Part shown: piece by piece, positions 1-64,000 of the stretch
Layout of the letters: every line of letters starts with the position of its first letter
How positions within the stretch are numbered: position 1 is the stretch's first letter
Origin: Ottowia flava
GTDB taxonomy: Bacteria > Pseudomonadota > Gammaproteobacteria > Burkholderiales > Burkholderiaceae_C
Assembly (NCBI RefSeq): GCF_008017535.1
Contig: NZ_VRUA01000014.1
Location: forward strand, 1 to 64,000
DNA length: 64,000 bases
Direction of reading: 5' to 3'
Translations under genes and position numbers: made by a program
Notes under the pieces: generated by a model
Told to the model about the DNA's origin: nothing
Databases searched by the model: none
The model's input: the letters and a program-made list of their open reading frames with translations, nothing else

Positions 1-113
1 CGAGTGCTGATGCCGGCAGCCTCGGCTGCCGGCATCAGGCCAATCAAGGCGATCTGAGAAACCAAATGGGCTCTCCCTTTGGGCGTCAATGAGGCATTCT
101 TATGGGTGTTCAT
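1..113 (-). CDS. IS481 family transposase, N-terminal fragment cut by window edge
   Basis: An ATG at 113 opens 37 codons that run off the window. The start, MNTHKNASLTPKGRAHLVSQ, resembles the IS481 transposase N-terminus (MNTHKHARLT followed by a helix-turn-helix). The alanine-rich stretch that follows (residues 28-35) would be in the first HTH. The catalytic DDE core is not visible. A perfect 14-bp inverted repeat with a 2-nt loop (8-21/24-37) falls inside this coding region. Confidence 0.75.
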   Translation of the reverse strand, partial: MNTHKNASLTPKGRAHLVSQIALIGLMPAAEAAGIST

Positions 114-196
114 CCGGGGAGTGCTGAAGCAGCCGGTTTGGCTTGAGAACCTCCATCTTGCTTCACCTCGGGTGAACAACCTCTTGGGAAACGACA
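1..196 (-). mobile_element. IS481-family insertion sequence, partial (one end)
   Basis: The terminus reads TGTCGTTTCCCAAGAGGTTG on the minus strand, ending at 196, and is followed inward by a transposase start. It is abutted by CCTAGG (197-202), matching the NCTAGN target that IS481 of Bordetella pertussis is known to duplicate. The rest of the element and its other end lie outside the window, so the duplication cannot be confirmed. Confidence 0.75.
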
Positions 197-256
197 CCTA
201 GGCGCACGGCCTTGTCGGCCAAGGGCGCGACCGGCGCGGCGGGTGGCCTGTGGGCA

Positions 257-280
257 CAAAAAACCCGCCACGCGGGCGGG
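257..280 (-). terminator. Rho-independent terminator of the mscS-like gene
   Basis: On the minus strand a CCCGCC/GGCGGG stem with a short loop is followed directly by six T. It lies 50 bp past the stop of the MscS-like gene. Confidence 0.75.
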
Positions 281-329
281 TCGGTCAAGCCGAAGGGGCG
301 CGGACGGGGTCGCCGCCGCGGTCGCCCCG

Positions 330-1154
330 TCAGCCCGCCACCGGGCCGGCCTGGCGGTAGGCCACGGGCGTTTCCGGCACCGGGTAGCCGGCCGCGCCGA
401 AGGTGTCGACGATGGCCTTGTTGGTGTCGAAGTAAACCTGCCAGTAGTGGTCGGTATGCGTGTAGGGGCGCACGCACAGCTTGGGGCCTTCGGGCGTGAA
501 TTCGAGGATCTCGATGTCGGGCGCCGGGTCGGCCGCGACGTTGGGGATGGCGGCGATCACCGGGCGCAGGCGCGCGATGGCGTCGGTCGGGCTGACGCTG
601 TTGGCCACCTTGGCCACGCAGTCCACGCGGCGCACCGGCAGCGCGCTGTAGTTCTGGATGTTGTCGCCAAACACCTTGCCGTTGCCGACGATGGTGGTCA
701 CGTTGTCGGGCGTGACGACGGTGGTGCCGAACAGGCCCAGCTCCTTCACCGTGCCGGTCACGCCGCCGGCCTGGATGAAGTCACCCACCTTGTAGGGGCG
801 CAGCACCTGCATGAACACGCCCGCGGCGAAGTTGCCCAGCATGCCGCTCCACGCCGCACCAATGGCCAGGCCGGCGCCCGCCAGCAACGCCGCGAACGAG
901 GTGGTGCGCACGCCGAACAGGTCCAGAATCGCCAGGATCAGGACGATGTTCAGCACCACCGCGATGATGGATTTCAGGTAGTTGGCCAGCGTGGCGTCGA
1001 TCTTGCCGCCGCGCTCGAACGCCTTGCCGATCAGGTTGACGGCCAGGTTGATCAGCCAGCGGCCGATGATCCAGGCGACGATCGCCGTCAGCAGCTTGAT
1101 GGCGAAATCCACACCTTGCGTGGACAGGAATTGCCAGATGTCTTGGGTGTTCAT
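330..1154 (-). CDS. MscS family small-conductance mechanosensitive channel
   Basis: This 274-residue inner-membrane protein should open under membrane tension and release solutes on hypo-osmotic shock. Hydrophobic helices near residues 15-35 and 60-85 precede a Gly/Ala-rich pore helix (about 90-115, including AGAGLAIGAAWSG) and the MscS beta domain (RPYKVGDF, TVVTPDN). This is the usual length of the short MscS class. The ATG at 1154 is chosen because GGAGAG lies just upstream; an in-frame upstream start at 1259 would add 35 Arg-rich residues with no membrane character. It is monocistronic with its own terminator. Confidence 0.9.
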   Translation of the reverse strand: MNTQDIWQFLSTQGVDFAIKLLTAIVAWIIGRWLINLAVNLIGKAFERGGKIDATLANYLKSIIAVVLNIVLILAILDLFGVRTTSFAALLAGAGLAIGAAWSGMLGNFAAGVFMQVLRPYKVGDFIQAGGVTGTVKELGLFGTTVVTPDNVTTIVGNGKVFGDNIQNYSALPVRRVDCVAKVANSVSPTDAIARLRPVIAAIPNVAADPAPDIEILEFTPEGPKLCVRPYTHTDHYWQVYFDTNKAIVDTFGAAGYPVPETPVAYRQAGPVAG

Positions 1155-1502
1155 GCGCTTCTCTCCAGGAGGTCCCTTCCGTTGAATCGGCGGCACTCTG
1201 CCAGCGCGCATGCCGCGCCGGTGCGCCCCGCGTCGGCCAGCGTGACATCCGTCACGCACGCGTCAGGCGGGTGAGACGTTCGGCGCGCACAGGCGCCGGG
1301 TGCTGCGCAGCGGGTTCGCGTGGCCACGCCGCACATCAGCGGTGCTGGCAGCGCCTGGCGCCTGTCACCGCCGCCCGACCAATTACTTCTCTTTTGATAG
1401 CTGCCTGCGCAGGTGGCTGTAGCGCAAGCGCCTGATTTTGCTTGCTATGTCCGCATCCCCCGCGGCGCACTTGCCGATGCGCCCTTGGGCGACAATCAGT
1501 GC
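1155..1502. other. Intergenic region between divergent mscS-like gene and selD
   Basis: About 350 bp without a convincing gene. It holds the promoters of the two divergent genes, which I could not place with confidence, and one copy of the family-1 interspersed repeat at 1396-1440, close to the selD start. Confidence 0.6.
1396..1440 (+). repeat. Family-1 interspersed repeat, copy 1
   Basis: GATAGCTGCCTGCGCAGGTG followed by GCTGTAGCGCAAGCGCCTGA is close to the window-wide pattern ATAGCTGCTTGCGCAGGTGG / TTGTAGGGCTGCAGGCC. It lies 60 bp upstream of selD. Confidence 0.8.
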
Positions 1503-2594
1503 ATGAGCACACCGCACGCCGCCAACCCAACCGCCCCCACCACGGCACCCACCGCCGAACCCCGCCTGACCAGCCTGTCGCACGGCGGCGGCTGCGGCTG
1601 CAAGATCGCGCCGGGCGTGCTGTCCAGCATCCTGCGCGGGACCGGCGGCCTGCCGGTGCCGCCCGAACTGCTGGTGGGCATCGAGACCTCGGACGACGCC
1701 GCCGTCTACCGCCTGAACGACGAACAGGCCCTGGTCGCTACGACCGACTTTTTCATGCCCATCGTCGACGACCCGTTCGATTTCGGCCGCATCGCCGCCA
1801 CCAACGCGCTGTCCGACGTGTACGCCATGGGCGGCCAACCGATCATGGCGCTGGCGCTGGTGGGCATGCCGATCAACGTGCTGTCGGTGGACACCATCGG
1901 CAAGATCCTGGAAGGCGGCGCCAGCGTGTGCCGCACCGCCGGCATTCCGATTGCGGGCGGGCACACCATCGACTCGGTCGAAGCCATTTACGGCCTGGTC
2001 GCGCTGGGCTTGGTGCACCCCGACCGCATCAAGAAAAACAGCGGCGCGCAACCGGGCGACGTGCTGGTGCTGGGCAAGCCGCTGGGCGTGGGCATCTATT
2101 CCGCTGCACTGAAAAAAGGCCAGCTGCCCACCGACGGCTACGCGCGCATGATCGACAGCACCACGCGCCTGAACACCCCCGGCACCGCGCTGGCCGCCCT
2201 GCCCGGCGTGCACGCGCTGACCGACGTCACCGGCTTTGGCCTGGCCGGCCACGCGCTTGAATTGGCGCGCGGCGCCAGCGTCACCGCGCAGATCGACTGG
2301 GCCGCCGTGCCCCTGCTGCCCGGCGCGCGCGACTTGGCGACGCAAGGCACCGTGACCGGCGCCAGCGGCCGCAACTGGGCCGCCTACGGCCAAGACATCG
2401 CCCTGCCCACCGGTTTTGCCGACGCCGAGCGTGCCCTGCTCACCGACCCGCAGACCAGCGGCGGCCTCTTGGTGGCTTGCGAGCCGGCTGCAGCGCCGGC
2501 GGTGCTGTCGGTGTTCCGCAGTCAGGGCTTTGCGGACGCTGCTGTCGTGGGCGCGGTGACGGCAGCCGCCGCGCAACCTTTGGTGGTGCGTTAA
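1503..2594 (+). CDS. selD: Selenide, water dikinase (selenophosphate synthetase)
   Basis: SelD makes selenophosphate from selenide and ATP, the selenium donor for selenocysteine and 2-selenouridine tRNA. The 363-residue protein carries the glycine-rich start SHGGGCGCK with Cys31 and Lys34 at the positions of catalytic Cys17 and Lys20 of E. coli SelD. This copy uses Cys, not selenocysteine. The AIR-synthase fold motifs (SDDAAVY, TTDFF, ATNALSDVYAMGG) follow. The ATG at 1503 is chosen because the upstream extension runs into the repeat. No selA, selB or mnmH is in the window. A SelD-associated oxidoreductase lies one gene away (4463-5554). Confidence 0.95.
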   Translation: MSTPHAANPTAPTTAPTAEPRLTSLSHGGGCGCKIAPGVLSSILRGTGGLPVPPELLVGIETSDDAAVYRLNDEQALVATTDFFMPIVDDPFDFGRIAATNALSDVYAMGGQPIMALALVGMPINVLSVDTIGKILEGGASVCRTAGIPIAGGHTIDSVEAIYGLVALGLVHPDRIKKNSGAQPGDVLVLGKPLGVGIYSAALKKGQLPTDGYARMIDSTTRLNTPGTALAALPGVHALTDVTGFGLAGHALELARGASVTAQIDWAAVPLLPGARDLATQGTVTGASGRNWAAYGQDIALPTGFADAERALLTDPQTSGGLLVACEPAAAPAVLSVFRSQGFADAAVVGAVTAAAAQPLVVR

Positions 2595-2737
2595 GTATCG
2601 ACAGGCGAAGACCCGCCGGGCGATCACGCCGTGCGGGTGGACACCGCGGGCGGATGTGCACCGCACGGGCCTGTTCACGACGCCACCTGCGCCAGCACAA
2701 GCACCCAGTCACAGGTCGCCACCTAGAATCTGTCTTG

Positions 2738-4351
2738 ATGTTCAGCTTCTTCCGCCGAAAAAAGGCCGCCGAACCGGCCCCCGCTACCCCCGCAACGCCC
2801 CCCGTCGATGCGGCTGCGCCTGCGCCGAGCGCGGCGCCCGAAGTACCGGTGGCCACGCCGTCGCCAACTGCCCCGGCCGTGCCAGCCCAGTCTTCCGCTG
2901 TGCCCAGCTCTCCGCCGGCGACGGCTGCACCATGGTCGCCTTCGCCCGACGCCCCCGCGCCTCCTGCCGTTCAGGCGCCAGCACCTCAAGGCTTCTCCGG
3001 CTGGGCCCCCGCGCCCTCGCCTGTACCGGCGCCTACGCAGGCCGCCGGTTCGGGCGCTGCACTGGAGGGCTGGGTCCAGACGGGTCAGACAACGCCTGAG
3101 GTCGCGCCGGTTGACGCGCCAGCGCCACCTCCAACCATTGCTCCTGCTGCGGCCTCCGCAGAAACCGCAGCACTGGCATCCCCGGCTGCCGATGCCGTTG
3201 CGCCGGCGGCATCCCCCGCTGCCGCGCCCGTGGCCGTCCCGACCACGGCTTTGTCGTCGGTGGACCCTGTGCCGGTGCCCCTGGCGCCGGCCGCTCCGGC
3301 TCTTGCGGCAGCCAAGGCCAAACCCGCGCCCACCCGCATGGCCGCCAGCACCGTCGACGCTCCTGTTTTCGGAGCTACCCGCGCTGATGGCTCTAGCGCT
3401 GCAAGCCAAAATGACCTGGAAGCGGTGCCGGTATCGGCTGCAACCGTGGCCACCCGCTCGGGCTGGCTGGACCGCCTGAAGACCGGGCTGCGCAAGACCG
3501 GCAGTTCGATCACCACGGTGTTCACCGGCGCACAGATCGACGACGCGCTGTACGAAGACCTGGAGACCGCGTTGCTGATGGCCGACGCCGGCGTGCAGGC
3601 GACGGAATTCCTGCTGGCCGATCTGAAGCGCCGGGTGAAAGACACGCGCGCCACCGATGCAACGCAGGTCAAGGCGCTGCTGCAGGACGCCATCGCCGAC
3701 ATGCTGGCGCCACTGGAAAAGCCGCTGACGGTCGGCGTGTACCACCCCACGGTGATTATGGTCGCGGGCGTCAACGGCGCCGGCAAGACGACCAGCATCG
3801 GCAAGCTGACCAAGCACCTGGCGGACGCCGGCGCTACCGTGCTGCTGGCCGCGGCCGACACCTTCCGCGCCGCCGCGCGCGAGCAACTGGCCGTCTGGGC
3901 CGACCGCAACCAGGTGGAAATCGTCAGCCAGCAAGGCGCCGACCCGTCCGCCGTCAGTTTTGACGCCGTGGCCGCCGGCCGCGCGCGCGACCTGGACGTG
4001 GTGCTGGTCGACACCGCTGGGCGCCTGCCGACGCAGAAACACCTGATGGAAGAGCTGACCAAGATCCGCCGCGTGGTCACCAAGGCCGACATCACCGCGC
4101 CGCACGAGGTGCTGCTGGTGATCGATGGCAACACCGGCCAGAACGCGCTGGCGCAAGTGAAGGCGTTCGACGATTCGGTGCAGCTCACCGGCCTGATCGT
4201 CACCAAGCTGGACGGCACGGCCAAAGGCGGCGTGCTGTGTGCCATCGCGCGCGAAAAGCCGGTGCCGGTCTACTTTGTTGGCGTGGGCGAACGGCTGGAA
4301 GACCTGCAGACCTTCCGCGCACGCGAATTCGCGCAGGCGCTGGTCGGCTGA
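2738..4351 (+). CDS. ftsY: Signal recognition particle receptor FtsY
   Basis: FtsY is the membrane-associated GTPase that docks SRP-bound ribosomes at the translocon. In this 537-residue protein the first ~230 residues are an Ala/Pro-rich linker after a basic start (MFSFFRRKK). The NG domain follows: P-loop GVNGAGKTTS (344-353), DTFRAAAREQL, DTAGR (425-429) and TKLDG (489-493). Residues ~211-225 are encoded by a family-1 repeat inserted in frame (3368-3410), just before the NG domain. The ATG at 2738 gives the typical FFRRKK N-terminus; upstream sequence lacks FtsY character. Confidence 0.97.
   Translation: MFSFFRRKKAAEPAPATPATPPVDAAAPAPSAAPEVPVATPSPTAPAVPAQSSAVPSSPPATAAPWSPSPDAPAPPAVQAPAPQGFSGWAPAPSPVPAPTQAAGSGAALEGWVQTGQTTPEVAPVDAPAPPPTIAPAAASAETAALASPAADAVAPAASPAAAPVAVPTTALSSVDPVPVPLAPAAPALAAAKAKPAPTRMAASTVDAPVFGATRADGSSAASQNDLEAVPVSAATVATRSGWLDRLKTGLRKTGSSITTVFTGAQIDDALYEDLETALLMADAGVQATEFLLADLKRRVKDTRATDATQVKALLQDAIADMLAPLEKPLTVGVYHPTVIMVAGVNGAGKTTSIGKLTKHLADAGATVLLAAADTFRAAAREQLAVWADRNQVEIVSQQGADPSAVSFDAVAAGRARDLDVVLVDTAGRLPTQKHLMEELTKIRRVVTKADITAPHEVLLVIDGNTGQNALAQVKAFDDSVQLTGLIVTKLDGTAKGGVLCAIAREKPVPVYFVGVGERLEDLQTFRAREFAQALVG
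3368..3410 (+). repeat. Family-1 repeat inside ftsY, copy 2
   Basis: GGAGCTACCCGCGCTGATGG followed by CTCTAGCGCTGCAAGCC keeps the spacing of the family-1 consensus. It is translated in frame as part of the FtsY linker, ahead of the conserved GTPase domain. Confidence 0.6.
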
Positions 4352-4462
4352 ACAAGCAGCGGGTCCGCGCCGCCCGCCATCATTTACTGCTACCCGTTCG
4401 GGCCCTGCTGCAACGGATTGAAACGTCGCAGCAGGCGCAGGCCCACTCGATACACTCGCAGC

Positions 4463-5554
4463 ATGACCGTGAACCCCTCCCGCAAGCACCTGGTCCTGGT
4501 GGGCGCAGGCCGCGCCAATCTCCAGGTGCTCAAAGGACTGGCCCGACAAGGTTCGGGCGACATGAGTGTCACCTTGGTGGCGCCGCACCCTTACTACATC
4601 GATTCCGCCATGCTGCCCGGCTACGTCGCGGGCGACTATGCGCTGGACGACGTGCGCATCGCGCTCGACCCGCTGGTAGAGGCCAGTGGCGTGACCTTCG
4701 CGCCCGCACACGTGCATTCGCTGGACGCAGGCGGTCGCCGCATCCAGTTGACCAGCGGCGACGCGCTGCCCTACGACGTGCTCTCCATCGACGCCGAGCC
4801 CACGCTGTCGCGTGAAGCGGTCGAGGACGTGATGCCGGGCGCGCGCCGCAACGCCTTGTTCGTGCACCCGCATGAAGCTTTCGTGCAGCTGTGGCCGCAA
4901 TTGCAATCGCTGGCCAGCCAGCGCGCCTTGCAGGTCGCCGTGATCGGCGAGGACCTCGCCGGGGTGGAAATGGCGATGGCGGTGGCGCATGCGCTGGCCA
5001 ATCCGCATGGCAGCCGGGTGTCGCTGGTAGCGGGCGACGCGCCGCTGCTGGCCGATCAACCTGCCAGCCTGCAGCGCCGTGTGCTGGCGCGCCTGAAAGC
5101 AATGAACATCACCGTGCTGCAGGACCATTGCATCGGTCTGGACGGCCAGGCTGTGCAATTGGCCAGTGGCGCCACACTGCTGTGCGACGCGCCCTTGCTG
5201 GCGCTGGAAGCCGGTACGCCAACCTGGCTGCGCCAGGCTGGTCTGCAGGCCGACGAGGCCGGCGAGCCGGTAGTCAATGAACGCCTGCAGAGCGAAAGCC
5301 ACCGCCAGATCTTCATCGTGCCGCCACGCGCCCCGGCCGAGATCGGCCCGGTGCTGGAGGCCAACCTGCGCACCGCGATGGATGGCGGCAACTTCAGGAA
5401 AGCGCCGCTCGACGTCTCGCGCCTGCGCACGGTGGCTTGCGGCGATGGCCACGCGATTGCTGCCTGGGGTCCGCTGGCACTGGAGGGCCGGGAGGTCTGG
5501 AACTGGAAGGACCGCCGCGACCGCCGTCAGCTTGCGGCCATGTTCGCGACCTGA
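4463..5554 (+). CDS. FAD-dependent pyridine nucleotide-disulfide oxidoreductase family protein, SelD-associated type
   Basis: This 363-residue flavoprotein has an N-terminal Rossmann motif (LVLVGAGRANLQVL) for FAD and a second nucleotide-binding segment (VAVIGEDLAGVEMAMA), in the NDH-2 fold. No redox-active CxxxxC is visible. It resembles the family (TIGR03169, from memory) that occurs fused to the N-terminus of SelD. Here it is a separate gene two positions after selD, with ftsY between them. A role in delivering or reducing a selenium or sulfur species, or as an NADH:quinone reductase, is inference. The start follows the ATG of MTVNPSRKHLVLVGAG. Confidence 0.75.
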   Translation: MTVNPSRKHLVLVGAGRANLQVLKGLARQGSGDMSVTLVAPHPYYIDSAMLPGYVAGDYALDDVRIALDPLVEASGVTFAPAHVHSLDAGGRRIQLTSGDALPYDVLSIDAEPTLSREAVEDVMPGARRNALFVHPHEAFVQLWPQLQSLASQRALQVAVIGEDLAGVEMAMAVAHALANPHGSRVSLVAGDAPLLADQPASLQRRVLARLKAMNITVLQDHCIGLDGQAVQLASGATLLCDAPLLALEAGTPTWLRQAGLQADEAGEPVVNERLQSESHRQIFIVPPRAPAEIGPVLEANLRTAMDGGNFRKAPLDVSRLRTVACGDGHAIAAWGPLALEGREVWNWKDRRDRRQLAAMFAT

Positions 5555-5900
5555 GATCGCAGGCTCACGGTCGGCGCGGCCGCTTTGTCGAGCAAGCCCG
5601 CCAACCAACGAGACCCTTTCCCGTTTGGCGGCCAGCGCAACGACTGGGGTTTCGCCTTTCCGGGAAGTGACGGCCCCAAAGGGACCGTCCGCCAGTCGAC
5701 TTGATCGGATCAATCTTTGGGTAAACCCTAGATTTTTCCCCGACACTGCGCACTATACTGCCACTTAACAGGCACTTTAATTCATATTTAAGGTGTACTG
5801 GAAGACGCAGTCGCGTGGGCTCTCAGGGAAAGTCGGGGCATACGAGCCCCTCCTGCTGCCCCACAATGTCGCCATTACTTGACACCTAAAGGAGTTTTGC
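5555..5900. other. Long intergenic region upstream of the first Liv-type operon
   Basis: No gene is supported here. A perfect inverted repeat TTGATC-G-GATCAA lies at 5701-5713. TATACT at 5754-5759 could be a -10 element, but no good -35 is spaced for it. An AT-richer stretch runs from 5763 to 5800. The region probably carries the operon promoter and its control sites. Confidence 0.4.
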
Positions 5901-7106
5901 ATGACCCACACCACCCGTGCGCTCAACCGCCGCCTCATGCTGTCTCGCAGCGCCGCCGTGGTCGGGGCCAGCTCCTCCGGCCTGCTGCTGCCTGAAATCG
6001 TTCGCGCGCAAGGCAACAAGATCAAGATCGGCTTCATGCTGCCCTACACCGGCACCTTCGCCCAGCTGGGCGTCGCCATCGAAAACGGTGTGCGCATGGC
6101 CATCGCCGAAAAAGGCGGCAAGTTGGGTGGCCGCGAGATCGAATGGGTCAAGGTCGACGACGAATCGGAACCCTCCAAAGGCGTTGAAAACGCGCAGAAG
6201 CTGGTCCAGCGCGACAAGGTGGACGTGCTGATCGGCACGGTGCACTCGGGCGTGCAGATGGGCATCCAGAAAGTGGCGCGCGACTCCGGCGTGTTGAACA
6301 TCATCCCCAATGCCGGCGTGCACGCGGCCACGCGCGGACTGTGCGCGGTCAACGTCTTCCGCACCAGCTTCACCAACAGCCAGCCCACCATGGCGCTGGG
6401 CAAGCCCATGATGGACAAGGGCCTGAAGAAGGCCGTGTGGATCACCTGGAAATACGCGGCCGGTGACGAGGCCTTCGAGGGCTTCAAGGAAAGCTACACC
6501 AAGGCCGGCGGCACCATCGTCAAGGAACTCGGCCTGCCCTTCCCGAACGTCGAATTCCAGGCGCTGCTGACCGAGATCGCCAGCCTCAAGCCCGACGCTG
6601 TTGCCTGCTTCTTCGCCGGCGCGGGTGCGGCCAAATTCATGCGCGATTACGCCGCTGCCGGTCTGCAGGGCAAGATTCCGCTGTACGGCTCGGGCTTCCT
6701 GACCGAAGGCGTGATCCAGGCCGCCGGCCCCGCCGCCGAAGGCGTGTACTCCACGCTGCACTACGCCGACTCGCTCGACACGCCGCGCAACAAGCAGTTC
6801 CGCGACGCCTACGCCCAGCAGTTCAAGCTGCAGCCCGACGTGTACGCCGTGCAAGGCTACGACTCCGGCCAATTGCTGGTGCAAGGCCTGGCGGCCGTCA
6901 AGGGCGACATGTCGAACAAGGCGGCGCTGTACAAAGCCATGGAATCGGCCGTCATCGACAGCCCGCGCGGCAAGTGGACCATGAGCAAGGCCCACAACCC
7001 GGTGCAGGACATCTACCTGCGCGTGGTCGAAAAAGGCGACAACAAGGTGCTCGGTGTCGCCGCCAAGGCTCTGGCAGACTCGGGGGCCGGCTGCAAGCTG
7101 GCGTGA
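5901..7106 (+). CDS. Branched-chain amino acid-type ABC transporter, periplasmic substrate-binding protein
   Basis: A 401-residue periplasmic binding protein of the LivK/type-I fold. Its N-terminus has a twin-arginine-like signal (NRRLMLSRSAAVVGASS) ending near VRAQG, so it may use the Tat route. The mature start IKIGFMLPYTGTFAQLG and the IGTVHSGV segment are typical. AAAGGAG lies 10 bp before the ATG. It is first in a five-gene Liv operon, and a terminator directly follows it. Members of this family in Comamonadaceae carry amino acids, amides or aromatic acids. The ligand here is unknown. Confidence 0.9.
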   Translation: MTHTTRALNRRLMLSRSAAVVGASSSGLLLPEIVRAQGNKIKIGFMLPYTGTFAQLGVAIENGVRMAIAEKGGKLGGREIEWVKVDDESEPSKGVENAQKLVQRDKVDVLIGTVHSGVQMGIQKVARDSGVLNIIPNAGVHAATRGLCAVNVFRTSFTNSQPTMALGKPMMDKGLKKAVWITWKYAAGDEAFEGFKESYTKAGGTIVKELGLPFPNVEFQALLTEIASLKPDAVACFFAGAGAAKFMRDYAAAGLQGKIPLYGSGFLTEGVIQAAGPAAEGVYSTLHYADSLDTPRNKQFRDAYAQQFKLQPDVYAVQGYDSGQLLVQGLAAVKGDMSNKAALYKAMESAVIDSPRGKWTMSKAHNPVQDIYLRVVEKGDNKVLGVAAKALADSGAGCKLA

Positions 7107-7126
7107 TCGCCGCGCGCGTCAGCAAG

Positions 7127-7153
7127 ACGGCGGAAGCATCCGCCGTTTTTTTT
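7127..7153 (+). terminator. Intra-operon rho-independent terminator after the binding-protein gene
   Basis: A perfect 8-bp stem ACGGCGGA/TCCGCCGT with loop AGCA is followed directly by eight T. It lies between the binding-protein and permease genes, so partial termination would give more binding protein than membrane components. Confidence 0.85.
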
Positions 7154-7185
7154 GACCGGCCGATCCGGCCCAACGGAACGCACCT

Positions 7186-8049
7186 GTGGACTTCGCGAAT
7201 TTTCTGATCCAGACGCTCAACAGCGTGCAGTACGGCCTGCTGCTGTTCATGCTGGCGGCCGGCCTGACCTTGATCTTCGGCATCATGGGCGTGGTGAACC
7301 TGGCGCACGGCAGCTTCTACATGCTGGGGGCCTACCTGGCATTTTCGCTGTCCAGCCATCTGGGCAGCTTCACCGCCGCGATCATCGTGGGCACGCTGCT
7401 GTCGGTGGTGTTCGGGCTGGTGCTCGAGCGCGTGCTGTTCCGCTACTTCTACCACCGAGACCACCTCGACCAGGTGCTGCTCACGTTCGGTCTGATCTAC
7501 ATCTTTGAAGAGATGCGCTCGCTGCTTTGGGGCGACGATGTGCATGGCGTGGCCATTCCCGCATTGCTGTCGGGCTCGATCCCGCTGACCGATACGCTGT
7601 CTTATCCCGTGTACCGCCTGTTCATGATGGGCGTGTGCGTGCTGCTGGCCATCGGGCTGTATCTGCTGATCAACAAGACTCGACTGGGCATGAAAATCCG
7701 CGCAGGCGCCTTCAACCGCGACATGACCGAGTCGCTGGGCATCAACATCAAGCTGATCCACGCGGTGGTGTTCGCCATCGGTGTCGCGCTGGCCTCAGTG
7801 GCCGGCATGATCGCCGCGCCCATTTCCAGCGTCTACCCCAACATGGGCTCGTCGGTGCTGATCATGTGCTTCGTCGTGGTGGTGATCGGCGGCATTGGTT
7901 CGGTGCGCGGTGCGCTCATCGCCGCCCTGCTGGTCGGGTTCGTCGACACGTTCGGCAAGGTGCTGTTGCCCCACGTGGCCGGCATGCTGGTCTACATGTT
8001 GATGGCGGCAGTCCTGTTGTGGAAGCCGGAAGGACTGTTCAAGCAATGA
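7186..8049 (+). CDS. Liv-type ABC transporter permease (LivH-like)
   Basis: A 287-residue inner-membrane permease with eight or so hydrophobic segments. It has the LivH signature GIMGVVNLAHGSFYMLGAY near residue 40 and the cytoplasmic loop RAGAFNRDMTESLGIN that contacts the ATPases. The start is a GTG at 7186 (VDFANFLIQTLN); no in-frame ATG fits the family length better. It should form the channel with the LivM-like protein at 8234. Confidence 0.92.
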   Translation: MDFANFLIQTLNSVQYGLLLFMLAAGLTLIFGIMGVVNLAHGSFYMLGAYLAFSLSSHLGSFTAAIIVGTLLSVVFGLVLERVLFRYFYHRDHLDQVLLTFGLIYIFEEMRSLLWGDDVHGVAIPALLSGSIPLTDTLSYPVYRLFMMGVCVLLAIGLYLLINKTRLGMKIRAGAFNRDMTESLGINIKLIHAVVFAIGVALASVAGMIAAPISSVYPNMGSSVLIMCFVVVVIGGIGSVRGALIAALLVGFVDTFGKVLLPHVAGMLVYMLMAAVLLWKPEGLFKQ

Positions 8050-8060
8050 AAAACATGCAG

Positions 8061-8146
8061 CCCCCACGCTCCCCTGCTTCGCAGGGTGCGCTGCCCCCCG
8101 AGGGGGCTCAGGCCGCCTTGGGAGCGGCCCGGCGCCGGCCTGGCTT
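8061..8146 (+). repeat. Family-2 interspersed repeat, copy A
   Basis: An ~85-bp GC-rich unit starting CCCCCACGCTCCCCTGCTTC, with the core GCTGCCCCCCGAGGGGGCTC and a GGCCCGGCGCCGGCC end. A second copy lies at 53211-53295. This copy separates the two permease genes of the operon by 184 bp, where such genes usually abut. Confidence 0.8.
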
Positions 8147-8233
8147 GTCCCCTTGCATCGCTGCAGCGCGTCACGTGGCGCGTGCGCGATCCGATAGCGG
8201 CGTTGCCCTCTTTGACCTATGGGGTCGCGACGC

Positions 8234-9262
8234 ATGAGTGCAGCGCAATCGCATCTGGAAACCCTGCCGCGCAGCGTGCAGGTGGTGTTGGCGCTGGGCC
8301 TGATCGCGCTGGCGGTCTTCCCCTTGGTTGGCAGCGACTTCTACCAGCAGATGGTCACGCGGATGATGATCCTGGCCATCCTTGCGATGAGCCTCGACCT
8401 GCTGCAGGGCGTCACCGGCCTGGTGTCGCTGGGTCACGCCGCCTTCTTCGGCCTGGGCGGCTACGCGCTGGCCCTGGTGTCGTCCGACAACGGGCCGATC
8501 AGCCTGTGGTGGTCGCTGCCGGTGGCCGTGCTGGCATCGGGCCTGGCGGCGCTAATCATCGGCTTCTTCGTGGTGCGCACGCGCGGCATCTACTTCATCA
8601 TGGTGACGATGGCGTTCGCCCAGATGCTGTTCTTCCTGGTGTTCGACAACAAGGAGCTGAGGCTGTTTGGCGATTTCGCGCTCAAGCTGGGCGGCTCGGA
8701 CGGCGTCTACATCAACTTCAAGCCCGACGCCGGCCTGTTCGACCTGGAAAACAAGCGCGTCTTCTACTACTTCGTGCTGGCCATGCTGATCGCCGTGTAC
8801 GCCTTCCTGCGCCGTGTGCTCTGGAGCCCGTTCGGCCGCGCGCTGGCTGGTGTGCGCGTCAACGAGCACCGCATGCGCGCCGTCGGCTACGGCACCTTCA
8901 GCTACAAGCTGACGGCGTTCACGCTGGCCGGCGCGCTCGCGGGTCTGGCAGGTTACCTCTGGGGCGCGCAGACCGGCTTCGTCAACCCCGAGCTGATGGG
9001 TTTCCACATGAGCGCGCACGCCATCATGATGGTGATCCTGGGTGGCATGGGCAACTTTGCCGGTGCCATCGTGGGGGCCTTCGCGTTCGAATTCATGCTG
9101 GAGCTGTTCAAGGACCTGCCCTCCATCGGCAGCTTCAACACCGGCAAGCACTGGCAGCTGTGGATGGGCCTGTTCATCGTCGCCGTTATCGTCTTCGCGC
9201 CGCGCGGCCTGCTGGGCCTGGTCAGCCAGTTCAGCCGCCGCAAGGAGGCCGAGCATGAGTGA
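8234..9262 (+). CDS. Liv-type ABC transporter permease (LivM-like)
   Basis: A 342-residue multi-spanning permease with the LivM motif DLLQGVTGLVSLGHAAFFGLG near residues 55-75 and the ATPase-contact loop ALAGVRVNEHRMRAVGYG. The ATG at 8234 is preferred over one at 8219 because it gives the usual short N-terminus. Its stop overlaps the next ATPase start by 8 nt, so the two are likely translationally coupled. It is separated from the LivH-like gene by an interspersed repeat. Confidence 0.92.
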   Translation: MSAAQSHLETLPRSVQVVLALGLIALAVFPLVGSDFYQQMVTRMMILAILAMSLDLLQGVTGLVSLGHAAFFGLGGYALALVSSDNGPISLWWSLPVAVLASGLAALIIGFFVVRTRGIYFIMVTMAFAQMLFFLVFDNKELRLFGDFALKLGGSDGVYINFKPDAGLFDLENKRVFYYFVLAMLIAVYAFLRRVLWSPFGRALAGVRVNEHRMRAVGYGTFSYKLTAFTLAGALAGLAGYLWGAQTGFVNPELMGFHMSAHAIMMVILGGMGNFAGAIVGAFAFEFMLELFKDLPSIGSFNTGKHWQLWMGLFIVAVIVFAPRGLLGLVSQFSRRKEAEHE

Positions 9263-10016
9263 AGTGCTGCTGCGCGCCAGCCACCTGACCAAGCGCTTCG
9301 GCGGCCTGGCCGCGGTCAACGACGTGTCGGTTGACCTGTGGCGCGACCGCATCCACGTGGTCATCGGGCCCAACGGCGCGGGCAAATCCACGTTGACCAA
9401 CCTGCTCTCGGGCGACTTGCCGCCAACGTCCGGCACGATTTTGCTGGGCGAGCACGACGTCACCAAGTCATCGCCCGAACAGATCTCGCGCCGCGGCCTG
9501 GGCCGCAGCTACCAGAAGACCAACATCTTCCTGCCTTTCACCGTGTGGGAAAACGTGCGCCTGGCCGCCCAGTCGCGCGCGCCGCAGCAGCCCTGGAACC
9601 CGGTGCGCTGGCTGCAGGACGCCAGCCGCGACCGCAGCGTCAACGAACGCGCCGAAAAAGCGCTGGAACTGGCTGGCCTGACCGCCCGCCGGCACTTCAT
9701 CGCCGGGGCCGCCAGCCACGGCGAGCAGCGCCAGCTCGAGATCGCCATGACGCTGGCCACCGACCCGCAGGTGCTGCTGCTGGACGAGCCGCTGGCCGGC
9801 ATGGGCGTGGCCGAGGCCGAACGCATGGTCGAGTTGCTGCTGCGCCTGAAGCCCCAGCACGCCATGATGCTCGTCGAGCACGACATTGACGCGATCTTCG
9901 CGCTGGCCGACCACCTCACGGTGATGGTCAACGGCACCGTCATTGCCAGCGGCGAGCCCGCCGCCATCCGCGCCGACCGCGGTGTCCAGGCGGCCTACCT
10001 GGGCGAGGAACACTGA
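9255..10016 (+). CDS. Liv-type ABC transporter ATP-binding protein (LivG-like)
   Basis: A 253-residue ABC ATPase. The Walker A GPNGAGKST, the LivG-type ISRRGLGRSYQKTNIF segment, a signature region at ASHGEQRQLEIAM and Walker B VLLLDEPLAGMG are visible. The signature begins SHGE rather than LSGGQ, which is common in LivG. It pairs with the LivF-like ATPase that starts 3 bp downstream and energises the permeases at 7186 and 8234. Confidence 0.93.
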   Translation: MSEVLLRASHLTKRFGGLAAVNDVSVDLWRDRIHVVIGPNGAGKSTLTNLLSGDLPPTSGTILLGEHDVTKSSPEQISRRGLGRSYQKTNIFLPFTVWENVRLAAQSRAPQQPWNPVRWLQDASRDRSVNERAEKALELAGLTARRHFIAGAASHGEQRQLEIAMTLATDPQVLLLDEPLAGMGVAEAERMVELLLRLKPQHAMMLVEHDIDAIFALADHLTVMVNGTVIASGEPAAIRADRGVQAAYLGEEH

Positions 10017-10018
10017 GC

Positions 10019-10828
10019 ATGGCCACCCAATCCAACGCCAACCTGGCCGACGACCCGAACGATCCGCTGGCCCCGCGCTCGCAGAACCGCGCGCCCACGC
10101 AGCGGCACGGGCACGACCCCAACCTGCTGATCCACGCGATCGACCTGCACAGCTACTACGGCGCCAGCCACATCCTCAAGGGTGTGAACTTCATGGTGCG
10201 CCGCGGCGAGACCATCGGCCTGATGGGCCGCAACGGCATGGGCAAGAGCACCCTGCTCAAGTCCATCATGGGGCTGGTCAAGCCGCGCCGCGGCGGCGTG
10301 CTGGTGATGGGCAAACCCATGACGGGCCGCGCACCGTATGAAATCGCCCAGCTGGGCGTGGCCTACGTGCCCGAAGGCCGTGGCATCTTCGGCAACCTGA
10401 GCGTCGTTGAAAACCTGAAGATGGCCGCCCGTCCCGGCACGCGCGGCCAGCGCGACTGGACCTACGACCGGGTGCTGGAAACCTTCCCCCGCCTGAAGGA
10501 ACGCCTGAACCACGGAGGCCAGCAGTTGTCGGGCGGCGAGCAGCAGATGCTGACCATCGGCCGCGCGCTGATGACCAACCCCGACGTGCTGATCCTGGAC
10601 GAAGCCACCGAAGGCCTGGCACCGCTGATCGCGCGCGAGATCTGGCGCATCTGCGACGTGATCCGCGACAGCGGCATCAGCAGCGTGATCGTCGACAAGA
10701 ACTGGAAGCACGTGACCCAGGTGACCGACCGCAATGTCATCCTGGTCAAGGGCGAGGTGGTGTTTGAAGGCACGTCTGCGGCGCTGATCGAGCAGCCTCA
10801 GTTGCTGACCCAACACCTCGGCGTTTAA
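10019..10828 (+). CDS. Liv-type ABC transporter ATP-binding protein (LivF-like)
   Basis: A 269-residue ABC ATPase with Walker A GRNGMGKST, the LivF-type VAYVPEGRGIFGNLSV segment, signature LSGGEQQML and Walker B VLILDEATEGLAP. An ~35-residue hydrophilic N-terminal extension precedes the conserved domain. It is the last gene of the 5901-10828 operon, followed by a family-1 repeat and a strong bidirectional terminator. Confidence 0.93.
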   Translation: MATQSNANLADDPNDPLAPRSQNRAPTQRHGHDPNLLIHAIDLHSYYGASHILKGVNFMVRRGETIGLMGRNGMGKSTLLKSIMGLVKPRRGGVLVMGKPMTGRAPYEIAQLGVAYVPEGRGIFGNLSVVENLKMAARPGTRGQRDWTYDRVLETFPRLKERLNHGGQQLSGGEQQMLTIGRALMTNPDVLILDEATEGLAPLIAREIWRICDVIRDSGISSVIVDKNWKHVTQVTDRNVILVKGEVVFEGTSAALIEQPQLLTQHLGV

Positions 10829-10830
10829 AG

Positions 10831-10878
10831 CCAAATCGACTGCCAGCCCTACTCAGACCAGCGCAAGCTGCTATCAAA
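10831..10878 (-). repeat. Family-1 interspersed repeat, copy 3
   Basis: On the minus strand, GATAGCAGCTTGCGCTGGTC followed by TGAGTAGGGCTGGCAG. It lies between the livF-like stop and the shared terminator. Confidence 0.75.
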
Positions 10879-10880
10879 AG

Positions 10881-10904
10881 AAAAGCGCCCCGCGGGGCGC
10901 TTTT
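10881..10904. terminator. Bidirectional terminator between convergent genes
   Basis: AAAAGCGCCCCG and CGGGGCGCTTTT form a 12-bp perfect palindrome with A and T tracts on both sides. It sits between the Liv operon (plus) and the convergent M48 protease gene (minus) and can serve both. Confidence 0.85.
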
Positions 10905-10932
10905 CAGTTTAGGCGGGTTGCCTGCGATCAGC

Positions 10933-11712
10933 TTACTTGGAAGCCATGTCGCGCATGCGGTCGGCGCGGGCGCCCGGATCCGGGTGCGTGGACATCATGT
11001 TTTCCATGGCGCTGGCTTTCTTGCCGTTGCGCTGCGCTTCCAGCTTGCGGAAGGCCGATTCCATGGCCTTGACGTTGTAGCCGTGCTTTTTCATGAAGGC
11101 CAGGCCGTAATCGTCCGACGAGGTTTCCTGGCTTTGCGAGAACTGGCTGTTGACCAGCGCCTCACCCATTTCGCCCAACTCCGACGCGGCCAGCGCGCCA
11201 CCCGCGCCGCGCGAGCTGGCAGCTGCCTTGCGTCCGGCCGAGGCCATGTACGCGGTGCGCATGGCGCTCATGCTGTGGCCCAGCTTCACGTGACCGATTT
11301 CGTGGCCGATGATGCCCAGCATTTCCTGGTCGTTCATCAGGTCCATCAGGCCGCTGTAGACGCGGATCGAACCATCGGGCGTCGCGTTGGCGTTCACCTG
11401 CGGGCTCAGGTAGACCTTGTAGTTCAGGGTCATGCCGTCTTCGTTCTGATGCTTGCGCGTCAAGCGCTCCAGGCGCTGGGCGTATTTGTTCTTGGGCGGG
11501 GCCACGCGCGCCTGCTTGTCTTCTGCCGCGCGAAGCTGCAGCGACGCGTTCTTCAGTTCGTCTTCGGACACCGTCACGGCCTTGGCCATGTCCAGCACGG
11601 CACCTACCTTGCCGTCGGCCGACACACCGCTTCCACTGCCCCCCGTGGCGCTGCAGCCAGCCAGCCAAAGGGCCACCACACCGGTGGCGACCACCGTCAT
11701 TCTGATTGTCAT
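10933..11712 (-). CDS. M48 family metalloprotease lipoprotein, LoiP-like
   Basis: A 259-residue outer-membrane or periplasmic lipoprotein protease: the signal sequence ends in a LAGC lipobox (Cys21 about). The zinc motif HEIGH is at 137-141, followed by the LoiP-like stretch VNSQFSQSQ. In E. coli LoiP this runs into ESEADDY, whose second Glu is the third zinc ligand. Here the sequence is ETSSDDY, so the expected ligand is Ser198, with Glu196 nearby. The C-terminal THPDPGARADRM motif is conserved. ATG 11712 is preferred to a TTG three codons upstream. It faces the Liv operon with a shared terminator. Confidence 0.88.
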   Translation of the reverse strand: MTIRMTVVATGVVALWLAGCSATGGSGSGVSADGKVGAVLDMAKAVTVSEDELKNASLQLRAAEDKQARVAPPKNKYAQRLERLTRKHQNEDGMTLNYKVYLSPQVNANATPDGSIRVYSGLMDLMNDQEMLGIIGHEIGHVKLGHSMSAMRTAYMASAGRKAAASSRGAGGALAASELGEMGEALVNSQFSQSQETSSDDYGLAFMKKHGYNVKAMESAFRKLEAQRNGKKASAMENMMSTHPDPGARADRMRDMASK

Positions 11713-11884
11713 ATCTGCCAAATCTCCCTCGGTACTCGTTCAGGTTCTGCGCACCGGCCCCATGCCGACGGCGCGAAACATCATACCCTGGGGGTCTATC
11801 AGGAAAATGACACATCAGTCGTCAAACTATGACGCCGACCCTGGGCGCGAACGAATCAGATCAACGGTCGATCAACTCAGAGCA

Positions 11885-11930
11885 TTTTTGGCCTTGAGCG
11901 CAACAACCGCCTGCGCTGATAGCTCTATTA
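11885..11930 (-). repeat. Family-1 interspersed repeat, copy 4
   Basis: On the minus strand, AATAGAGCTATCAGCGCAGG followed by CGGTTGTTGCGCTCAAGGCC and an A-run. It directly follows the stop codon of the IclR regulator gene. Confidence 0.7.
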
Positions 11931-11931
11931 T

Positions 11932-12708
11932 TCATAGCATTTCCCGCAAACCCCGCGCTGCCGTCTGCAGCCGAGGCAACTGCTCGGCCGCCAGCAGTTG
12001 GGGGCTGGCGCGGTCGGGCGGGACGATCACGTTCAGCGCCGCCACGGTGCGGCCCTGGGCGTTGCGCAGCGGCACCGCCACGGCCAGCACGCCCAACTCG
12101 TGTTCCTCGCTGGCCACGCAGTGGTCGTCGTGCGCCACCGCGTCCAGCAAGGCAAGAAAGGCGTCGGGTTCGGTTGTGGTGCGCGGCGTCAGGCGCGGCA
12201 GGGGGCGGCCAGCCAGCCAGGCCGTGCGTTCGGCCGGCGGCAGCGCGGCCAGCAACACGCGCCCGGTCGACGTGGCATGCGCCGGCAGGCGCGCGCCCAG
12301 GTGCATGCCGTAGGCCAGCAGCCGTGTCGACGGCCCGGCCAGGCCCGCGCTGCGCGCGATGATGACCACCTCGTCCCCGTCCAGCACGACGGCGGAGTAC
12401 ACGTTCTGCGTTTCGGCCGCCAGGCGGTTGAGCGTGGGCTGGATCACCCGCGGCAGCCGCGCCGATGCGAGGTAGGCGCCCGCCAGCCGGAGCGCGCGCG
12501 GACCCAGCCAGTAAAAGCTGCCGTCCGTTTCGAGGTAGCCCACATGCGCCAGGGTGAGCAAATGGCGCCGCGCCGCCGCCCGCGTCAGACCCGCACGTTG
12601 GGCGGCCTGCGTGGCGTTCAGGCGCTGGCGCTCGGTGTCGAAGCTTTCCAGCACCGCCAAGCCCTTGACCAGGCCGGCAATCGTGTCGGCGTGCGTGATC
12701 TGCGTCAT
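11932..12708 (-). CDS. pobR: IclR family transcriptional regulator, likely PobR
   Basis: A 258-residue IclR protein. The winged HTH is at about residues 25-60 (NATQAAQRAGLTRAAARRHL) and the C-terminal effector domain carries GARLPAHATSTGRVLLA. It is divergent from pobA across a 138-bp region holding an inverted repeat. In Acinetobacter, PobR of this family activates pobA in response to 4-hydroxybenzoate, so the assignment rests on family plus position. The start at 12708 places the operator just upstream of its own gene, which suggests autoregulation. Confidence 0.85.
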   Translation of the reverse strand: MTQITHADTIAGLVKGLAVLESFDTERQRLNATQAAQRAGLTRAAARRHLLTLAHVGYLETDGSFYWLGPRALRLAGAYLASARLPRVIQPTLNRLAAETQNVYSAVVLDGDEVVIIARSAGLAGPSTRLLAYGMHLGARLPAHATSTGRVLLAALPPAERTAWLAGRPLPRLTPRTTTEPDAFLALLDAVAHDDHCVASEEHELGVLAVAVPLRNAQGRTVAALNVIVPPDRASPQLLAAEQLPRLQTAARGLREML

Positions 12709-12749
12709 GTTGCGCGATGATCGCACAACCTAGCCGATCATCGCGCAAC
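12709..12749. promoter_or_regulatory. Candidate PobR operator between pobR and pobA
   Basis: GTTGCGCGATGATCG (12709-12723) and its exact complement CGATCATCGCGCAAC (12735-12749) form a 15-bp perfect inverted repeat around 11 bp. The half-sites GATGATCGCACAAC and GATCATCGCGCAAC resemble the PcaR/PcaU-type ATAATCGCAC boxes bound by IclR regulators of aromatic catabolism. The left arm abuts the pobR start codon. Confidence 0.65.
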
Positions 12750-12804
12750 GCACGTCGGCGGCCTCTGGAGCCAGACGGCCGGGCTCCGTAAGCTCCATGG
12801 TTGA

Positions 12805-14049
<1,245 letters not shown>

Positions 14050-14100
14050 CGCAAGCCCCGTCACACAACGGCACCGTAGCGCGTCAGGTGCCCGGGGCCC

Positions 14101-14403
14101 TCAGCCGTCGGCCGGCTGGCCCAGGCCCCAATGCCAGCGCCGGATCTCGACCTGGGCAAACAGCCCCGCCTGGCTGTACGGGTCGTTCTGAATGAAGTCG
14201 CGAACGGCTTCCAGCGAGCCGGCTTCCAGCACCAGCATGGTTCCGTTCATTTGCCCGTCGCTCCCGAAGGTCGGCCCGCCAACCACGGCGACCACGCCAT
14301 CGCGCCGTGTGCGGATGTAGCTGCGGTGCGATTCCCGGCGCTCGGCACGCACCGCAGCGTGGTCGGGTTTGTCAGTGCCGAAGAAGACATAGTGGTCGGG
14401 CAT
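14101..14403 (-). CDS. YCII-related (YciI-like) protein
   Basis: A 100-residue soluble protein with the YCII fold pattern: a start beta strand (MPDHYVFFGTDKPDH), R-x-E-x-H-x-x-Y in the middle and a dimerisation strand ending GSLEAVRDFIQNDPYSQAGLF. Members are small dimeric proteins that sometimes assist dehalogenation or aromatic metabolism; no specific role is known here. It is divergent from the LysR gene at 14522. A longer upstream reading frame has no family character. Confidence 0.85.
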   Translation of the reverse strand: MPDHYVFFGTDKPDHAAVRAERRESHRSYIRTRRDGVVAVVGGPTFGSDGQMNGTMLVLEAGSLEAVRDFIQNDPYSQAGLFAQVEIRRWHWGLGQPADG

Positions 14404-14521
14404 GCGCGCTCCGTTTTCTTGACCTTGGGTTAGTACCGTAGGCAGCAGGCAGCGCCCACGCCAGAATCGCTGATCGTGCGTCCAATCCTGGCGCGTTGCA
14501 ACGTGCCTGTGAAATTGCCCC

Positions 14522-15472
14522 ATGGATCGGCTGCAGAACCTCGAGACCTTCGTTCGCGTCGCAGAAACGCAGAGCTTTGCCGAAGCCGCCCGCCAGATGC
14601 GCGTCGCCAAATCGGTCGTGACCAGCCGCATCAAGCAGCTCGAGGACTACGTCGGCGCCCCGCTGTTTCACCGCAGCACGCGCGTTGTTCGCCTCAGCGA
14701 CGTGGGTCAGGCCTTCTGGCGCGAGTGTGCTGCGCTGGTTGGGCGCGCCAACGCGGTGATGGACCAGATGCGCGACGCGCAGACCGGCCCTTCCGGCGTG
14801 TTGCGCGTGCATGCCCTCACCGGCTTCGTGCTGGGCCACTTCGCGGCACTGTTGCGCCAATTCCAGGCCAGCTACCCGGACATCCGGCTCGAACTGATTG
14901 TGAGCGACGCGGTGGTCGATCCGGTCAAGGCAGGTGTCGACTGCGCGCTGCAGATCTTTCCCGCGGCGTCCACCGAACTGGTCTCGCGGCCCCTGTTTCC
15001 GGTGCGTCGCGTGTTCTGCGCCACGCCTCGCTTTCTGGAGGAAAACGGCACACCCAGAACCCCGCGCGACCTGCACGGTTTCAAACTGGGCCTGTACTCC
15101 GGCTATCCCTCGCGCGACCGCTGGACCTTCCACCACCAGGGCAAAGAGGTCACGCTCTACATGAACCCCGCGCTGCTCACCAACAGCGTGCACCTGCTGC
15201 GCGAATATGCGCTGGAACACGCGGGGATCGTGTGCCTGCCCACGCTGGTGGCGGGTGAAGCCATCCTGCGCGGCGAGCTGCAGGTGGTGCTGGCCGAACA
15301 TCTGTTGTCCGCGTTCTCGCTCAACGCGGTGTACGCAGGCACCTCACGCAACGCGTTCAAGCTGCGCCTGTTCATCGAGCACATCACAGGCGCGTTTGGT
15401 CGCGTCACCCCGTGGGATGCCCAGTTGATCCAACGTGCCATCCTGCCGGAAATGCTGGTGACCGACGCCTGA
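14522..15472 (+). CDS. LysR family transcriptional regulator next to hydroquinone genes
   Basis: A 316-residue LysR regulator: HTH at residues 1-60 (LQNLETFVRVAETQSFAEAA, VTSRIKQLE) and a periplasmic-binding-like effector domain from about residue 90. It belongs to the AaeR/DmlR-like branch. It is divergent from the YCII gene and 178 bp upstream of hapC in the same direction, so it is the likely regulator of the hap genes. The effector is not known; hydroquinone or 4-hydroxybenzoate would be reasonable. Confidence 0.9.
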   Translation: MDRLQNLETFVRVAETQSFAEAARQMRVAKSVVTSRIKQLEDYVGAPLFHRSTRVVRLSDVGQAFWRECAALVGRANAVMDQMRDAQTGPSGVLRVHALTGFVLGHFAALLRQFQASYPDIRLELIVSDAVVDPVKAGVDCALQIFPAASTELVSRPLFPVRRVFCATPRFLEENGTPRTPRDLHGFKLGLYSGYPSRDRWTFHHQGKEVTLYMNPALLTNSVHLLREYALEHAGIVCLPTLVAGEAILRGELQVVLAEHLLSAFSLNAVYAGTSRNAFKLRLFIEHITGAFGRVTPWDAQLIQRAILPEMLVTDA

Positions 15473-15511
15473 ACTGGCTCTGACCGAGCCCTCCGGCAGA
15501 TGCGCAGCCAC

Positions 15512-15588
15512 CCAGGGAAAACCCTGGTGATTAGACGGATTTGCCGAACAATGCGGTCCGCAGACGATGCCTACCCAAGTACGTGGGT
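15512..15588. promoter_or_regulatory. Cluster of inverted repeats upstream of hapC
   Basis: Three dyads lie in the 178-bp gap before hapC: CCAGGG-AAAA-CCCTGG (15512-15527), TGCGG-T-CCGCA (15552-15562) and ACCCA-AGTACG-TGGGT (15573-15588). The first may be the terminator of the LysR gene, though no T-run follows. The others are candidate regulator sites. Confidence 0.35.
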
Positions 15589-15650
15589 CTCACCTAAATT
15601 TCGCTCCATGCAGCCCACAGGCTGTGACGACGAAACCAACGGAGACACCC

Positions 15651-16160
15651 ATGACCGCCACCTACCAGACTCGCTTCGGCTCCCTGAAGGACTTTGAGAA
15701 GGGCCGCGTCGAGCCGATCGACGACGACGTCAAGCACTACGCCATGTCGAACTGCTTCGACATCGCCAGCAAGAGCCAGCCCTACGAAAAGGTCGTGTTC
15801 GGCCAGAACCAGATCTACGTGCTCGAAACCCTGCGGGCCGAAGGCGCCTCGCCCTGGTTCACCTGCGCCCACGACGAATTTGCCCTGGTGATGGATGGCA
15901 CGGTAGAAATCCATCTGGTGCAACTGGACGCCGAGCAGGCCGTTGCCGACACCGAAAAGAACGGCGCCGTGCTGCTGGAAGGCGAACCGCAAGGCAAGAA
16001 GATGGGCTGGATGAAGCTCACCCGCGGTCACCAAGGCATGCTGCCCAAGAACACCGCCTACCAGTTTCGCGTGGCCGGTGACCCAGGCGTGTTGATTATG
16101 CAGACCTGCAAGGGCGATCTCTCGGTCGAGAAATGGGCCGAAATCTGCCAGACGCAGTGA
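15651..16160 (+). CDS. hapC: Hydroquinone 1,2-dioxygenase small subunit
   Basis: A 169-residue protein matching the small (alpha) subunit of type-II hydroquinone dioxygenases (HapC, PnpC), which with HapD opens hydroquinone to 4-hydroxymuconic semialdehyde. The cupin-like core (WFTCAHDEFALVMDGTVEIH) is visible. The ATG at 15651 follows GGAGA, and the first residues (MTATYQTRFGSLKDFEKG) are typical. hapD follows after 53 bp with the same phasing. The assignment rests on length, core sequence and the adjacent large subunit. Confidence 0.85.
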   Translation: MTATYQTRFGSLKDFEKGRVEPIDDDVKHYAMSNCFDIASKSQPYEKVVFGQNQIYVLETLRAEGASPWFTCAHDEFALVMDGTVEIHLVQLDAEQAVADTEKNGAVLLEGEPQGKKMGWMKLTRGHQGMLPKNTAYQFRVAGDPGVLIMQTCKGDLSVEKWAEICQTQ

Positions 16161-16213
16161 TCGCCGTCCCTCAGCACCTCAAAACACCTCACCGAATCGC
16201 CAGGAGACACACC

Positions 16214-17221
16214 ATGAACGCACCCGCCGAACTCGCCCGCACGATGGCGAACGCCTCCACCGACAACCTGGGCTACCAGCAGTTCCAGCTGGGCAGCTTT
16301 GGCTTCCGCCGCGACGAATACTTCGCCCACATCACCTGGACGACGCGCGACGGCCGCCCGATGAGCCACACCCTGGACGTCGGCAACTACCTGCGCGCCC
16401 TGATGCGCGACGTGGCCTGGGGCTTCTTCTACGGCTGGGTTAACTTCGACAACGTCATCGGCACCGTCAACCACTACAAGTCGGTCGACATGTACGCCGG
16501 CAGCTTCAACGGCACCATGAAGGAAGCGGGCGTCGACATGCTCGAGAACTTCCCCACCGACCAGATCCGCGAAGTGTTTGAAGCGATGCTGGACGACTGG
16601 ACCAACAGCACCTTTGACCCGTTCTCGGCCCCGCAGGAGACCGGCTCGCCCTACGGCCGAAAGAACGGCAACAGCACCGAGAAGATCACCCGTGCACGCG
16701 AGCTGGCCAAGCGCTGCGTTGGTCTGAAGGGCGACCTGGACCTGCGCAGCGACCAGCGCGGCGCGCCCGTCAACCGCGCCTTCCTGGATGTGCAGCAGGA
16801 CCAGCCCGAGCTGCACCCCGAGCCGGGCTTCGAGAACGAAGTCCACGCCTTCAACCTGTTCGGGTTCCTGAGCCGCTCGCAGGTCACCTGGAACCCGAGC
16901 TTCACCTCGGTCGTCAAGCACAGCTACATGTGCCCGACGACGGAAGAGCACATCCTGCCGATCATCCACGGCAACGACCGCGTCGAGTGGTTCTTCCAGA
17001 TGACGGACGAGATCCACTGGGACTGCGGCGACAAGAACACCGGCAAGCCGATGGCGCGCGTGATCATGAAGGCCGGCGACATGGCCGCCATGCCCGCCTA
17101 CTGCCGCCACCAGGGCTTCAGCCCCAAGCGTTCGATGCTGCTGGTCTGGGAAAACGGCTCGCCCAGCCTGGTCTACGAGATCCAGAAGGGCGAAAGCCCG
17201 GAAATCCCGGTGAGCTTCTAA
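16214..17221 (+). CDS. hapD: Hydroquinone 1,2-dioxygenase large (catalytic) subunit
   Basis: A 335-residue catalytic subunit of the Fe(II) hydroquinone dioxygenase. Asn254, Glu258 and His299 (in GNDRVEW and CRHQGF) keep exactly the 4- and 41-residue spacing I recall for the iron ligands of PnpD (Asn258, Glu262, His303). CAGGAGA precedes the ATG. The product, 4-hydroxymuconic semialdehyde, should go to the dehydrogenase at 17277. The assigned substrate is hydroquinone; substituted hydroquinones are also possible. Confidence 0.87.
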   Translation: MNAPAELARTMANASTDNLGYQQFQLGSFGFRRDEYFAHITWTTRDGRPMSHTLDVGNYLRALMRDVAWGFFYGWVNFDNVIGTVNHYKSVDMYAGSFNGTMKEAGVDMLENFPTDQIREVFEAMLDDWTNSTFDPFSAPQETGSPYGRKNGNSTEKITRARELAKRCVGLKGDLDLRSDQRGAPVNRAFLDVQQDQPELHPEPGFENEVHAFNLFGFLSRSQVTWNPSFTSVVKHSYMCPTTEEHILPIIHGNDRVEWFFQMTDEIHWDCGDKNTGKPMARVIMKAGDMAAMPAYCRHQGFSPKRSMLLVWENGSPSLVYEIQKGESPEIPVSF

Positions 17222-17230
17222 GCCCCCGTC

Positions 17231-17252
17231 CGGTGCGCCGCGCGGCGCACCG
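17231..17252. other. Hairpin between hapD and hapE
   Basis: CGGTGCGCC-GCGC-GGCGCACCG is a 9-bp perfect stem. Six T follow only after 7 intervening bases, so it is at best a weak terminator; it could stabilise the hapCD mRNA end. Confidence 0.4.
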
Positions 17253-17276
17253 CTCTCCCTTTTTTCAGGATCGATC

Positions 17277-18785
17277 ATGAATCTCGCGGACATCCAGGCC
17301 GCGGTGGGGTTGAACACGCCCATCCGCAACCAGCTTTTCATCAACGGACGCTTTGTCGATGCCGAATCGGGCGAGACACTGGCCACGCTCAACCCGCACG
17401 ACAACAGCGTCATCACGCAAGTCGCCCTGGCCGGCAAGGCTGACGTGGACAAAGCCGTGGCCGCCGCCAAGCGCGCCTTCCCCGCCTGGAGCCGCATGGC
17501 CGCCGCCGACCGTGGCCGCATCCTGCTGCGCCTGGCCGAGCTGATCGAAGCCAACACCGAGGAGCTGGCGCGTCTGGAGTCGCTGGACACCGGCCATCCG
17601 GTGCGCGATTCGCGCCGTCTGGACGTGCCCCGCACGGCCGCGTGCTTCCGCTACTTCGGCGGCATGGCCGACAAGTTCCAGGGCGAGACGATTCCCGTCG
17701 AAGCCGGCTTCCTGAACTACACACTGCGCGAGCCGGTGGGCATCGTCGGGCAGGTGGTGCCGTGGAACTTCCCGCTCATGTTCACCAGCTGGAAGATGGC
17801 GCCCGCGCTGGCGGCCGGCAACTGCATCGTGATGAAGCCGGCCGAGATCACGCCGCTGTCCTCACTCAAGATCGCCGAGCTGATGGCCGAAGCCGGCATC
17901 CCGGAGGGCGTGGTCAACATGGTGCCCGGTCTGGGTAGCGTCGCCGGGCAGTACATCGCCGAGCACCCGGACATCGCCAAGATCGCCTTCACTGGCAGCA
18001 CCGCGACCGGGCGCCGCATCGTGCAGGCCAGCGCCGGCAACCTGAAGAAGATCCAGCTGGAGCTGGGCGGTAAGGGCCCGAACATCGTCTTTGAAGACGC
18101 CAACCTCGACGCCGCCGTCAACGGCAGCGCCTGGGCCATCTTCCACAACCAAGGTCAGGCCTGCATTGCCGGTTCGCGCCTGATGCTGCACGAGAAGATC
18201 GCCGACCAGTTCCTGGACAAGTTCCTGCCACTGGCCCGTTCCATCAAGCTGGGCAACCCGCTGGACGACGCCACCGAAATGGGCCCGCTGACCAGCGCCG
18301 ACCACCGCGACCGCGTGCTCAGCTACGTGGAAGTGGCCAAGGGCGAAGGCGGCAAGGTGCTGGCCGGCGGCGCCGGTCCTGGCGGCGAGCTGGCGGGCGG
18401 CTGCTATGTGCAACCGACCGTGGTGCACGCCCAGAGCTTCCGTGACCGGGTGGCGCAGGAAGAAGTCTTCGGCCCCTTCGTCACCGTGCTCACCTTCAAG
18501 AACGACGAAGAAGCCCTGCAGATCGCCGATGGCACCGACTACGGCCTGGGCAGCGGCCTGTGGACCAACAACCTCCAGCGCGCCCACAAGGTAGCGCGCG
18601 ACTTGCACGCCGGCATGGTCTGGATCAACAGCTACAAGCGCGTCAACCCCGGCTCGCCCTTCGGTGGCGTGGGCCAGAGCGGCTACGGGCGAGAGATGGG
18701 CTTTGATGCCATGCGCGAGTACACCCAGGTCAAGAGCGTTTGGGTAAACGTCGACGCGCAGATCCCCCCCCACTTCGCGCGTTGA
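17277..18785 (+). CDS. hapE: 4-hydroxymuconic semialdehyde dehydrogenase (aldehyde dehydrogenase family)
   Basis: A 502-residue NAD(P)-dependent aldehyde dehydrogenase with Glu262 (LELGGKGPN) and catalytic Cys296 (NQGQACIAG). The cofactor loop PWNFPLMF and the C-terminal NPGSPFGGVGQSGYGRE are typical of the betaine/hydroxymuconic aldehyde dehydrogenase branch. Between hapD and the maleylacetate reductase gene, its predicted reaction is 4-hydroxymuconic semialdehyde to maleylacetate. Assignment to this substrate is from context; the fold is certain. Confidence 0.85.
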   Translation: MNLADIQAAVGLNTPIRNQLFINGRFVDAESGETLATLNPHDNSVITQVALAGKADVDKAVAAAKRAFPAWSRMAAADRGRILLRLAELIEANTEELARLESLDTGHPVRDSRRLDVPRTAACFRYFGGMADKFQGETIPVEAGFLNYTLREPVGIVGQVVPWNFPLMFTSWKMAPALAAGNCIVMKPAEITPLSSLKIAELMAEAGIPEGVVNMVPGLGSVAGQYIAEHPDIAKIAFTGSTATGRRIVQASAGNLKKIQLELGGKGPNIVFEDANLDAAVNGSAWAIFHNQGQACIAGSRLMLHEKIADQFLDKFLPLARSIKLGNPLDDATEMGPLTSADHRDRVLSYVEVAKGEGGKVLAGGAGPGGELAGGCYVQPTVVHAQSFRDRVAQEEVFGPFVTVLTFKNDEEALQIADGTDYGLGSGLWTNNLQRAHKVARDLHAGMVWINSYKRVNPGSPFGGVGQSGYGREMGFDAMREYTQVKSVWVNVDAQIPPHFAR

Positions 18786-18794
18786 GGCAAGGTC

Positions 18795-19775
18795 ATGCGT
18801 CGAGATACTCTGAAACTGATAGCTGGGTGCGCAGTATTGGCTTGGGCCAGCGCCCCAATTCATGCCCAAACCACAGCCAACTGGCCAACCAAGCCTGTCA
18901 AGCTGCTGGTGGCCTTTCCACCCGGCGGCATCGTCGACAACGTGGCGCGCCAGATCCAGGCGCCTCTGCAGGCAGCACTCGGGCAAACCGTGATCGTGGA
19001 AAACCGCGGTGGGGCGGGCGGCACCGTCGCGGCGGCGGAAGTGGCGCGCGCAGCACCGGACGGACACACGCTGCTGATGGTGTTCGACAGCTACGCGACC
19101 TACCCGCTGGTCTACCCCAAGCTGCCCTTCGACACGACGAAGGACCTCCAACCCGTCACCCAGATCGCCAGCAACCCGCTGGTGCTGGTGGTCAACCCCA
19201 AGGTGCCGGCCACCGATGTGAAGGGCTTCGTGAAGCTGCTGCAGGCACAGCCCGGCAAGCTGAACTACGCGAGCGTCGGGCCCGGGTCCAGCAACCACCT
19301 GACGGCCGAGCTTTTCAAGGCGACGACGAAGACCTTCGTCACCCATATCCCCTACCGCGGCGGCGGCCCTGCCCAGCAGGACCTGCTGGGCGGTCAGGTC
19401 GAGATGATGTTCCTGTCGGCCGTGCTGGCCCAGCCCCACGTGAAGGCCGGCAAGCTGCGCGCGCTGGCGCAGACCGGGGCCCAGCGCGTCAGCGCCTACG
19501 CCAACGTGCCAACGGTGAAAGAAAGCGGCTACCCGGACTTCGTCGTCAATTCGTGGGTGGGCATGCTGGCACCCGCCGCCACGCCTGCGCCGATGATTGA
19601 CCGCCTGCAGGGCGAGATCCGCAAGATCGTCACGCAACCTGCGTTCGTGGCCAAGCTGTCCGAACAGGGCTTGACCGGCATCGCCAATACGCCCGCCGAG
19701 TTCGCCCAGGCGCTGCAGTCCGAGCAGGCCCGCTGGACGCGCCTGGTCAAGGCGCAAAACCTGAGCCTGGAATAG
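18795..19775 (+). CDS. Tripartite tricarboxylate transporter-type (TctC/Bug) solute-binding protein, orphan
   Basis: A 326-residue periplasmic binding protein with an N-terminal signal peptide ending near IHAQT. It shows Bug-family motifs WPTKPVKLLVAFPPGG, VENRGGAGG and a PYRGGGPAQQDLLGGQVEMMF segment. No tctA or tctB membrane partner is in the window, so it is an orphan Bug protein as is common in Burkholderiales. Its place inside the hap cluster, 9 bp after hapE, suggests it captures an aromatic or dicarboxylate linked to this pathway. A degenerate family-1 repeat may overlap its signal sequence. Confidence 0.88.
   Translation: MRRDTLKLIAGCAVLAWASAPIHAQTTANWPTKPVKLLVAFPPGGIVDNVARQIQAPLQAALGQTVIVENRGGAGGTVAAAEVARAAPDGHTLLMVFDSYATYPLVYPKLPFDTTKDLQPVTQIASNPLVLVVNPKVPATDVKGFVKLLQAQPGKLNYASVGPGSSNHLTAELFKATTKTFVTHIPYRGGGPAQQDLLGGQVEMMFLSAVLAQPHVKAGKLRALAQTGAQRVSAYANVPTVKESGYPDFVVNSWVGMLAPAATPAPMIDRLQGEIRKIVTQPAFVAKLSEQGLTGIANTPAEFAQALQSEQARWTRLVKAQNLSLE
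18814..18850 (+). repeat. Possible degenerate family-1 repeat in the TctC signal sequence
   Basis: GATAGCTGGGTGCGCAGTAT followed by TGGCTTGGGCC resembles the family-1 pattern but is short and diverged. It encodes part of the signal peptide. Chance similarity is possible. Confidence 0.3.
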
Positions 19776-19789
19776 GAAGCGAGGGACCC

Positions 19790-20857
19790 ATGCGCGACTT
19801 CATCTACGTCGGCCAGCCGCAACGCGTCGTCTTTGGCGCGGGCAGTCTGGCCCGGTTGGCAGGCGAGATCGATACGCTGGGCGCACGCCGCGCCCTGGTG
19901 CTCAGCACGCCCGAGCAGCGCCCGCAAGCCGAGCGTGTGGTCGAGCTGCTGGGCGACAAGGCCGCCGGCATTTTCGACCGCGCCGTGATGCACGTGCCGA
20001 TCGAAACGGCGCGTGAAGCCCGCGAGGTCGCGCAGAAGCTGGGCGCCGACTGCGCCGTGGCCATCGGCGGTGGCTCCACCACCGGCCTGGGCAAGACGAT
20101 TGCGCTCGATTCGGGCCTGCCGATCATCGCCATCCCCACCACCTACGCTGGCAGCGAGATGACGCCGATCTACGGCATCACCGAAGGCGGCTTGAAGAAG
20201 ACCGGCAAGGACGCCCGCGTGCTGCCGCGCACCGTGATCTACGACCCCGAACTCAGCCGCACGCTGCCAGTGCGCCTGTCGATCACCAGCGGCCTGAACG
20301 CCATCGCCCACGCCGCTGAAGGCCTGTACGCCAAGGACGGCAACCCGGTGATGGACCTGATGGCCGCCGAAGGCATCCGCGCGCTGGCGCGCGCCCTGCC
20401 GGTGCTGCGCCAGACGCCGGACGATTTGGACGCCCGCAGCGACGCGCTGTACGGCGCCTGGCTGTGCGGCTCGGTGCTGGGCAACGTTGGCATGGCACTG
20501 CACCACAAGCTGTGCCACACGCTGGGCGGCAGCTTCAACCTGCCCCACGCCGAAGTGCACACCGTGGTGCTGCCGCACGCCATCGCCTTCAACGCCAGCG
20601 CCGCGCCGGAAGCCGTGCGCCGTATCGCCGAAGCCCTGGGCAGCGACAACGCCGCGCAAGGTTTGCAAGACCTGGCCCGCGACAACGGCGCGCCGATCGC
20701 GCTGAAGGACATCGGCATGCGCGCTGAAGACCTGGACCGCGCTGCCGACATCGCTGTCAGCAACCCCTACTGGAATCCGCGCCCATTCGGGCCCGAGCAG
20801 CGTGGCGAGATCCGCGCACTGCTGCAACGCGCCTACGACGGCGCGCCACCGAGTTGA
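19790..20857 (+). CDS. hapF: Maleylacetate reductase
   Basis: This 355-residue member of the iron-containing alcohol dehydrogenase superfamily reduces maleylacetate to 3-oxoadipate with NAD(P)H. The nucleotide-binding GGGSTTGLGK, AIPTTYAGSEMTPIYG and HHKLCHTLGG (metal-site region) motifs are clear and characteristic of maleylacetate reductases. It completes the hydroquinone branch and also serves the hydroxyquinol dioxygenase at 25579, whose product is maleylacetate. It follows the TctC gene after 14 bp. Confidence 0.93.
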   Translation: MRDFIYVGQPQRVVFGAGSLARLAGEIDTLGARRALVLSTPEQRPQAERVVELLGDKAAGIFDRAVMHVPIETAREAREVAQKLGADCAVAIGGGSTTGLGKTIALDSGLPIIAIPTTYAGSEMTPIYGITEGGLKKTGKDARVLPRTVIYDPELSRTLPVRLSITSGLNAIAHAAEGLYAKDGNPVMDLMAAEGIRALARALPVLRQTPDDLDARSDALYGAWLCGSVLGNVGMALHHKLCHTLGGSFNLPHAEVHTVVLPHAIAFNASAAPEAVRRIAEALGSDNAAQGLQDLARDNGAPIALKDIGMRAEDLDRAADIAVSNPYWNPRPFGPEQRGEIRALLQRAYDGAPPS

Positions 20858-20907
20858 CCTGTTCCCCATCAACGACAACGACCCGAGAGACAACCAGGAG
20901 ACAAGCC

Positions 20908-22161
20908 ATGACCCTCAACCGCCGACTGTTTACCCAGGGTGCCGCCGCGCTGGCTGCCGGTGCCGCCAGCCCCTTCGTATTCGCCGCCGACGTCCTCAAG
21001 ATCGGCTATGTGTCGCCCCAGACCGGGCCGCTCGCCCCCTTCGGGGAGGCCGACAAATGGGTCATCGAACAGATGAAGGCCGCGTTCAAGAACGGCCTCA
21101 CCGTCGGCGGCAAGAAGTACGACGTGCAGATCGTGCTGAAAGACAGCCAGTCCAACCCCAACCGTGCCGGTGAGGTGGCCAACGACCTGATCCTGAAAGA
21201 CAAGGTTGCGCTGGTGCTGACCGCCGGCACGCCCGAAACCGCCAACCCCGTCAGCGACGCCTGCGAGCTGAACGAGGTGCCTTGCGTGTCCAGCGTGGTG
21301 CCGTGGCAGCCCTGGTTCTTCGGCCGCAAGGGCGATCCGAAGAGGGGCTTCGACTGGACCTACCACCTGTTCTGGGGCCTGGAAGATGTCATCACCACCT
21401 ACACCAATGGCTGGAAGAGCGTCAGCACCAACAAGAAAGTGGGTGGCCTGTTCCCCAACGATGGCGACGGCAACGCCTGGGGCGACAAGAACCTGGGTTT
21501 CCCCAAACCGCTGGCCGCGCAGGGCTTCTCGCTCACCGACCCGGGCCGCTTCCAGAACGGAACGCAGGACTTCTCCGCACAGATCGCCGCCTTCAAGAAG
21601 GACGGTGTGGAGATCGTCACCGGCGTGGTGATTCCGCCCGACGCCAAGACCTTTCTGACGCAGGCGCGCCAGCAGGGCTTCAAGCCGAAGGTCGTCACGC
21701 TGGGCAAGGCCCTGCTGTTCCCCGGTGCGATCGAAGCGCTGGGCGAGCTGGGCGATGGCCTGTCCACCGAAGTTTGGTGGAGCCCATCGCACCCCTTCGC
21801 CTCCAGTCTGACGAAGCAAAGCGCCAAGGCCCTGGCCGACGCCTATGAAGCAGGCACCAAGAAGCAGTGGACGCAGCCGATCGGGTTTGCCCACGCGTTG
21901 TTTGAAGTGGCGGCCAGCGCGCTGGCGCGCAGCAAGTCGCTCAAACCCAATGACGTGCGCGACGCTGTCGCCGCCACGCAGATCAACTCCGTGGTCGGTC
22001 CCGTGAAATGGGGCGGCCAGGGCCCGATGAAGAACGTGAGCAAGACGCCGCTGGTGCTGGGCCAATGGGGCAAGGGCAAGACGCACAAGATGGAGCTGAC
22101 GATCGTCAACAACCAGGCGGCGCCCAGCATCCCGACCGGCGGCGCGCTGCGCCTGATCTGA
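20908..22161 (+). CDS. Liv-type ABC transporter substrate-binding protein of the hydroquinone island
   Basis: A 417-residue type-I periplasmic binding protein with a twin-arginine-like signal (NRRLFTQGAAALAAG) and mature start VLKIGYVSPQTGPLAPFG. The ATG at 20908 follows AGGAGACA. It heads a complete Liv-type transporter gene set (20908-25546) embedded between the hap genes and an intradiol dioxygenase gene. I infer that it imports the aromatic substrate or a precursor; the ligand is not known. Confidence 0.9.
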   Translation: MTLNRRLFTQGAAALAAGAASPFVFAADVLKIGYVSPQTGPLAPFGEADKWVIEQMKAAFKNGLTVGGKKYDVQIVLKDSQSNPNRAGEVANDLILKDKVALVLTAGTPETANPVSDACELNEVPCVSSVVPWQPWFFGRKGDPKRGFDWTYHLFWGLEDVITTYTNGWKSVSTNKKVGGLFPNDGDGNAWGDKNLGFPKPLAAQGFSLTDPGRFQNGTQDFSAQIAAFKKDGVEIVTGVVIPPDAKTFLTQARQQGFKPKVVTLGKALLFPGAIEALGELGDGLSTEVWWSPSHPFASSLTKQSAKALADAYEAGTKKQWTQPIGFAHALFEVAASALARSKSLKPNDVRDAVAATQINSVVGPVKWGGQGPMKNVSKTPLVLGQWGKGKTHKMELTIVNNQAAPSIPTGGALRLI

Positions 22162-22184
22162 CACGCTGAACCCGAGGTGCGGCC

Positions 22185-22904
22185 ATGACCCTGCTCGCGC
22201 TGCGCGACGTGCGCAAATCCTTCGGTGCGCTGAAGGTGACCGACGGCATCTCGCTGGAGGTGAAGGAAGGTGAAACGCTCGGCATCCTGGGCCCGAACGG
22301 CGCCGGCAAGACGACGCTGTTCAATCTGATCTCCGGCGACGTGCGCGCCGATTCGGGGCAGGTCCAGTACGAAGGCATCGACATCACCGGCTTGCCGCCT
22401 CACCGGCGCTGCCGCGCAGGCATAGGCCGCAGCTACCAGGTGCCGCAGCCATTCGGCAACATGAGCGTGTTCGAAAACCTGGTCGCCGCGGCTTGCTTCG
22501 GCGGCGGTGAGGACGAGAAAAAAGCCTGGGTCACGGCGCAGGAAGTGCTGGAACAAACGGGGCTCCGCGCACACGCCAACAAGCCCGCGGGCGGCCTCGC
22601 GCTGCTCGACCGGAAGCGCCTGGAGCTGGCGCGCGCCCTGGCCACGCGCCCGAGACTGCTGCTGCTGGACGAGATCGCCGGTGGCCTCACCGAGCCCGAG
22701 GCACGCCAGCTGGTTCAGGAACTGAAAAACATCAAGGCCCGCGGCGTCACCATGATCTGGATCGAGCATGTGGTGCATGCGCTGATGGCGCTGGCCGACC
22801 GCCTGTTCGTCATCAACTTCGGCCAGAAACTGGCCGAGGGCGAACCGCACGCCGTGATGGCCGATGCGGAGGTGCGCCGCGTCTACATGGGGGTGGAAGC
22901 ATGA
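22185..22904 (+). CDS. ABC transporter ATP-binding protein (LivG-like)
   Basis: A 239-residue ABC ATPase with Walker A GPNGAGKTTL, the AGIGRSYQVPQPFGNMSV segment and Walker B LLLLDEIAGGL. The signature region is degenerate (GLALLDRKRLELARAL) where LSGGQ is usual, a known LivG feature. The stop overlaps the LivF-like start by 4 nt. Confidence 0.92.
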   Translation: MTLLALRDVRKSFGALKVTDGISLEVKEGETLGILGPNGAGKTTLFNLISGDVRADSGQVQYEGIDITGLPPHRRCRAGIGRSYQVPQPFGNMSVFENLVAAACFGGGEDEKKAWVTAQEVLEQTGLRAHANKPAGGLALLDRKRLELARALATRPRLLLLDEIAGGLTEPEARQLVQELKNIKARGVTMIWIEHVVHALMALADRLFVINFGQKLAEGEPHAVMADAEVRRVYMGVEA

Positions 22905-23614
22905 GCCACTTGTTGGAAACCACAGGTCTGCAAGCCTTCTACGGCGATGCCCAGGCCCTCTTCGGGGTGGACGTGGCACTGCGCGCAGGCGAGATCACGG
23001 CAGTGATTGGCGCCAATGGCGCTGGCAAGTCAACATTCTTGAAAAGCATCACCGGCCTTGTCAGGGTGCCGGGTGAAGCGATCCGGCACAAGGGCGACCC
23101 CATTGGCGGACTGCCTCCTGCCGAGATCGTGCGACGCGGCATCGCCATGGTGCCGGAGGGCCGACGCCTCTTTCCCAGTCTGAGCGTGGAGGAGAACCTG
23201 CAGATGGGGGCGCTCACGCGTCGACCCGGCCCGTGGAACCTTCAGCGCCTGTATGGCATGTTCCCGATCCTGGAGCAGAAGAAGCGCGCGCCTTCCACCT
23301 CCCTCTCCGGTGGTCAGCAGCAAATGGTGGCGCTGGGTCGCGCACTGATGAGCAACCCCGACATCCTGCTGTGCGACGAGCTGTCGCTGGGCTTGGCACC
23401 GATCGTCATCCGCGAGATCTACGCTGCCATGCCGACGATCACCGCAGAGGGGATGACGGTGGTCATCGTCGAGCAGGACGTGGGCCTCGCGCAGCAGGTA
23501 TCGCAGCAGGTGTACTGCTTCCAGGAAGGCCAGGTGTCGCTGCAGGGCCGCTCGGCCGACCTCACCCGCGAACAGATCTCCCAAGCGTACTTTGGCGCAG
23601 AGGTGGCCGCATGA
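22901..23614 (+). CDS. ABC transporter ATP-binding protein (LivF-like)
   Basis: A 237-residue ABC ATPase with Walker A GANGAGKST, RRGIAMVPEGRRLFPSLSV, signature LSGGQQQMV and Walker B ILLCDELSLGLAP. It overlaps the genes on both sides by 4 nt (ATGA junctions), so it is translated in step with the LivG and LivH partners. Confidence 0.93.
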   Translation: MSHLLETTGLQAFYGDAQALFGVDVALRAGEITAVIGANGAGKSTFLKSITGLVRVPGEAIRHKGDPIGGLPPAEIVRRGIAMVPEGRRLFPSLSVEENLQMGALTRRPGPWNLQRLYGMFPILEQKKRAPSTSLSGGQQQMVALGRALMSNPDILLCDELSLGLAPIVIREIYAAMPTITAEGMTVVIVEQDVGLAQQVSQQVYCFQEGQVSLQGRSADLTREQISQAYFGAEVAA

Positions 23615-24465
23615 TCGATACCCTGTTCCAGGCCATCCTGCTGGGCGGCCTCTACACCTTGTTCGCGCTCGGGCTGTCGCTGATGTTCGGCGTGATGCGC
23701 CTGACCAACGTGGCGCAAGGCGACTTCATCATCCTGGCCGCCTTTGCCGTCATTGGCGCGATCACCTTCGCGGGAGCCGCTCCCTGGCTCGCCATCGCGA
23801 TCGTGATGCCCGTGTCGTTCGCTGTCGGCTACGTGCTGCAGCGCTTCGTGCTCAATCGCACGCTGGGCAAGGACCCGCTGCCTTCGCTCGTGGTCACCTT
23901 CGGTCTGTCGATCGTGGTGCAGAACGCACTGATGGAAGTCTTCTCGGCCGATCCGCGCGCGATCGACACCGGGGCGTTGGCGACCCAGTCGCTGCAGGTT
24001 GGCACGCTCACGCTCGGCGTGTTGCCGTTGATCATTCTGGCCGTCGCCCTGGTCGCCACGGCCGGCTTACAGGACCTGTTCAGCCGAACCGCGCTGGGCC
24101 GTTCGTTCCGCGCCGTCTCGGACGACCCCGCCATCGCCGAGCTGATGGGTCTGAAGGCCGGCCGCGTGTATGCGCTGGCCACCGGTATCGCCTTCGTGCT
24201 GATCGCCATCGCCGGCACCATGCAGGGCATGCGCACCACGGTGGCGCCCACCGACGGACCGATGCTGCTGCTGTTCGCCTTTGAAGCCGTGATCATCGGT
24301 GGCATGGGCTCGTTTTGGGGCACGCTGGCGGGCGCCATGATCCTGGCGCTGGCGCAGCAGATTGGCTTCCGCTTCGACCCGGGCTGGGGCGTCTGGTTCG
24401 GCCACATCGTCTTTCTGGCGGTGCTGGTGGTCCGGCCACAGGGCCTGTTCCCCAAGACCCGCTGA
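23611..24465 (+). CDS. ABC transporter permease (LivH-like)
   Basis: A 284-residue membrane permease starting MIDTLFQAILLGGLYTLFAL, with the LivH motif LMFGVMRLTNVAQGDF and an ATPase-contact loop near GRSFRAVSDDPAIAELMGL. The ATG at 23611 overlaps the LivF stop; a longer in-frame reading upstream is a shadow of livF. Confidence 0.92.
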   Translation: MIDTLFQAILLGGLYTLFALGLSLMFGVMRLTNVAQGDFIILAAFAVIGAITFAGAAPWLAIAIVMPVSFAVGYVLQRFVLNRTLGKDPLPSLVVTFGLSIVVQNALMEVFSADPRAIDTGALATQSLQVGTLTLGVLPLIILAVALVATAGLQDLFSRTALGRSFRAVSDDPAIAELMGLKAGRVYALATGIAFVLIAIAGTMQGMRTTVAPTDGPMLLLFAFEAVIIGGMGSFWGTLAGAMILALAQQIGFRFDPGWGVWFGHIVFLAVLVVRPQGLFPKTR

Positions 24466-24514
24466 ACTCGCGTTCCGCGACCTGCACGCTCTCAAACTTC
24501 TGGACGGACACGGC

Positions 24515-25546
24515 ATGACCGATCTCACCGCCACCCTCTCCGCGCGCACGCTCGCGCGCCCGCGCGCACCCGATGTCATCGTCGGCTCGCGCGCCAGCCG
24601 ACAGGCCGCCTGGTTCGGCATCGTTCTTGTCTTGCTGGCCGCCACCTTGCCCTGGTGGGGCGAATCCAGCTGGATGCGCGAGTTCGTCGAGATCGCCTGC
24701 TACCTCATCTTCGCGATGATGTGGAACCTGCTGGCGGGGTACGGCGGCATGGTCAGCATCGGGCAGCAGGCCTTCTTCGGCTTCGGCGGCTACGTGATGC
24801 TGATGCTCGGCAACTATGCGGGCATCAACCCGTTCATTGCCATTCCGCTGGGGGCGGTCGCTGCAGGGCTGATCGCCGTGCCCGTATCCTGGGTCGCCTT
24901 CCGGCTGCAGGGCGGCTACTTCGCCATCGGCACCTGGGTAATCGCCGAGGTATTCCGCCTCAGCTTCGCCAACCTGTCGATCGTCGGCGGCGGCTCCGGC
25001 ACCACGCTCACGGCGCTGCGCGGGATCGAGCGCAGCACACGCCAGAACCTGACGTACTGGATGGCGCTGGCCTGTGTCGTGGCCGCGGTGCTGCTGGTGT
25101 ACCTGTTCCTGCGCAGCAAACGCGGCCTCGCGCTGCTGGCGATCCGCGACAACCCGGTGGCCGCCGAATCGCAAGGCATTCCCGTGCGCCGCATGCGTCT
25201 GGCGGTGTACGTGGTGGCCGCGTTCGGTGCGGGGATGGCCGGTGCGCTGTACTTCGTGGGCAACCTGCGCATCAGTCCGGACGCGGCCTTCAGCGTCAAC
25301 TGGACGGCGTTCGCCATCTTCATGGTCGTGATCGGCGGCGTGGGCCGCATCGAAGGCCCTCTGGTCGGTGCGCTGATCTTCTGGGCGCTCAACAAGCTGT
25401 TCAGCGACTACGGCACCTGGTACCTCATCGGCCTTGGCCTGCTCGCCATCGTGGTGACGCTGTTCTTCAAGGACGGCCTGTGGGGTTACGCCCAGCGGCG
25501 CTGGGGCTGGTCGCTCTTTCCCACGCAGCGCCACCTAAAACCGTAA
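24515..25546 (+). CDS. ABC transporter permease (LivM-like)
   Basis: A 343-residue multi-spanning permease. An unusually long hydrophilic N-terminus (about 35 residues, Arg-rich) precedes the first membrane segment. The LivM signature LLAGYGGMVSIGQQAFFGFG and contact loop RDNPVAAESQGIPVRRMR are clear. It is the last gene of the second Liv-type transporter; the dioxygenase gene follows after 32 bp. Confidence 0.92.
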   Translation: MTDLTATLSARTLARPRAPDVIVGSRASRQAAWFGIVLVLLAATLPWWGESSWMREFVEIACYLIFAMMWNLLAGYGGMVSIGQQAFFGFGGYVMLMLGNYAGINPFIAIPLGAVAAGLIAVPVSWVAFRLQGGYFAIGTWVIAEVFRLSFANLSIVGGGSGTTLTALRGIERSTRQNLTYWMALACVVAAVLLVYLFLRSKRGLALLAIRDNPVAAESQGIPVRRMRLAVYVVAAFGAGMAGALYFVGNLRISPDAAFSVNWTAFAIFMVVIGGVGRIEGPLVGALIFWALNKLFSDYGTWYLIGLGLLAIVVTLFFKDGLWGYAQRRWGWSLFPTQRHLKP

Positions 25547-25578
25547 GCGGGCACCTGCCCACCAGACGAGGAGACACC

Positions 25579-26442
25579 ATGCGCAACATCGATGAACATT
25601 CGATCACCCCTGCCGTACTGGAGAGCTTCGCCCAGTGCAGCGACCCGCGACTGCGCGAAGTGCTGTCCGCGCTGGTGCAGCACCTGCACGATTTCGCCCG
25701 AGAAGTGAAACTGAGCGAACCCGAGTGGATGGCCGCCATCGAATTTCTCACGGCCACCGGCCAGCTGTGCAACGACCAGCGTCAGGAATTCATTCTGCTG
25801 TCAGACGTGCTGGGCATGTCAATGCTCACGGTCGCGCTCAACCACGCCAAGCGCCCCGAAGCCACCGAAGCCACCGTGTTCGGCCCCTTCCACGTTCACG
25901 GCGCACCCGAGTTGCCGCTGGGCGGCGACATGGGCGCCGGTGCAGCGGGTGAACCGCTGTTCGTCAACGTCACGGTCAAGGGCCCGGACGGACAGCCCGT
26001 GGCCCATGCCCAGATGGACGTGTGGGAGGCCGACGCGGAGGGCTTTTACGACGTGCAGCGTGAAGGGCTGCCCGCCGCGCAAGGCCGCGCCGTGTTCCGC
26101 ACCGACGCGCAAGGCGGCGCCCACTTCAAGGCCGTGTTGCCCGTCGGCTACCCGATCCCCACGGACGGCCCGGTCGGTCGTCTGCTGCAGGCCACTGGTC
26201 GCCATCCGTGGCGGCCCGCGCACCTGCATTTCATGATCCAGGCGCCAGGCTACGAAACCCTGGTCACGCACATCTTTCGCGACGGCGACACCTACCTCGA
26301 CAGCGACGCCGTTTTCGGCGTGCGCAACTCGCTCATCGGCGATTTTCAGGAACATCCGGCCGGCGCCACGCCGGATGGTGACACCAGCGCCACGCCGTTC
26401 CACACCTTGCGCTACGACTTCGTGTTGGAGCCTTCGGCCTGA
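25579..26442 (+). CDS. Intradiol ring-cleavage dioxygenase, likely hydroxyquinol 1,2-dioxygenase
   Basis: This 287-residue Fe(III) enzyme should cleave hydroxyquinol (1,2,4-benzenetriol) to maleylacetate. The four iron ligands are in place: Tyr157 (GFYDVQ), Tyr191 (VGYPIPTDGP), His215 and His217 (PAHLHFM), with spacing as in known hydroxyquinol dioxygenases. The N-terminal helical dimerisation domain (residues 1-100) is present. CGAGGAGA precedes the ATG. It feeds the same maleylacetate reductase as the hydroquinone branch. Catechol as substrate is less likely from the sequence type. Confidence 0.88.
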   Translation: MRNIDEHSITPAVLESFAQCSDPRLREVLSALVQHLHDFAREVKLSEPEWMAAIEFLTATGQLCNDQRQEFILLSDVLGMSMLTVALNHAKRPEATEATVFGPFHVHGAPELPLGGDMGAGAAGEPLFVNVTVKGPDGQPVAHAQMDVWEADAEGFYDVQREGLPAAQGRAVFRTDAQGGAHFKAVLPVGYPIPTDGPVGRLLQATGRHPWRPAHLHFMIQAPGYETLVTHIFRDGDTYLDSDAVFGVRNSLIGDFQEHPAGATPDGDTSATPFHTLRYDFVLEPSA

Positions 26443-26529
26443 TCACGGGCGCGTGCCCTGGCGCGCGCGCCAAGACTCCAGCGGCGGCGCTAGGATGCGG
26501 TCTTTCACCTGCACCGGGAGCAGCACCGC

Positions 26530-27237
26530 ATGGCCTCATCGCAAAAAGTCGCCCTGATCACCGCCGGGGGCAGCGGCATGGGCGCCGCTGCAGCGCAGCG
26601 TCTGGCGCGGGACGGGTTTCACGTAGGCGTGCTCTCGTCGTCGGGCAAAGGTGAGGCGCTGGGCCTCGCGCTGGGCGGCTTCGGCGTGACCGGCAGCAAC
26701 CTGGTGGCGGCCGATTTGCAGCGTCTGGTCGACGGTGCGCTGCAACGCTGGGGCCGCATCGACGTGCTGGTCAACTCCGCCGGGCATGGGCCCAAAGGCG
26801 ATCTGCTGGCGATCAGCGACGAAGCCTGGGCCACCGGCATGGACGTCTACCTGATGAACGTGATCCGCCCCACGCGGCTGGTCACGCCGCACCTGCAGGC
26901 CGCGGGAGGCGGCGCCATCGTCAACATCTCGAGCTTCGCCGCGGTCGAGCCAGACCCGGTCTTTCCCACCTCGGCCGTGTTCCGTGCCGGGCTGGCGGCT
27001 TTCACCAAGCTGTATGCCGACCATTACGCCGCCGAGGGCATTCGCATGAACAACGTGCTGCCCGGCTTCATCGACAGCCTGCCTGAAAAGGAAGACCGGC
27101 GCGCGCGCATCCCCGCCGGGCGCTATGGGCATGCGGACGAGGTCGCGTCGCTGATCGCGTGGCTGGCCTCTGACGAGGGCGCCTACATGACCGGGCAGAA
27201 TCTGCGGCTGGACGGCGGCCTCACGCGCAGTTGGTGA
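26530..27237 (+). CDS. SDR family oxidoreductase with non-canonical active site
   Basis: A 235-residue short-chain dehydrogenase fold: NAD(P) motif TAGGSGMGAA (10-19), NSAG, NISS. The usual catalytic YxxxK is absent; the aligned segment reads SAVFR (in FPTSAVFRAGLAAF), so Tyr is Ser and Lys is Arg. I recall a subfamily sharing this feature, so it is probably not a mutation. It may bind rather than reduce its ligand, or use other residues. It follows the dioxygenase gene by 87 bp. Confidence 0.85.
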   Translation: MASSQKVALITAGGSGMGAAAAQRLARDGFHVGVLSSSGKGEALGLALGGFGVTGSNLVAADLQRLVDGALQRWGRIDVLVNSAGHGPKGDLLAISDEAWATGMDVYLMNVIRPTRLVTPHLQAAGGGAIVNISSFAAVEPDPVFPTSAVFRAGLAAFTKLYADHYAAEGIRMNNVLPGFIDSLPEKEDRRARIPAGRYGHADEVASLIAWLASDEGAYMTGQNLRLDGGLTRSW

Positions 27238-27300
27238 GTCGGAGCCATCCAGCACGCGTCGGCAAACGCGTGCGTGGCCGCCCTTTCGAATTTCAAGTAA

Positions 27301-27351
27301 AAATGGGCGCCAGCCCTAGATGAGCCTGCGCAAGCAGCTCCTTATTTCATA
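27301..27351 (-). repeat. Family-1 interspersed repeat, copy 5
   Basis: On the minus strand, AAGGAGCTGCTTGCGCAGGC followed by TCATCTAGGGCTGGCGCCC. It lies in the gap between the SDR and CaiB-like genes, 13 bp from the latter start. Confidence 0.8.
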
Positions 27352-27363
27352 GTACCACCCTCC

Positions 27364-28275
27364 ATGCCGACCCCTGCCACCTCCAAACCTCTGCGCGGCG
27401 TGCGCATCGTCAGCCTCGCCCTCAACCTGCCCGGCCCCGCCGCGCTGATGCGCCTGGCCGAACTGGGCGCGCGCTGCCTGAAGGTCGAGCCGCCCGGCCC
27501 CGGCGTCACGCCCGCTGGGCGACCGATGTCGGGCGACCCCATGGGCAACTACGACATCGGGGCCTACAACACCATGCACGCCGACGTCCGCGTGGTGCAA
27601 ATGGACCTGAAGACCGAGCGCGGGCGCATGCAGATGGCGCGCGAGCTGGCCAAAGCGGACCTGCTGCTGACCTCGTTTCGCCCCTCCGCGCTGCAAAAGC
27701 TGGGCCTGAACTGGCGCACCGTGCACCGCGCGCACCCGGAGCTGTCGATGGTCGAAATCGTCGGCGCACCCGGCGAGCGCGCCGACGAACCGGGCCACGA
27801 CCTGACCTACCTGGCCGAGGCGGGCCTGGTCACCGGCACCGAGCTGCCGCCCTCGCTGCTGGCCGACATGGGCGGCGCCCTGCTCACCGTCGAAGCCGCG
27901 CTGGCGGTGCTGATGCAGGCCGGCGCCACCGGCAAGGGCGCGCACCGCCAGGTCGCGCTGTCGGACGCAGCGCACTGGCTGGCGCTGCCGCGCACCTGGG
28001 GCCTGACGCTGCCCAGTGGCGCGGTCGGCGGCGCGCACGCGGGTTACCGCGTCTACCCCTGCAAGGACGGGCGCGTGGCCATCGCGGCGTTGGAGCCGCA
28101 CTTCGCGGCCGCCCTGTTCGAAGCCGTCGGCCTGCCGCCCCCCGACCTGCTGGCGCCGTTTGCGCCGCAGACGCGCGACGCCATCGCCGCCTGGGCGCTG
28201 ACCAAGACCCGCCGCCAACTGGACGCCCTGGCCGTAGCCAAAGACATTCCGCTCTACACGCTCCCAAAACAATAG
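27364..28275 (+). CDS. CaiB/BaiF (class III) CoA-transferase family protein, short
   Basis: A 303-residue class III CoA-transferase-like protein. It has the N-terminal LRGVRIVSLALNLPGP, the MDLKTERGR segment and SLLADMGGAL, which carries the catalytic-type Asp. Family members are usually 380-410 residues, so about 80-100 C-terminal residues appear missing. The stop codon TAG (28273-28275) lies inside a family-1 repeat, which could have cut the gene. Whether the short form is active is unclear. Confidence 0.8.
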   Translation: MPTPATSKPLRGVRIVSLALNLPGPAALMRLAELGARCLKVEPPGPGVTPAGRPMSGDPMGNYDIGAYNTMHADVRVVQMDLKTERGRMQMARELAKADLLLTSFRPSALQKLGLNWRTVHRAHPELSMVEIVGAPGERADEPGHDLTYLAEAGLVTGTELPPSLLADMGGALLTVEAALAVLMQAGATGKGAHRQVALSDAAHWLALPRTWGLTLPSGAVGGAHAGYRVYPCKDGRVAIAALEPHFAAALFEAVGLPPPDLLAPFAPQTRDAIAAWALTKTRRQLDALAVAKDIPLYTLPKQ

Positions 28276-28309
28276 CTGCTTGCGCAATCCACTGTAGGCC
28301 TGCAGCCCT
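28271..28309 (+). repeat. Family-1 interspersed repeat, copy 6
   Basis: AATAGCTGCTTGCGCAATCC followed by ACTGTAGGCCTGCAGCCC. It supplies the stop codon of the CaiB-like gene and ends 3 bp before the next start codon. Confidence 0.8.
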
Positions 28310-28311
28310 GA

Positions 28312-29037
28312 ATGACACAAGACGGCGAAATCCTGCGCTTTGACGCGGAGCGCGGCTTTGGCTTCATCGCCACGGCCGACGGGCAGCGCAACATCTTCTT
28401 CCACGTGCGCGATTTCCGCAGTGACGCGCTGCCGCGTGTGGGCGAACGCGTGCGCTTTGAACGCATCGACGTCGGCGGCAAGGGCCCGCGGGCGATGGCG
28501 GTGCAACCCTTGGCGGGCGCGCGACAGAGCGGCGTCAACGCGCCCGGCCGAGCGACGCCTGCGCAGCGGCCTGCCGACCGACCCGCCCGGTCGCAGCCAT
28601 CGCGCAACGCCAGCGCCCCAAGCCGCCGTGACAGCGGGTCCAACGACCACCGCCGCGCACATGAGCCGCAAGGCCTGGACGGCCAACCCGTTTTGTTCGT
28701 CGTGGCCTTGCTGGTCTGGATCGGCTTGCTGGCCACCCTGACCTGGCGCGGCGCCTGGCCGGTGTCGGCGGTCGCAGTGCTGGGCGGCTTGGCGCTGCTG
28801 AATGCGGCCACCTTCATGGCCTACGCCTTTGACAAGTCAGCCGCCGAGCAAGGGCGCTGGCGCACGGCCGAAAGCACTTTGCACTCGCTGGCGCTGCTGG
28901 GCGGCTGGCCAGCGGCGTGGCTGGCGCAGCGGGCACTGCGCCACAAGTCGCGCAAGCAGCCATTCCTGAGCATCTACGTGGCCACCATCGTGCTGCACTT
29001 GGGCGCGCTGGCCGCCCTGCTCTGGCGCGCGAGCTGA
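28312..29037 (+). CDS. Cold-shock domain - DUF1294 membrane fusion protein
   Basis: A 241-residue two-part protein. Residues 1-65 are a cold-shock-type OB fold (ILRFDAERGFGFI with the RNP-like FFHVRDF motif). A basic, disordered linker (66-120) follows, then a DUF1294 membrane domain with three or four hydrophobic helices and the conserved AYAFDKSAAEQGRWR segment. It may tether nucleic acid to the inner membrane. The function is unknown. The start is the ATG immediately after repeat copy 6. Confidence 0.88.
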   Translation: MTQDGEILRFDAERGFGFIATADGQRNIFFHVRDFRSDALPRVGERVRFERIDVGGKGPRAMAVQPLAGARQSGVNAPGRATPAQRPADRPARSQPSRNASAPSRRDSGSNDHRRAHEPQGLDGQPVLFVVALLVWIGLLATLTWRGAWPVSAVAVLGGLALLNAATFMAYAFDKSAAEQGRWRTAESTLHSLALLGGWPAAWLAQRALRHKSRKQPFLSIYVATIVLHLGALAALLWRAS

Positions 29038-29106
29038 CGGGCGGACGCGCCCGGCGCCTACATGGGCGCTGGCTATGATGGCCCGGTCCTCATTTCGACG
29101 ATCGCC

Positions 29107-30582
29107 ATGAGCCAATTGCATCCCCATCAGAAACAGGAACTGGCCGAGCTGGCCGTGATCGCCATGCGCGAACGTGGGCTGGAGCCCGAGTTTCCGCGCG
29201 GCGTTCACGAGCAGCTCAAAACCATCGACGGGCCGAGCGAGGAAGACGGTGCGGACATCGTCGACATGACCAGCCTGCTGTGGTGCTCGATCGACAACGA
29301 CGACTCGCGTGATCTGGACCAGCTGTCGCACAGCGAAGTGCTGCCGGACGGTGGCGTGCGCATCCGTGTGGCTGTGGCCGACGTCGACACCCTGATCGAC
29401 AAGCACACGCCGATCGACAAGCACGCCGAAATCAACACCACCAGCGTCTACACCTCGGCACGCATCTTTCCGATGCTGCCGGAGAAGCTGAGTACCGACT
29501 ACACCTCGCTCAACCCGAACGAAGCGCGCGTGGCCCTGGTGACCGAGATGGACTTCGCGGCCGATGGCACGCTGCGCCAGTCGCACATCGCCCGCGCGCG
29601 CGTGCACAACAAGGCCAAGCTGGCGTACGACGCGGTCTCGGCCTGGATCGAAGGCGAAGGCCCGCTGCCCGAGGCCGCCGCCGCGGTGGACGGCATGGAC
29701 GAGCAGTTGCGCACGCAGGATTCGATGGCGCAGCAGCTGCGCGCCCGGCGGCGCGAACAGGGTTCGCTGGAATTTCAGACGCTGCAGCCGCGCGCTGAAT
29801 TCAAGGACGACGAAGTGGTCGCCATCCGCCAGCAGGTGCAGAACCGCGCACGCCAGCTGATCGAGGAATTCATGGTCGCCACCAACGGCGTGGTGGCGCG
29901 CTACCTGGCCGGCAAGCGGCGCGCGTCGCTGCGGCGAGTGGTGCGTTCACCTGAGCGCTGGGCGCGCATCGCCGAAGTGGCGGCCGAGCGCGGCTGGACG
30001 CTGCCGCCCGACCCGGATTCGGCCGCGCTGGAACAGTTTCTGGCGGCCGAGCGCCGTCGCGACCCGGAGCGCTTTCCGGACCTGTCGCTCACCATCGTCA
30101 AGTTGATGGGCCGCGGCGAATACGTGGTCGAAGTGCCGGGCGGCCCCAAGATCGGCCACTTCGGTCTGGCGGTGCGCGACTACTCGCATTCGACCGCGCC
30201 CAACCGGCGCTTTCCCGACCTGATCACCGGGCGTCTGGTGAAAGCCGCACTGGCCGACGCGGCCGCGCCCTACTCGCCCACCGAACTGGAATTCCTGGCC
30301 AACCACTGCACCAAGCAGGAAGACGCGGCCAACAAGGTCGAGCGTCAGCTGCGCAAATCCGAAGCCGCGATGCTGCTGGAGCGGCGCATCGGCGACGTGT
30401 TCGACGGCGTGGTGACGGGCGTGTCCAAGGGCAACAACTGGGTGCGCGTGTTCTCGCCACCCGCCGAGGGCAAGCTCATCATCGGCCGCGGTCGCGCGGT
30501 GAAGGTGGGCGACAAGGTGCGCGCCAAGCTGCTGTCGACCAATGTCGAGCGCGGCTTTATCGACTTTGAAATGCAAGGCTGA
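29107..30582 (+). CDS. RNase II/RNase R family ribonuclease (RNB domain)
   Basis: A 491-residue 3'-5' exoribonuclease-like protein. The RNB catalytic signature SIDNDDSRDLDQ (acidic Asp cluster near residues 68-76) and the C-terminal HSTAPNRRFPDLITGRL are present. A C-terminal S1-like strand set (VFDGVVTGVSKGNNWVRVF) ends the protein. It is shorter than RNase R (~800) or RNase II (~640) because N-terminal cold-shock domains are missing, as in a proteobacterial short RNB group. The ATG at 29107 is chosen over one at 29062. Confidence 0.88.
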   Translation: MSQLHPHQKQELAELAVIAMRERGLEPEFPRGVHEQLKTIDGPSEEDGADIVDMTSLLWCSIDNDDSRDLDQLSHSEVLPDGGVRIRVAVADVDTLIDKHTPIDKHAEINTTSVYTSARIFPMLPEKLSTDYTSLNPNEARVALVTEMDFAADGTLRQSHIARARVHNKAKLAYDAVSAWIEGEGPLPEAAAAVDGMDEQLRTQDSMAQQLRARRREQGSLEFQTLQPRAEFKDDEVVAIRQQVQNRARQLIEEFMVATNGVVARYLAGKRRASLRRVVRSPERWARIAEVAAERGWTLPPDPDSAALEQFLAAERRRDPERFPDLSLTIVKLMGRGEYVVEVPGGPKIGHFGLAVRDYSHSTAPNRRFPDLITGRLVKAALADAAAPYSPTELEFLANHCTKQEDAANKVERQLRKSEAAMLLERRIGDVFDGVVTGVSKGNNWVRVFSPPAEGKLIIGRGRAVKVGDKVRAKLLSTNVERGFIDFEMQG

Positions 30583-30640
30583 GCGCAGGCGCCTGGCGCG
30601 CCGCAGCAAGGTCCACTTCGCGCAGGCCAATGCTTCAATT

Positions 30641-30685
30641 ATGATAGCTTCTTGCGCAGGTAGCTGTAGCGCTAGCGGCCTATTC
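30641..30685 (+). repeat. Family-1 interspersed repeat, copy 7
   Basis: ATGATAGCTTCTTGCGCAGG followed by TAGCTGTAGCGCTAGCGGCC. It sits between the convergent RNB and DUF924 genes. Confidence 0.85.
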
Positions 30686-30726
30686 TGTTCAAATACTGAA
30701 GACGACGCTGCGCGCCGCGTGCAGGC

Positions 30727-31338
30727 TCAGAACCCCGAACCTGGCTGCCGCAGATAGGCCTCTTCCTCCGGCGTGCTCGGGCGCCCGAGGACCGCGTTGC
30801 GGTGCGGAAAGCGGCCGAAGCGCTCGATCACGTCCTGGTGCCGGTGCGCGTAGTCCAGCGTGTTGTCGAAGAAGGCCTTGGGTTCGGCACCCGGCGCGGC
30901 GGCCAGCGCGGTGAACAGCGCCACGCTGCGGGCCTGCAACTCGCGGTCCTCGGCGTGCTCCAGCGGCAGGTAGCAGAAGATGCGCGCCATGGGCGGCACC
31001 CGCTGGTCGCGGCCAGCGGCGATGCCTTCCACCGCATGCTGCAGCGCCGCCGGGTCGCCGGCAAAGCTTTTGGGTTCACCGCGAAAGGTGTTGCGCGTGA
31101 ACTGGTCCAGCACGAGCAGCAGCGCCAGCCAACCGTCGTCCGTGGCTGGCCAGTCGCTCAGCCGACCGGCCAGCGCGGCCTCGATGGTCGGCCCGAAGCG
31201 CTGGCGCAGCTCGGCGTCGAAGGCCTCGTTCTTCTGGAACCACTGCGCCTGCACGCGCGCCATGGCCGCTTCGTCCAGCGGGCAGGCGCCGAGCCAGAAC
31301 GCCAGCACCTGTTGGGGGGTTGCCACTTCGTTTTGCAT
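30727..31338 (-). CDS. DUF924 family protein
   Basis: A 203-residue soluble protein with the DUF924 hallmarks: VLAFWLGACPLDE near the start, LLVLDQFTRNTFRG, ARIFCYLPLEHAED and the C-terminal GRFPHRNAVLGR. Helical TPR-like fold. The biological role is unknown. It converges on the RNB gene, with a repeat between them. Confidence 0.9.
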   Translation of the reverse strand: MQNEVATPQQVLAFWLGACPLDEAAMARVQAQWFQKNEAFDAELRQRFGPTIEAALAGRLSDWPATDDGWLALLLVLDQFTRNTFRGEPKSFAGDPAALQHAVEGIAAGRDQRVPPMARIFCYLPLEHAEDRELQARSVALFTALAAAPGAEPKAFFDNTLDYAHRHQDVIERFGRFPHRNAVLGRPSTPEEEAYLRQPGSGF

Positions 31339-31454
31339 CGCGGCATTCTGGCACTGCGGCTTGAGCCCGTCATGCCCAGGGTAATTCCGAGCGGGTGTGC
31401 GGGCTTGTGCACGGAGCGTGGCAGGACTACGCTGCGCCTGAAAGGAGACGCCCG

Positions 31455-33512
31455 ATGCCTGCGAATACCCCCGCTGCCCTGCCCATCGAATCCCTACGCG
31501 CCGTGGCGCTGGTCGGTCCGGCCGGCGCTGGCAAGACCAGCCTGTGCGAGGCGCTGCTGCAGGCCAGTGGCGCCATTGGCGCGGTCGGCAGCATCGAGCG
31601 GGGCAGCACCGTGAGCGACCACGACCCGCTGGAGGCGCAGGCGCAGCATTCGCTGCAGTCGTCGGTGATGCACCTGGCGCACGACGGCTGCCGCGTGCAG
31701 CTGATCGACACCCCGGGATCGATCGATTTTCTGGGCCAGACGCTGGCGGCGCTGGAAGCGGTGGACACCGCCATCGTCGTGCTGAACGCCGCGGCGGGCA
31801 TCGAGCCGATGGCGCAGCGCATGATGGACCACGCGGCCGAACGCCAGCTGGACCGGCTGATCGTGGTCAACCGCATCGACACGCCGGACGCCGACCTGCC
31901 GGCGCTGCTGGCCGACATCCAGGCCACGTTCGGCAAGACCTGCCTGCCGCTGAACCTGCCCGATGCGGGCGCCAGCCAGGTGGTGGACTGCTTCTACAAC
32001 CGCGACGGCCACAGCGATTTTGGTGCCGTGGCCGACGCGCACCGTGCGCTGGTCGAGCAGGTGGTCGAGGTCGATGGCGACTTCGTCGAGCGCTACCTGA
32101 ACGACGGCGACGTGGACGCGAGCGAGCTGCATGCGCCGCTGGAACAAGCGCTGCGTGAAGGCCATCTGGTGCCGGTCTGCTTCGTCTCGGCGCGCAGCGG
32201 CGCCGGGGTCAAGGCGCTGCTGGACGTGATCGTGCGCTTGCTGCCCAATCCGACCGAGGGCAATCCGCCGGAGTTTCTGAACGGTGAAGGCGCCGCCGCG
32301 CAGCCCGTGCACGCCACGCCCGACCCTGCCGCGCATGTGCTGGCGCATGTCTTCAAGGTCAGCGTGGACCCGTACATCGGCAAGCTCGCCAGCGTGCGCG
32401 TGCACCAGGGCACGCTGCGGCCCGGCGCGCAGCTGTACGTCGGCGACGCGCGCAAGCCGTTCCGGCTGGGCCACCTGTACCTGCAGCAGGGCAAGGCGCT
32501 GAGCGACCTGGCCGCGGCTGGCCCCGGCGAGCTGTGCGCCATTGGCAAGGTGGAAGAGCTGCATTTCGACGCTGTGCTGCACGACGCGGCCGAAGACGCG
32601 CGCATGCACCTCAAGCCGGCGGCCTTTCCTCAGCCGGCGCACGGCGTGGCCATCCGGCCCGCGCGCCGCGGCGACGAGCAGCGGGTGTGGGAAACGCTGG
32701 CCAAGCTGGTCTCGGAAGACCCCTGCCTGCGCATCGAGCACGTGGCGGTGACCAACGAAACCATCGTCTACGGGCTGGGCGAACAGCACCTGCGCGTGCT
32801 GCTGGCGCGGCTGCGCGACACCTACAAGCTGGACGTGCAAACGCAGCCACCGCGCGTGGCCTACCGCGAATCGATCACCGCGCCCGCCGCCGCGCAGTAC
32901 CGCCACAAGAAGCAGTCGGGCGGCGCCGGGCAGTTCGGTGAGGTGCACCTGCGCGTGGAGCCGCTGCCGCGCGGCGCGGGCTTCGAATTCGTCGACCAGG
33001 TCAAGGGCGGCACCATTCCGGGCCAGTTCATGCCGGCCGTCGAAAAAGGCGTGCGCGAAGCGCTGGCCGAAGGCGTGATCGCCGGCTACCCGGTGGAAGA
33101 CCTGCGTGTGATCGTGCACGACGGCAAGCACCACCCGGTCGACAGCAAGGAGATCGCCTTCGTCACCGCCGGCAAGAAGGCGGCGCGAGCGGCCATCCGC
33201 GACGCGCACCCGGTGGTGCTGGAGCCGATCGCGCGCATCCAGATCACGGCGCCCGACAGCGCCACGGGCGCCATCACCGGCGATCTGTCGTCACGCCGCG
33301 GCATGGTCAGCGGCACCGACAGCGGCAAGCTGGGCACGCTCACGGTCACCGGCCAGGCGCCCGTGGCCGAACTGGCCGACTACCAAAACCGCTTGAACGC
33401 GCTGACCGGCGGCCAGGGCAGCTACGCGCTGGCGCTGTCGCACTATGAGGTCGTGCCGCCGCACCTGCAGACGCAACTGACGAGCGCCCACACCGTGGCG
33501 GACGACGACTGA
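31455..33512 (+). CDS. Elongation factor G-like GTPase
   Basis: A 685-residue translational GTPase related to EF-G (FusA2-like). Domain I has G1 GPAGAGKTSL (about 20-29), DTPGSIDF and NRID, a variant of the usual NKxD. Domains II-V follow, with domain IV at about 480-600 (RYRHKKQSGGAGQFGEV) and GDLSSRRGM in domain V. It is not the main fusA, which normally lies in the str operon. Family members are proposed to act in stress or ribosome rescue; the exact role is unknown. AAAGGAG precedes the ATG. Confidence 0.9.
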   Translation: MPANTPAALPIESLRAVALVGPAGAGKTSLCEALLQASGAIGAVGSIERGSTVSDHDPLEAQAQHSLQSSVMHLAHDGCRVQLIDTPGSIDFLGQTLAALEAVDTAIVVLNAAAGIEPMAQRMMDHAAERQLDRLIVVNRIDTPDADLPALLADIQATFGKTCLPLNLPDAGASQVVDCFYNRDGHSDFGAVADAHRALVEQVVEVDGDFVERYLNDGDVDASELHAPLEQALREGHLVPVCFVSARSGAGVKALLDVIVRLLPNPTEGNPPEFLNGEGAAAQPVHATPDPAAHVLAHVFKVSVDPYIGKLASVRVHQGTLRPGAQLYVGDARKPFRLGHLYLQQGKALSDLAAAGPGELCAIGKVEELHFDAVLHDAAEDARMHLKPAAFPQPAHGVAIRPARRGDEQRVWETLAKLVSEDPCLRIEHVAVTNETIVYGLGEQHLRVLLARLRDTYKLDVQTQPPRVAYRESITAPAAAQYRHKKQSGGAGQFGEVHLRVEPLPRGAGFEFVDQVKGGTIPGQFMPAVEKGVREALAEGVIAGYPVEDLRVIVHDGKHHPVDSKEIAFVTAGKKAARAAIRDAHPVVLEPIARIQITAPDSATGAITGDLSSRRGMVSGTDSGKLGTLTVTGQAPVAELADYQNRLNALTGGQGSYALALSHYEVVPPHLQTQLTSAHTVADDD

Positions 33513-33863
33513 GCGGCGCGCGCCGCAGCGCACCTGCCTTGGGAATCTCGCAAGCGCGCTAACCCCAGAGCATCGACCGCATCGAGATCGACGCCAACTG
33601 AAAGCCGGTGTTGAAAGAACGCGGGACCCCGGCCGCTGCCTCGGAACCAGCGTTCATCAGCGCGATGGTGGGCGAAGCGGCCAGGCCCGTTCAGGCGGCA
33701 AGGTAACGGCGACGGATCATGCGTCAACAGGCGGTGCCCAGGCGCTTGTGGGGACGCAGGCGCGGTCACGCCACGGCTTCAATACTATTGAATTAATAGC
33801 TGCTCGCGCAGGTTGTTCTAGGGCTACAGCGCGATTCAACGTGAAATCGCGCCGCAGGCGCAC
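33513..33863. other. Gene-free region between fusA2-like and ygiQ genes
   Basis: Apart from a family-1 repeat at 33791-33835, I see no supported gene. A short minus-strand open stretch (about 33558-33670) could be the remnant of a lost gene but matches nothing I recognise. Confidence 0.5.
33791..33835 (+). repeat. Family-1 interspersed repeat, copy 8
   Basis: AATTAATAGCTGCTCGCGCA followed by GGTTGTTCTAGGGCTACAGC. It lies just past the 3' end of the ygiQ-like gene. Confidence 0.85.
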
Positions 33864-36392
33864 TCACGGGCGCCGGCGCCCCGTGCCTGGCTTGCCGCCA
33901 CCCGGCTTGCGCGCGACGCCCGCGCGCGGCGGCAGGCCGGTGTGCTGCGACAGCATTTGGCCGGGCGCCGGTTGCGGGGTGCGAAAGCGCACGTCTTCGG
34001 TCGGCTCGCGCGCGGCCTGTTCGGCGGCACGCAGGGCGCCTGCGCCCATCGGCTTTTTCGACTTGCTTTGCGCGTGCGCCTTGCCTTGTGAAGGCTGCAG
34101 GCTGCGCCCGGCCTGTCCGGTGCCTTGGGTGCTGTTCTTGCGCCGCGCGGACTGATAGTCACCGTCGACCAGCGGCTGGAAGCTGGGGATCAGGTGCTGC
34201 TTGCCGTTGCCGATCAGATCGGCGCGGCCCATGTCCTTCAGCGCCTGGCGCAGCAGCGGCCAGTTGTTGGGGTCGTGGTAGCGCAGGAAAGCCTTGTGCA
34301 GGCGGCGCAGCCGGTCGCCCTTGGGCGTGTCGACCTTCTCGGCGCGCTCGTCGCGGTGGATGCCCTTGAGCGTGTTCAGCCCCGTGTGGTACATGGTCGT
34401 GGCGGTGGCCATGGGGCTGGGGTAGAAGGCCTGGACCTGGTCGGCGCGGAAACCGTTGCGCTTGAGCCAGAGCGCCAGGTTCATCATGTCTTCTACGGTG
34501 GTGCCGGGGTGCGCGGCGATGAAGTACGGGATCAAAAACTGCTTCTTGCCCGCTTCGGCGCTGAACTTCTCAAACAGCTGCTTGAAGCGGTCGTAGCTGC
34601 CGATGCCCGGCTTCATCATCTTGGACAGCGGGCCCTCTTCGGTGTGCTCGGGCGCGATCTTCAGGTAGCCGCCGACGTGGTGCTGCACCAGCTCCTTCAC
34701 GTAGGCCGGGCTTTGCACCGCCAGGTCGTAGCGCAGGCCGGAGCCGATCAGCACCTTCTTCACGCCCTTCAACTGCCGCACGCGCTTGTAGATGCGGATC
34801 AGCGGGTCGTGGTTGGTGGTCAGGTTCTGGCAGATGCCGGGGAAGACGCAGCTGGGCTTGCGGCAGGCGGCTTCGATCTGCGGCGTCTTGCAGCCCAGCC
34901 GGTACATGTTGGCCGTGGGGCCGCCCAGGTCGCTGACGACGCCGGTGAAGCCCTGCACCTTGTCGCGCATGTCTTCGACCTCGCGCACGATGGAGTCTTC
35001 GCTGCGGCTCTGGATGATGCGGCCTTCGTGCTCGGTGATGGAGCAGAAGGTGCAGCCGCCAAAGCAGCCGCGCATGATGTTCACGCTAAAACGGATCATC
35101 TCCCACGCCGGGATCTTGGTCGCGCCGTCGTGGCGGCCGCGCTCGTCCGCGTACTGCGGGTGCGGGCTGCGGGCGTAGGGCAGACCAAAGACTTCGTCCA
35201 TCTCGGCCGTGGTGAGCGGGATGGGTGGCGGGTTGATCCAGACGTCGCGCGCCGTTGCGCCTTCACCGTGCGCCTGCACCAGCGCGCGGGCGTTGCCGGG
35301 GTTGGTTTCGAGGTGCAGCACGCGGTTGGCGTGGGCGTAGAGCACGGGGTCGCGCTTGACCTGCTCGTAGCTGGGCAGTCGGACCACGGTGCGCTCGCGC
35401 GGCGCGCGTGCGACGGGGGTGCGCTGCAGCGCGGGGTTGGGCACGAAGCGCAGGGGTTGCGCCTCGGCTTTCAAGTCTTTTTTACCTTCAGCCCTACTGC
35501 CATCTGCGCGACCAGCTACTGTATTTGTAGCGAGCTGCGCGTCGCCACTGGTTTCGCGCGCGCAGCTTTCGCCCTGCGCAGCCGCCTGTTCGCCCGTGGT
35601 CAGGTAGGGGTTGATGTGCGCTTCCACGCGGCCGGGCTGATCGACCTCGCTGGAATCGATTTCGTACCAGCCGGCTTCGGACGCGCGGCGCACGAAGGCC
35701 GTGCCGCGCACGTCGGTGATCTGCTCGACCGGTTCGCGCCGCGCCAGGCGGTGCGCCACTTCGACCAGCGCGCGTTCGGCGTTGCCGTACAGCAGGATGT
35801 CGCACTTGCTGTCGACCACGATGGAGCGGCGCACCTTGTCGCTCCAGTAGTCGTAGTGGGCGATGCGGCGCAGGCTGCCTTCGATGCCGCCCAGGACGAT
35901 GGGCACGTCCTTGTAGGCCTCGCGGCAGCGCTGGCTGTAGACGATGGCGGCGCGGTCGGGCCGCTTGCCGCCGACGTCGCCGGGGGTGTAGGCGTCGTCG
36001 CTGCGGATCTTCCGGTCGGCCGTGTACCGGTTGATCATCGAATCCATGTTGCCGGCCGTCACGCCCCAGAACAGGTTGGGCTGGCCGAGGGCCTTGAAGG
36101 GCTCGGCGCTCTGCCAGTCGGGCTGCGCGATGATGCCCACGCGAAAGCCCTGCGCCTCCAGCACGCGGCCGATCACGGCCATGCCGAAGCTGGGGTGGTC
36201 GACATAGGCGTCGCCCGTGACCAGAATCACGTCGCACGAATCCCAGCCGAGCGCATCCATCTCGGCCCGGCTCATGGGCAGAAACGGGGCGGTGCCGAAG
36301 CGTTTGGCCCAGTACGGCTTGTAGCTGGCCAGCGGCTTGGCGGCGCGCGGGAAGAAGGAAACGTCCTGAAAACGTTCGACGGGGGCGTTCAT
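33864..36392 (-). CDS. ygiQ: YgiQ family radical SAM protein
   Basis: An 842-residue radical SAM protein of the YgiQ group. The N-terminal B12-binding-like part (residues 1-250) includes [15 protein letters not shown]. The 4Fe-4S motif CFGGCTFC is at Cys443, Cys447 and Cys450. The C-terminus is basic, disordered and lysine/arginine rich. Residues ~290-306 (around [17 protein letters not shown]) come from a family-1 repeat in a linker that is shorter in relatives. The start [15 protein letters not shown] at 36392 is chosen over one 10 codons upstream. Function unknown. Confidence 0.93.
35477..35525 (-). repeat. Family-1 repeat inside ygiQ, copy 9
   Basis: On the coding strand, CAGTAGCTGGTCGCGCAGAT followed by GGCAGTAGGGCTGAAGG and an A-run. 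It keeps the ygiQ frame open and encodes a polar insertion before the conserved VRLPSYEQV region. Confidence 0.7.
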
Positions 36393-36560
36393 GGGGTGAC
36401 CTGCGGCAGCGTCGGGCCGCAACGGCGCCGGACCACAGCCGACGCACAGGCAAAGCGGGGAAAGTCCGCTATTTTAAGCAATGGCGACGTTTTCTGCCTG
36501 ACAGGCTGCGCAAACACTTATGACCAGCCCAACGCAGCTTGGCGCCCCCAGGCGCTGTGC

Positions 36561-37133
36561 TCAGCGCTGCTCGATCAGCTGGCCGCGCACTTCGCCCTCG
36601 GGGTAGCGCGCCGTGGTCAGGTTGACGTACCACTGGCCGGCCAGCAGGTCGGACCGTTGCTTGGGCGTCAGCATCGCGCGGCCCTCCGAAGGGCTGAGCA
36701 CCGAACGGCCCAGGGAAACCACCGGCGCAGCGACTTCGTCGCTCATTCCGGGGCTGTGGAAGCTGCCCAGGCGCACCGGACCGCTGAGGCCGGAGAAGCT
36801 CAGCTTCCACTGCAGGAGGCCGGTCTTGCGGTTGAGCACCGCCACCAGTTCACCCTGGGCCGGGCTATCGGTGCGCGGCACGGCACTGTGGCCATTGAGC
36901 ACCGCGCGGAAAGCCGCCACCTCGGGCTGGCGCGACGGCGTCGTCGGCGGTGGCGGCAGGGTGATCACCGGCGGCGCGGGCTGCATCACCGGCGTGCTGG
37001 AACAGGCGGACAGCAACGCAGCCACACCAAGCGGCAGCCAGACACGGCGACGGCTCAGGCCGGTGTTGTGCGCAGCCAAGCGGCCGGTGCACGCCGATGA
37101 ACGAGGGGAAGCAGAAGGGGCCGTCTCTAACAT
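36561..37133 (-). CDS. CHRD domain lipoprotein
   Basis: A 190-residue secreted lipoprotein. A signal sequence with a twin-Arg start (SRRRVWLPLGVAALLSACSS) ends in a LSAC lipobox, followed by a Pro/Thr-rich spacer. The CHRD domain is recognisable from FRAVLNGHSAVPRTDSPAQG, WKLSFSGLSG, FHSPG and the C-terminal WYVNLTTARYPEGEVRGQL. The start is uncertain: ATG 37133 or 37145. It is next to a second CHRD lipoprotein gene (37226), in the same direction; function unknown. Confidence 0.8.
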   Translation of the reverse strand: MLETAPSASPRSSACTGRLAAHNTGLSRRRVWLPLGVAALLSACSSTPVMQPAPPVITLPPPPTTPSRQPEVAAFRAVLNGHSAVPRTDSPAQGELVAVLNRKTGLLQWKLSFSGLSGPVRLGSFHSPGMSDEVAAPVVSLGRSVLSPSEGRAMLTPKQRSDLLAGQWYVNLTTARYPEGEVRGQLIEQR

Positions 37134-37225
37134 GCATGCAACCATAGCATCCGCAGCGCCGAATTCCAGAGTGCCGACCCGCATTTACAGGCCGATACGC
37201 TGACGATCAGCAGGCGCACCGGCAC

Positions 37226-37870
37226 TCAATGGACCACGTGCAACTGACCACGCAACTCGCCGCCAGGGTTGGCGGTGGTTTGGACGTTCAGGTACCAGCG
37301 CCCGCCCATGAGGTCGACCGCCTGTTCAGGCGTCAGGGTGGCGCGGCCCTCATATTTAGGACCGAACGGGCCTGGCCATACCAGCGTTGCAGGGCCATTT
37401 TGCCCTTGGTCGGCCGGGCCGTGGAACTGGGCGCCTGTGATGGCGCCCGACAGGCCAGACCACGAAGCCTTCCAACGGAACAGGCGCGTGTTGGCGTCGT
37501 AGATGGCGTCCAACTGCCCCGTGCCGCTGCTGCGAGCAGGCGGCAGCGTGTTGGCGGCGTCCAGGCGGGTGCTCAGAGTGACGACGCTGGCCTGGGGATC
37601 GATAGGTGCCGGGGGCACGGCGCCGGGTACGCCAACGGGCGGCGTCCCGATGGGCGGCAAAGCCTGGGGCATCGGTTGCACGGGCGGTACAGCACTCGGC
37701 TGAGCCACCGGGGGCATCGGCGCCTGCGCGGGGGGCGTTGTCTGCGGCATGCGTACGGGCGGCGGGTTGTAGCGCGGGCCCAGATCCACCGAGGCGCAGC
37801 CACCGACAAGCACCGCCAGGGCCAGCAAGACCAGCGTGGAACGTGAAGATGGGAAAGTGAAGGTGGACAT
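37226..37870 (-). CDS. CHRD domain lipoprotein with Pro-rich spacer
   Basis: A 214-residue lipoprotein: the signal ends at VGGCAS, then a ~75-residue Pro-rich spacer likely crosses the cell wall layer. The CHRD domain (residues ~95-214) ends WYLNVQTTANPGGELRGQL, closely matching its downstream neighbour. The two are diverged tandem paralogues separated by ~90 bp. CHRD domains were first noted in chordin; bacterial roles are unknown. Confidence 0.85.
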   Translation of the reverse strand: MSTFTFPSSRSTLVLLALAVLVGGCASVDLGPRYNPPPVRMPQTTPPAQAPMPPVAQPSAVPPVQPMPQALPPIGTPPVGVPGAVPPAPIDPQASVVTLSTRLDAANTLPPARSSGTGQLDAIYDANTRLFRWKASWSGLSGAITGAQFHGPADQGQNGPATLVWPGPFGPKYEGRATLTPEQAVDLMGGRWYLNVQTTANPGGELRGQLHVVH

Positions 37871-38059
37871 GGCTCAACTCCAGGACGGGCAAATCGCGTT
37901 CAAGCGTGGGATCCGCTTCATTGTTTTAGGGGCCGGCACCGCAGCAAGGCAGATGGTAGCCAGCCGTCTGGCGGGCGATTGTAGGCAATCGTCGCCGATC
38001 GCCGCAGCGGCCGGCCGGCGCCGGCACGGCCTCCAGTTCGAACCCTGCCCAGCAATTGG

Positions 38060-38521
38060 CTAGGTCAGTTCCGCCGTGAGGACGGCCACCACCACAGTCT
38101 GGTCTGCACCATCGCGCTCGCGCGATCGCAGCCACCAGATCGCGCCCTTCTTGATGGCGCACTCGCCGCCTGGCAGTCCCAAGAGCTGCGCCGCCACCTG
38201 ACCCAGGGTGGGCTGGTGGCCCACCACCAACACCGGCGCCTTGGACAGGGGCCAGCCAGCCAGCTGCAGGACCTGATCGGCGCTGGCCCCCGGTCGCAAC
38301 TCGTCCAGCGACTTATAGCGCCGGCCCAGCGCGCGGGCGGTTTCGTCGGTGCGTCGCGCCGAACTGCTGAGAATGCGCGTGCCGTCGGGCAGCTGGCGAT
38401 CCAGCCAGGCGGCCATGCGGGCCGCCTGCTTTTCGCCGCGGCGTGTGAGTGACCGCTCCAGGTCGGTCATGACCCCTTCCGGTTCTTGCGCTTCGGCGTG
38501 GCGCCACAAGATCAGATCCAT
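38060..38521 (-). CDS. sixA: Phosphohistidine phosphatase SixA
   Basis: A 153-residue histidine phosphatase with the phospho-acceptor motif LWRHAEAQ (His8), the second Arg in SSARRTDETA and the catalytic His in VVGHQPTLG. SixA removes phosphate from histidine on phosphotransferase proteins such as the PTS-Ntr HPr homologue. It overlaps the ppk1 3' end by 10 nt, so it is co-transcribed with ppk1. This pairing is common in Burkholderiales. Confidence 0.92.
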   Translation of the reverse strand: MDLILWRHAEAQEPEGVMTDLERSLTRRGEKQAARMAAWLDRQLPDGTRILSSSARRTDETARALGRRYKSLDELRPGASADQVLQLAGWPLSKAPVLVVGHQPTLGQVAAQLLGLPGGECAIKKGAIWWLRSRERDGADQTVVVAVLTAELT

Positions 38522-40593
38522 TCCTCCTCCTGCGGGCCCTTGGCCCCATACCGTGCCATCAGGGCTTGCTGGGCCGAATGCCCAGGCTCGCCCCCCGGCG
38601 GCACAACGCTCCGGTACTCGCCGCCCGGTCCTTGGATCCAGGCATCACATGCATCGTGCAGGTAAGCCACCAGGCATTCATCGACGATGCGCTGGCGCAG
38701 TGCCGGGTCGGTCACCTGCCACGCCGTTTCCACGCGCCGCAGCATGTTGCGGTTCATCCAGTCGGCCGAAGACAGCCACAGTTCTTCATGGGCGCCGGTG
38801 CGGAAATAGAACACCCGTGAGTGCTCCAGGAACCGTCCGATGATGCTGCGCACGCGAATGTTCTCAGTGAGCTGACCGGGCAGCATGCAAGCGCCGCGCA
38901 CGATCAGGTCGATCTTCGCGCCCGCGTCGCCGGCACGCAGCAGCGCTTCGATCAGCGGCTGATCGGTCAATGCGTTCATCTTGGCGACCACACGGCCGCC
39001 ACGCCCGCGCCGCGCCGCCAGGCCCACCGCCTCGATCTTGGCCAGCATCTGCTTATGCAGCGTGAATGGCGCCAGCAGCATGCGCTGCATGCGCGGCAGC
39101 CGGCTGTGGCTGGCCAGGTGCACAAAGAGCTGGTCCATGTCGGCGGTGAGCCGCGCGTCCGCCGTCAGGTAGCTGATGTCCGTGTACAGCGCCGCCGTGC
39201 GGGGGTTGTAGTTGCCCGTGGACAGGTGGCCATAGCGCCGCAGCTGGCGGCCTTCGCGGCGCGTGATCAGCAGCATCTTGGCGTGCGTCTTGAGTCCGAC
39301 CACGCCGTAGACCACCTGCGCACCTGCCTGCTCCAGACGCTCCGCCCAGTTGATGTTGGCTTCCTCGTCGAAGCGCGCCTTCAGCTCGACCACGGCCGTC
39401 ACTTCCTTGCCGCGGCGCTGCGCCTCGATCAGCAGATCCATCATCCGGCTGTCGTTGCCGGTGCGGTAGATGGTCTGCTTGATGGCCAGCACCTTCGGGT
39501 CGTGCACCGCTTCGCGCAGGAAATCGATCACACCGTCGAAGCTTTCAAAAGGCAGGTGGCTCAGCACATCGCCCTGCTTCAGCCGCTCCATCACCGACTG
39601 GCCCCTGCGCAATTGGACCGGGTAGCTCGCGACATAGGGCTTGAACTGCAGGTCCTGCCGGTCCGCCAGCTGGATCAACTGCTGCAGCCGCACCAGGTTG
39701 ACCGGGCCCTGCACTCGGAACAGAGCCTCCGGCGGCAGATGGAATTGCTTCAGCAACAAGCCCGACAGCGCTTCCGTGCACGCGGACGACACCTCGACCC
39801 GCACCGCCTCGCCGTAGTGGCGCTGGTGCAGGCCCTGGCGCAGGGCGGTGCGCAGGTTTTTGACCTCCTCCTCGTCCACCGACAGGTCGGAATGCCGGGT
39901 CACGCGAAAGTGTGAAAACGCACCCACTTCGCGGCCCGGAAACAGGTCGGCCAGGTTGCCGCGGATCACGCTGGACAGCATGACGAACAACGTTTCGCCC
40001 CCGGCGACCCGGTCGGGCATGCGCAACACGCGCGGCAGCACCCGCGGCACCTTCACGATCGCAATGTCGTTGGTGCGTCCGAACGCGTCCTTGCCCTTGA
40101 GTTGGACGATGAAGTTCAGCGACTTGTTGGCCACCTGCGGGAACGGGTGCGCCGGATCCAGCGCCACCGGCACCAGCAGCGGCTTGACTTCGCGCAGAAA
40201 CAGCTGGCGCACCCAGCGCCGCTGCGCCTCGGTGCGGTCAAGGTGCGACACGATTCGCATGCCCTGCGCGCCCATCGCCGGTAGCAGCGCTTCGTTGAAG
40301 ATCTGGTACTGCCGCGCCACCAGCGCATGGGCATCCGCCAGTGTTGGCTGCAGGCGCCCATTCGCTTCAGTGCCGGATCGCCACGCCGTGATGTGCGGGT
40401 CGGCTCGCACCTCAAAGAACTCGTCCAGGTTGGACGACACGATGCACAGGTAGCGCAGCCGCTCCAGCAAGGGCACGTCCGCCCGCTCGGCCCAGTGCAG
40501 CACGCGGTGGTTGAAAGCGAGGATGCTGGCGTCGCGGTCCAGCAGGGGATACTTTTCGAGGATCGGCTGCGGCACGGGGCGACGGGACGGCAT
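38512..40593 (-). CDS. ppk1: Polyphosphate kinase 1
   Basis: A 693-residue enzyme that builds polyphosphate from ATP. The N domain has ASILAFNHRVLHWAE and SSNLDEFFEVR. The catalytic PLD-like domains include HLSTGNYNPRTAALYTDIS, RGACMLPGQ and LEHSRVFYF, which contain the two catalytic His positions. It is followed by sixA (10-nt overlap) and lies 31 bp after the GT4 gene on the same strand. Placement downstream of a PhoB-box-like site suggests induction by low phosphate. Confidence 0.96.
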   Translation of the reverse strand: MPSRRPVPQPILEKYPLLDRDASILAFNHRVLHWAERADVPLLERLRYLCIVSSNLDEFFEVRADPHITAWRSGTEANGRLQPTLADAHALVARQYQIFNEALLPAMGAQGMRIVSHLDRTEAQRRWVRQLFLREVKPLLVPVALDPAHPFPQVANKSLNFIVQLKGKDAFGRTNDIAIVKVPRVLPRVLRMPDRVAGGETLFVMLSSVIRGNLADLFPGREVGAFSHFRVTRHSDLSVDEEEVKNLRTALRQGLHQRHYGEAVRVEVSSACTEALSGLLLKQFHLPPEALFRVQGPVNLVRLQQLIQLADRQDLQFKPYVASYPVQLRRGQSVMERLKQGDVLSHLPFESFDGVIDFLREAVHDPKVLAIKQTIYRTGNDSRMMDLLIEAQRRGKEVTAVVELKARFDEEANINWAERLEQAGAQVVYGVVGLKTHAKMLLITRREGRQLRRYGHLSTGNYNPRTAALYTDISYLTADARLTADMDQLFVHLASHSRLPRMQRMLLAPFTLHKQMLAKIEAVGLAARRGRGGRVVAKMNALTDQPLIEALLRAGDAGAKIDLIVRGACMLPGQLTENIRVRSIIGRFLEHSRVFYFRTGAHEELWLSSADWMNRNMLRRVETAWQVTDPALRQRIVDECLVAYLHDACDAWIQGPGGEYRSVVPPGGEPGHSAQQALMARYGAKGPQEEEWI

Positions 40594-40624
40594 GTCAGCA
40601 CTTCAAAAGTGGGAGCACGCCAGC

Positions 40625-41695
40625 TTACCTCAATGCGCTTGTGCGGCCAATTCTGGGCTGCTCTGCATGGTTTTTTGCAGGCACCAGAAAGCCGCGAAAG
40701 AGTTCCGTTGCAGCGTCCCAGCCAAAGCGCTCGGCATGGGCCCGTGCGGCATGACGCTCGATGCGCAACGCGGCCTCGACAGCCTGCCCCAGGTCCGCGT
40801 GCATCGCGCCGCCCAACGGTTGGCCTGCGGGCGCGCGCAGGACTTCGAGCGGACCGTCGACCGGAAAGGCCGCCACGGGCGTGCCCGCCGCCATGGCCTC
40901 CAGCATCACCAAGCCGAATGTGTCGGCCCGGCTCGGAAAGACGAACACGTCCGCGCTGGCGTACACGCGCGCCAACTCGTCGCGTGGCAGCACGCCGAGC
41001 CAGCGCACCTCCGGGTGGCGCGCGCGCAGCTTCTGCTCGACCGGGCCGACGCCGCACACCACCTTGGTGCCAGGCGCGTCCAAGGCCAGAAAGGCCTCGA
41101 TGTTCTTCTCGTAAGACACCCGCCCGACGAACAGTTGCACCGGTCGCACCAACTCGCCCAGCGCCGGGTAGGCCGATGGCCAAGCGCTGAAGCCGAACAG
41201 CGACGTGTCCACCCCGTGGGTCCAGCGCCGCAGGTTGCGGAAGTGGCGCTCCGCCAACATGTCGGCCACGCCGTCCGTGGGCACCATCACGCCCGCAGAG
41301 GGCGCATGGAAATGCCGGAACAGCGCGTAGCCCCAACCGAGCGGCACGTGCGCCGCCGCGTTCAGGATCTCGGGAAACTTGGTGTGAAACGCGGTGGTGA
41401 ACGCCCAGCCACGCCGCAGGCAGTGCCGCCGCGCCGCCCAGCCCAGCGGCCCTTCGGTGGCGATGTGGACCGCGTCGGCTTGCAGGCTGTCGAGTTGCGC
41501 CGCCAACGCGCGCCCTGGCCGCACCGCCAGGTCGATGCCCGCGTAGCCGGGGCAAGGCCGGGTCTTGAAGCGGTACGGGTGGATCACCTCCACCTCGTCG
41601 CCGCGCCGCTGCAGGGCCGCCACCAGCTCGACCAGCGTGGTGACGACACCGTTGACCTGCGGCGCCCAGGCGTCGGTGACCAAGGCCAGCTTCAT
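40625..41695 (-). CDS. GT4 family glycosyltransferase, probable glycolipid synthase (Agt-like)
   Basis: A 356-residue GT-B enzyme. The acceptor domain starts MKLALVTDAWAPQVNGVVTT, and the nucleotide-sugar domain has LFVGRVSYEKNIEAFL and the E-x7-E motif in PSRADTFGLVMLEAMAAGTP. This start is typical of the SqdX/MgtA branch that transfers sugar to diacylglycerol. It overlaps the PlcP-like gene by 4 nt. The PlcP-Agt pair is known from bacteria that swap phospholipids for glycolipids under phosphate limitation; I infer the same here. Confidence 0.85.
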   Translation of the reverse strand: MKLALVTDAWAPQVNGVVTTLVELVAALQRRGDEVEVIHPYRFKTRPCPGYAGIDLAVRPGRALAAQLDSLQADAVHIATEGPLGWAARRHCLRRGWAFTTAFHTKFPEILNAAAHVPLGWGYALFRHFHAPSAGVMVPTDGVADMLAERHFRNLRRWTHGVDTSLFGFSAWPSAYPALGELVRPVQLFVGRVSYEKNIEAFLALDAPGTKVVCGVGPVEQKLRARHPEVRWLGVLPRDELARVYASADVFVFPSRADTFGLVMLEAMAAGTPVAAFPVDGPLEVLRAPAGQPLGGAMHADLGQAVEAALRIERHAARAHAERFGWDAATELFRGFLVPAKNHAEQPRIGRTSALR

Positions 41696-42480
41696 GCCTC
41701 GGCCACCGCCGGCTTGCGCTGCGCAGCCTCCCCTTGCGTCCCCTGCCAGAACAGCAATTCCAGCCGACCGTCGTGGTGCTCCACGAGCGCGCTGCGGCTT
41801 TCCACCCAATCCCCATCGTTGCAGTACAGCGTGCCTTCGATCTCGCGGATCTCGGCGTGGTGGATGTGGCCACAGACCACGCCCTGGTGGCCGCGCCGGC
41901 GCGCCTCGGCCGCGACGGCGCTTTCAAAGTCGCTGACGTAGTTCACGGCCTTCTTGACCTTGTGCTTCAAGTAAGCGGACAGCGACCAGTAAGGCAACCC
42001 AAGGCGGGCCCGCAGGCTGTTGATGTGGCGATTGAGCTTGAGCGTGAACTCGTAGGCGTGGTCGCCCACATAGGCCAGCCACTTGGCACACTGGATCACG
42101 CCATCGAAATAGTCGCCGTGCGTGATCCACAGCCGCCGGCCGTCCGCGGTGGTGTGCACCGCGTCCTCGACCACCTCGATGCCTCCGAAGTTGTTGCCAA
42201 CGAAACCGCGCGCAAACTCGTCGTGGTTGCCGGGCACGAAGACCACGCGGCACCCCTTGCGCGCCTGGCGCAGCAGCTTCTGCACCACGTCGTTGTGCGC
42301 CTGCGGCCAGTACCAGCGGCGGCGCAACTGCCAGCCGTCGATGATGTCACCAATCAGGTACAGCGACTCGGCCTGGTGCTCGCGCAGAAAGTCCAGCAGC
42401 GGCCCCGCCTGACAGCCTGGCGTGCCCAGGTGGATGTCGGATATGAAAATGGCGCGGAACCGGGGTCGGTCGCGCGCCAT
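41692..42480 (-). CDS. Metallophosphoesterase, PlcP-like phospholipase C (or LpxH-related)
   Basis: A 262-residue calcineurin-like phosphoesterase. All metal motifs are present: SDIHLG, GDIIDGW, GNHDEF, HGDYFD and GHIHH. The body (RRWYWPQAHNDVVQKLLRQA, YWSLSAYLKHKVKKAVNYV) resembles PlcP of alphaproteobacteria, which removes phospholipid head groups in phosphate starvation, more than classic LpxH. Start 42480 (MARDRPRFRAIFISDIHLG) is used; the open frame further upstream covers repeat DNA. Coupling to the glycosyltransferase supports a lipid role. Confidence 0.85.
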   Translation of the reverse strand: MARDRPRFRAIFISDIHLGTPGCQAGPLLDFLREHQAESLYLIGDIIDGWQLRRRWYWPQAHNDVVQKLLRQARKGCRVVFVPGNHDEFARGFVGNNFGGIEVVEDAVHTTADGRRLWITHGDYFDGVIQCAKWLAYVGDHAYEFTLKLNRHINSLRARLGLPYWSLSAYLKHKVKKAVNYVSDFESAVAAEARRRGHQGVVCGHIHHAEIREIEGTLYCNDGDWVESRSALVEHHDGRLELLFWQGTQGEAAQRKPAVAEA

Positions 42481-42831
42481 GTCGGCTACGGGCTCGGGGC
42501 CTCCGCCCCCGCCCTCCGGCGCCAGCCCGTCTTCCCGCAAGTCTTGCGTAGCCACCCGCGCCAACCAGCCCGCTGACGCCACCGATCGAGCGGCCGCGGA
42601 GCAGGCCATCTCAGCGAACGCCGTCGCCGCACCTGCGGCGGCGACTGGCGTCGTCTTCCCTCCCGCAGCGCGCAGCGCGAAGAGTGGGGAGGGAAGCCGC
42701 GTCAGCGGCTCAGAGGGGTGGCGCACCTGCTCAGCGAACGCCGTGCTCGGACCTGCGCCGAGCACTGGCGTTGTCCCCCCTCCCGCAGAGAGAGGGGGGA
42801 AGGCGCGCAGCGACTCAGGGGGGTGTCCCAA
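42481..42831. other. Repeat-filled spacer between olsB-like and plcP-like genes
   Basis: About 350 bp with no gene on either strand that I support, although the frame upstream of plcP stays open. It is mostly made of the two tandem family-3 units at 42611-42830. Confidence 0.6.
42611..42830. repeat. Family-3 tandem repeat, two 120-bp units with conserved hairpin
   Basis: Two units begin CTCAGCGAACGCCGT, 120 bp apart. Each holds a hairpin: GTCGCCGC/GCGGCGAC (42623-42645) and GTGCTCGG/CCGAGCAC (42743-42765), both with loop ACCTGCG. The stems differ at four positions and each change is compensated. A second GC-rich part (CCCTCCCGCAG then a GGGGAGGG-type arm) follows in both. Confidence 0.85.
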
Positions 42832-43683
42832 TCACTCCCCCAAAAAATGCTTGCGGTAGCGCGCCGGCAGGTCGCCCAGGCGCATCAGCATCGGCAAATC
42901 GGCCGAGTTGAAGTCCGGATCCCATGCCGGTGGGCCCAGCACCTTGGAGCCCAGGCGCAGGTAGCCCTTGATCAGTGCGGGCGGCTCCACCGACAGTTGG
43001 TCGTTCAGCTGTTCCACCGGCAGCGGCAGGCGCGGGCGCACGTGAAATTCAATCGGCGCCATGTGGTTCTGGCTGACCTGGCGCCAAATGCTGGACGCCA
43101 CGTCGCCGCTGACGATGCCGTTGTGCAGCATCGGAATGCTGGCGCAGCCGATCATCGTGTCCAGGCCGTTGCGCACCATGAATTCGCCGAGCGCCGTCCA
43201 CAACGCCATGATCACGCCACCATGGCGGTGCTCGGCGTGCACGCAGCTGCGGCCCAGCTCCAGCATGCGGCTGCGCAAGGCGCGCAGGCGGGTCAGGTCG
43301 AACTCGGTGTCGCTGTAGGTGCCACCCACGCGGCGCGCCTGCGCCGGGGTCAGCACGCGGTAGGTGCCGATGACCTCACCGCTGGCAGCGTCGCGCACCA
43401 GCAGGTGTTCGCAGTAGTCGTCGAACAGGTCGACGTCGTGGCCGGGGACCGCCGTCGTCAGCCGCGCGCCCATCTCGCCGGCAAACACCTGGTAGCGCAG
43501 GCGCTGCGCGGCCCTCACTTCGTCCTGGTGCCGCGCCCAGGCCACCTGGATCTCGCCGCCGAGGCCCGCCGCACCCCGGCCAGAAGGCGTGTCGCTGCCG
43601 CGTGGATGAACAGACCCCCGTGGCAGCTGAACCGGCGGGCTCAGCTGCGACAACGCAAAAGTGGGCGTGGGCAGTTCTTTCAT
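42832..43683 (-). CDS. GNAT acyltransferase, OlsB-like (ornithine N-acyltransferase)
   Basis: A 283-residue GNAT-fold protein of the OlsB/hemolysin-like type. Residues ~40-160 have the acyl-homoserine-lactone-synthase-like pattern (AWARHQDEVRAAQRLRYQVF, GTYRVLTPAQA, ELGRSCVHAEHRHGGVIMAL). OlsB transfers 3-hydroxyacyl chains to ornithine, the first step to phosphate-free ornithine lipids. No OlsA is in the window. GAGG precedes the ATG. A PhoB-box-like sequence lies 78 bp upstream, and the plcP/GT4/ppk1/sixA genes follow on the same strand. Confidence 0.85.
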   Translation of the reverse strand: MKELPTPTFALSQLSPPVQLPRGSVHPRGSDTPSGRGAAGLGGEIQVAWARHQDEVRAAQRLRYQVFAGEMGARLTTAVPGHDVDLFDDYCEHLLVRDAASGEVIGTYRVLTPAQARRVGGTYSDTEFDLTRLRALRSRMLELGRSCVHAEHRHGGVIMALWTALGEFMVRNGLDTMIGCASIPMLHNGIVSGDVASSIWRQVSQNHMAPIEFHVRPRLPLPVEQLNDQLSVEPPALIKGYLRLGSKVLGPPAWDPDFNSADLPMLMRLGDLPARYRKHFLGE

Positions 43684-43760
43684 GGGGCCAGTCCTCGTCG
43701 TATGTCCGCTTTTCTGAGGGCCATCGTGCGGGCTGGGCGTGACGTGTTCGTGTCGATACC

Positions 43761-43778
43761 GTGACGACAACATGACAG
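43761..43778 (-). promoter_or_regulatory. Putative PhoB (Pho) box upstream of the olsB-like gene
   Basis: On the minus strand CTGTCATGTTGTCGTCAC. The first 7-mer CTGTCAT matches the Pho box exactly; the second (TCGTCAC) matches 5 of 7 positions of CTGTCAY, with the standard 4-bp spacer. It lies 78 bp upstream of the olsB-like ATG, a normal distance for an activator site. Confidence 0.6.
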
Positions 43779-43890
43779 ATCAACTCCCCGCAGGCGGACA
43801 CGCGACGCGGGTGGTACGCACGCCTGCCTGCTCGGCCCGCCGCGCGACGCGCGACGTCGTTGGGCCACCCAAAAGTCAGAGCGCAATGGG

Positions 43891-43930
43891 CACCCCGCGC
43901 TACAGCCACCTGCGCGAGCAGCTATTGATT
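43891..43930 (-). repeat. Family-1 interspersed repeat, copy 10
   Basis: On the minus strand, AATCAATAGCTGCTCGCGCA followed by GGTGGCTGTAGCGCGGGG. It lies in the 296-bp divergent gap between the olsB-like and DOMON-like genes. Confidence 0.85.
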
Positions 43931-43979
43931 AGGTAGCAAGCCAAGCGCCCTGCCTCACGCTGAGACAATAGCGCCCGAC

Positions 43980-44543
43980 ATGCCCGCACCCGCCGACACT
44001 CGCCTGCGCCTGCAGCCCCACCCCAACACGCCCTGCCCCGCGCTGGACAGCCTGTGGGTGGACCTGCACTGGCTGCCGTCCGGCGCGCTGGCGCTGCGCT
44101 ACGCGCTGAGCGGCGCCCTCGCCGAGTTGCGGCTGCCCACGCCCTCGCCGGCGCCCGCCGCGACCGATGGCCTGTGGCGCCACAGCTGCCTGGAGGCCTT
44201 CATCGGCGCGGCAACGGGCACGGCGTACGTCGAATGCAACTTCTCGCCTTCGGGCGACTGGGCCTGCTACGCCTTCGACGCGGAACGCGTGCGCGCCGCG
44301 GCATCGCCCACCGGCGCGCCGCAAATCACCACCGAACGCAGCGCGCACACGCTGACGCTGACCGCCACCGTGCCGCGCAGCGCGCTGGCCGCGCTGCCCA
44401 GCAACGCACCCGCGCTGCTGGGCCTGACGGCGGTGATCGAAAGTACCGACGGCAGCCTGAGCTACTGGGCGCTGGCGCACCCGCGCGGTGTGCCCGACTT
44501 CCACGCGTGCGCTGGCTGGACGGCGCGCCTTCCCCTTGATTGA
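43980..44543 (+). CDS. DOMON-like domain-containing protein
   Basis: A 187-residue protein with the DOMON-like, carbohydrate-binding-module-9-like pattern: WRHSCLEAFIGAATGTAYVECNFSPSGDWACYAFD in its middle (about residues 65-100) and a C-terminal AHPRGVPDFHACAGW. No signal peptide is seen, so it is probably cytoplasmic. It lies 31 bp upstream of the NamZ-like gene on the same strand; a shared cell-wall or sugar role is possible but not shown. Confidence 0.85.
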   Translation: MPAPADTRLRLQPHPNTPCPALDSLWVDLHWLPSGALALRYALSGALAELRLPTPSPAPAATDGLWRHSCLEAFIGAATGTAYVECNFSPSGDWACYAFDAERVRAAASPTGAPQITTERSAHTLTLTATVPRSALAALPSNAPALLGLTAVIESTDGSLSYWALAHPRGVPDFHACAGWTARLPLD

Positions 44544-44574
44544 TGGCGGCCCGCGCGGCCGCTGCGAAACCCCC

Positions 44575-45792
44575 ATGCACATCGGACTCGAACGCTTTCT
44601 GCAAGACCCCGCGCTGCGCGCCCCGCTGAAAGGCCGCCGCGTCGCGCTGCTGGCGCACCCGGCCTCGGTCACGCGCGACCTCACCCATTCGCTCGACGCG
44701 CTGGCCGCCCTGCCCGATGTCCAGCTCACGGCCGCCTTCGGCCCGCAGCACGGCCTGCGCGGCGACAAGCAGGACAACATGGTCGAGTCGCCTGACTTCA
44801 CCGACCCGCGTCTGGGCATCCCCGTGTTCAGTCTGTACGGCGAAGTGCGCCGTCCCACGCCCGCCATGCTCGCGCCCTGGGACGTACTGCTGGTCGACCT
44901 GCAGGACCTGGGCTGCCGCATCTACACCTTCATCACCACGCTGCGCTACGTGCTGGAAGCCGCCGCCGCGCACGGCAAAGCCGTGTGGGTGCTGGACCGG
45001 CCCAACCCCGCCGGCCGCCCGGTCGAAGGGCTGACGCTGCGCGAAGGCTGGGAAAGCTTTGTCGGCGCCGGCCCCATGCCGATGCGCCACGGCATGACCA
45101 TGGGCGAGTTGGGCCACTGGTTCATCGCTCAACTCGGTCTGCAGCTGGAATACCGCGTCATTGAAATGCAGGGCTGGCAACCCGACGCCGCGCCCGGCTT
45201 CGGCTGGCCGGTGGGCCCGGACGATTGGCGCACCTGGGTCAACCCCAGCCCCAACGCCGCCAACCTGAGCATGGCGCGCGCCTACGGCGGCACCGTCATG
45301 CTGGAAGGCACGACCCTGTCCGAAGGCCGCGGCACCACGCGCCCGCTGGAGCTGTTCGGCGCGCCCGACATCGACACCGGCCGCCTGCTGGCCGACATGC
45401 GCGCCTTGGCGCCCGGCTGGCTGCGCGGCTGCACGCTGCGCGAATGCTGGTTTGAGCCCACCTTCCACAAGCACGTCGGCCAGCTGTGCGCCGGCGTGCA
45501 GATCCACACCGAAGACCCGGCCCATTACGACCACGCCGCCTTCCAGCCCTGGCGCCTGCAGGCGTTGGCCTTCCGCGCCGTGCGCCTGCAGCGGCCCGAC
45601 TACCCGCTGTGGCGCGACTTCGGCTACGAGTACGAACACGACCGCCTGGCGATCGACCTGATCAACGGCAGTCCGCTGCTGCGCGAGTGGGTGGACGACG
45701 TGAACGCGCCACCCGCGGCGCTGGACGCGCTGGCGCGCGCGGATGAAGCGGCCTGGCTGGTGGCACGAACGCCCTTCCTGTTGTATGGATAG
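44575..45792 (+). CDS. namZ: DUF1343 family exo-beta-N-acetylmuramidase (NamZ-like)
   Basis: A 405-residue protein of the DUF1343 family, for which NamZ of Bacillus cleaves terminal MurNAc from peptidoglycan fragments. Conserved pieces: RVALLAHPASVTRDLTHS, AFGPQHGLRGDKQDNM, VDLQDLGCRIYTFITTLRY, LDRPNPAGR and EGTTLSEGRGTTRPLELFGAP. Bacillus NamZ is secreted, but no signal peptide is visible here, so it may act on recycled muropeptides in the cytoplasm. The ATG at 44575 is used. Confidence 0.88.
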   Translation: MHIGLERFLQDPALRAPLKGRRVALLAHPASVTRDLTHSLDALAALPDVQLTAAFGPQHGLRGDKQDNMVESPDFTDPRLGIPVFSLYGEVRRPTPAMLAPWDVLLVDLQDLGCRIYTFITTLRYVLEAAAAHGKAVWVLDRPNPAGRPVEGLTLREGWESFVGAGPMPMRHGMTMGELGHWFIAQLGLQLEYRVIEMQGWQPDAAPGFGWPVGPDDWRTWVNPSPNAANLSMARAYGGTVMLEGTTLSEGRGTTRPLELFGAPDIDTGRLLADMRALAPGWLRGCTLRECWFEPTFHKHVGQLCAGVQIHTEDPAHYDHAAFQPWRLQALAFRAVRLQRPDYPLWRDFGYEYEHDRLAIDLINGSPLLREWVDDVNAPPAALDALARADEAAWLVARTPFLLYG

Positions 45793-45828
45793 ACGTTAGG
45801 CCGCACCACATTCAAGCAAGAGCAGGCC

Positions 45829-45852
45829 AAAAAAAAGCGCCCTTGCGGGCGC
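45829..45852 (-). terminator. Terminator of the stress operon
   Basis: On the minus strand GCGCCC-GCAA-GGGCGC is followed by eight T. It is 18 bp past the BON gene stop and ends the 47150-45870 operon. A-rich sequence on the other strand could also serve namZ. Confidence 0.85.
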
Positions 45853-45869
45853 GTTGAGGAAGCACGGCC

Positions 45870-46238
45870 TCATGGCCGCACGGCGATCGAATTTCGAACG
45901 TTTCGAACGCCTTCCGTGGTCTGAGCGATTTCACCGGCGCGTTTTTTCTCGGCATCCGATTTGGCAAAGCCTGAGAGCAGGACTTCGCCGTTCTTGGTCT
46001 CAACCTTGATGGCCAGCGCCGATACCGTCTTGTCGGCGGCAAATGCGGTCTTGATCTTGGCGGTGATCGCCGAATCGCCCATGGCAGTGCCCACCGAGCC
46101 AGAACTTGCGGGGGCGCCCATAGGCGCTGGCTTCTCGCCGGTGGCCGGCTGGCCAGTTTGGGCCATCACCGCGCTGGCACCCGCAGCCGCGCCCAGCGCT
46201 AGCGTGAAGGCAAGAAATCGATTGTGTGCATAGGTCAT
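45870..46238 (-). CDS. BON domain periplasmic protein (OsmY-like)
   Basis: A 122-residue exported protein. The signal peptide ends around VMAQT (residue ~24), a Pro/Gly spacer follows, and one BON domain fills residues 55-122 (SAITAKIKTAFAADKTVSAL, VETKNGEVLLSGFAKS, VRNVRNSIAV). OsmY-type BON proteins are induced by osmotic and stationary-phase stress and bind membranes. Last gene of a four-gene minus-strand run. Confidence 0.9.
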   Translation of the reverse strand: MTYAHNRFLAFTLALGAAAGASAVMAQTGQPATGEKPAPMGAPASSGSVGTAMGDSAITAKIKTAFAADKTVSALAIKVETKNGEVLLSGFAKSDAEKKRAGEIAQTTEGVRNVRNSIAVRP

Positions 46239-46264
46239 AGCGGTATCTCCTTGGCTGCCGAGGC

Positions 46265-46516
46265 TTAGCCCCAGGGACAGCCTTGCCGGGACTGCCACTC
46301 GGCAACTTGCCGATCGGCCTGCTCGGCTGTGATGTTCTCCCGCTCCTGAATCTTGCCGACGAGTTGATCGCGCCGGCCAGCAACCATTTCCAGATCGTCG
46401 TCAGTGAGGCGCGGCCATTGGTCCTGTAGCTTTCCTTTCAGTTCGCTCCAGTTGTCCTTGATCGTGCCTTTCTCCTTCGCTCCGCCTGAGGCGGGCGGGT
46501 GCGTGCGCAGTCTCAT
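46265..46516 (-). CDS. CsbD family stress protein
   Basis: An 83-residue hydrophilic protein with the CsbD core TIKDNWSELKGKLQDQWP, LTDDDLEMVAGRRDQLVGKI and QADRQVAEW. CsbD proteins are general-stress proteins of unknown mechanism. Its ATG overlaps the upstream gene stop by 4 nt (ATGA). Confidence 0.92.
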   Translation of the reverse strand: MRLRTHPPASGGAKEKGTIKDNWSELKGKLQDQWPRLTDDDLEMVAGRRDQLVGKIQERENITAEQADRQVAEWQSRQGCPWG

Positions 46517-46989
46517 GATCCACCGGAAGCGGGGCCCGAAGGACGCTGCGGCTCGTTGTCAATGTCGGGCTCAACTGCGCGCTTCTTGCGCCAGGTTTTG
46601 AGGTCTTCCGAAACCGTCTCATTTCGCTGCTGTTGCAAGGATCGATGGTCCTTGGCCTGTGCCCGCAACTGACTCCTGCGCCATTGAGCGTACTCTGGAT
46701 CGTAGGGCCCATAGTCCTGCTCAGTATTTCTCCGGCCCACGCCTTGCAGTTCAGTCTCCCTGTACTCGAGCAAATCATCCCGCAAACCGTACCCACTGCT
46801 GTGCACTGGATTTTCTCGACTGGGATGGTAGTAATTGGGTCCATTTTCCTGACCCCAGTAGTACGCGTCGGTACGGCGGTGGGATTCTCGGCCGAGCCAA
46901 TCGGGTTCACTGCGTGGGCCATGAGGCGGTTCGGTAACACTGGAACGTCGACGCCCCAACTGCTCGAACAGTGCGCGGTCATCGGTCAT
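46513..46989 (-). CDS. Hypothetical hydrophilic protein in the stress operon
   Basis: A 158-residue, highly charged protein, rich in Arg, Gln, Glu and Tyr, with no membrane segment or signal. The middle part has repeated aromatic-polar stretches (RTDAYYWGQENGPNYYHPSR, EQDYGPYDPEYAQWRRSQ) and the end is lysine/arginine rich. I do not recognise a family. It overlaps the genes on both sides by 4 nt, so it is a real member of the operon and likely acts with CsbD in stress tolerance, possibly as a disordered protectant. Confidence 0.85.
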   Translation of the reverse strand: MTDDRALFEQLGRRRSSVTEPPHGPRSEPDWLGRESHRRTDAYYWGQENGPNYYHPSRENPVHSSGYGLRDDLLEYRETELQGVGRRNTEQDYGPYDPEYAQWRRSQLRAQAKDHRSLQQQRNETVSEDLKTWRKKRAVEPDIDNEPQRPSGPASGGS

Positions 46990-47150
46990 TTCTGCTGCTG
47001 CTTGGATGACTCATCCTGCTTGCTGCTGGGTTGCGCCTGACTCTGCTGCTTGTGCGACGAGCTTTTGCCGTCCTTTTGCATGCTTTTGTCCTCATTGGAA
47101 CGATGCTGAGTGTCATATTGATTGTGACCTTGGGGATTATTCGTAGCCAT
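46986..47150 (-). CDS. 54-residue hydrophilic small protein, first gene of the stress operon
   Basis: ATG at 47150 with AGGAG 6 bp upstream, 54 codons, TGA overlapping the next start (ATGA). Composition is extreme: mostly Gln, Ser, Lys, Asn, His and Asp, with almost no hydrophobic residues (start MATNNPQGHNQYDTQHRSNE; end KQDESSKQQQK). It resembles small hydrophilin-like or sporulation-type stress proteins; no family is recognised. The ribosome site and coupled stop support translation. Confidence 0.8.
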   Translation of the reverse strand: MATNNPQGHNQYDTQHRSNEDKSMQKDGKSSSHKQQSQAQPSSKQDESSKQQQK

Positions 47151-47238
47151 AGCTATCTCCTAAATAATGGATAAACCGCATCCGGGAAGTTCGGACACGT
47201 GATTTCATCCTAGACCTGTTGACCGGCGCCAACATGAA

Positions 47239-47268
47239 AACCTAGCCAAAGGATACGTTTGAGGTCAA
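47239..47268 (-). promoter_or_regulatory. Possible sigma70-type promoter of the stress operon
   Basis: On the minus strand TTGACC (47263-47268) and TAGGTT (47239-47244) are separated by 18 bp, ~90 bp upstream of the 54-residue gene start. The -10 is poor, so an alternative sigma factor is possible. Confidence 0.35.
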
Positions 47269-47424
47269 GAGAACACGCCTATTGCAACTGCCTCGTAAGT
47301 CCTCTCTCACGTTGATTCGGCGCGCTGTCGGATTTTCAAACATCGGGAAGGAAAATATTATTTATATGCTGATAGGCCTATTTTTGGACGTCAGCTCATT
47401 CTTATTTCACAGGAGACAATCGTC

Positions 47425-47610
47425 ATGCCACGTGGTGATAAATCTGCCTACACCGACAAGCAAAAGCGTCAGGCCGCGCACATTGAAGAAAGTGAACGCG
47501 ACCGCGGTCGCAGCGAGGAAACGGCCGAGCGCATCGCCTGGGCCACCGTCAACAAGCAGGACGGCGGTGGCAAGAAATCCGGTGCCGCTCACAAATCCAA
47601 ACATTCGTAG
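47425..47610 (+). CDS. Small KGG-type (plasmid-stabilisation-annotated) protein
   Basis: A 61-residue basic protein of a family often annotated as plasmid stabilisation protein: MPRGDKSAYTDKQKRQAAHI, ERIAWATVNKQDGGGKKSG. GGAGACA precedes the ATG. It is common near stress genes in proteobacteria; the real role is unknown. Divergent from the four-gene operon and 24 bp upstream of an SDR. Confidence 0.88.
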   Translation: MPRGDKSAYTDKQKRQAAHIEESERDRGRSEETAERIAWATVNKQDGGGKKSGAAHKSKHS

Positions 47611-47634
47611 AGCCGAAGGCATAGGACCCAGGCC

Positions 47635-48651
47635 GTGCCCTCCAAAGCGCCCCCACCCCAAGCCCGCAAAACCGAAGGAAGCGTTGAAAAAGCCTATCAA
47701 CGCATCCAAGGCGCGCAGCAGCGTGTGGATGCGGCGCGGCCCAAGAAAAAGAAGCCGGCATCGGGCCAGCGGGCAGTTCAGGCAGGAGCGGCGAAACAGC
47801 CCACCAATCCGCTGCCCAGGCAAGGTTTGCGCAAGCCCGGTCGAGAAACCGAGATGGATCTCGCACCCCGCTATTTGGCGCCGCGCTACATCGGCTCTAG
47901 CAAGCTGCAAAGCCGGGTAGCGCTGATCACCGGTGGCGATTCGGGGATCGGGCGTGCGGTGGCGGTGCTGTTTGCGCGCGAGGGCTGCGACGTCGCCATC
48001 GTCTACCTGCGCAGCGAACAGGCGGATGCCCAAGTCACGCGCCGCGCCGTCGAAAACGAGGGGCGCCACTGCCTGTTGATTCCGGGTGATGTGCGACGTA
48101 CCGCTTTCTGTGATCAGGCGGTGCAGCGCACGCTGAAGGCTTTTGGCCATTTGGACATCCTGGTCAACAACGCCGCATTTCAGATGCACGCAGACCGGCT
48201 GGAAGACCTGAGCGACGAGCGCATCCTGCTGACCCTGAACACAAACATTGCCGGCTACATGCGCATGGCGCGCGCCGCCCTGCCCCACCTGCCTCCTGGC
48301 GGTTGCATCATCAACACGGGCTCGGTCACTGGCCTCACGGGCAGCAGCCACCTGCTGGACTACTCCGCCACCAAGGGTGGGGTGCATGCCTTCACCAAGG
48401 CGCTGGCGCAGAACGTGCTGGACAGGGGCATCCGCGTCAACGCGGTCGCGCCGGGGCCCGTGTGGACGCCGCTGAACCCGGCCGACCAGCGCCCGTCCGA
48501 CATCGCAGAATTCGGTGCAGACACGGCTTTTCGTCGCCCCGCGCAACCCGAAGAGTTATCGCCGGCCTACGTGTTCCTGGCTTCGCCGGTCACGGCCGGG
48601 TACATCACCGGGGTGGTGCTGCCGATCACCGGCCGTGTAGGTGCAATCTAG
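47635..48651 (+). CDS. SDR family oxidoreductase with basic N-terminal extension (YghA-like)
   Basis: A 338-residue protein. Residues 1-75 are a basic Lys/Pro/Ala-rich extension; the SDR domain starts about residue 85 with GGDSGIGRAVAV, has NNAA, a catalytic Ser in INTGSVTG and the intact YSATK. It resembles the general-stress SDRs (YghA, GSP39). The end LPITGRVGAI differs from the usual VNGG. GTG at 47635 is the first good start; the extension could be disregarded if translation begins near MDLAPRYLAPRY. Confidence 0.87.
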   Translation: MPSKAPPPQARKTEGSVEKAYQRIQGAQQRVDAARPKKKKPASGQRAVQAGAAKQPTNPLPRQGLRKPGRETEMDLAPRYLAPRYIGSSKLQSRVALITGGDSGIGRAVAVLFAREGCDVAIVYLRSEQADAQVTRRAVENEGRHCLLIPGDVRRTAFCDQAVQRTLKAFGHLDILVNNAAFQMHADRLEDLSDERILLTLNTNIAGYMRMARAALPHLPPGGCIINTGSVTGLTGSSHLLDYSATKGGVHAFTKALAQNVLDRGIRVNAVAPGPVWTPLNPADQRPSDIAEFGADTAFRRPAQPEELSPAYVFLASPVTAGYITGVVLPITGRVGAI

Positions 48652-48726
48652 ATCGACAGGGTTGGCGCTGTCAGGTTATCGCGCGGCCTGCCATGTGCTT
48701 GCGGCCAGCCGCCGCACAATGGCGTC

Positions 48727-49077
48727 ATGAGCACCGTCACGATCTACCACAACCCCAGGTGCAGCACCTCGCGCAACGCGCTGGCATTGCTGCGCGAAAA
48801 GGGCATCGAGCCCACCGTCATCGAGTACCTGAAGACGCCGCCCAGCCGCGATGAACTGAAGCGCATCGCCAATGCCACGGGCGAGCCGTTGCGCGCGCTG
48901 GTGCGCACCAAGCAGGCGGAATACACCGAGCAAGGGCTGGACGACCCCGCGCTGACGGACGACCAGCTGATCGACGCGATGCTGGCCACGCCGGTGCTGA
49001 TCAACCGCCCGATCGTGGTGACGCCCAAGGGCGCGCGGCTGGGCCGGCCGCTGGAGCGCATACTCGAAGTCGTCTGA
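48727..49077 (+). CDS. arsC: Arsenate reductase (glutaredoxin-dependent)
   Basis: A 116-residue ArsC with the catalytic Cys12 in NPRCSTSRN, the EYLKTPPSRDEL segment and the Arg-containing VRTKQAEY and NRPIVVTP motifs. It reduces arsenate to arsenite using glutathione/glutaredoxin. No ars operon lies beside it, so it may be a housekeeping YffB/ArsC relative; but the active-site pattern is the ArsC one. Confidence 0.9.
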   Translation: MSTVTIYHNPRCSTSRNALALLREKGIEPTVIEYLKTPPSRDELKRIANATGEPLRALVRTKQAEYTEQGLDDPALTDDQLIDAMLATPVLINRPIVVTPKGARLGRPLERILEVV

Positions 49078-49184
49078 CGGCCCGCACCGCGCGGACGGTG
49101 CTTGCGGCACTGGGCGGTGCGCGCACTTTCGGTGGGCGGCCGAGCATTGGTCTCCACCGCCCATCCGATCCATGATTTATTAGA

Positions 49185-49234
49185 GTTTTTGGCCTGCAGC
49201 CCTACAACCACCTGCGCAAGCAGCTATCTTTTTT
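49185..49234 (-). repeat. Family-1 interspersed repeat, copy 11 (best-preserved)
   Basis: On the minus strand, GATAGCTGCTTGCGCAGGTG followed by GTTGTAGGGCTGCAGGCC and AAAAA, taken as the type sequence. It ends 12 bp before the chromate transporter start. Confidence 0.9.
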
Positions 49235-49245
49235 GATGCCTCTGC

Positions 49246-49977
49246 GTGACACGCTCTGACGCCACCGACCACACTGCACTTCTGAACGCGCCACGTTCGC
49301 GCGGCGATCTGTTCTGGTCCTTCACCTGGCTGGCGCTGCAGGGCTTTGGCGGTGTGCTGGCGGTGGTGCAGCGCGAGCTGGTCGAGAAAAAGCGCTGGAT
49401 GACGCGCGAGCAGTTCATCGAAGACTGGGCGGTGGCGCAGATCATGCCCGGCCCCAACGTGGTCAACCTGTCGATGATGATCGGCGACCGCTACTTCGGT
49501 CTGTCGGGCGCGCTGGTGGCGCTGACCGGCATGCTGCTGCTGCCCACGCTGGTGGTGCTGGCGCTGGCGATCGGCTTTGCCAGCGTGGCCGAGTACGACG
49601 TTGCCCAGCGCGCGCTGCGCGGCATGGGCGCGGTGGCCGCCGGGCTGGTGATCGCCACCGGCATCAAGCTGATGGGCGCGCTGCGCAACAGCGTGATGGG
49701 CCTGCCCGCCTGCGTGGCGCTGGGGGTCGCCGCCTTCGTCGCCATCGCCCTGCTGCGCTGGCCGCTGGGCTGGGTGCTGCCGGCCGTGGGCGGCGCAGGC
49801 TGCGTCTGGGCCTGGATCTGCCTGGGCCGCGCGCACCGGCTGACCGCCGTGGTGGCCCCCGCCACCGCGGCAGCGGCCGCACTGACCCACCCACCTGACG
49901 GTGTGCCTGAGCCGGAGGCGTCCGAGCCGGCCGCCGCCCTGACCGACGCCGATTCCGGCCAGGCGCCCACGCCATGA
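49246..49977 (+). CDS. Chromate transporter, N-terminal-type half (CHR family)
   Basis: A 243-residue short-chain CHR protein with six or so membrane segments; conserved FTWLALQGFGGVLAVVQREL, the WMTREQFIEDWAVAQIMPGP motif and GDRYFG. The two halves of ChrA-type transporters are separate genes here and likely form a heterodimer that exports chromate. Start is GTG 49246, as an ATG 10 bp upstream is out of frame. The Pro/Ala/Glu-rich tail (200-243) is variable. Confidence 0.88.
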   Translation: MTRSDATDHTALLNAPRSRGDLFWSFTWLALQGFGGVLAVVQRELVEKKRWMTREQFIEDWAVAQIMPGPNVVNLSMMIGDRYFGLSGALVALTGMLLLPTLVVLALAIGFASVAEYDVAQRALRGMGAVAAGLVIATGIKLMGALRNSVMGLPACVALGVAAFVAIALLRWPLGWVLPAVGGAGCVWAWICLGRAHRLTAVVAPATAAAAALTHPPDGVPEPEASEPAAALTDADSGQAPTP

Positions 49978-50567
49978 TCGACCTGTCTGCCGCCGACTGG
50001 CTGGCCCTGTTCGGGCACTTTCTGTCGCTATCGCTGCTGGCGGTGGGCGGCGCCATCACCACCGCGCCCGACATGCACCGCTACCTGGTCGACCAGCGCC
50101 ACTGGCTGAGCGACGACCAATTCACCTCGTCCATCGCCATCGCCCAAGCCGCGCCAGGGCCGAACGTGCTGTTCGTCGGCCTGATGGGCTGGAACGTCGG
50201 GCTCAACGCCGGTGGCGGCTCGGGCGCGGGCTGGCACGCGTACGCGCTGGGCTTGCTGGGGCTGGTGGTCGCCATGGTGGGCATTCTGCTGCCCTCGGGC
50301 GTGCTGACCTACACCGCCACGCGCTGGGCGCACCAGCACCGCGAGTTGCGCGCCGTGCGCGCCTTCAAGGCCGGCATGGCGCCCATCGTCGTCGCGCTGC
50401 TGATCGCCACCGGCTGGCTGCTGACGGCAGCGCAGAACCAGCCGGCGCGCGACTGGCCGCTATGGGCGCTGACGGCCGTCTCGGCGCTGATCGTCTGGCG
50501 CACCAAGGTCCACCTGCTGTGGCTGATCGGCGCCGGCGCCGTGCTGGGGATGCTGGGGCTGGTGTAG
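49974..50567 (+). CDS. Chromate transporter, C-terminal-type half (CHR family)
   Basis: A 197-residue partner of the preceding protein: LFGHFLSLSLLAVGGAITTA, the IAIAQAAPGPNVLFVGLMGW motif and LLPSGVLTYTATRW. It overlaps the first half by 4 nt (ATGA), so both are made together. Confidence 0.88.
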   Translation: MIDLSAADWLALFGHFLSLSLLAVGGAITTAPDMHRYLVDQRHWLSDDQFTSSIAIAQAAPGPNVLFVGLMGWNVGLNAGGGSGAGWHAYALGLLGLVVAMVGILLPSGVLTYTATRWAHQHRELRAVRAFKAGMAPIVVALLIATGWLLTAAQNQPARDWPLWALTAVSALIVWRTKVHLLWLIGAGAVLGMLGLV

Positions 50568-50605
50568 CGCCCGCAGCCAGCCGCGTACCCGGTGGGGCGC
50601 GTGGC

Positions 50606-51373
<768 letters not shown>

Positions 51374-51490
51374 GGCGGCAGCTTAGCCTGCCGTGGTGCA
51401 AGCCCACGTGGGCCCTATCGACCGGAGCACGCCGCTCAGAGCGCCCCAGGGTTCAGCGGCTTGCAGCCTCGCGGCGCGCCGCGAGAAAAG

Positions 51491-52870
51491 CTACTTCGCG
51501 GCAGGAGCCAACAAGGCACCGACCGCCTCCGCTGTGCGCGCTGCTGCGCCCCGGTGGGCAGCGGCGAAGGCCACGCCCGCGTCCTGCATGGCGTTGCGCG
51601 CCGCATTGTCGGCCAGCAGGTCACAGGCCGCGGCCACGCCGGCTGCCATGTCCGGCACGCGGCGCGCGGCGCCGGCGGCTTCGGCCAGCTCGCCCGCCTG
51701 GGCGAAGTTGAAGGTGTGCGGGCCCATCAGCACCGGGCAGCCGCAGGCGGCGGCTTCGATCAGGTTCTGGCCGCCCAGGGGGGCGAAGCTGCCGCCCAAG
51801 AGCGCGACGTCGGCCAGGCTGTAGTACAGCGCCATCTCGCCCAGGCTGTCGCCGATCCAGACATCGGCCTGCGCCGCGTCGGCCGGCGGCGTGTCGCCCC
51901 AGGCGCTGCGGCGCGCCACGCGCCAGCCTTGCGCGGTGGCCAGCGCCGCGACTTCGTCAAAGCGTTGCGGGTGGCGCGGAACGATGAGCCACAGCGGCGC
52001 GGGCGCAGCGCCCGCAGGCACAGCGCTGCTCACACGGTCTTGAACACCCGCTTCAACTCCTGATTTGGTAGCTGCCTGCGCAGGTGGCTGTGGCGCTGGC
52101 GACCGAATGCACTCTAAAAACAGCGTTTCCTCACCTTCGCGCGCGCTGGCCAGCATGACGACCGGGCGACCGAGCAGATTGCGCCACGCGCGGCCCTGTG
52201 CCAGCTGGGCCGGGTCGGGCGTGGCGTCGAACTTCAGGTTGCCCAGCACCGTGACTTGGCGTGCGCCGGCGCGGCGCAGGCGATCGGCGTCGGCTTCGGT
52301 CTGCGCCCACACGGCGCGCAACGCGGCGTAGGCGGGGCGCATCAGCCAGCCTGCGCGTTCGGCCCCGCGCAGCGACTTGGCCGACAGGCGCGCGTTGGCC
52401 AGCGCCAGTGGCACGCCTTGCGTGGCGCATTCGGCGTTCAGGTTGGGCCAGATCTCGGTTTCCATCAACACGCCGACGTCGGGGCGGAAGTGGCGCAGAA
52501 AACCCCGCACCGCACCGCGCGTGTCCCACGGCTGCCAGACCTGCGCGTCGCCCGGCTGCAGCAGCGCGCGCCCTTCGGCCCGGCCGGTGGCGGTGCCGTG
52601 CGTCAGCAGCAGGCGCATGCCGGGCAGGCGCTGGCGCAGCGCCTTCAGCAAGATCGCGGCGGCGCGCGTTTCACCCAACGACACGGCGTGGATCCACACC
52701 AGCGGCCGGCCCGCGGTGGCATCGGCATCGGGCCGCGCAACGGTGTAGTGGCCAAAGCGCTCATCGACCGCTTCGAGGTAGCCCGGCTCGGCCGCGCCGC
52801 GGCGGCGCAGCTTGCGGCGCAGCAGGGGTTGGGCCGCCCACATCAGGGCGCTGTAAAGGGTGCGGACCAT
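51491..52870 (-). CDS. waaA: 3-deoxy-D-manno-octulosonic acid transferase
   Basis: A 459-residue membrane-anchored transferase that adds Kdo to lipid IVA in LPS synthesis. Markers: IHAVSLGETRAA, VLMETEIWPN, LIVPRHPQRF, GDSLGEMALYYSLADVALLG and GSFAPLGGQNLIEAA. Most family members are ~420-430 residues. The extra ~35 residues here lie at 250-285 between the two GT-B halves, and part is encoded by a family-1 repeat (52066-52110). Confidence 0.95.
   Translation of the reverse strand: MVRTLYSALMWAAQPLLRRKLRRRGAAEPGYLEAVDERFGHYTVARPDADATAGRPLVWIHAVSLGETRAAAILLKALRQRLPGMRLLLTHGTATGRAEGRALLQPGDAQVWQPWDTRGAVRGFLRHFRPDVGVLMETEIWPNLNAECATQGVPLALANARLSAKSLRGAERAGWLMRPAYAALRAVWAQTEADADRLRRAGARQVTVLGNLKFDATPDPAQLAQGRAWRNLLGRPVVMLASAREGEETLFLECIRSPAPQPPAQAATKSGVEAGVQDRVSSAVPAGAAPAPLWLIVPRHPQRFDEVAALATAQGWRVARRSAWGDTPPADAAQADVWIGDSLGEMALYYSLADVALLGGSFAPLGGQNLIEAAACGCPVLMGPHTFNFAQAGELAEAAGAARRVPDMAAGVAAACDLLADNAARNAMQDAGVAFAAAHRGAAARTAEAVGALLAPAAK
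52066..52110 (+). repeat. Family-1 repeat inside waaA, copy 12
   Basis: GGTAGCTGCCTGCGCAGGTG followed by GCTGTGGCGCTGGCGACC. The gene runs on the other strand; the insertion keeps its frame and encodes about residues 254-268 (SPAPQPPAQAATKSG). Confidence 0.85.
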
Positions 52871-52912
52871 GGTGGCGGGGCGCGCTGTGGATCAGGCGAG
52901 GTGGCGCAGTGC

Positions 52913-52958
52913 TACTAACTTTGTAGCCGTCCGCGTAGATGACTGTAGGGCCAGAGAC
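52913..52958 (+). repeat. Family-1 interspersed repeat, copy 13
   Basis: ACTTTGTAGCCGTCCGCGTA followed by GATGACTGTAGGGCCAGAG. More diverged than others; lies between waaA and the phosphomannomutase gene. Confidence 0.65.
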
Positions 52959-53009
52959 CGATTTCTTTTCAAGATCAGCACCCGAACCCCGCCAAGACGA
53001 CGAAGCGCG

Positions 53010-54476
53010 TCAATGCGCCGACGCGCCCAGCTGCGCATCGGGTTTCACGCGGCGCAGCAGGGCCAGCATGTCGGCTTCGATGCGTTGCAGCGCCTCGGGC
53101 GTGTGGCCTTCGAAGCGGAGGACGAGCACCGGCGTGGTGTTGCTGGCGCGGACCAGACCGAAGCCATCCGGCCAGTCGACGCGCACGCCGTCGATCACGT
53201 TGACAACAGGGGCCCCCACGCTCCCCGCTGCGCGTGGTTCGCTGCCCCCCAAGGGGGCGCTCGCGGCCTGGCACGGCCCGGCGCCGCTCGGCTCGGCGAA
53301 ATAGGACGGCGCCAGCGCCTGCAACTCGGCCGCCAGGCGGTGCGGCTCGCCTTCGGCGCAGGCGACGTTCAGCTCGGGCGTGTTGTGGCTGGTGGGCAGG
53401 GCGTTGAGCAGCGCGCTGGGGTCGGCCACGCGGCTGACGATTTCCAGCAGGCGGCAGCCGGCGTAGGTGCCGTCGTCAAAGCCGTACCAGCGCTCCTTGA
53501 AGAAGATGTGGCCGCTCATCTCGCCGCCCAGCGGCGCGTCGACTTCCTTCATGCGCGCCTTGACCAGCGAATGGCCGGTCTTGAACATCTCCGGCACGCC
53601 GCCCGCGGCCGTGATGGCGGGCGCCAGGCGCTGTGAACATTTCACGTCAAACACGATGGTGCCGCCGGGCGCGCGGCTGAGCACGTCCTGCGCGAACAGC
53701 ATCATCTGGCGGTCGGGGTAGATCGTCTGGCCGTCCTTGGTGACGATGCCCAGGCGGTCGCCGTCGCCGTCGAAGGCCAGGCCCAGCTCGGCGTCGGTGG
53801 TCTGCAGCGCACGGATCACGTCGCGCAGGTTGTCGGGCTTGCTGGGGTCGGGGTGGTGGTTGGGGAAGTTGCCGTCGACCTCGGTGAACAGCTCGGTCAC
53901 CTCGCAGCCGAGCGCGCGGAAGATGCCCGGCGCGCTGGCGCCGGCCACGCCGTTGCCGCAGTCGACCACGATCTTCATCGGGCGGGCCAGTTGGATGTCG
54001 CTGGTGATGCGTTCGACATACGCCGGCTGCACGTCGTGCTGGCGCAGGCTGCCGCCGGGCTGGCGCTGCCAGGTTTCGGCTTCGATCATCTGGCGCAGCT
54101 TTTGGATGTCGTCGCCGTAGATGGCGCGGCCGGCCAACACCATCTTGAAGCCGTTGTCGTCGCGCGGGTTGTGGCTGCCGGTGACCTGGATGCCGGTGCG
54201 GCACAGCGTGCTGGCGGCAAAGTACAGCATCGGCGTGGTGACCATGCCGATGTCGATGACTTCCACACCCGCCGCGACCAGGCCACGCATCAGCGCGCTG
54301 CTGAGCGCGGGGCCGGACAAACGCCCGTCGCGGCCGACGGCCACGGTGCGCTCGCCCGCCGCCAACGCCTGGGTGCCAAACGCCAGGCCCAGCGCTTCGG
54401 CCAGCGGCTCGGTCAGCGTGGTGGGCGTGGTGCCGCGGATGTCGTAGGCCTTGAAGATGGCAGGTGTGAGGTGCAT
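53010..54476 (-). CDS. Phosphomannomutase/phosphoglucomutase
   Basis: A 488-residue alpha-D-phosphohexomutase (AlgC/ManB-like) that makes mannose-1-P or glucose-1-P for surface sugars. Phosphoserine loop TGSHNPRDDNG, metal loop DGDGDR, sugar loop GGEMSGHIFF and phosphate loop RASNTTPVL are all present. Residues ~394-422 (around GPCQAASAPLGGSEPRA) are an insertion in the domain 3-4 linker, encoded by a family-2 repeat. ATG 54476 (MHLTPAIFKAYDIRG) is chosen. Confidence 0.95.
   Translation of the reverse strand: MHLTPAIFKAYDIRGTTPTTLTEPLAEALGLAFGTQALAAGERTVAVGRDGRLSGPALSSALMRGLVAAGVEVIDIGMVTTPMLYFAASTLCRTGIQVTGSHNPRDDNGFKMVLAGRAIYGDDIQKLRQMIEAETWQRQPGGSLRQHDVQPAYVERITSDIQLARPMKIVVDCGNGVAGASAPGIFRALGCEVTELFTEVDGNFPNHHPDPSKPDNLRDVIRALQTTDAELGLAFDGDGDRLGIVTKDGQTIYPDRQMMLFAQDVLSRAPGGTIVFDVKCSQRLAPAITAAGGVPEMFKTGHSLVKARMKEVDAPLGGEMSGHIFFKERWYGFDDGTYAGCRLLEIVSRVADPSALLNALPTSHNTPELNVACAEGEPHRLAAELQALAPSYFAEPSGAGPCQAASAPLGGSEPRAAGSVGAPVVNVIDGVRVDWPDGFGLVRASNTTPVLVLRFEGHTPEALQRIEADMLALLRRVKPDAQLGASAH
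53211..53295 (+). repeat. Family-2 repeat inside the phosphomannomutase gene, copy B
   Basis: GCCCCCACGCTCCCCGCTGC, core GCTGCCCCCCAAGGGGGCGC and end GGCCCGGCGCCG match copy A at 8061-8146. It is inserted in frame in the mutase gene, which runs on the other strand. Confidence 0.85.
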
Positions 54477-54510
54477 GGGACGACATTGTAGGCAGGCCAA
54501 ATGCTATTAA

Positions 54511-54557
54511 ATCGGGAGCTTTCTGCGCTGGTGGTTGTAGGGCCAGGGGTCAAAAAC
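54511..54557 (+). repeat. Family-1 interspersed repeat, copy 14
   Basis: AAATCGGGAGCTTTCTGCGC followed by TGGTGGTTGTAGGGCCAGG and, shortly after, an A-run. It lies upstream of the mutase gene start. Confidence 0.75.
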
Positions 54558-54681
54558 GCCGAAAATCCTAAGAACAGGCGAGCGTGCGCCCCCTGCTGCG
54601 CCGCAGCAAGCCCCAGGGCATCAATCTGCTTCGCAAGTTTCATGAATCGCGCCGGCCACAGCACGCCTGCCACGGCGATAC

Positions 54682-55635
54682 TTGCGGGCTGCCCATGACC
54701 ACCTCGACCGCCCCCCCCCAACGGCCACCGCGGCCAGCCCCGCCGACGCCGCGCTGACCCCGCGCATCGCCACGGAGTTCCTGCTGCTGGCGGCGGCCTG
54801 GGGCGCGTCGTTCCTCTTCATGCGCCAGGCGGCGCTGGAGTTCGGGCCGCTGCCCACGGCCGCGCTGCGCGTCACCATCGCCGCGCTGGCGCTGCTGCCG
54901 CTGATGCTGGCGCGCGGGCTGGGCCCGTCGCTGCGCCAGCACTGGCGGCCGGTGTTCGTCTGCGGGCTGCTGAATTCGGGGATTCCATTCGCGCTGTACA
55001 GCTTCGCGCTGCTGCACATCAGCACCGGCGTGTCGGCCATCCTGAACGCCACCGTGCCGCTGTTCGGCGCGCTGGTCGCGTGGGCCTGGCTGGGCCACCG
55101 GCCGGGCGCGTCGCGCGCCATCGGGCTGGCGCTGGGCTTCATCGGTGTGGCGCTGCTGGCCTGGGACAAGGTCGGCATGAAAAGCGGCGCCAGCGCCACC
55201 TGGGCCGCGCTGGCGGTGCTGGCCTGTCTGGGCGCGACGCTGTGCTATGCCGTCGCCGCCAGCTACACGCAGCGCTTTTTGACCGGCCTGCCGCCCTTGA
55301 TGACGGCCACCGGCAGCCAGATCGGCGCCGCGCTGGGGCTGGCCCTGCCGGCCATCTGGCTGTGGCCGGCGCAAATGCCCAGCGCCAAGGCCTGGGGCGC
55401 GCTGCTGGCGCTGGGCGTGCTGTGCACCAGCGTGGCCTACGTGCTGTACTTCAAGCTGATCGAGCAGATCGGCCCGGCGCGCGCGCTGACGGTGACGTTT
55501 GCGGTGCCGGTGTTCGCGGTGCTCTACGGCGCCACGCTGCTGGGCGAAGCGGTCACGCCCTGGATGCTGGGCTGCGGCGCCATTGTGCTGTGCGGCACGG
55601 CGCTGGCCACAGGACTCGTCAAGCTCCGGATTTAG
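54682..55635 (+). CDS. EamA/DMT family transporter with poly-C tract at its 5' end
   Basis: A 317-residue (from TTG 54682) inner-membrane transporter with ten hydrophobic segments in two EamA halves (LAAAWGASFLFMRQAA, GTALATGLVKL at the end). The only nearby ATG (54695) is one base out of frame. It reads MTTSTAPP into a run of nine C (54711-54719) and stops soon after; ten C would join it to the transporter frame. So the start is either TTG 54682, or ATG 54695 with a tract-length change (real or a sequencing error). The stop lies within a repeat and overlaps the convergent riboflavin synthase gene. Confidence 0.82.
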   Translation: MRAAHDHLDRPPPTATAASPADAALTPRIATEFLLLAAAWGASFLFMRQAALEFGPLPTAALRVTIAALALLPLMLARGLGPSLRQHWRPVFVCGLLNSGIPFALYSFALLHISTGVSAILNATVPLFGALVAWAWLGHRPGASRAIGLALGFIGVALLAWDKVGMKSGASATWAALAVLACLGATLCYAVAASYTQRFLTGLPPLMTATGSQIGAALGLALPAIWLWPAQMPSAKAWGALLALGVLCTSVAYVLYFKLIEQIGPARALTVTFAVPVFAVLYGATLLGEAVTPWMLGCGAIVLCGTALATGLVKLRI

Positions 55636-56272
55636 GAGCTGACTGCGCAGGTACGGCGGGCGTGGCGAGCATTCTTTCCACGTAGCGGGCGATCATGTCG
55701 ATCTCCAGATTGACGTTCACGCCCGGCGCCAACACGTGCAGCGCGGTGTTCTGCACGGTGTGCGGAATCAGGTTGATGCTGAACTCGCAACCCTCGGCCT
55801 GGTCGACCACGCGGTTCACCGTCAGGCTCACGCCGTTGACCGTGATCGAGCCCTTGTAGGCTAGAAAGCGCGCCAGTTCGCGCGGCGCCAGCACGCGCAG
55901 TTCCCAGCTTTCGCCCACGGGAGCAAAGTGGGTCACCACGCCCATGCCGTCCACGTGGCCGGACACGATGTGCCCGCCCAGGCGGTCGTGCGCACGCAAG
56001 GCCTTTTCCAGATTGACGGGGCCTGGCCGGTCCAACCCGGCGGTGCGCGCCAGCGATTCGGCTGAGATGTCGATGGCAAAGCGGCCAGAGGGCGCATCGA
56101 TATCCACGGCCGTCATGCAAGCGCCGTTCAGCGCGATGCTGTCGCCCAGGCCCACATCGTCCAGGTAGCCGGCCGGCGTCTCCAGGTGCAGGCGCAGCCC
56201 ATGCGCCGCGGTGGCGCCGAGCGGCTGCACCTCGGCGATCTTGCCCATGGCGGTAACGATTCCGGTGAACAT
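55619..56272 (-). CDS. ribE: Riboflavin synthase, alpha subunit
   Basis: A 217-residue enzyme with two tandem lumazine-binding barrels (MFTGIVTAMGKI at 1; HIVSGHVDGMGVV around residue 100; SITVNGVSLTVNRV). It dismutates two 6,7-dimethyl-8-ribityllumazine to riboflavin. The last ~13 residues (PAVPAQSAPKSGA) run into a family-1 repeat and the stop overlaps the EamA gene end by 17 bp. No FMN riboswitch is seen upstream. Confidence 0.95.
   Translation of the reverse strand: MFTGIVTAMGKIAEVQPLGATAAHGLRLHLETPAGYLDDVGLGDSIALNGACMTAVDIDAPSGRFAIDISAESLARTAGLDRPGPVNLEKALRAHDRLGGHIVSGHVDGMGVVTHFAPVGESWELRVLAPRELARFLAYKGSITVNGVSLTVNRVVDQAEGCEFSINLIPHTVQNTALHVLAPGVNVNLEIDMIARYVERMLATPAVPAQSAPKSGA
55633..55660 (+). 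repeat. Family-1 repeat at convergent gene ends, copy 15
   Basis: TTAGGAGCTGACTGCGCAGG followed by TACGGCGGGC: only the first half of the unit is clear. It supplies the EamA stop and codes for the ribE C-terminus. Confidence 0.6.
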
Positions 56273-56327
56273 CGCGCAATCCTCCAACAGTGGCCCGCAC
56301 AAGGCGGTAGGACGAAGCCACAAAGAC

Positions 56328-56357
56328 AAAAGCCCCGCAAATCGATGTTTGCGAGGC
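56328..56357 (-). terminator. Terminator after tRNA-Arg
   Basis: On the minus strand AGCCTCGCAAA and TTTGCGGGGCT pair around an ATCG-type loop, followed by TTTT. It is 17 bp past the tRNA 3' end. Confidence 0.75.
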
Positions 56358-56373
56358 TTTGTCAGGCAGAAAA

Positions 56374-56450
56374 TGGCGCGGCTGGCAGGATTCGAACCCA
56401 CGACCCCTTGGTTCGTAGCCAAGTACTCTATCCAACTGAGCTACAGCCGC
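56374..56450 (-). tRNA. tRNA-Arg (anticodon ACG)
   Basis: A 77-nt cloverleaf with encoded CCA. Acceptor GCGGCTG pairs with CAGCCGC; D arm TAGCTCAGTTGGATAGAGTA; anticodon loop CTACGAA; T arm GTGGGTTCGAATCC. It closely resembles E. coli tRNA-Arg(ACG). Confidence 0.97.
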
Positions 56451-56560
56451 GCGAAGCCAGAAAGTATAACAGCAAAATTCAGCACTTCAGAAAGCTCTTT
56501 TGAAATTCTTGCGAGACCCAGGCGTCGCTTGTCGCTGCCCGCTTGGCTGGAACCACCAGT

Positions 56561-57355
56561 TCACTGCACGGGGAGGTCGAAATAGCGGTCAGGGAAGGGC
56601 TCGTCGCGCAGAGTGAAATGCCACCATTCCTCTGGCAGATTGCGCCAGCCGTGGCGTTCCATGAGTGTGCGCAACCAAAGGCGGTTGTGCCGCGCCGCAG
56701 TCCCCACCAACTGCGTTTCGGTGTGAGAGCGCTCATCGAACAAGTCGAACGGCGTTGCCATGTCGACCTCCCGCCCTGACACCAACGGGCCTTTCAACAC
56801 CTGCCCAGCCAAGGCCGCATTGACCACAACCAGACCCATGTCCACCGTGCTCGCACGACTGTGGCCGGAGCGCTCTGCGATGTAGCCGCGCGAGAACAAC
56901 TCGGTCTTGGGCACGCGCGGGTAGTACTCGGCCTTGGTGGTCTGATCGCCAAGGTCCTTGCCCCAGCGCACGAAATCGTCAACCGCGCGCTGCGGCCGGT
57001 AGCAGTCGAACACCTTCACGCGAAGGCCATGTTTTGCCGCGTCCCGCTGCACGTTGACCAGCGCTGCGGCGGCCGGTCGACTGAGCCAGCATCGGGGTGC
57101 TAGGTAGCCGGTAACGGGCTGCCCCATGAAGTTGCGCGCACCGTGGTAACGCATGTCCTGCTCAATAGCTGCAGTCAGCGTATCAAGCGCCACCAGCGTT
57201 TGCGCCTCAGCGCCGGCCGCATCCGCGCCTTGGCTCACCTCGTGAGCGCAACCGCCAATCGCAAGCCCTACCGTCAATACCATCAGCGCCGCGCAGACAC
57301 TGCGAACCCGCCCATGCTGCCCGATGATGGCCTGCACTCGTTCACTTGATCGCAT
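56561..57355 (-). CDS. D-alanyl-D-alanine dipeptidase (VanX/DdpX family) lipoprotein
   Basis: A 264-residue zinc dipeptidase. The N-terminal signal ends in an IGGC lipobox (Cys ~36), so it is likely a lipoprotein. VanX motifs: VFDCYRPQRAVDDFVRW, the zinc motif SGHSRASTVDMGL, and EEWWHF with the catalytic Glu and last His. It would cleave D-Ala-D-Ala for peptidoglycan recycling rather than vancomycin resistance; no van genes are near. Confidence 0.9.
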   Translation of the reverse strand: MRSSERVQAIIGQHGRVRSVCAALMVLTVGLAIGGCAHEVSQGADAAGAEAQTLVALDTLTAAIEQDMRYHGARNFMGQPVTGYLAPRCWLSRPAAAALVNVQRDAAKHGLRVKVFDCYRPQRAVDDFVRWGKDLGDQTTKAEYYPRVPKTELFSRGYIAERSGHSRASTVDMGLVVVNAALAGQVLKGPLVSGREVDMATPFDLFDERSHTETQLVGTAARHNRLWLRTLMERHGWRNLPEEWWHFTLRDEPFPDRYFDLPVQ

Positions 57356-57395
57356 GCGTGTCTCCTCGCAATGTGCGCTGCGCCCATCAGAATGG

Positions 57396-57944
57396 TTACG
57401 GCGCCCTGACGGGTCTTTCTTCCATTTTCAAGCCCGCAAGCCTCCAGGCAAACAAGCCCTCACGCCGAAAGACGAACCCCGACGGCTCGCCCTCAGGATG
57501 AACAAACACTTGTGACCAGCCTTGGTAGTCAACGGTGTACTTCTTGCGAGAAGAGGACGGTTGTGTGTCGACACCAACACCGGCTGCCGCCACATCGGCA
57601 GGACTGCCGGGTTTGCCGTTCTTGAGCATCACCATGAGGCCGGCCGGCGAAACCAGCGCATCCGTCAATTGGTTGACGACGCCGGTGGCCAACATTCTGC
57701 CGATACCGCCGAGAGAATTGTCTGCACCCGCCTGGTCCGGCCCAGGTTGCATCCTCGCCAGCACCTGCGCCTTAACACTGTCTCGCAGCGCGGGGAAATC
57801 GACGTACGCCGACACCGCTTCCGCATCCTGCCGCTCAACCGCCTTGCCAATGCTGCGCAAGGTCAGATAAGGCGATGCATAGAGGAGCACACCGAAGGCG
57901 AGCAGCAAAAAGGCCACCGCGCCGAGAAAGACTTTGCGATTCAT
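57396..57944 (-). CDS. DUF2939 domain-containing protein
   Basis: A 182-residue protein with one N-terminal membrane helix or uncleaved signal (VFLGAVAFLLLAFGVLLYAS), followed by the DUF2939 pattern PYLTLRSIGKAVERQDAEAV and a C-terminal beta part (YTVDYQGWSQVFVHPEGE). Role unknown; periplasmic side expected. Start MNRKVFLGA at 57944. Confidence 0.85.
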   Translation of the reverse strand: MNRKVFLGAVAFLLLAFGVLLYASPYLTLRSIGKAVERQDAEAVSAYVDFPALRDSVKAQVLARMQPGPDQAGADNSLGGIGRMLATGVVNQLTDALVSPAGLMVMLKNGKPGSPADVAAAGVGVDTQPSSSRKKYTVDYQGWSQVFVHPEGEPSGFVFRREGLFAWRLAGLKMEERPVRAP

Positions 57945-58000
57945 GCCTTGCTCCCTGAGCTTGACGGGCTGCTCCCGTGTTTTCGTTGGAAGCAATACAG

Positions 58001-58032
58001 AAAAAGCCTTGCCACGGGGAGCAGCAAGGCTT
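58001..58032 (-). terminator. Terminator of the tRNA locus next to the prophage
   Basis: AAGCCTTGC (58004-58012) and GCAAGGCTT (58024-58032) form a 9-bp stem; on the minus strand five T follow. It lies 12 bp past the tRNA fragment and is probably the original tRNA terminator. Confidence 0.75.
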
Positions 58033-58043
58033 GCGTCACAACT

Positions 58044-58092
58044 TGGTAGGGCGTGCAGGGCTCGAACCTGCGACCAAGGGATTATGAGTCCC
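58044..58092 (-). other. 3' fragment of a CAU-anticodon tRNA: putative prophage attachment site
   Basis: The minus strand reads GGGACTCATAATCCCTTGG and continues through a perfect T arm (GCAGG/CCTGC), acceptor 3' strand and CCA. Position 27 and everything 5' of it (D arm, 5' acceptor) are missing; the sequence past 58092 is unrelated. CTTGGTCGC after the anticodon loop is like tRNA-Ile2. Loss of the 5' half at the border of phage genes is the pattern of an att site. Confidence 0.8.
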
Positions 58093-58232
58093 ACGCACAA
58101 CCAAGCAACGGCGCCACTTTCAGGCCTTTGCGTGGGAATATAAATCGAATTCGGGCCGTTGTCCCATGCGGGTTCCGAGAGGTTAATTCCCATGGGAAAG
58201 GACGTTATCGCGCTTTCAATCCAAGCCCCGGA

Positions 58233-58763
58233 CTAGCGCTGCGGCCACGCCTGCTGGTACATCAGCGAATCGGCTGCGTGGGCGTCAGCTGCTCGTGCCA
58301 GCTCTTCAGCTTCGCCCGCAAGTTCTCCAAATACTTTTTGGACGGCTGCGGCTCCGCCGGCTTGGGCATCGGCGGTGGCGCCGGGCACGTCACACCCGTG
58401 GCGGATGGTGTTGAGCGCGGTGCTGAGACTGCGGCGCAGCCCGTCGCGCTCAGTGCGAACGCCAGCAAGCAAAGCCGCATCGTCGCCAGCGGATTGCGCG
58501 CGCTGGCCTTGTGCGTTGATAACCCGTGCATTGTTTTCTCCTTCGGTTTTGCGGTTCGCCTGGTTCGCCGTAGCATCGGCGTCTTTCTGGTCTTGGACGG
58601 CCTTGTCCCACAAGGCCTGCACTTCGGCGCGGCCGTCGTCTCTGGCTTCAGCCAGTGCAGCCTTTACCTGGCCGCTGTGCCACCACCAGGCGGCGAGCAG
58701 CACCAGCGCGCCCAGGATTGGGCGCCAGAACGCTTTGATGAACGTGAGAATGGCCTCAATCAT
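58233..58763 (-). CDS. Rz-like inner-membrane spanin
   Basis: A 176-residue i-spanin: one N-terminal membrane anchor (ILGALVLLAAWWWHSGQV) and a long periplasmic coiled coil rich in Ala, Glu and Gln (residues 30-130). It overlaps the 35-codon reading frame upstream by 4 nt. Together with the Rz1 lipoprotein nested inside, it should fuse inner and outer membranes at the last step of lysis. Confidence 0.85.
   Translation of the reverse strand: MIEAILTFIKAFWRPILGALVLLAAWWWHSGQVKAALAEARDDGRAEVQALWDKAVQDQKDADATANQANRKTEGENNARVINAQGQRAQSAGDDAALLAGVRTERDGLRRSLSTALNTIRHGCDVPGATADAQAGGAAAVQKVFGELAGEAEELARAADAHAADSLMYQQAWPQR
58262..58531 (-). CDS. Rz1-like outer-membrane spanin lipoprotein, nested in Rz
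   Basis: An 89-residue lipoprotein read in another frame wholly inside Rz. The signal MRLCLLAFALSATGCAAV has a lipobox with Cys, then a Pro-rich mature part (CPAPPPMPKPAEPQPSKKY). GAAGGAG lies 6 bp before ATG 58531. This is the lambda-like nested arrangement. Confidence 0.85.
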   Translation of the reverse strand: MHGLSTHKASARNPLATMRLCLLAFALSATGCAAVSAPRSTPSATGVTCPAPPPMPKPAEPQPSKKYLENLRAKLKSWHEQLTPTQPIR

Positions 58764-58867
58764 TGATGCGCCTCGCTTTTCCGTACAAAACCTGAAAACG
58801 CAGGCGCGCACGGAAAAACCGCCTGCGACCACCCATACCAAAGCATCCAGAAAAACAGCGGGCTCAC
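58760..58867 (-). CDS. 35-residue aromatic membrane peptide in lysis cassette
   Basis: GTG start at 58867 overlaps the upstream stop (GTGA) and the stop overlaps the Rz start (ATGA). Residues 1-19 (SPLFFWMLWYGWSQAVFP) are hydrophobic and Trp/Phe rich; the end is basic. No family recognised. Support is from coupling on both sides; translation is not proven. Confidence 0.5.
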   Translation of the reverse strand: MSPLFFWMLWYGWSQAVFPCAPAFSGFVRKSEAHQ

Positions 58868-59052
58868 AACGAGACTCCCAGGGCGCGCGCCGCGATCTTG
58901 GTCAGGCGAGCACGTTCTTCCAGGCCGTGCGTGCCGCCGTTGACGGCGCGCGCGGCGCGCGGCCAGTCCTTGCCCACGGCGGCGATCAGCACGGCGGCGA
59001 GAATGGCCTGCCAGTTTTTGCGCGCGAAGGCGAGGATCAGTGCCCAGGTCAA
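58864..59052 (-). CDS. 62-residue small membrane protein in lysis cassette
   Basis: TTG start at 59052 with GGAG 6 bp upstream; 4-nt overlap with the preceding 24-codon gene. One membrane helix (WQAILAAVLIAAVG, ~residues 14-27) and a basic amphipathic C-terminus containing GGTHGLEERARLTKIAARAL. Could be a holin or antiholin part; unknown family. Confidence 0.6.
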   Translation of the reverse strand: MTWALILAFARKNWQAILAAVLIAAVGKDWPRAARAVNGGTHGLEERARLTKIAARALGVSL

Positions 59053-59123
59053 AGGTCACTCCACAAAGAGCACCACGCCAGCCAGCAGGCAGCACAGTGC
59101 ATGACGAAAAGTCCGACGATCAT
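59049..59123 (-). CDS. 24-residue membrane peptide in lysis cassette
   Basis: ATG 59123 with GGAG 8 bp upstream and 4-nt overlaps at both ends. The whole peptide is a single membrane span with three Cys (MIVGLFVMHCAACWLAW). Unusually small; strong ribosome site argues it is made. Confidence 0.6.
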   Translation of the reverse strand: MIVGLFVMHCAACWLAWCSLWSDL

Positions 59124-59311
59124 TTTCTCAGCTCCTTGACGATCTGCCCCGCCTGCGTGCTCAGGCCAAAGCCCGCGCCCACGGCGAGCGTCACGGTCAG
59201 GTAGCCGGCCTCGCTGACCTTGCCGTGCCAGCACAGCACAGCCGCGCCCAGCAGCATCACGAAGGCGATGACGAATGAGGGCTTGAGGAATTCGGTCAAG
59301 ACTAGCTCCAT
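59120..59311 (-). CDS. 63-residue holin-like protein
   Basis: Two membrane segments (FVIAFVMLLGAAVLCWHG and YLTVTLAVGAGFGL) with a short Lys/Glu loop and charged ends (KELRK). Size and layout are those of a class II-like holin that would release or trigger the lysozyme. It overlaps the lysozyme 3' end by 10 nt. The assignment is by topology and place only. Confidence 0.65.
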   Translation of the reverse strand: MELVLTEFLKPSFVIAFVMLLGAAVLCWHGKVSEAGYLTVTLAVGAGFGLSTQAGQIVKELRK

Positions 59312-60039
59312 CCTTGGGCTCGTTGCTTGCAGCGCTGCCAGACGATGTAGCCGCACAGGGCGACCACGGCGACCAGCAGGATTGGCACCAGCCATTCGCC
59401 CAGCATGTCGGTGCTGGTCTTCACGTCGGCCACGGTGCGCGCGGTTTCGGCCACCGTAGCGACCGCCGCAGTCCCACCGGCGATCACGCCTGCGCGGTTG
59501 ATTTGGCTCTCGGCCAGCGAGCGCTCAGGCTCCACGGCGCGCGGCATCTCGTCAGCAGCGGCGGCCTCGCGCACTTCTTCCGCCACCGGCAGCGGGGTGC
59601 TGACAATCTCCGGCGTCAGGTACAGCGCAGCCTCGGCGGCGCGGCGCCGGGTCAGGCCGGGCCACACCTTGCCGCCAGCCTTGTTCCACAGGCCGAACGC
59701 GCGCGCTGCGGCTTGATGATCGCCGGCGTTGTGGCGCTTGATGACCGTCGATCCAGCCATCCCCTTCACGCCGACGTTGTAGGCGAAGGACACCAATGCG
59801 TCAAACTGCGGCTGCGTGGCGTTGCCGCCGGTGGCACGCTCCACGGCGCGCTCGTACTCGACAAGCTCATGGCGCAGTCTGCGCTCGGCTTCCGAGCGGG
59901 TCATCACGTCGCCCGGCTTGACGCCCCGGGTGGTGCCGTAGCCGATCGTCCATGGGTCGCTCGGTATTGGCTTGTACGCCTCAGCGCGAAAGCCCTCGAA
60001 TTCCTTGATGATGCTCAAGCCAGCGCTGGAGATTTTCAT
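59302..60039 (-). CDS. GH24 lysozyme (endolysin) with C-terminal membrane segment
   Basis: A 245-residue endolysin. The phage-lysozyme domain (1-145) has Glu15 in KEFEGF, Asp28 and Thr36/37 in TIGYGTT, the E-D-T triad layout of T4-type lysozymes. After ~50 variable residues a strong membrane helix (WLVPILLVAVVALCGYIVW, about 215-235) ends in a basic tail. No N-terminal SAR signal is seen, so the C-terminal anchor is unusual. It overlaps both neighbours. Confidence 0.9.
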   Translation of the reverse strand: MKISSAGLSIIKEFEGFRAEAYKPIPSDPWTIGYGTTRGVKPGDVMTRSEAERRLRHELVEYERAVERATGGNATQPQFDALVSFAYNVGVKGMAGSTVIKRHNAGDHQAAARAFGLWNKAGGKVWPGLTRRRAAEAALYLTPEIVSTPLPVAEEVREAAAADEMPRAVEPERSLAESQINRAGVIAGGTAAVATVAETARTVADVKTSTDMLGEWLVPILLVAVVALCGYIVWQRCKQRAQGWS

Positions 60040-60542
60040 TGTTGACCTATGACAAAGTTACCGATTTCTTCGTAATGCGGCCACAGGAAATGGCAGCGGT
60101 GAACGGCGTGCAGGGTGATGCCTTCGCCTTCGTTGCCTTCAACGTACCAAGGGCCGAATTTCTGCGGGCCTAGCGGGCGCGAGAACATCGGCTCGTTGGG
60201 GCGGCGATCCATGAAAGTGACGCCGGCCACATCGCCATCGGACGCACGGCCTGTGACGCTGACAAACTCGCAGTTTCTTTGCTTGTCAAACGTGCCGACA
60301 ATTAGCACGCCACCCCTCGACTCCCCGCCCTTCTCGACGAACTGCGTCTGCACCCGGAACGACTTGATGACACGGTAGTGCTGGTCGAGTTGGTACGCGC
60401 CGATTGCGAAAAGCAGCGTCAACATCGGCGCGGCCAGAAACGCGCAGCGAAGTAAAGCGCGGACGAACCGAGGCTTGAATGGCTTCGGGTCTTCGCCGGT
60501 CAGAAGGCCGGTGATGGTCGTCGGCGGGTCGTCTTGGTTCAT
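60036..60542 (-). CDS. Prophage membrane-anchored protein of unknown function
   Basis: A 168-residue protein: cytoplasmic N-terminus, one membrane helix (FLAAPMLTLLFAIGAYQL, ~40-58) and a ~105-residue outside domain with FVSVTGRASDGDVAGVTFMD and two Cys. Starts MNQDDPPTTITGLL; 4-nt overlaps with both neighbouring genes. It is just upstream of the lysozyme gene; no family recognised. Confidence 0.75.
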   Translation of the reverse strand: MNQDDPPTTITGLLTGEDPKPFKPRFVRALLRCAFLAAPMLTLLFAIGAYQLDQHYRVIKSFRVQTQFVEKGGESRGGVLIVGTFDKQRNCEFVSVTGRASDGDVAGVTFMDRRPNEPMFSRPLGPQKFGPWYVEGNEGEGITLHAVHRCHFLWPHYEEIGNFVIGQQ

Positions 60543-60871
60543 TTGGCGCTCCCCATGTGAGACTGAATCCACATCCACAGCGCTGCCGCCATTGCCAACA
60601 GGGCCGACCAGGCGCCGCCGCTCAAGAGCTTTTCCAGAACCGCGCGCTTTAGCGCCTTCTGGGTCTTCATCAGCTCGATCTGCTCCTTGTGGTACTCGCG
60701 GTGCAGGATTGGGTCTCCGTCTGGGAATCCGGAAAAAAAAAGGGTGCGCACCTCCCCGAACTTGGTGTCCATGTGCTCCACCAGGCGCTTTTCCATATCG
60801 TCAAGGCGCGCTTCAACGAAGTCCGCGATGTCACGCGGATCGTTGGATTCAGGACGGTTCTGGCGTGGCAC
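60539..60871 (-). CDS. Prophage coiled-coil protein with C-terminal membrane helix
   Basis: About 110 residues from GTG 60871, placed 1 nt after the preceding tiny gene. A charged helical part (DIADFVEARLDDMEKRLVEH, REYHKEQIELMKTQKALKR) is followed by GGAWSALLAMAAALWMWI. The layout is like hemolysin XhlA-type phage proteins. An ATG at MEKRL would give a shorter form. Confidence 0.65.
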   Translation of the reverse strand: MPRQNRPESNDPRDIADFVEARLDDMEKRLVEHMDTKFGEVRTLFFSGFPDGDPILHREYHKEQIELMKTQKALKRAVLEKLLSGGAWSALLAMAAALWMWIQSHMGSAK

Positions 60872-60872
60872 T

Positions 60873-60941
60873 TCAAGCCCATTTATTGACGATGACGGCC
60901 GCCAGGACGAAGGCGGCGATGACGAAGTATTCGGGTTGCAC
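60873..60941 (-). CDS. 22-residue membrane peptide in prophage
   Basis: GTG at 60941 with GGAGGT 9 bp upstream; 22 codons, nearly all one membrane span (FVIAAFVLAAVIV, then NKWA). It begins 3 nt after one gene stop and ends 1 nt before the next start, filling an otherwise empty gap. Confidence 0.5.
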   Translation of the reverse strand: MQPEYFVIAAFVLAAVIVNKWA

Positions 60942-60944
60942 AGC

Positions 60945-61166
60945 TCACACCTCCAAAATCTCAATCGGCAGCGCGGGCGCCAGGCCTTCAATCACGCCGT
61001 CGCGCACAAACACCCGCTGGCCCACGGTGGCGGCGCCGCGCGCACGCAGCTGGCCGCCGCCTGGCAGCTGCACCACGGCCAGGCCATCGGTGATGGCGGT
61101 CACGTCGCCCACTTGCAGCGAGCGGTCGGGCATCAGGTCAAGAAACTGCTTGTACAAATTAGCCAT
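60945..61166 (-). CDS. Small prophage protein, tail region
   Basis: A 73-residue soluble protein rich in beta strands: MANLYKQFLDLMPDRSLQVG then GDVTAITDGLAVVQLPGGGQ and VFVRDGVIEG. The pattern is like a small OB-type tail or baseplate protein that sits beside the hub protein. It overlaps the larger upstream gene by 8 nt. Confidence 0.75.
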   Translation of the reverse strand: MANLYKQFLDLMPDRSLQVGDVTAITDGLAVVQLPGGGQLRARGAATVGQRVFVRDGVIEGLAPALPIEILEV

Positions 61167-63249
61167 GCGTCTGCACCTCCAGCGTCTGGCGCATCTTGGG
61201 TCGATCCCACGCCAGCGACATGCCGCGCACGTAGCCTTGCAGCACCTCGGCGCCGTCGGTGCGGCGGATGAACTGGCCGGGCAGGATCAGGCCGGTCTCG
61301 GGCAGCACGGGCAGCGTGAGACTGACCATGGCCTGCGCGCCGGTGTCGCTCAGGATGGCGCGGCCACGTTGGCGGGCAGCATCGGCGTGCGTGATAAGGG
61401 CGTCGGTCACCATGGGCGCCAGTTCATCGCCAGCGGTGCCGGTGCGGGTGATGCGCGCCAGCACGCCGGTGGCGCCTTCGCCGCTCACGTACACGCGGGT
61501 GTAGTCGGGTTTCTTGACCCATTCGACGCCCTCGATGCTCACGGGATCCATGGGCAGTTCAATGTCGGGTGCCAGCGTGCCCCAGTCCCACGGCGCCACG
61601 GGGTAGCGTGGCAGCACGCGCAGGGTGCGCGCTGTGGCGTGCGGCTGCAGGTAGCCGCCTGCGGCCTGCGCAATGGCGTTGAGCGCCGTGATGTAGCTGC
61701 CCTGGTGCGACCAGGTGCCGGCCGGCACCTGCCAGTCGGTCAGGCCCCAGTCCACCGCCCAGCCGATGCTGACGCCGTTGAGTGTCAGGACGTCGAGCAT
61801 GAGCTGCTGCGCGCTGCGCGGGCCGCTGGGGTTGCCAAACTGCTGCGTGGCCGCGTAGGGCGCATCCAGCAGCGCGGCGGTACCGCGGCCCGAAACCTCG
61901 ATGCGCGTCTGCGCAAACTGGCGGCTGCGGCGCATGCTTTCGACCAGCAGGCGGTACGGTACGCCGTTGACCTTGACCTCCACCTCGACCGGCTCACCGC
62001 TGCGCGCGGGCGCCAGCAGGGGCACCGCGGCCTTGTGCAGCGTGGCCGACCATTGCCAGGTCCACGAATCGGCGTCCAGACTCATGGCCAGGGTGTAGGC
62101 GGGCAACGGCAGATTGCCGTCGACGCGGCGCAGATCGACGTCGTTGATCACGATGTAGACCCTTCGCGCGGGCACGACGATCTGCGCTGGCTGCTCGCCG
62201 CCGTCATCCCGACACCAGAACGCCAGCACCCCCAGCGCCGACGTGTCCAGCCCGAATTGCAGCTTACCCAGGTCAGCCGGGTCGTAGCACAGATGCGGCG
62301 GCTCGGGCGGGATGGTGTGCCAACTGCGGCCGGGTGGCGGCTTGCGGGCGTCCTGCCAATGGCTGGCGAAGGCATGGGAGATGGGTGTTGCGTCACGCCC
62401 GTCCTCAACGATGAAACGGCGCGCGCCAGTGCCGTCCTGCCAGCGGCTCGCCACCGACGCCCGAAGGCGCTGCATTTCCTGCCAGTGGCTGTCCGCCGCA
62501 TGGCGCAGTGGTGAGGCGTCCTGCCAGCGGGCTGATACGGCGGCGCGAATCCGCCCGGTGTCCTGCCACGCACTTGTTGCGGCTGAGCGCACTGGCAAGC
62601 CGTCCTGATACCGGGCAGCCACGACGGCGCGCAGGCGGACAGAGTCTTGCCATTTGCTCTCGGTGGATGAGCGCACAGGTGCGGCGTCCTGCCAATGGCT
62701 GGCCCCTGGCCGTTTGATGGGTGCGGAGTCCTGCCAATGAGACGCCACAGCCGCAGTGACTGGCTTGGCGTCCTGGTAGTGGCTGTGCACCATGTGCACC
62801 AGTCCCCGAGAGACGTTGGCGTCCCAACGCAGCCCAATCGAAGCATCCAGCGCGCCGATGTCAGCGCCAACTGATAGCATGACTCCTTGGCGGATACGCA
62901 GCGCAAGGGACAACGCCCCGATGTCTGCGGCCACCTCAAGATCAGCGGGTTCTGATGGCGGGGCGCTGTCATCGCCGAAAGCCAGGGTGCCGTTTGGTGG
63001 GCCACGGAAATCCAACGTCCCAAGGGCACTGGCGGACGTACTTTTGAGCGCCAGCACGGCGCCCAGTGACCCGATGTCGGCGCTGACACGCAACGCAGCA
63101 TCAGAGGCCTGCGGCTCAGCCAGCCGGATGCTTGTTTCGAGTGCGCCAATGTCGGCGACGACACGAAGCTCGGTCGCTGGCGTGCCACCGTCACCAAAAG
63201 CAAGGATGCCGCCAGGGGGATCGCGGAAGTCGAGTGCGCCGAGTGGCAC
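61159..63249 (-). CDS. Large modular phage tail/baseplate hub-like protein with 14-residue repeats
   Basis: 696 residues from GTG 63249 (TTG 63276 is an alternative). N-terminus (1-150): four V-x-ADIGAL-type units and two LG-x-LDF-...-LAFGD units, with a third-like one near 325. Residues 156-309: eleven exact 14-residue repeats centred on (H/K/R)WQD. C-terminus (350-696): resembles gpD/gp27-like hub proteins (WSHQGSYITALNAIAQAAGG, DYTRVYVSGEGATGVLARI, LPGQFIRRTDGAE). It probably builds the tail tip, with the repeats as an extended or receptor-binding part. Confidence 0.8.
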   Translation of the reverse strand: MPLGALDFRDPPGGILAFGDGGTPATELRVVADIGALETSIRLAEPQASDAALRVSADIGSLGAVLALKSTSASALGTLDFRGPPNGTLAFGDDSAPPSEPADLEVAADIGALSLALRIRQGVMLSVGADIGALDASIGLRWDANVSRGLVHMVHSHYQDAKPVTAAVASHWQDSAPIKRPGASHWQDAAPVRSSTESKWQDSVRLRAVVAARYQDGLPVRSAATSAWQDTGRIRAAVSARWQDASPLRHAADSHWQEMQRLRASVASRWQDGTGARRFIVEDGRDATPISHAFASHWQDARKPPPGRSWHTIPPEPPHLCYDPADLGKLQFGLDTSALGVLAFWCRDDGGEQPAQIVVPARRVYIVINDVDLRRVDGNLPLPAYTLAMSLDADSWTWQWSATLHKAAVPLLAPARSGEPVEVEVKVNGVPYRLLVESMRRSRQFAQTRIEVSGRGTAALLDAPYAATQQFGNPSGPRSAQQLMLDVLTLNGVSIGWAVDWGLTDWQVPAGTWSHQGSYITALNAIAQAAGGYLQPHATARTLRVLPRYPVAPWDWGTLAPDIELPMDPVSIEGVEWVKKPDYTRVYVSGEGATGVLARITRTGTAGDELAPMVTDALITHADAARQRGRAILSDTGAQAMVSLTLPVLPETGLILPGQFIRRTDGAEVLQGYVRGMSLAWDRPKMRQTLEVQTHG
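62323..62784 (-). repeat. Eleven tandem 42-bp coding repeats
   Basis: Exactly eleven 42-bp units encode 14-residue repeats with pattern S-x-W/Y-Q-D/E-x-x-x-[LIV]-R. The start is SHYQDAKPVTAAVA and the end SHWQDARKPPPGRS. Unit 10 (EDGRDATPISHAFA) is the most diverged. There is no spacer, so this is not a CRISPR array. Confidence 0.95.
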
Positions 63250-63253
63250 ATTG

Positions 63254-63637
63254 CTACCCCAGCAGCGCTGGCTCAACCAGCCTCAACACACCACCGGCAA
63301 TGAGCGTGGTGCCAGACACCAGCTTGAAGACACCACTTCCGGCTCCATCGGTGACAGAGCCCTCTCCAACCGATACCCCGGAAGCGCTGACCAGTTCCCC
63401 GTGGGCGGCGTCTCCGCCCGCAGCGATCAGATCGTCCTCGTCGGCTTGCTGCAATGCAATTTGCCCGGCAGCGTTCAGAATGCCGCAGGGCTTCTTCAGT
63501 TTGCGCACGGCCAGCAATGCGCCGCCAGCGCTTTCGTACAAATGGATGGCGGCTTGGCCCGGCCCATCGTCCAGAAGCTCAATGGTCGCGGCGTTGCGCG
63601 CACCTCTGTGCGCAACGGTGGGGATCAGCGCACTCAT
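63254..63637 (-). CDS. Prophage structural-region protein of unknown function
   Basis: A 127-residue protein with start MSALIPTVAHRGARNAATIE, mainly beta with Gly-rich turns (GGDAAHGELVSASGVSVGEG). Position just before the hub-like gene and overlap with its upstream neighbour suggest a tail or tail-fibre role. No family recognised. Confidence 0.75.
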   Translation of the reverse strand: MSALIPTVAHRGARNAATIELLDDGPGQAAIHLYESAGGALLAVRKLKKPCGILNAAGQIALQQADEDDLIAAGGDAAHGELVSASGVSVGEGSVTDGAGSGVFKLVSGTTLIAGGVLRLVEPALLG

Positions 63638-63954
63638 GCAGGCTCCAATGGGCCAGCGGCCACGGGTTTGTGGGTGCCGGTGTGGTCCAGGGCCACCGGG
63701 ATGTAACGCTGCCCTAGCTCAAGGTCATCAAAGCGGTAGGCGCCTGTTCCTTTGACCGACCAGCCCTCGGCCACATAGCCGCCGCCTGTCTCTCGGTAAA
63801 GCCGCACGCGATAGACCAATGCAGCGGGGGCGCCATTGACCGTCACGATGTCCGCCACGCTGCCGCGCGGGGTAGACGGGCCGCCACCGTAGTCGCGCAC
63901 CCTCAAGACGATTGGGTCAACCAGTTCGGTTTCGATGCTCGCGTGATGGGTCAT
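63634..63954 (-). CDS. Prophage structural-region protein of unknown function
   Basis: A 106-residue protein (MTHHASIETELVDPIVLRVR) with an Ig-like or fibronectin-like pattern in the middle (APAALVYRVRLYRETGGGYV, GAYRFDDLELG). It overlaps both neighbours by 4 nt. Likely a virion decoration or tail protein; this is inference from fold and place. Confidence 0.75.
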   Translation of the reverse strand: MTHHASIETELVDPIVLRVRDYGGGPSTPRGSVADIVTVNGAPAALVYRVRLYRETGGGYVAEGWSVKGTGAYRFDDLELGQRYIPVALDHTGTHKPVAAGPLEPA

Positions 63955-64000
63955 CGCCACGGCCCCGTCACGTCAAAGAAGATGCCACCCTGCCTGCCGC
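63951..64000 (-). CDS. C-terminal end of a prophage gene cut by window edge
   Basis: Fifteen codons ending GGIFFDVTGPWR and TGA, whose stop overlaps the next start by 4 nt. Too short for assignment; it extends outside the window. Confidence 0.6.
   Translation of the reverse strand, partial: GRQGGIFFDVTGPWR

Follow-up and report, generated by a model that had tools for sequence, protein, structure and literature searches.

In Ottowia flava, a minus-strand run of five genes in the order olsB-plcP-GT4-ppk1-sixA occupies positions 38060-43683 of the 64,000-nt stretch of DNA analysed here (the window), with a tandem Pho box in front of its first gene (Table 1). An ORF check of the window bore out both the row of five genes described in the initial annotation and its junctions, i.e. 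a 4-nt overlap between plcP and GT4, a 31-bp gap between GT4 and ppk1, and a 10-nt overlap between ppk1 and sixA. For plcP and olsB, the mechanical ORFs are overextended at the 5' end; the conserved part of the plcP product runs from ~42480 and the olsB product from ~43683, the Met from which the OlsB of a locus in the same genus (L058) aligns. Given this plcP start and an olsB stop at 42832, the 350-bp spacer that had been reported between the two genes is genuine. The spacer contains two copies of a dispersed repeat, seen as two 73-nt units that are 77 % alike; at least 39 other matches lie elsewhere in the genome, where 40 of the 131 candidates were scored, and transcription could end or weaken at the repeat. 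A terminator scan returned eight sites, compared with 3.8 (sd 1.9) in shuffles, including three inside ppk1 on the minus strand and none in the olsB-plcP spacer, and a scan for sigma-70-type promoters gave 0 sites, with 0.3 expected; neither scan is informative for the locus.

Table 1. Features of the locus, with positions in the window
Feature	Position	Strand	Basis and remarks
olsB-like N-acyltransferase, 283 aa	42832..43683	-	PF13444 124.6 bits; mechanical ORF start 43773
plcP, calcineurin-like superfamily intracellular phospholipase C (predicted)	41692..42480	-	Tree and GNHD; mechanical ORF to 42831
agt-like GT4, predicted diacylglycerol glycosyltransferase, Agt1 type	40625..41695	-	47.9 % identity, tree
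ppk1, polyphosphate kinase	38512..40593	-	NF003918 1004 bits, TIGR03705 825 bits
sixA-like histidine phosphatase	38060..38521	-	TIGR00249 68.9 bits; PF00300
Tandem Pho box, four half-sites, 11-bp period	43739..43778	-	Score 23/28
Dispersed intergenic repeat, two copies, olsB-plcP spacer	42540..42831		Genome matches

The array precedes the olsB start by 55-95 bp and reads CTGTCATGTTG TCGTCACGGTA TCGACACGAAC ACGTCAC. It thus consists of direct repeats of 7-bp half-sites, spaced at 11 bp and placed before the first gene, as is looked for when a locus is assigned to the Pho regulon, and it is the sole position in the window to score at least 21/28. The initial annotation had rested on an 18-mer, CTGTCATGTTGTCGTCAC, at 43761-43778 of the minus strand; that sequence is indeed present, but as a portion of the larger array, and as sole evidence of a Pho box it was rejected as too weak, since the consensus is matched with two mismatches at 24 sites of the 4.1-Mb genome and, at three mismatches or fewer, there are 217 matches against 160 in the control. 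A three-half-site pattern is more selective, matching seven places genome-wide, namely the olsB site (as part of its array), the pstS and phoX promoters, and four others, of which two are at plausible phosphate genes and two have no phosphate gene; hence, the organism's own pstS and phoX are preceded by the same motif as olsB. PhoB is encoded in the genome (325.5 bits vs a cut-off of 296.2). No further array was found in the window before plcP, GT4, ppk1 or sixA, the best scores being 16-17 of 28. Together with the recurrence of the array in relatives, the four half-sites and the shared motif before pstS and phoX strongly support the proposed Pho control of the olsB locus, with PhoB itself as the presumed binding protein.

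Across relatives, arrays scoring at least 20, a threshold fixed after arrays had been seen in the first locus set, stand upstream of olsB in 25 of 37 loci of that set (window counted), as opposed to 1/111 shuffles and 1/37 reversed sequences. In a second set, compared with 23/480 random 350-bp pieces, some of which may contain true arrays, the figure is 31/46, or 30/43 without the three loci (L237, L239, L240) that share sequence between both sets by a 60-mer test; related species are present in both, and one locus (L273) was left out of the count as an artefact of a match at a contig end. The olsB region scored below 20 in 12/37 and 15/46 loci, and 6 of these 27 regions have an array of at least 20 within 1500 bp. 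An array belonging to plcP itself occurs in only 2 of 48 loci that contain olsB vs 17 of 32 that do not. Upstream of GT4 (1/39 and 1/35 in the first and second sets) and sixA (0/32 and 1/35), arrays are at background, and ppk1 has its own array in many relatives (14/36 and 18/38).

The identity of the phosphoesterase bears on the reading of the locus. If it were LpxH, the enzyme of lipid A synthesis, and GT4 were a lipopolysaccharide enzyme, the cluster would be one of envelope housekeeping, and plasmid-borne PlcP relatives are, where a feature is given, mostly annotated as UDP-2,3-diacylglucosamine diphosphatase. That reading is extremely improbable, and LpxH was rejected as the identity, since the window protein scores 44.4 bits on TIGR01854 (LpxH) vs a cut-off of 190.35, a separate LpxH gene on contig C13 of the same genome scores 211 bits, and a separate LpxH exists in 19/19 relatives tested, 15 over the cut-off; the Pho array before olsB argues in the same direction. 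The test that had been set in advance as capable of refuting a PlcP assignment, phylogenetic placement, instead favoured it along with motif and HMM score. In a tree made from a subset of loci, the protein falls within the PlcP group, the split between 31 PlcP and 20 LpxH rows having 100/100 support, and that group includes PlcP-type proteins of Pseudomonas aeruginosa and Sinorhizobium meliloti; the latter is encoded next to genes for an AHL synthase and LuxR, a locus we take to be that of the studied PlcP. The window protein has GNHD where all 20 LpxH rows used have GNRD, it passes the cut-offs of PF12850 and PF00149, and it carries SDIHLG, GDIID, GNHDE, THGDYFD and GHIHH, presumably the calcineurin-type metal-binding motifs. 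The sequence evidence therefore supports the gene product as PlcP, a predicted phospholipase C, and database labels that name such PlcP genes as lipid A enzymes are affected.

GT4 is predicted to be a diacylglycerol glycosyltransferase of the Agt1 type. It shares 47.9 % identity with the Agt1-type protein of P. aeruginosa vs 34.6 % with Agt2, both references being plasmid copies identified by their neighbour genes, and it lies on the Agt1 side of a 100/100 split, with poorly resolved branching inside the Agt1 half. This tree was made without a long-branch row (L117) that an earlier quick tree contained, and the Agt2 type was rejected by the GT trees. The olsB product has PF13444, and its two best NCBIfam matches are OlsB models (NF052554 at 155.9 bits and a second at 145.5); these scores miss the equivalog cut-offs of 350 or 320 bits, so the protein is filed as OlsB-like. 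It is 33.3 % identical to an S. meliloti GNAT protein encoded beside malic enzyme, which we take to be the OlsB of that species. A candidate for the partner enzyme OlsA is unlinked, a 275-aa protein from contig C45 whose best match is OlsA (NF052553), at 127.8 bits compared with a cut-off of 300. The glycolipid and aminolipid roles that had been assigned to the locus are thus predicted from homology, with ornithine kept only as the most likely head group. An aminolipid with lysine, glutamine or glycine in that position is unlikely, the two OlsB models far outscoring those for OlsF and acyl-homoserine-lactone synthases and an OlsA-like gene being present elsewhere in the genome, although the shortfall of 155.9 bits against the 350-bit cut-off points that way, as does A. 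baumannii, in which olsB is also required for lysine lipids (PMC11828411).

The five-gene order recurs in 23 of 60 relatives' loci, not a random-sample rate, since the 60 were taken from 170 matching genomes down a ranked list with long contigs favoured. It also recurs in 25 of 63 loci of the second set (80 minus 17 with short flanks), or 23/63 without L239 and L265, in which ppk1-sixA lies ~6 kb away from GT4. Among the genera with this order are Ottowia, Acidovorax, Ramlibacter and Limnohabitans. Limnohabitans, Rhodoferax, Acidovorax and other Comamonadaceae are frequent inhabitants of fresh water and soil, two settings that are often poor in phosphorus. A conserved order that joins two kinds of phosphorus-free lipid to polyphosphate synthesis would make lipid remodelling directly testable in this group, for which the open-licence papers covered gave no such report.

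The ppk1 product passes the PPK1 equivalog (TIGR03705, 825.1 vs 465.85 bits) and is above the cut-off of NF003918, and the last protein, with its PF00300 domain, is filed as SixA-like because its TIGR00249 score is just under the cut-off of 74.5 bits. Control of ppk1 would be by read-through, given that it has no array of its own here: the sequence preceding ppk1 reaches only 11-15 of 21 over three half-sites in the window, in two loci of the same genus (L058, L059) and in Ottowia thiooxydans (L230). Since an array stands before ppk1 in many relatives and is absent in Ottowia, the polyphosphate part may have originated as a unit of its own. Extended to the present day, this would mean two adjacent, separately transcribed Pho units, one for lipids (olsB-plcP-GT4) and one for polyphosphate (ppk1-sixA), joined only via an ancestral pst-pho neighbourhood. 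The arrays directly before ppk1, the absence of GT4 from 7/63 loci with enough flank that retain olsB-plcP-ppk1-sixA, the displaced ppk1-sixA of L239 and L265, and the 20/63 loci with plcP without the other four genes all fit such a division, which we nevertheless regard as a tentative possibility, as the GT4-ppk1 gap is 31-50 bp in the window, L058, L059 and L230, and the low scores there leave no separate Pho promoter visible.

The favoured reading, to which we give a probability of roughly 0.8, is a PhoB-activated phosphorus-economy operon that provides phosphorus-free lipids and polyphosphate from one locus. It builds on family-level gene identities, the Pho array with its recurrence, and the conserved gene order, from which we infer PhoB binding, co-transcription across the repeat-bearing spacer, the lipid products and the flow of phosphate. 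Under low phosphate, PhoB would bind the four half-sites in front of olsB. PlcP would split phospholipids into diacylglycerol and a phosphorylated head group, and diacylglycerol would be glycosylated by the Agt1-type GT4, most likely to monoglucosyl-diacylglycerol; the aminolipid, most likely ornithine lipid, would come from OlsB acting with the unlinked OlsA candidate. Read-through would raise PPK1 and the SixA-like phosphatase too, and scavenged or salvaged phosphate could then be stored as polyphosphate. Because PlcP frees a phosphorylated head group and not free phosphate, a further phosphatase is needed. That the SixA-like protein is a working part of a single starvation-induced unit for salvage and banking, acting as a phosphohistidine phosphatase, with a gene that overlaps ppk1 by 10 nt, and either resetting the phosphohistidine intermediate of PPK1 or freeing head-group phosphate so that lipid phosphorus passes into polyphosphate under PhoB, is speculative and rather improbable. 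The locus poses the question of why a storage polymer should be made when starvation is severe enough for the cell to sacrifice its phospholipids.

Each part of the locus is of a known kind. The closest likeness is plcP-agt1 of P. aeruginosa (PA3219-PA3218), which has a Pho box in front and for which a glycolipid under phosphate stress has been reported (in the part of PMC8528852 available). A plasmid copy, identified by order and annotation, likewise has PlcP followed by an Agt1-type glycosyltransferase with a 4-nt overlap, the two proteins being 58.1 % and 47.9 % identical to those of the window, but within 4 kb on each side it is without olsB in front and ppk1-sixA behind. In marine heterotrophs, plcP neighbourhoods of types 1-6 have been described, type 2 having agt downstream, and putative Pho boxes are reported for these clusters, as in the window; however, olsB and polyphosphate genes go unmentioned in the genomic-context section, and the main text contains no instance of 'betaproteobacteri' or 'polyphosphate' (PMC4796936, as available). 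The control proposed for olsB also has counterparts, a PhoBR response having been predicted for olsB with a Pho box in Burkholderia sensu lato (PMC7814305) and shown in Acinetobacter, where olsA of A. baumannii is elsewhere in the genome and is not phosphate-regulated (PMC11828411), but PlcP has 0 occurrences in the available text of the latter paper, as do PlcP and ppk1 in that of the former, among the matches listed. Within the open-licence literature and the matches listed, the joint arrangement, common to several related bacteria, appears undescribed so far, which agrees with the earlier remark that no such description was known for this group. In one relative (G099), the five genes are followed by ppx, pstS, a permease gene, one further gene, an ABC ATPase gene, phoU and phoB-/phoR-like genes, whereas ppx, pstS, phoU, phoB and phoR of O. 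flava lie on another contig (C23).

The five minus-strand ORFs of the olsB-plcP-GT4-ppk1-sixA cluster, re-read in the window, agree with the initial annotation in their layout, overlaps and gap, and the likely start codons of olsB and plcP both lie downstream of the mechanical ORF starts. The initial annotation had rightly named LpxH, a lipid A synthesis enzyme resembling PlcP, as the trap to avoid, and the plcP product (P0002) falls with PlcP by profile score, tree and motif. An LpxH identity is made very unlikely by a score of 44 bits against the LpxH profile (cut-off 190), with a different gene in the same genome reaching 211; by a tree in which 31 PlcP rows and 20 LpxH rows split at 100/100; and by the motif GNHD, present in all of those PlcP rows vs GNRD in all of the LpxH rows, with zero exceptions. 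P0002 is 53.8 % identical to a Sinorhizobium meliloti protein and 58.1 % identical to a Pseudomonas aeruginosa protein, which we take to be the PlcP of these species. In P. aeruginosa, as in the window, a glycosyltransferase gene comes next after plcP with a 4-nt overlap.

The Pho-like 18-mer that had been reported upstream of olsB is present where claimed, but 18-mers of its kind are not rare, there being 24 sites with two mismatches in the genome and, at up to three mismatches, 217 matches vs 160 for a reversed control. In the upstream regions of relatives, the 18-mer is a portion of a longer array of CTGTCAY-like half-sites, repeated with an 11-bp period and often four in number, as they are in the window. 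Scored over 28 positions, 25 of 37 olsB upstream regions (window counted in) reached at least 20, vs one of the 111 Markov-shuffled controls and one of the 37 reversed ones. In a second set of named loci the count was 31 of 46 (30 of 43 after removal of three loci common to the first set), and 23 of 480 random pieces from those loci, possibly with true arrays among them, also reached 20. Some olsB promoters have weaker or absent Pho sites; of the regions below 20 (12 of 37 and 15 of 46), only 6 of 27 had an array inside 1500 bp. As a positive control, pstS upstream regions reached 20 in 11 of 15 cases; those of ppx, which in many such loci is divergent to pstS, did so in 14 of 31. plcP has an array of its own in 17 of the 32 loci that lack an olsB match vs only 2 of the 48 that have one, and GT4 and sixA upstream regions in both sets scored at background. 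Across the entire 64,000-nt window, no place except the olsB array reaches 21. Genome-wide, a three-half-site pattern at up to three mismatches gave seven matches (see table) vs one for the control, the match amid ribosomal protein genes being most likely chance. Downstream of pstS, on contig C23, are genes for phoU, PhoB and a PhoR-like kinase.

Coordinates of the cluster, its Pho sites and neighbouring or related features (window positions unless a contig or locus is named)
Feature	Position	Remark
Five-gene cluster	38060-43683	minus strand
olsB likely start	43683	
plcP likely start	42480	
Four half-sites, part of them pattern match 1	43739-43778	
Pattern match 2		upstream of pstS
Pattern match 3		upstream of PhoX alkaline phosphatase gene (434.5 bits)
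Pattern match 4		13 bp ahead of UgpC-like transport ATPase (399.6 bits, below cut-off 432)
Pattern match 5		first codons of mechanical ORF, 5'-nucleotidase/NAD-nucleotidase-like protein (249.7 bits, below cut-off 436)
Pattern match 6		3' end of NUDIX gene
Pattern match 7		amid ribosomal protein genes
Two repeat copies	42540-42831	olsB-plcP spacer
CHRD-domain genes	36561-37184, 37226-37870	minus strand
NamZ-type gene	44488-45792	plus strand
Second glycosyltransferase (L219)	C4:275-1363	
Three half-sites by eye	C4:134-162	about 110-140 bp upstream of L219 gene
sixA-like gene, L087	5831-6286	
sixA-like gene, L232	2733-3188	

The window GT4 falls on the Agt1 side of a tree of diacylglycerol glycosyltransferases, the opposite side holding Agt2 and four family proteins. 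P. aeruginosa Agt1 alone in Escherichia coli is described as yielding MGDG, and Agt2 GADG (PMC8528852); since one SAR11 Agt is described as yielding both (PMC4796936), homology does not fix the sugar added by the window enzyme. A second Agt1-side glycosyltransferase in the same genome, 48.6 % identical to GT4, lies behind three Pho-like half-sites. In some family genomes (L094, L100, L104, L105), an Agt2-side gene lies a few kb from plcP, and glycolipid choice may therefore differ among genera. From its sequence, OlsB is assigned at family level; the OlsA candidate is unlinked to the cluster and scores under its cut-off. PPK1 is clear by profile search, and the SixA-like protein scores just under the SixA cut-off.

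Strong relatives of P0002 occur in 147 of 200 family genomes (best listed E-values <1e-40); matches at 1e-3 occur in 170, the weakest at the level expected for LpxH, and phylum-wide relatives at 1e-20 in 102 of 299. All five genes stand in order on a single strand in 23 of 60 fetched family loci and, among the named loci flanked widely enough, in 25 of 63 (26 of 80 when all named loci are counted; 23 of 63 when ppk1 is required within 1 kb of GT4), including the top named match, Ottowia thiooxydans. Other arrangements among the 63 include plcP alone (20), olsB-plcP-ppk1-sixA (7), olsB-plcP (3) and smaller groups. Eight Variovorax loci (L288, L290, L295, L297, L298, L301, L302, L305) have plcP without olsB, GT4, ppk1 or sixA matches. 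The 26 five-gene loci have a ppx match in 21 and, 1.9-5.6 kb after sixA, a pstS match in 11; in relative G099 the five genes are followed by ppx, pstS, transporter genes, phoU, and phoB- and phoR-like genes. On the same contig, pstS lies within about 13 kb of plcP in 14 of 18 genomes searched, the exceptions being the window's genome, two same-genus relatives and G135.

The initial annotation's interpretation, a possible Pho-controlled lipid-remodelling and polyphosphate locus, is right in substance. Its component parts are already known, plcP-agt under Pho control from PMC4796936, PMC8528852 and PMC9239053 and Pho-boxed olsB from PMC7814305 and PMC11828411; the novelty is the arrangement and its recurrence. 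Among the matches listed for open-licence literature, none was seen to join olsB, plcP, agt and ppk1, and those for PlcP with Comamonadaceae were, by title and abstract only, on plant topics.

As to whether the cluster is one operon or two, ppk1 has its own Pho array in many relatives (14 of 36 in the first set, 18 of 38 in the named set) and none in the window, the same-genus loci L058 and L059, or O. thiooxydans (L230), where the GT4-ppk1 gap is 31-50 bp. We read this as two adjacent Pho units. In this group the second would no longer carry a switch of its own, and ppk1-sixA may now be reliant on read-through as a result. One point against easy read-through is that the olsB-plcP spacer has been widened by a dispersed repeat: GC-rich and intergenic, it is present there in two copies and has at least 39 further matches elsewhere in the genome (best 40 of 131 candidates scored). 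Of the 38 named loci with ppk1, 33 also have a sixA-like gene; at L087 and L232 such a gene is kept in the cluster without a ppk1 match, which hints at a role for the SixA-like protein beyond PPK1.

Just downstream of sixA are two CHRD-domain genes in tandem, whose products have lipoprotein-like N termini and before which there is no Pho array (17 and 16 of 28). Past the operon's promoter end, on the opposite strand, lies a gene for a NamZ-type exo-beta-N-acetylmuramidase.
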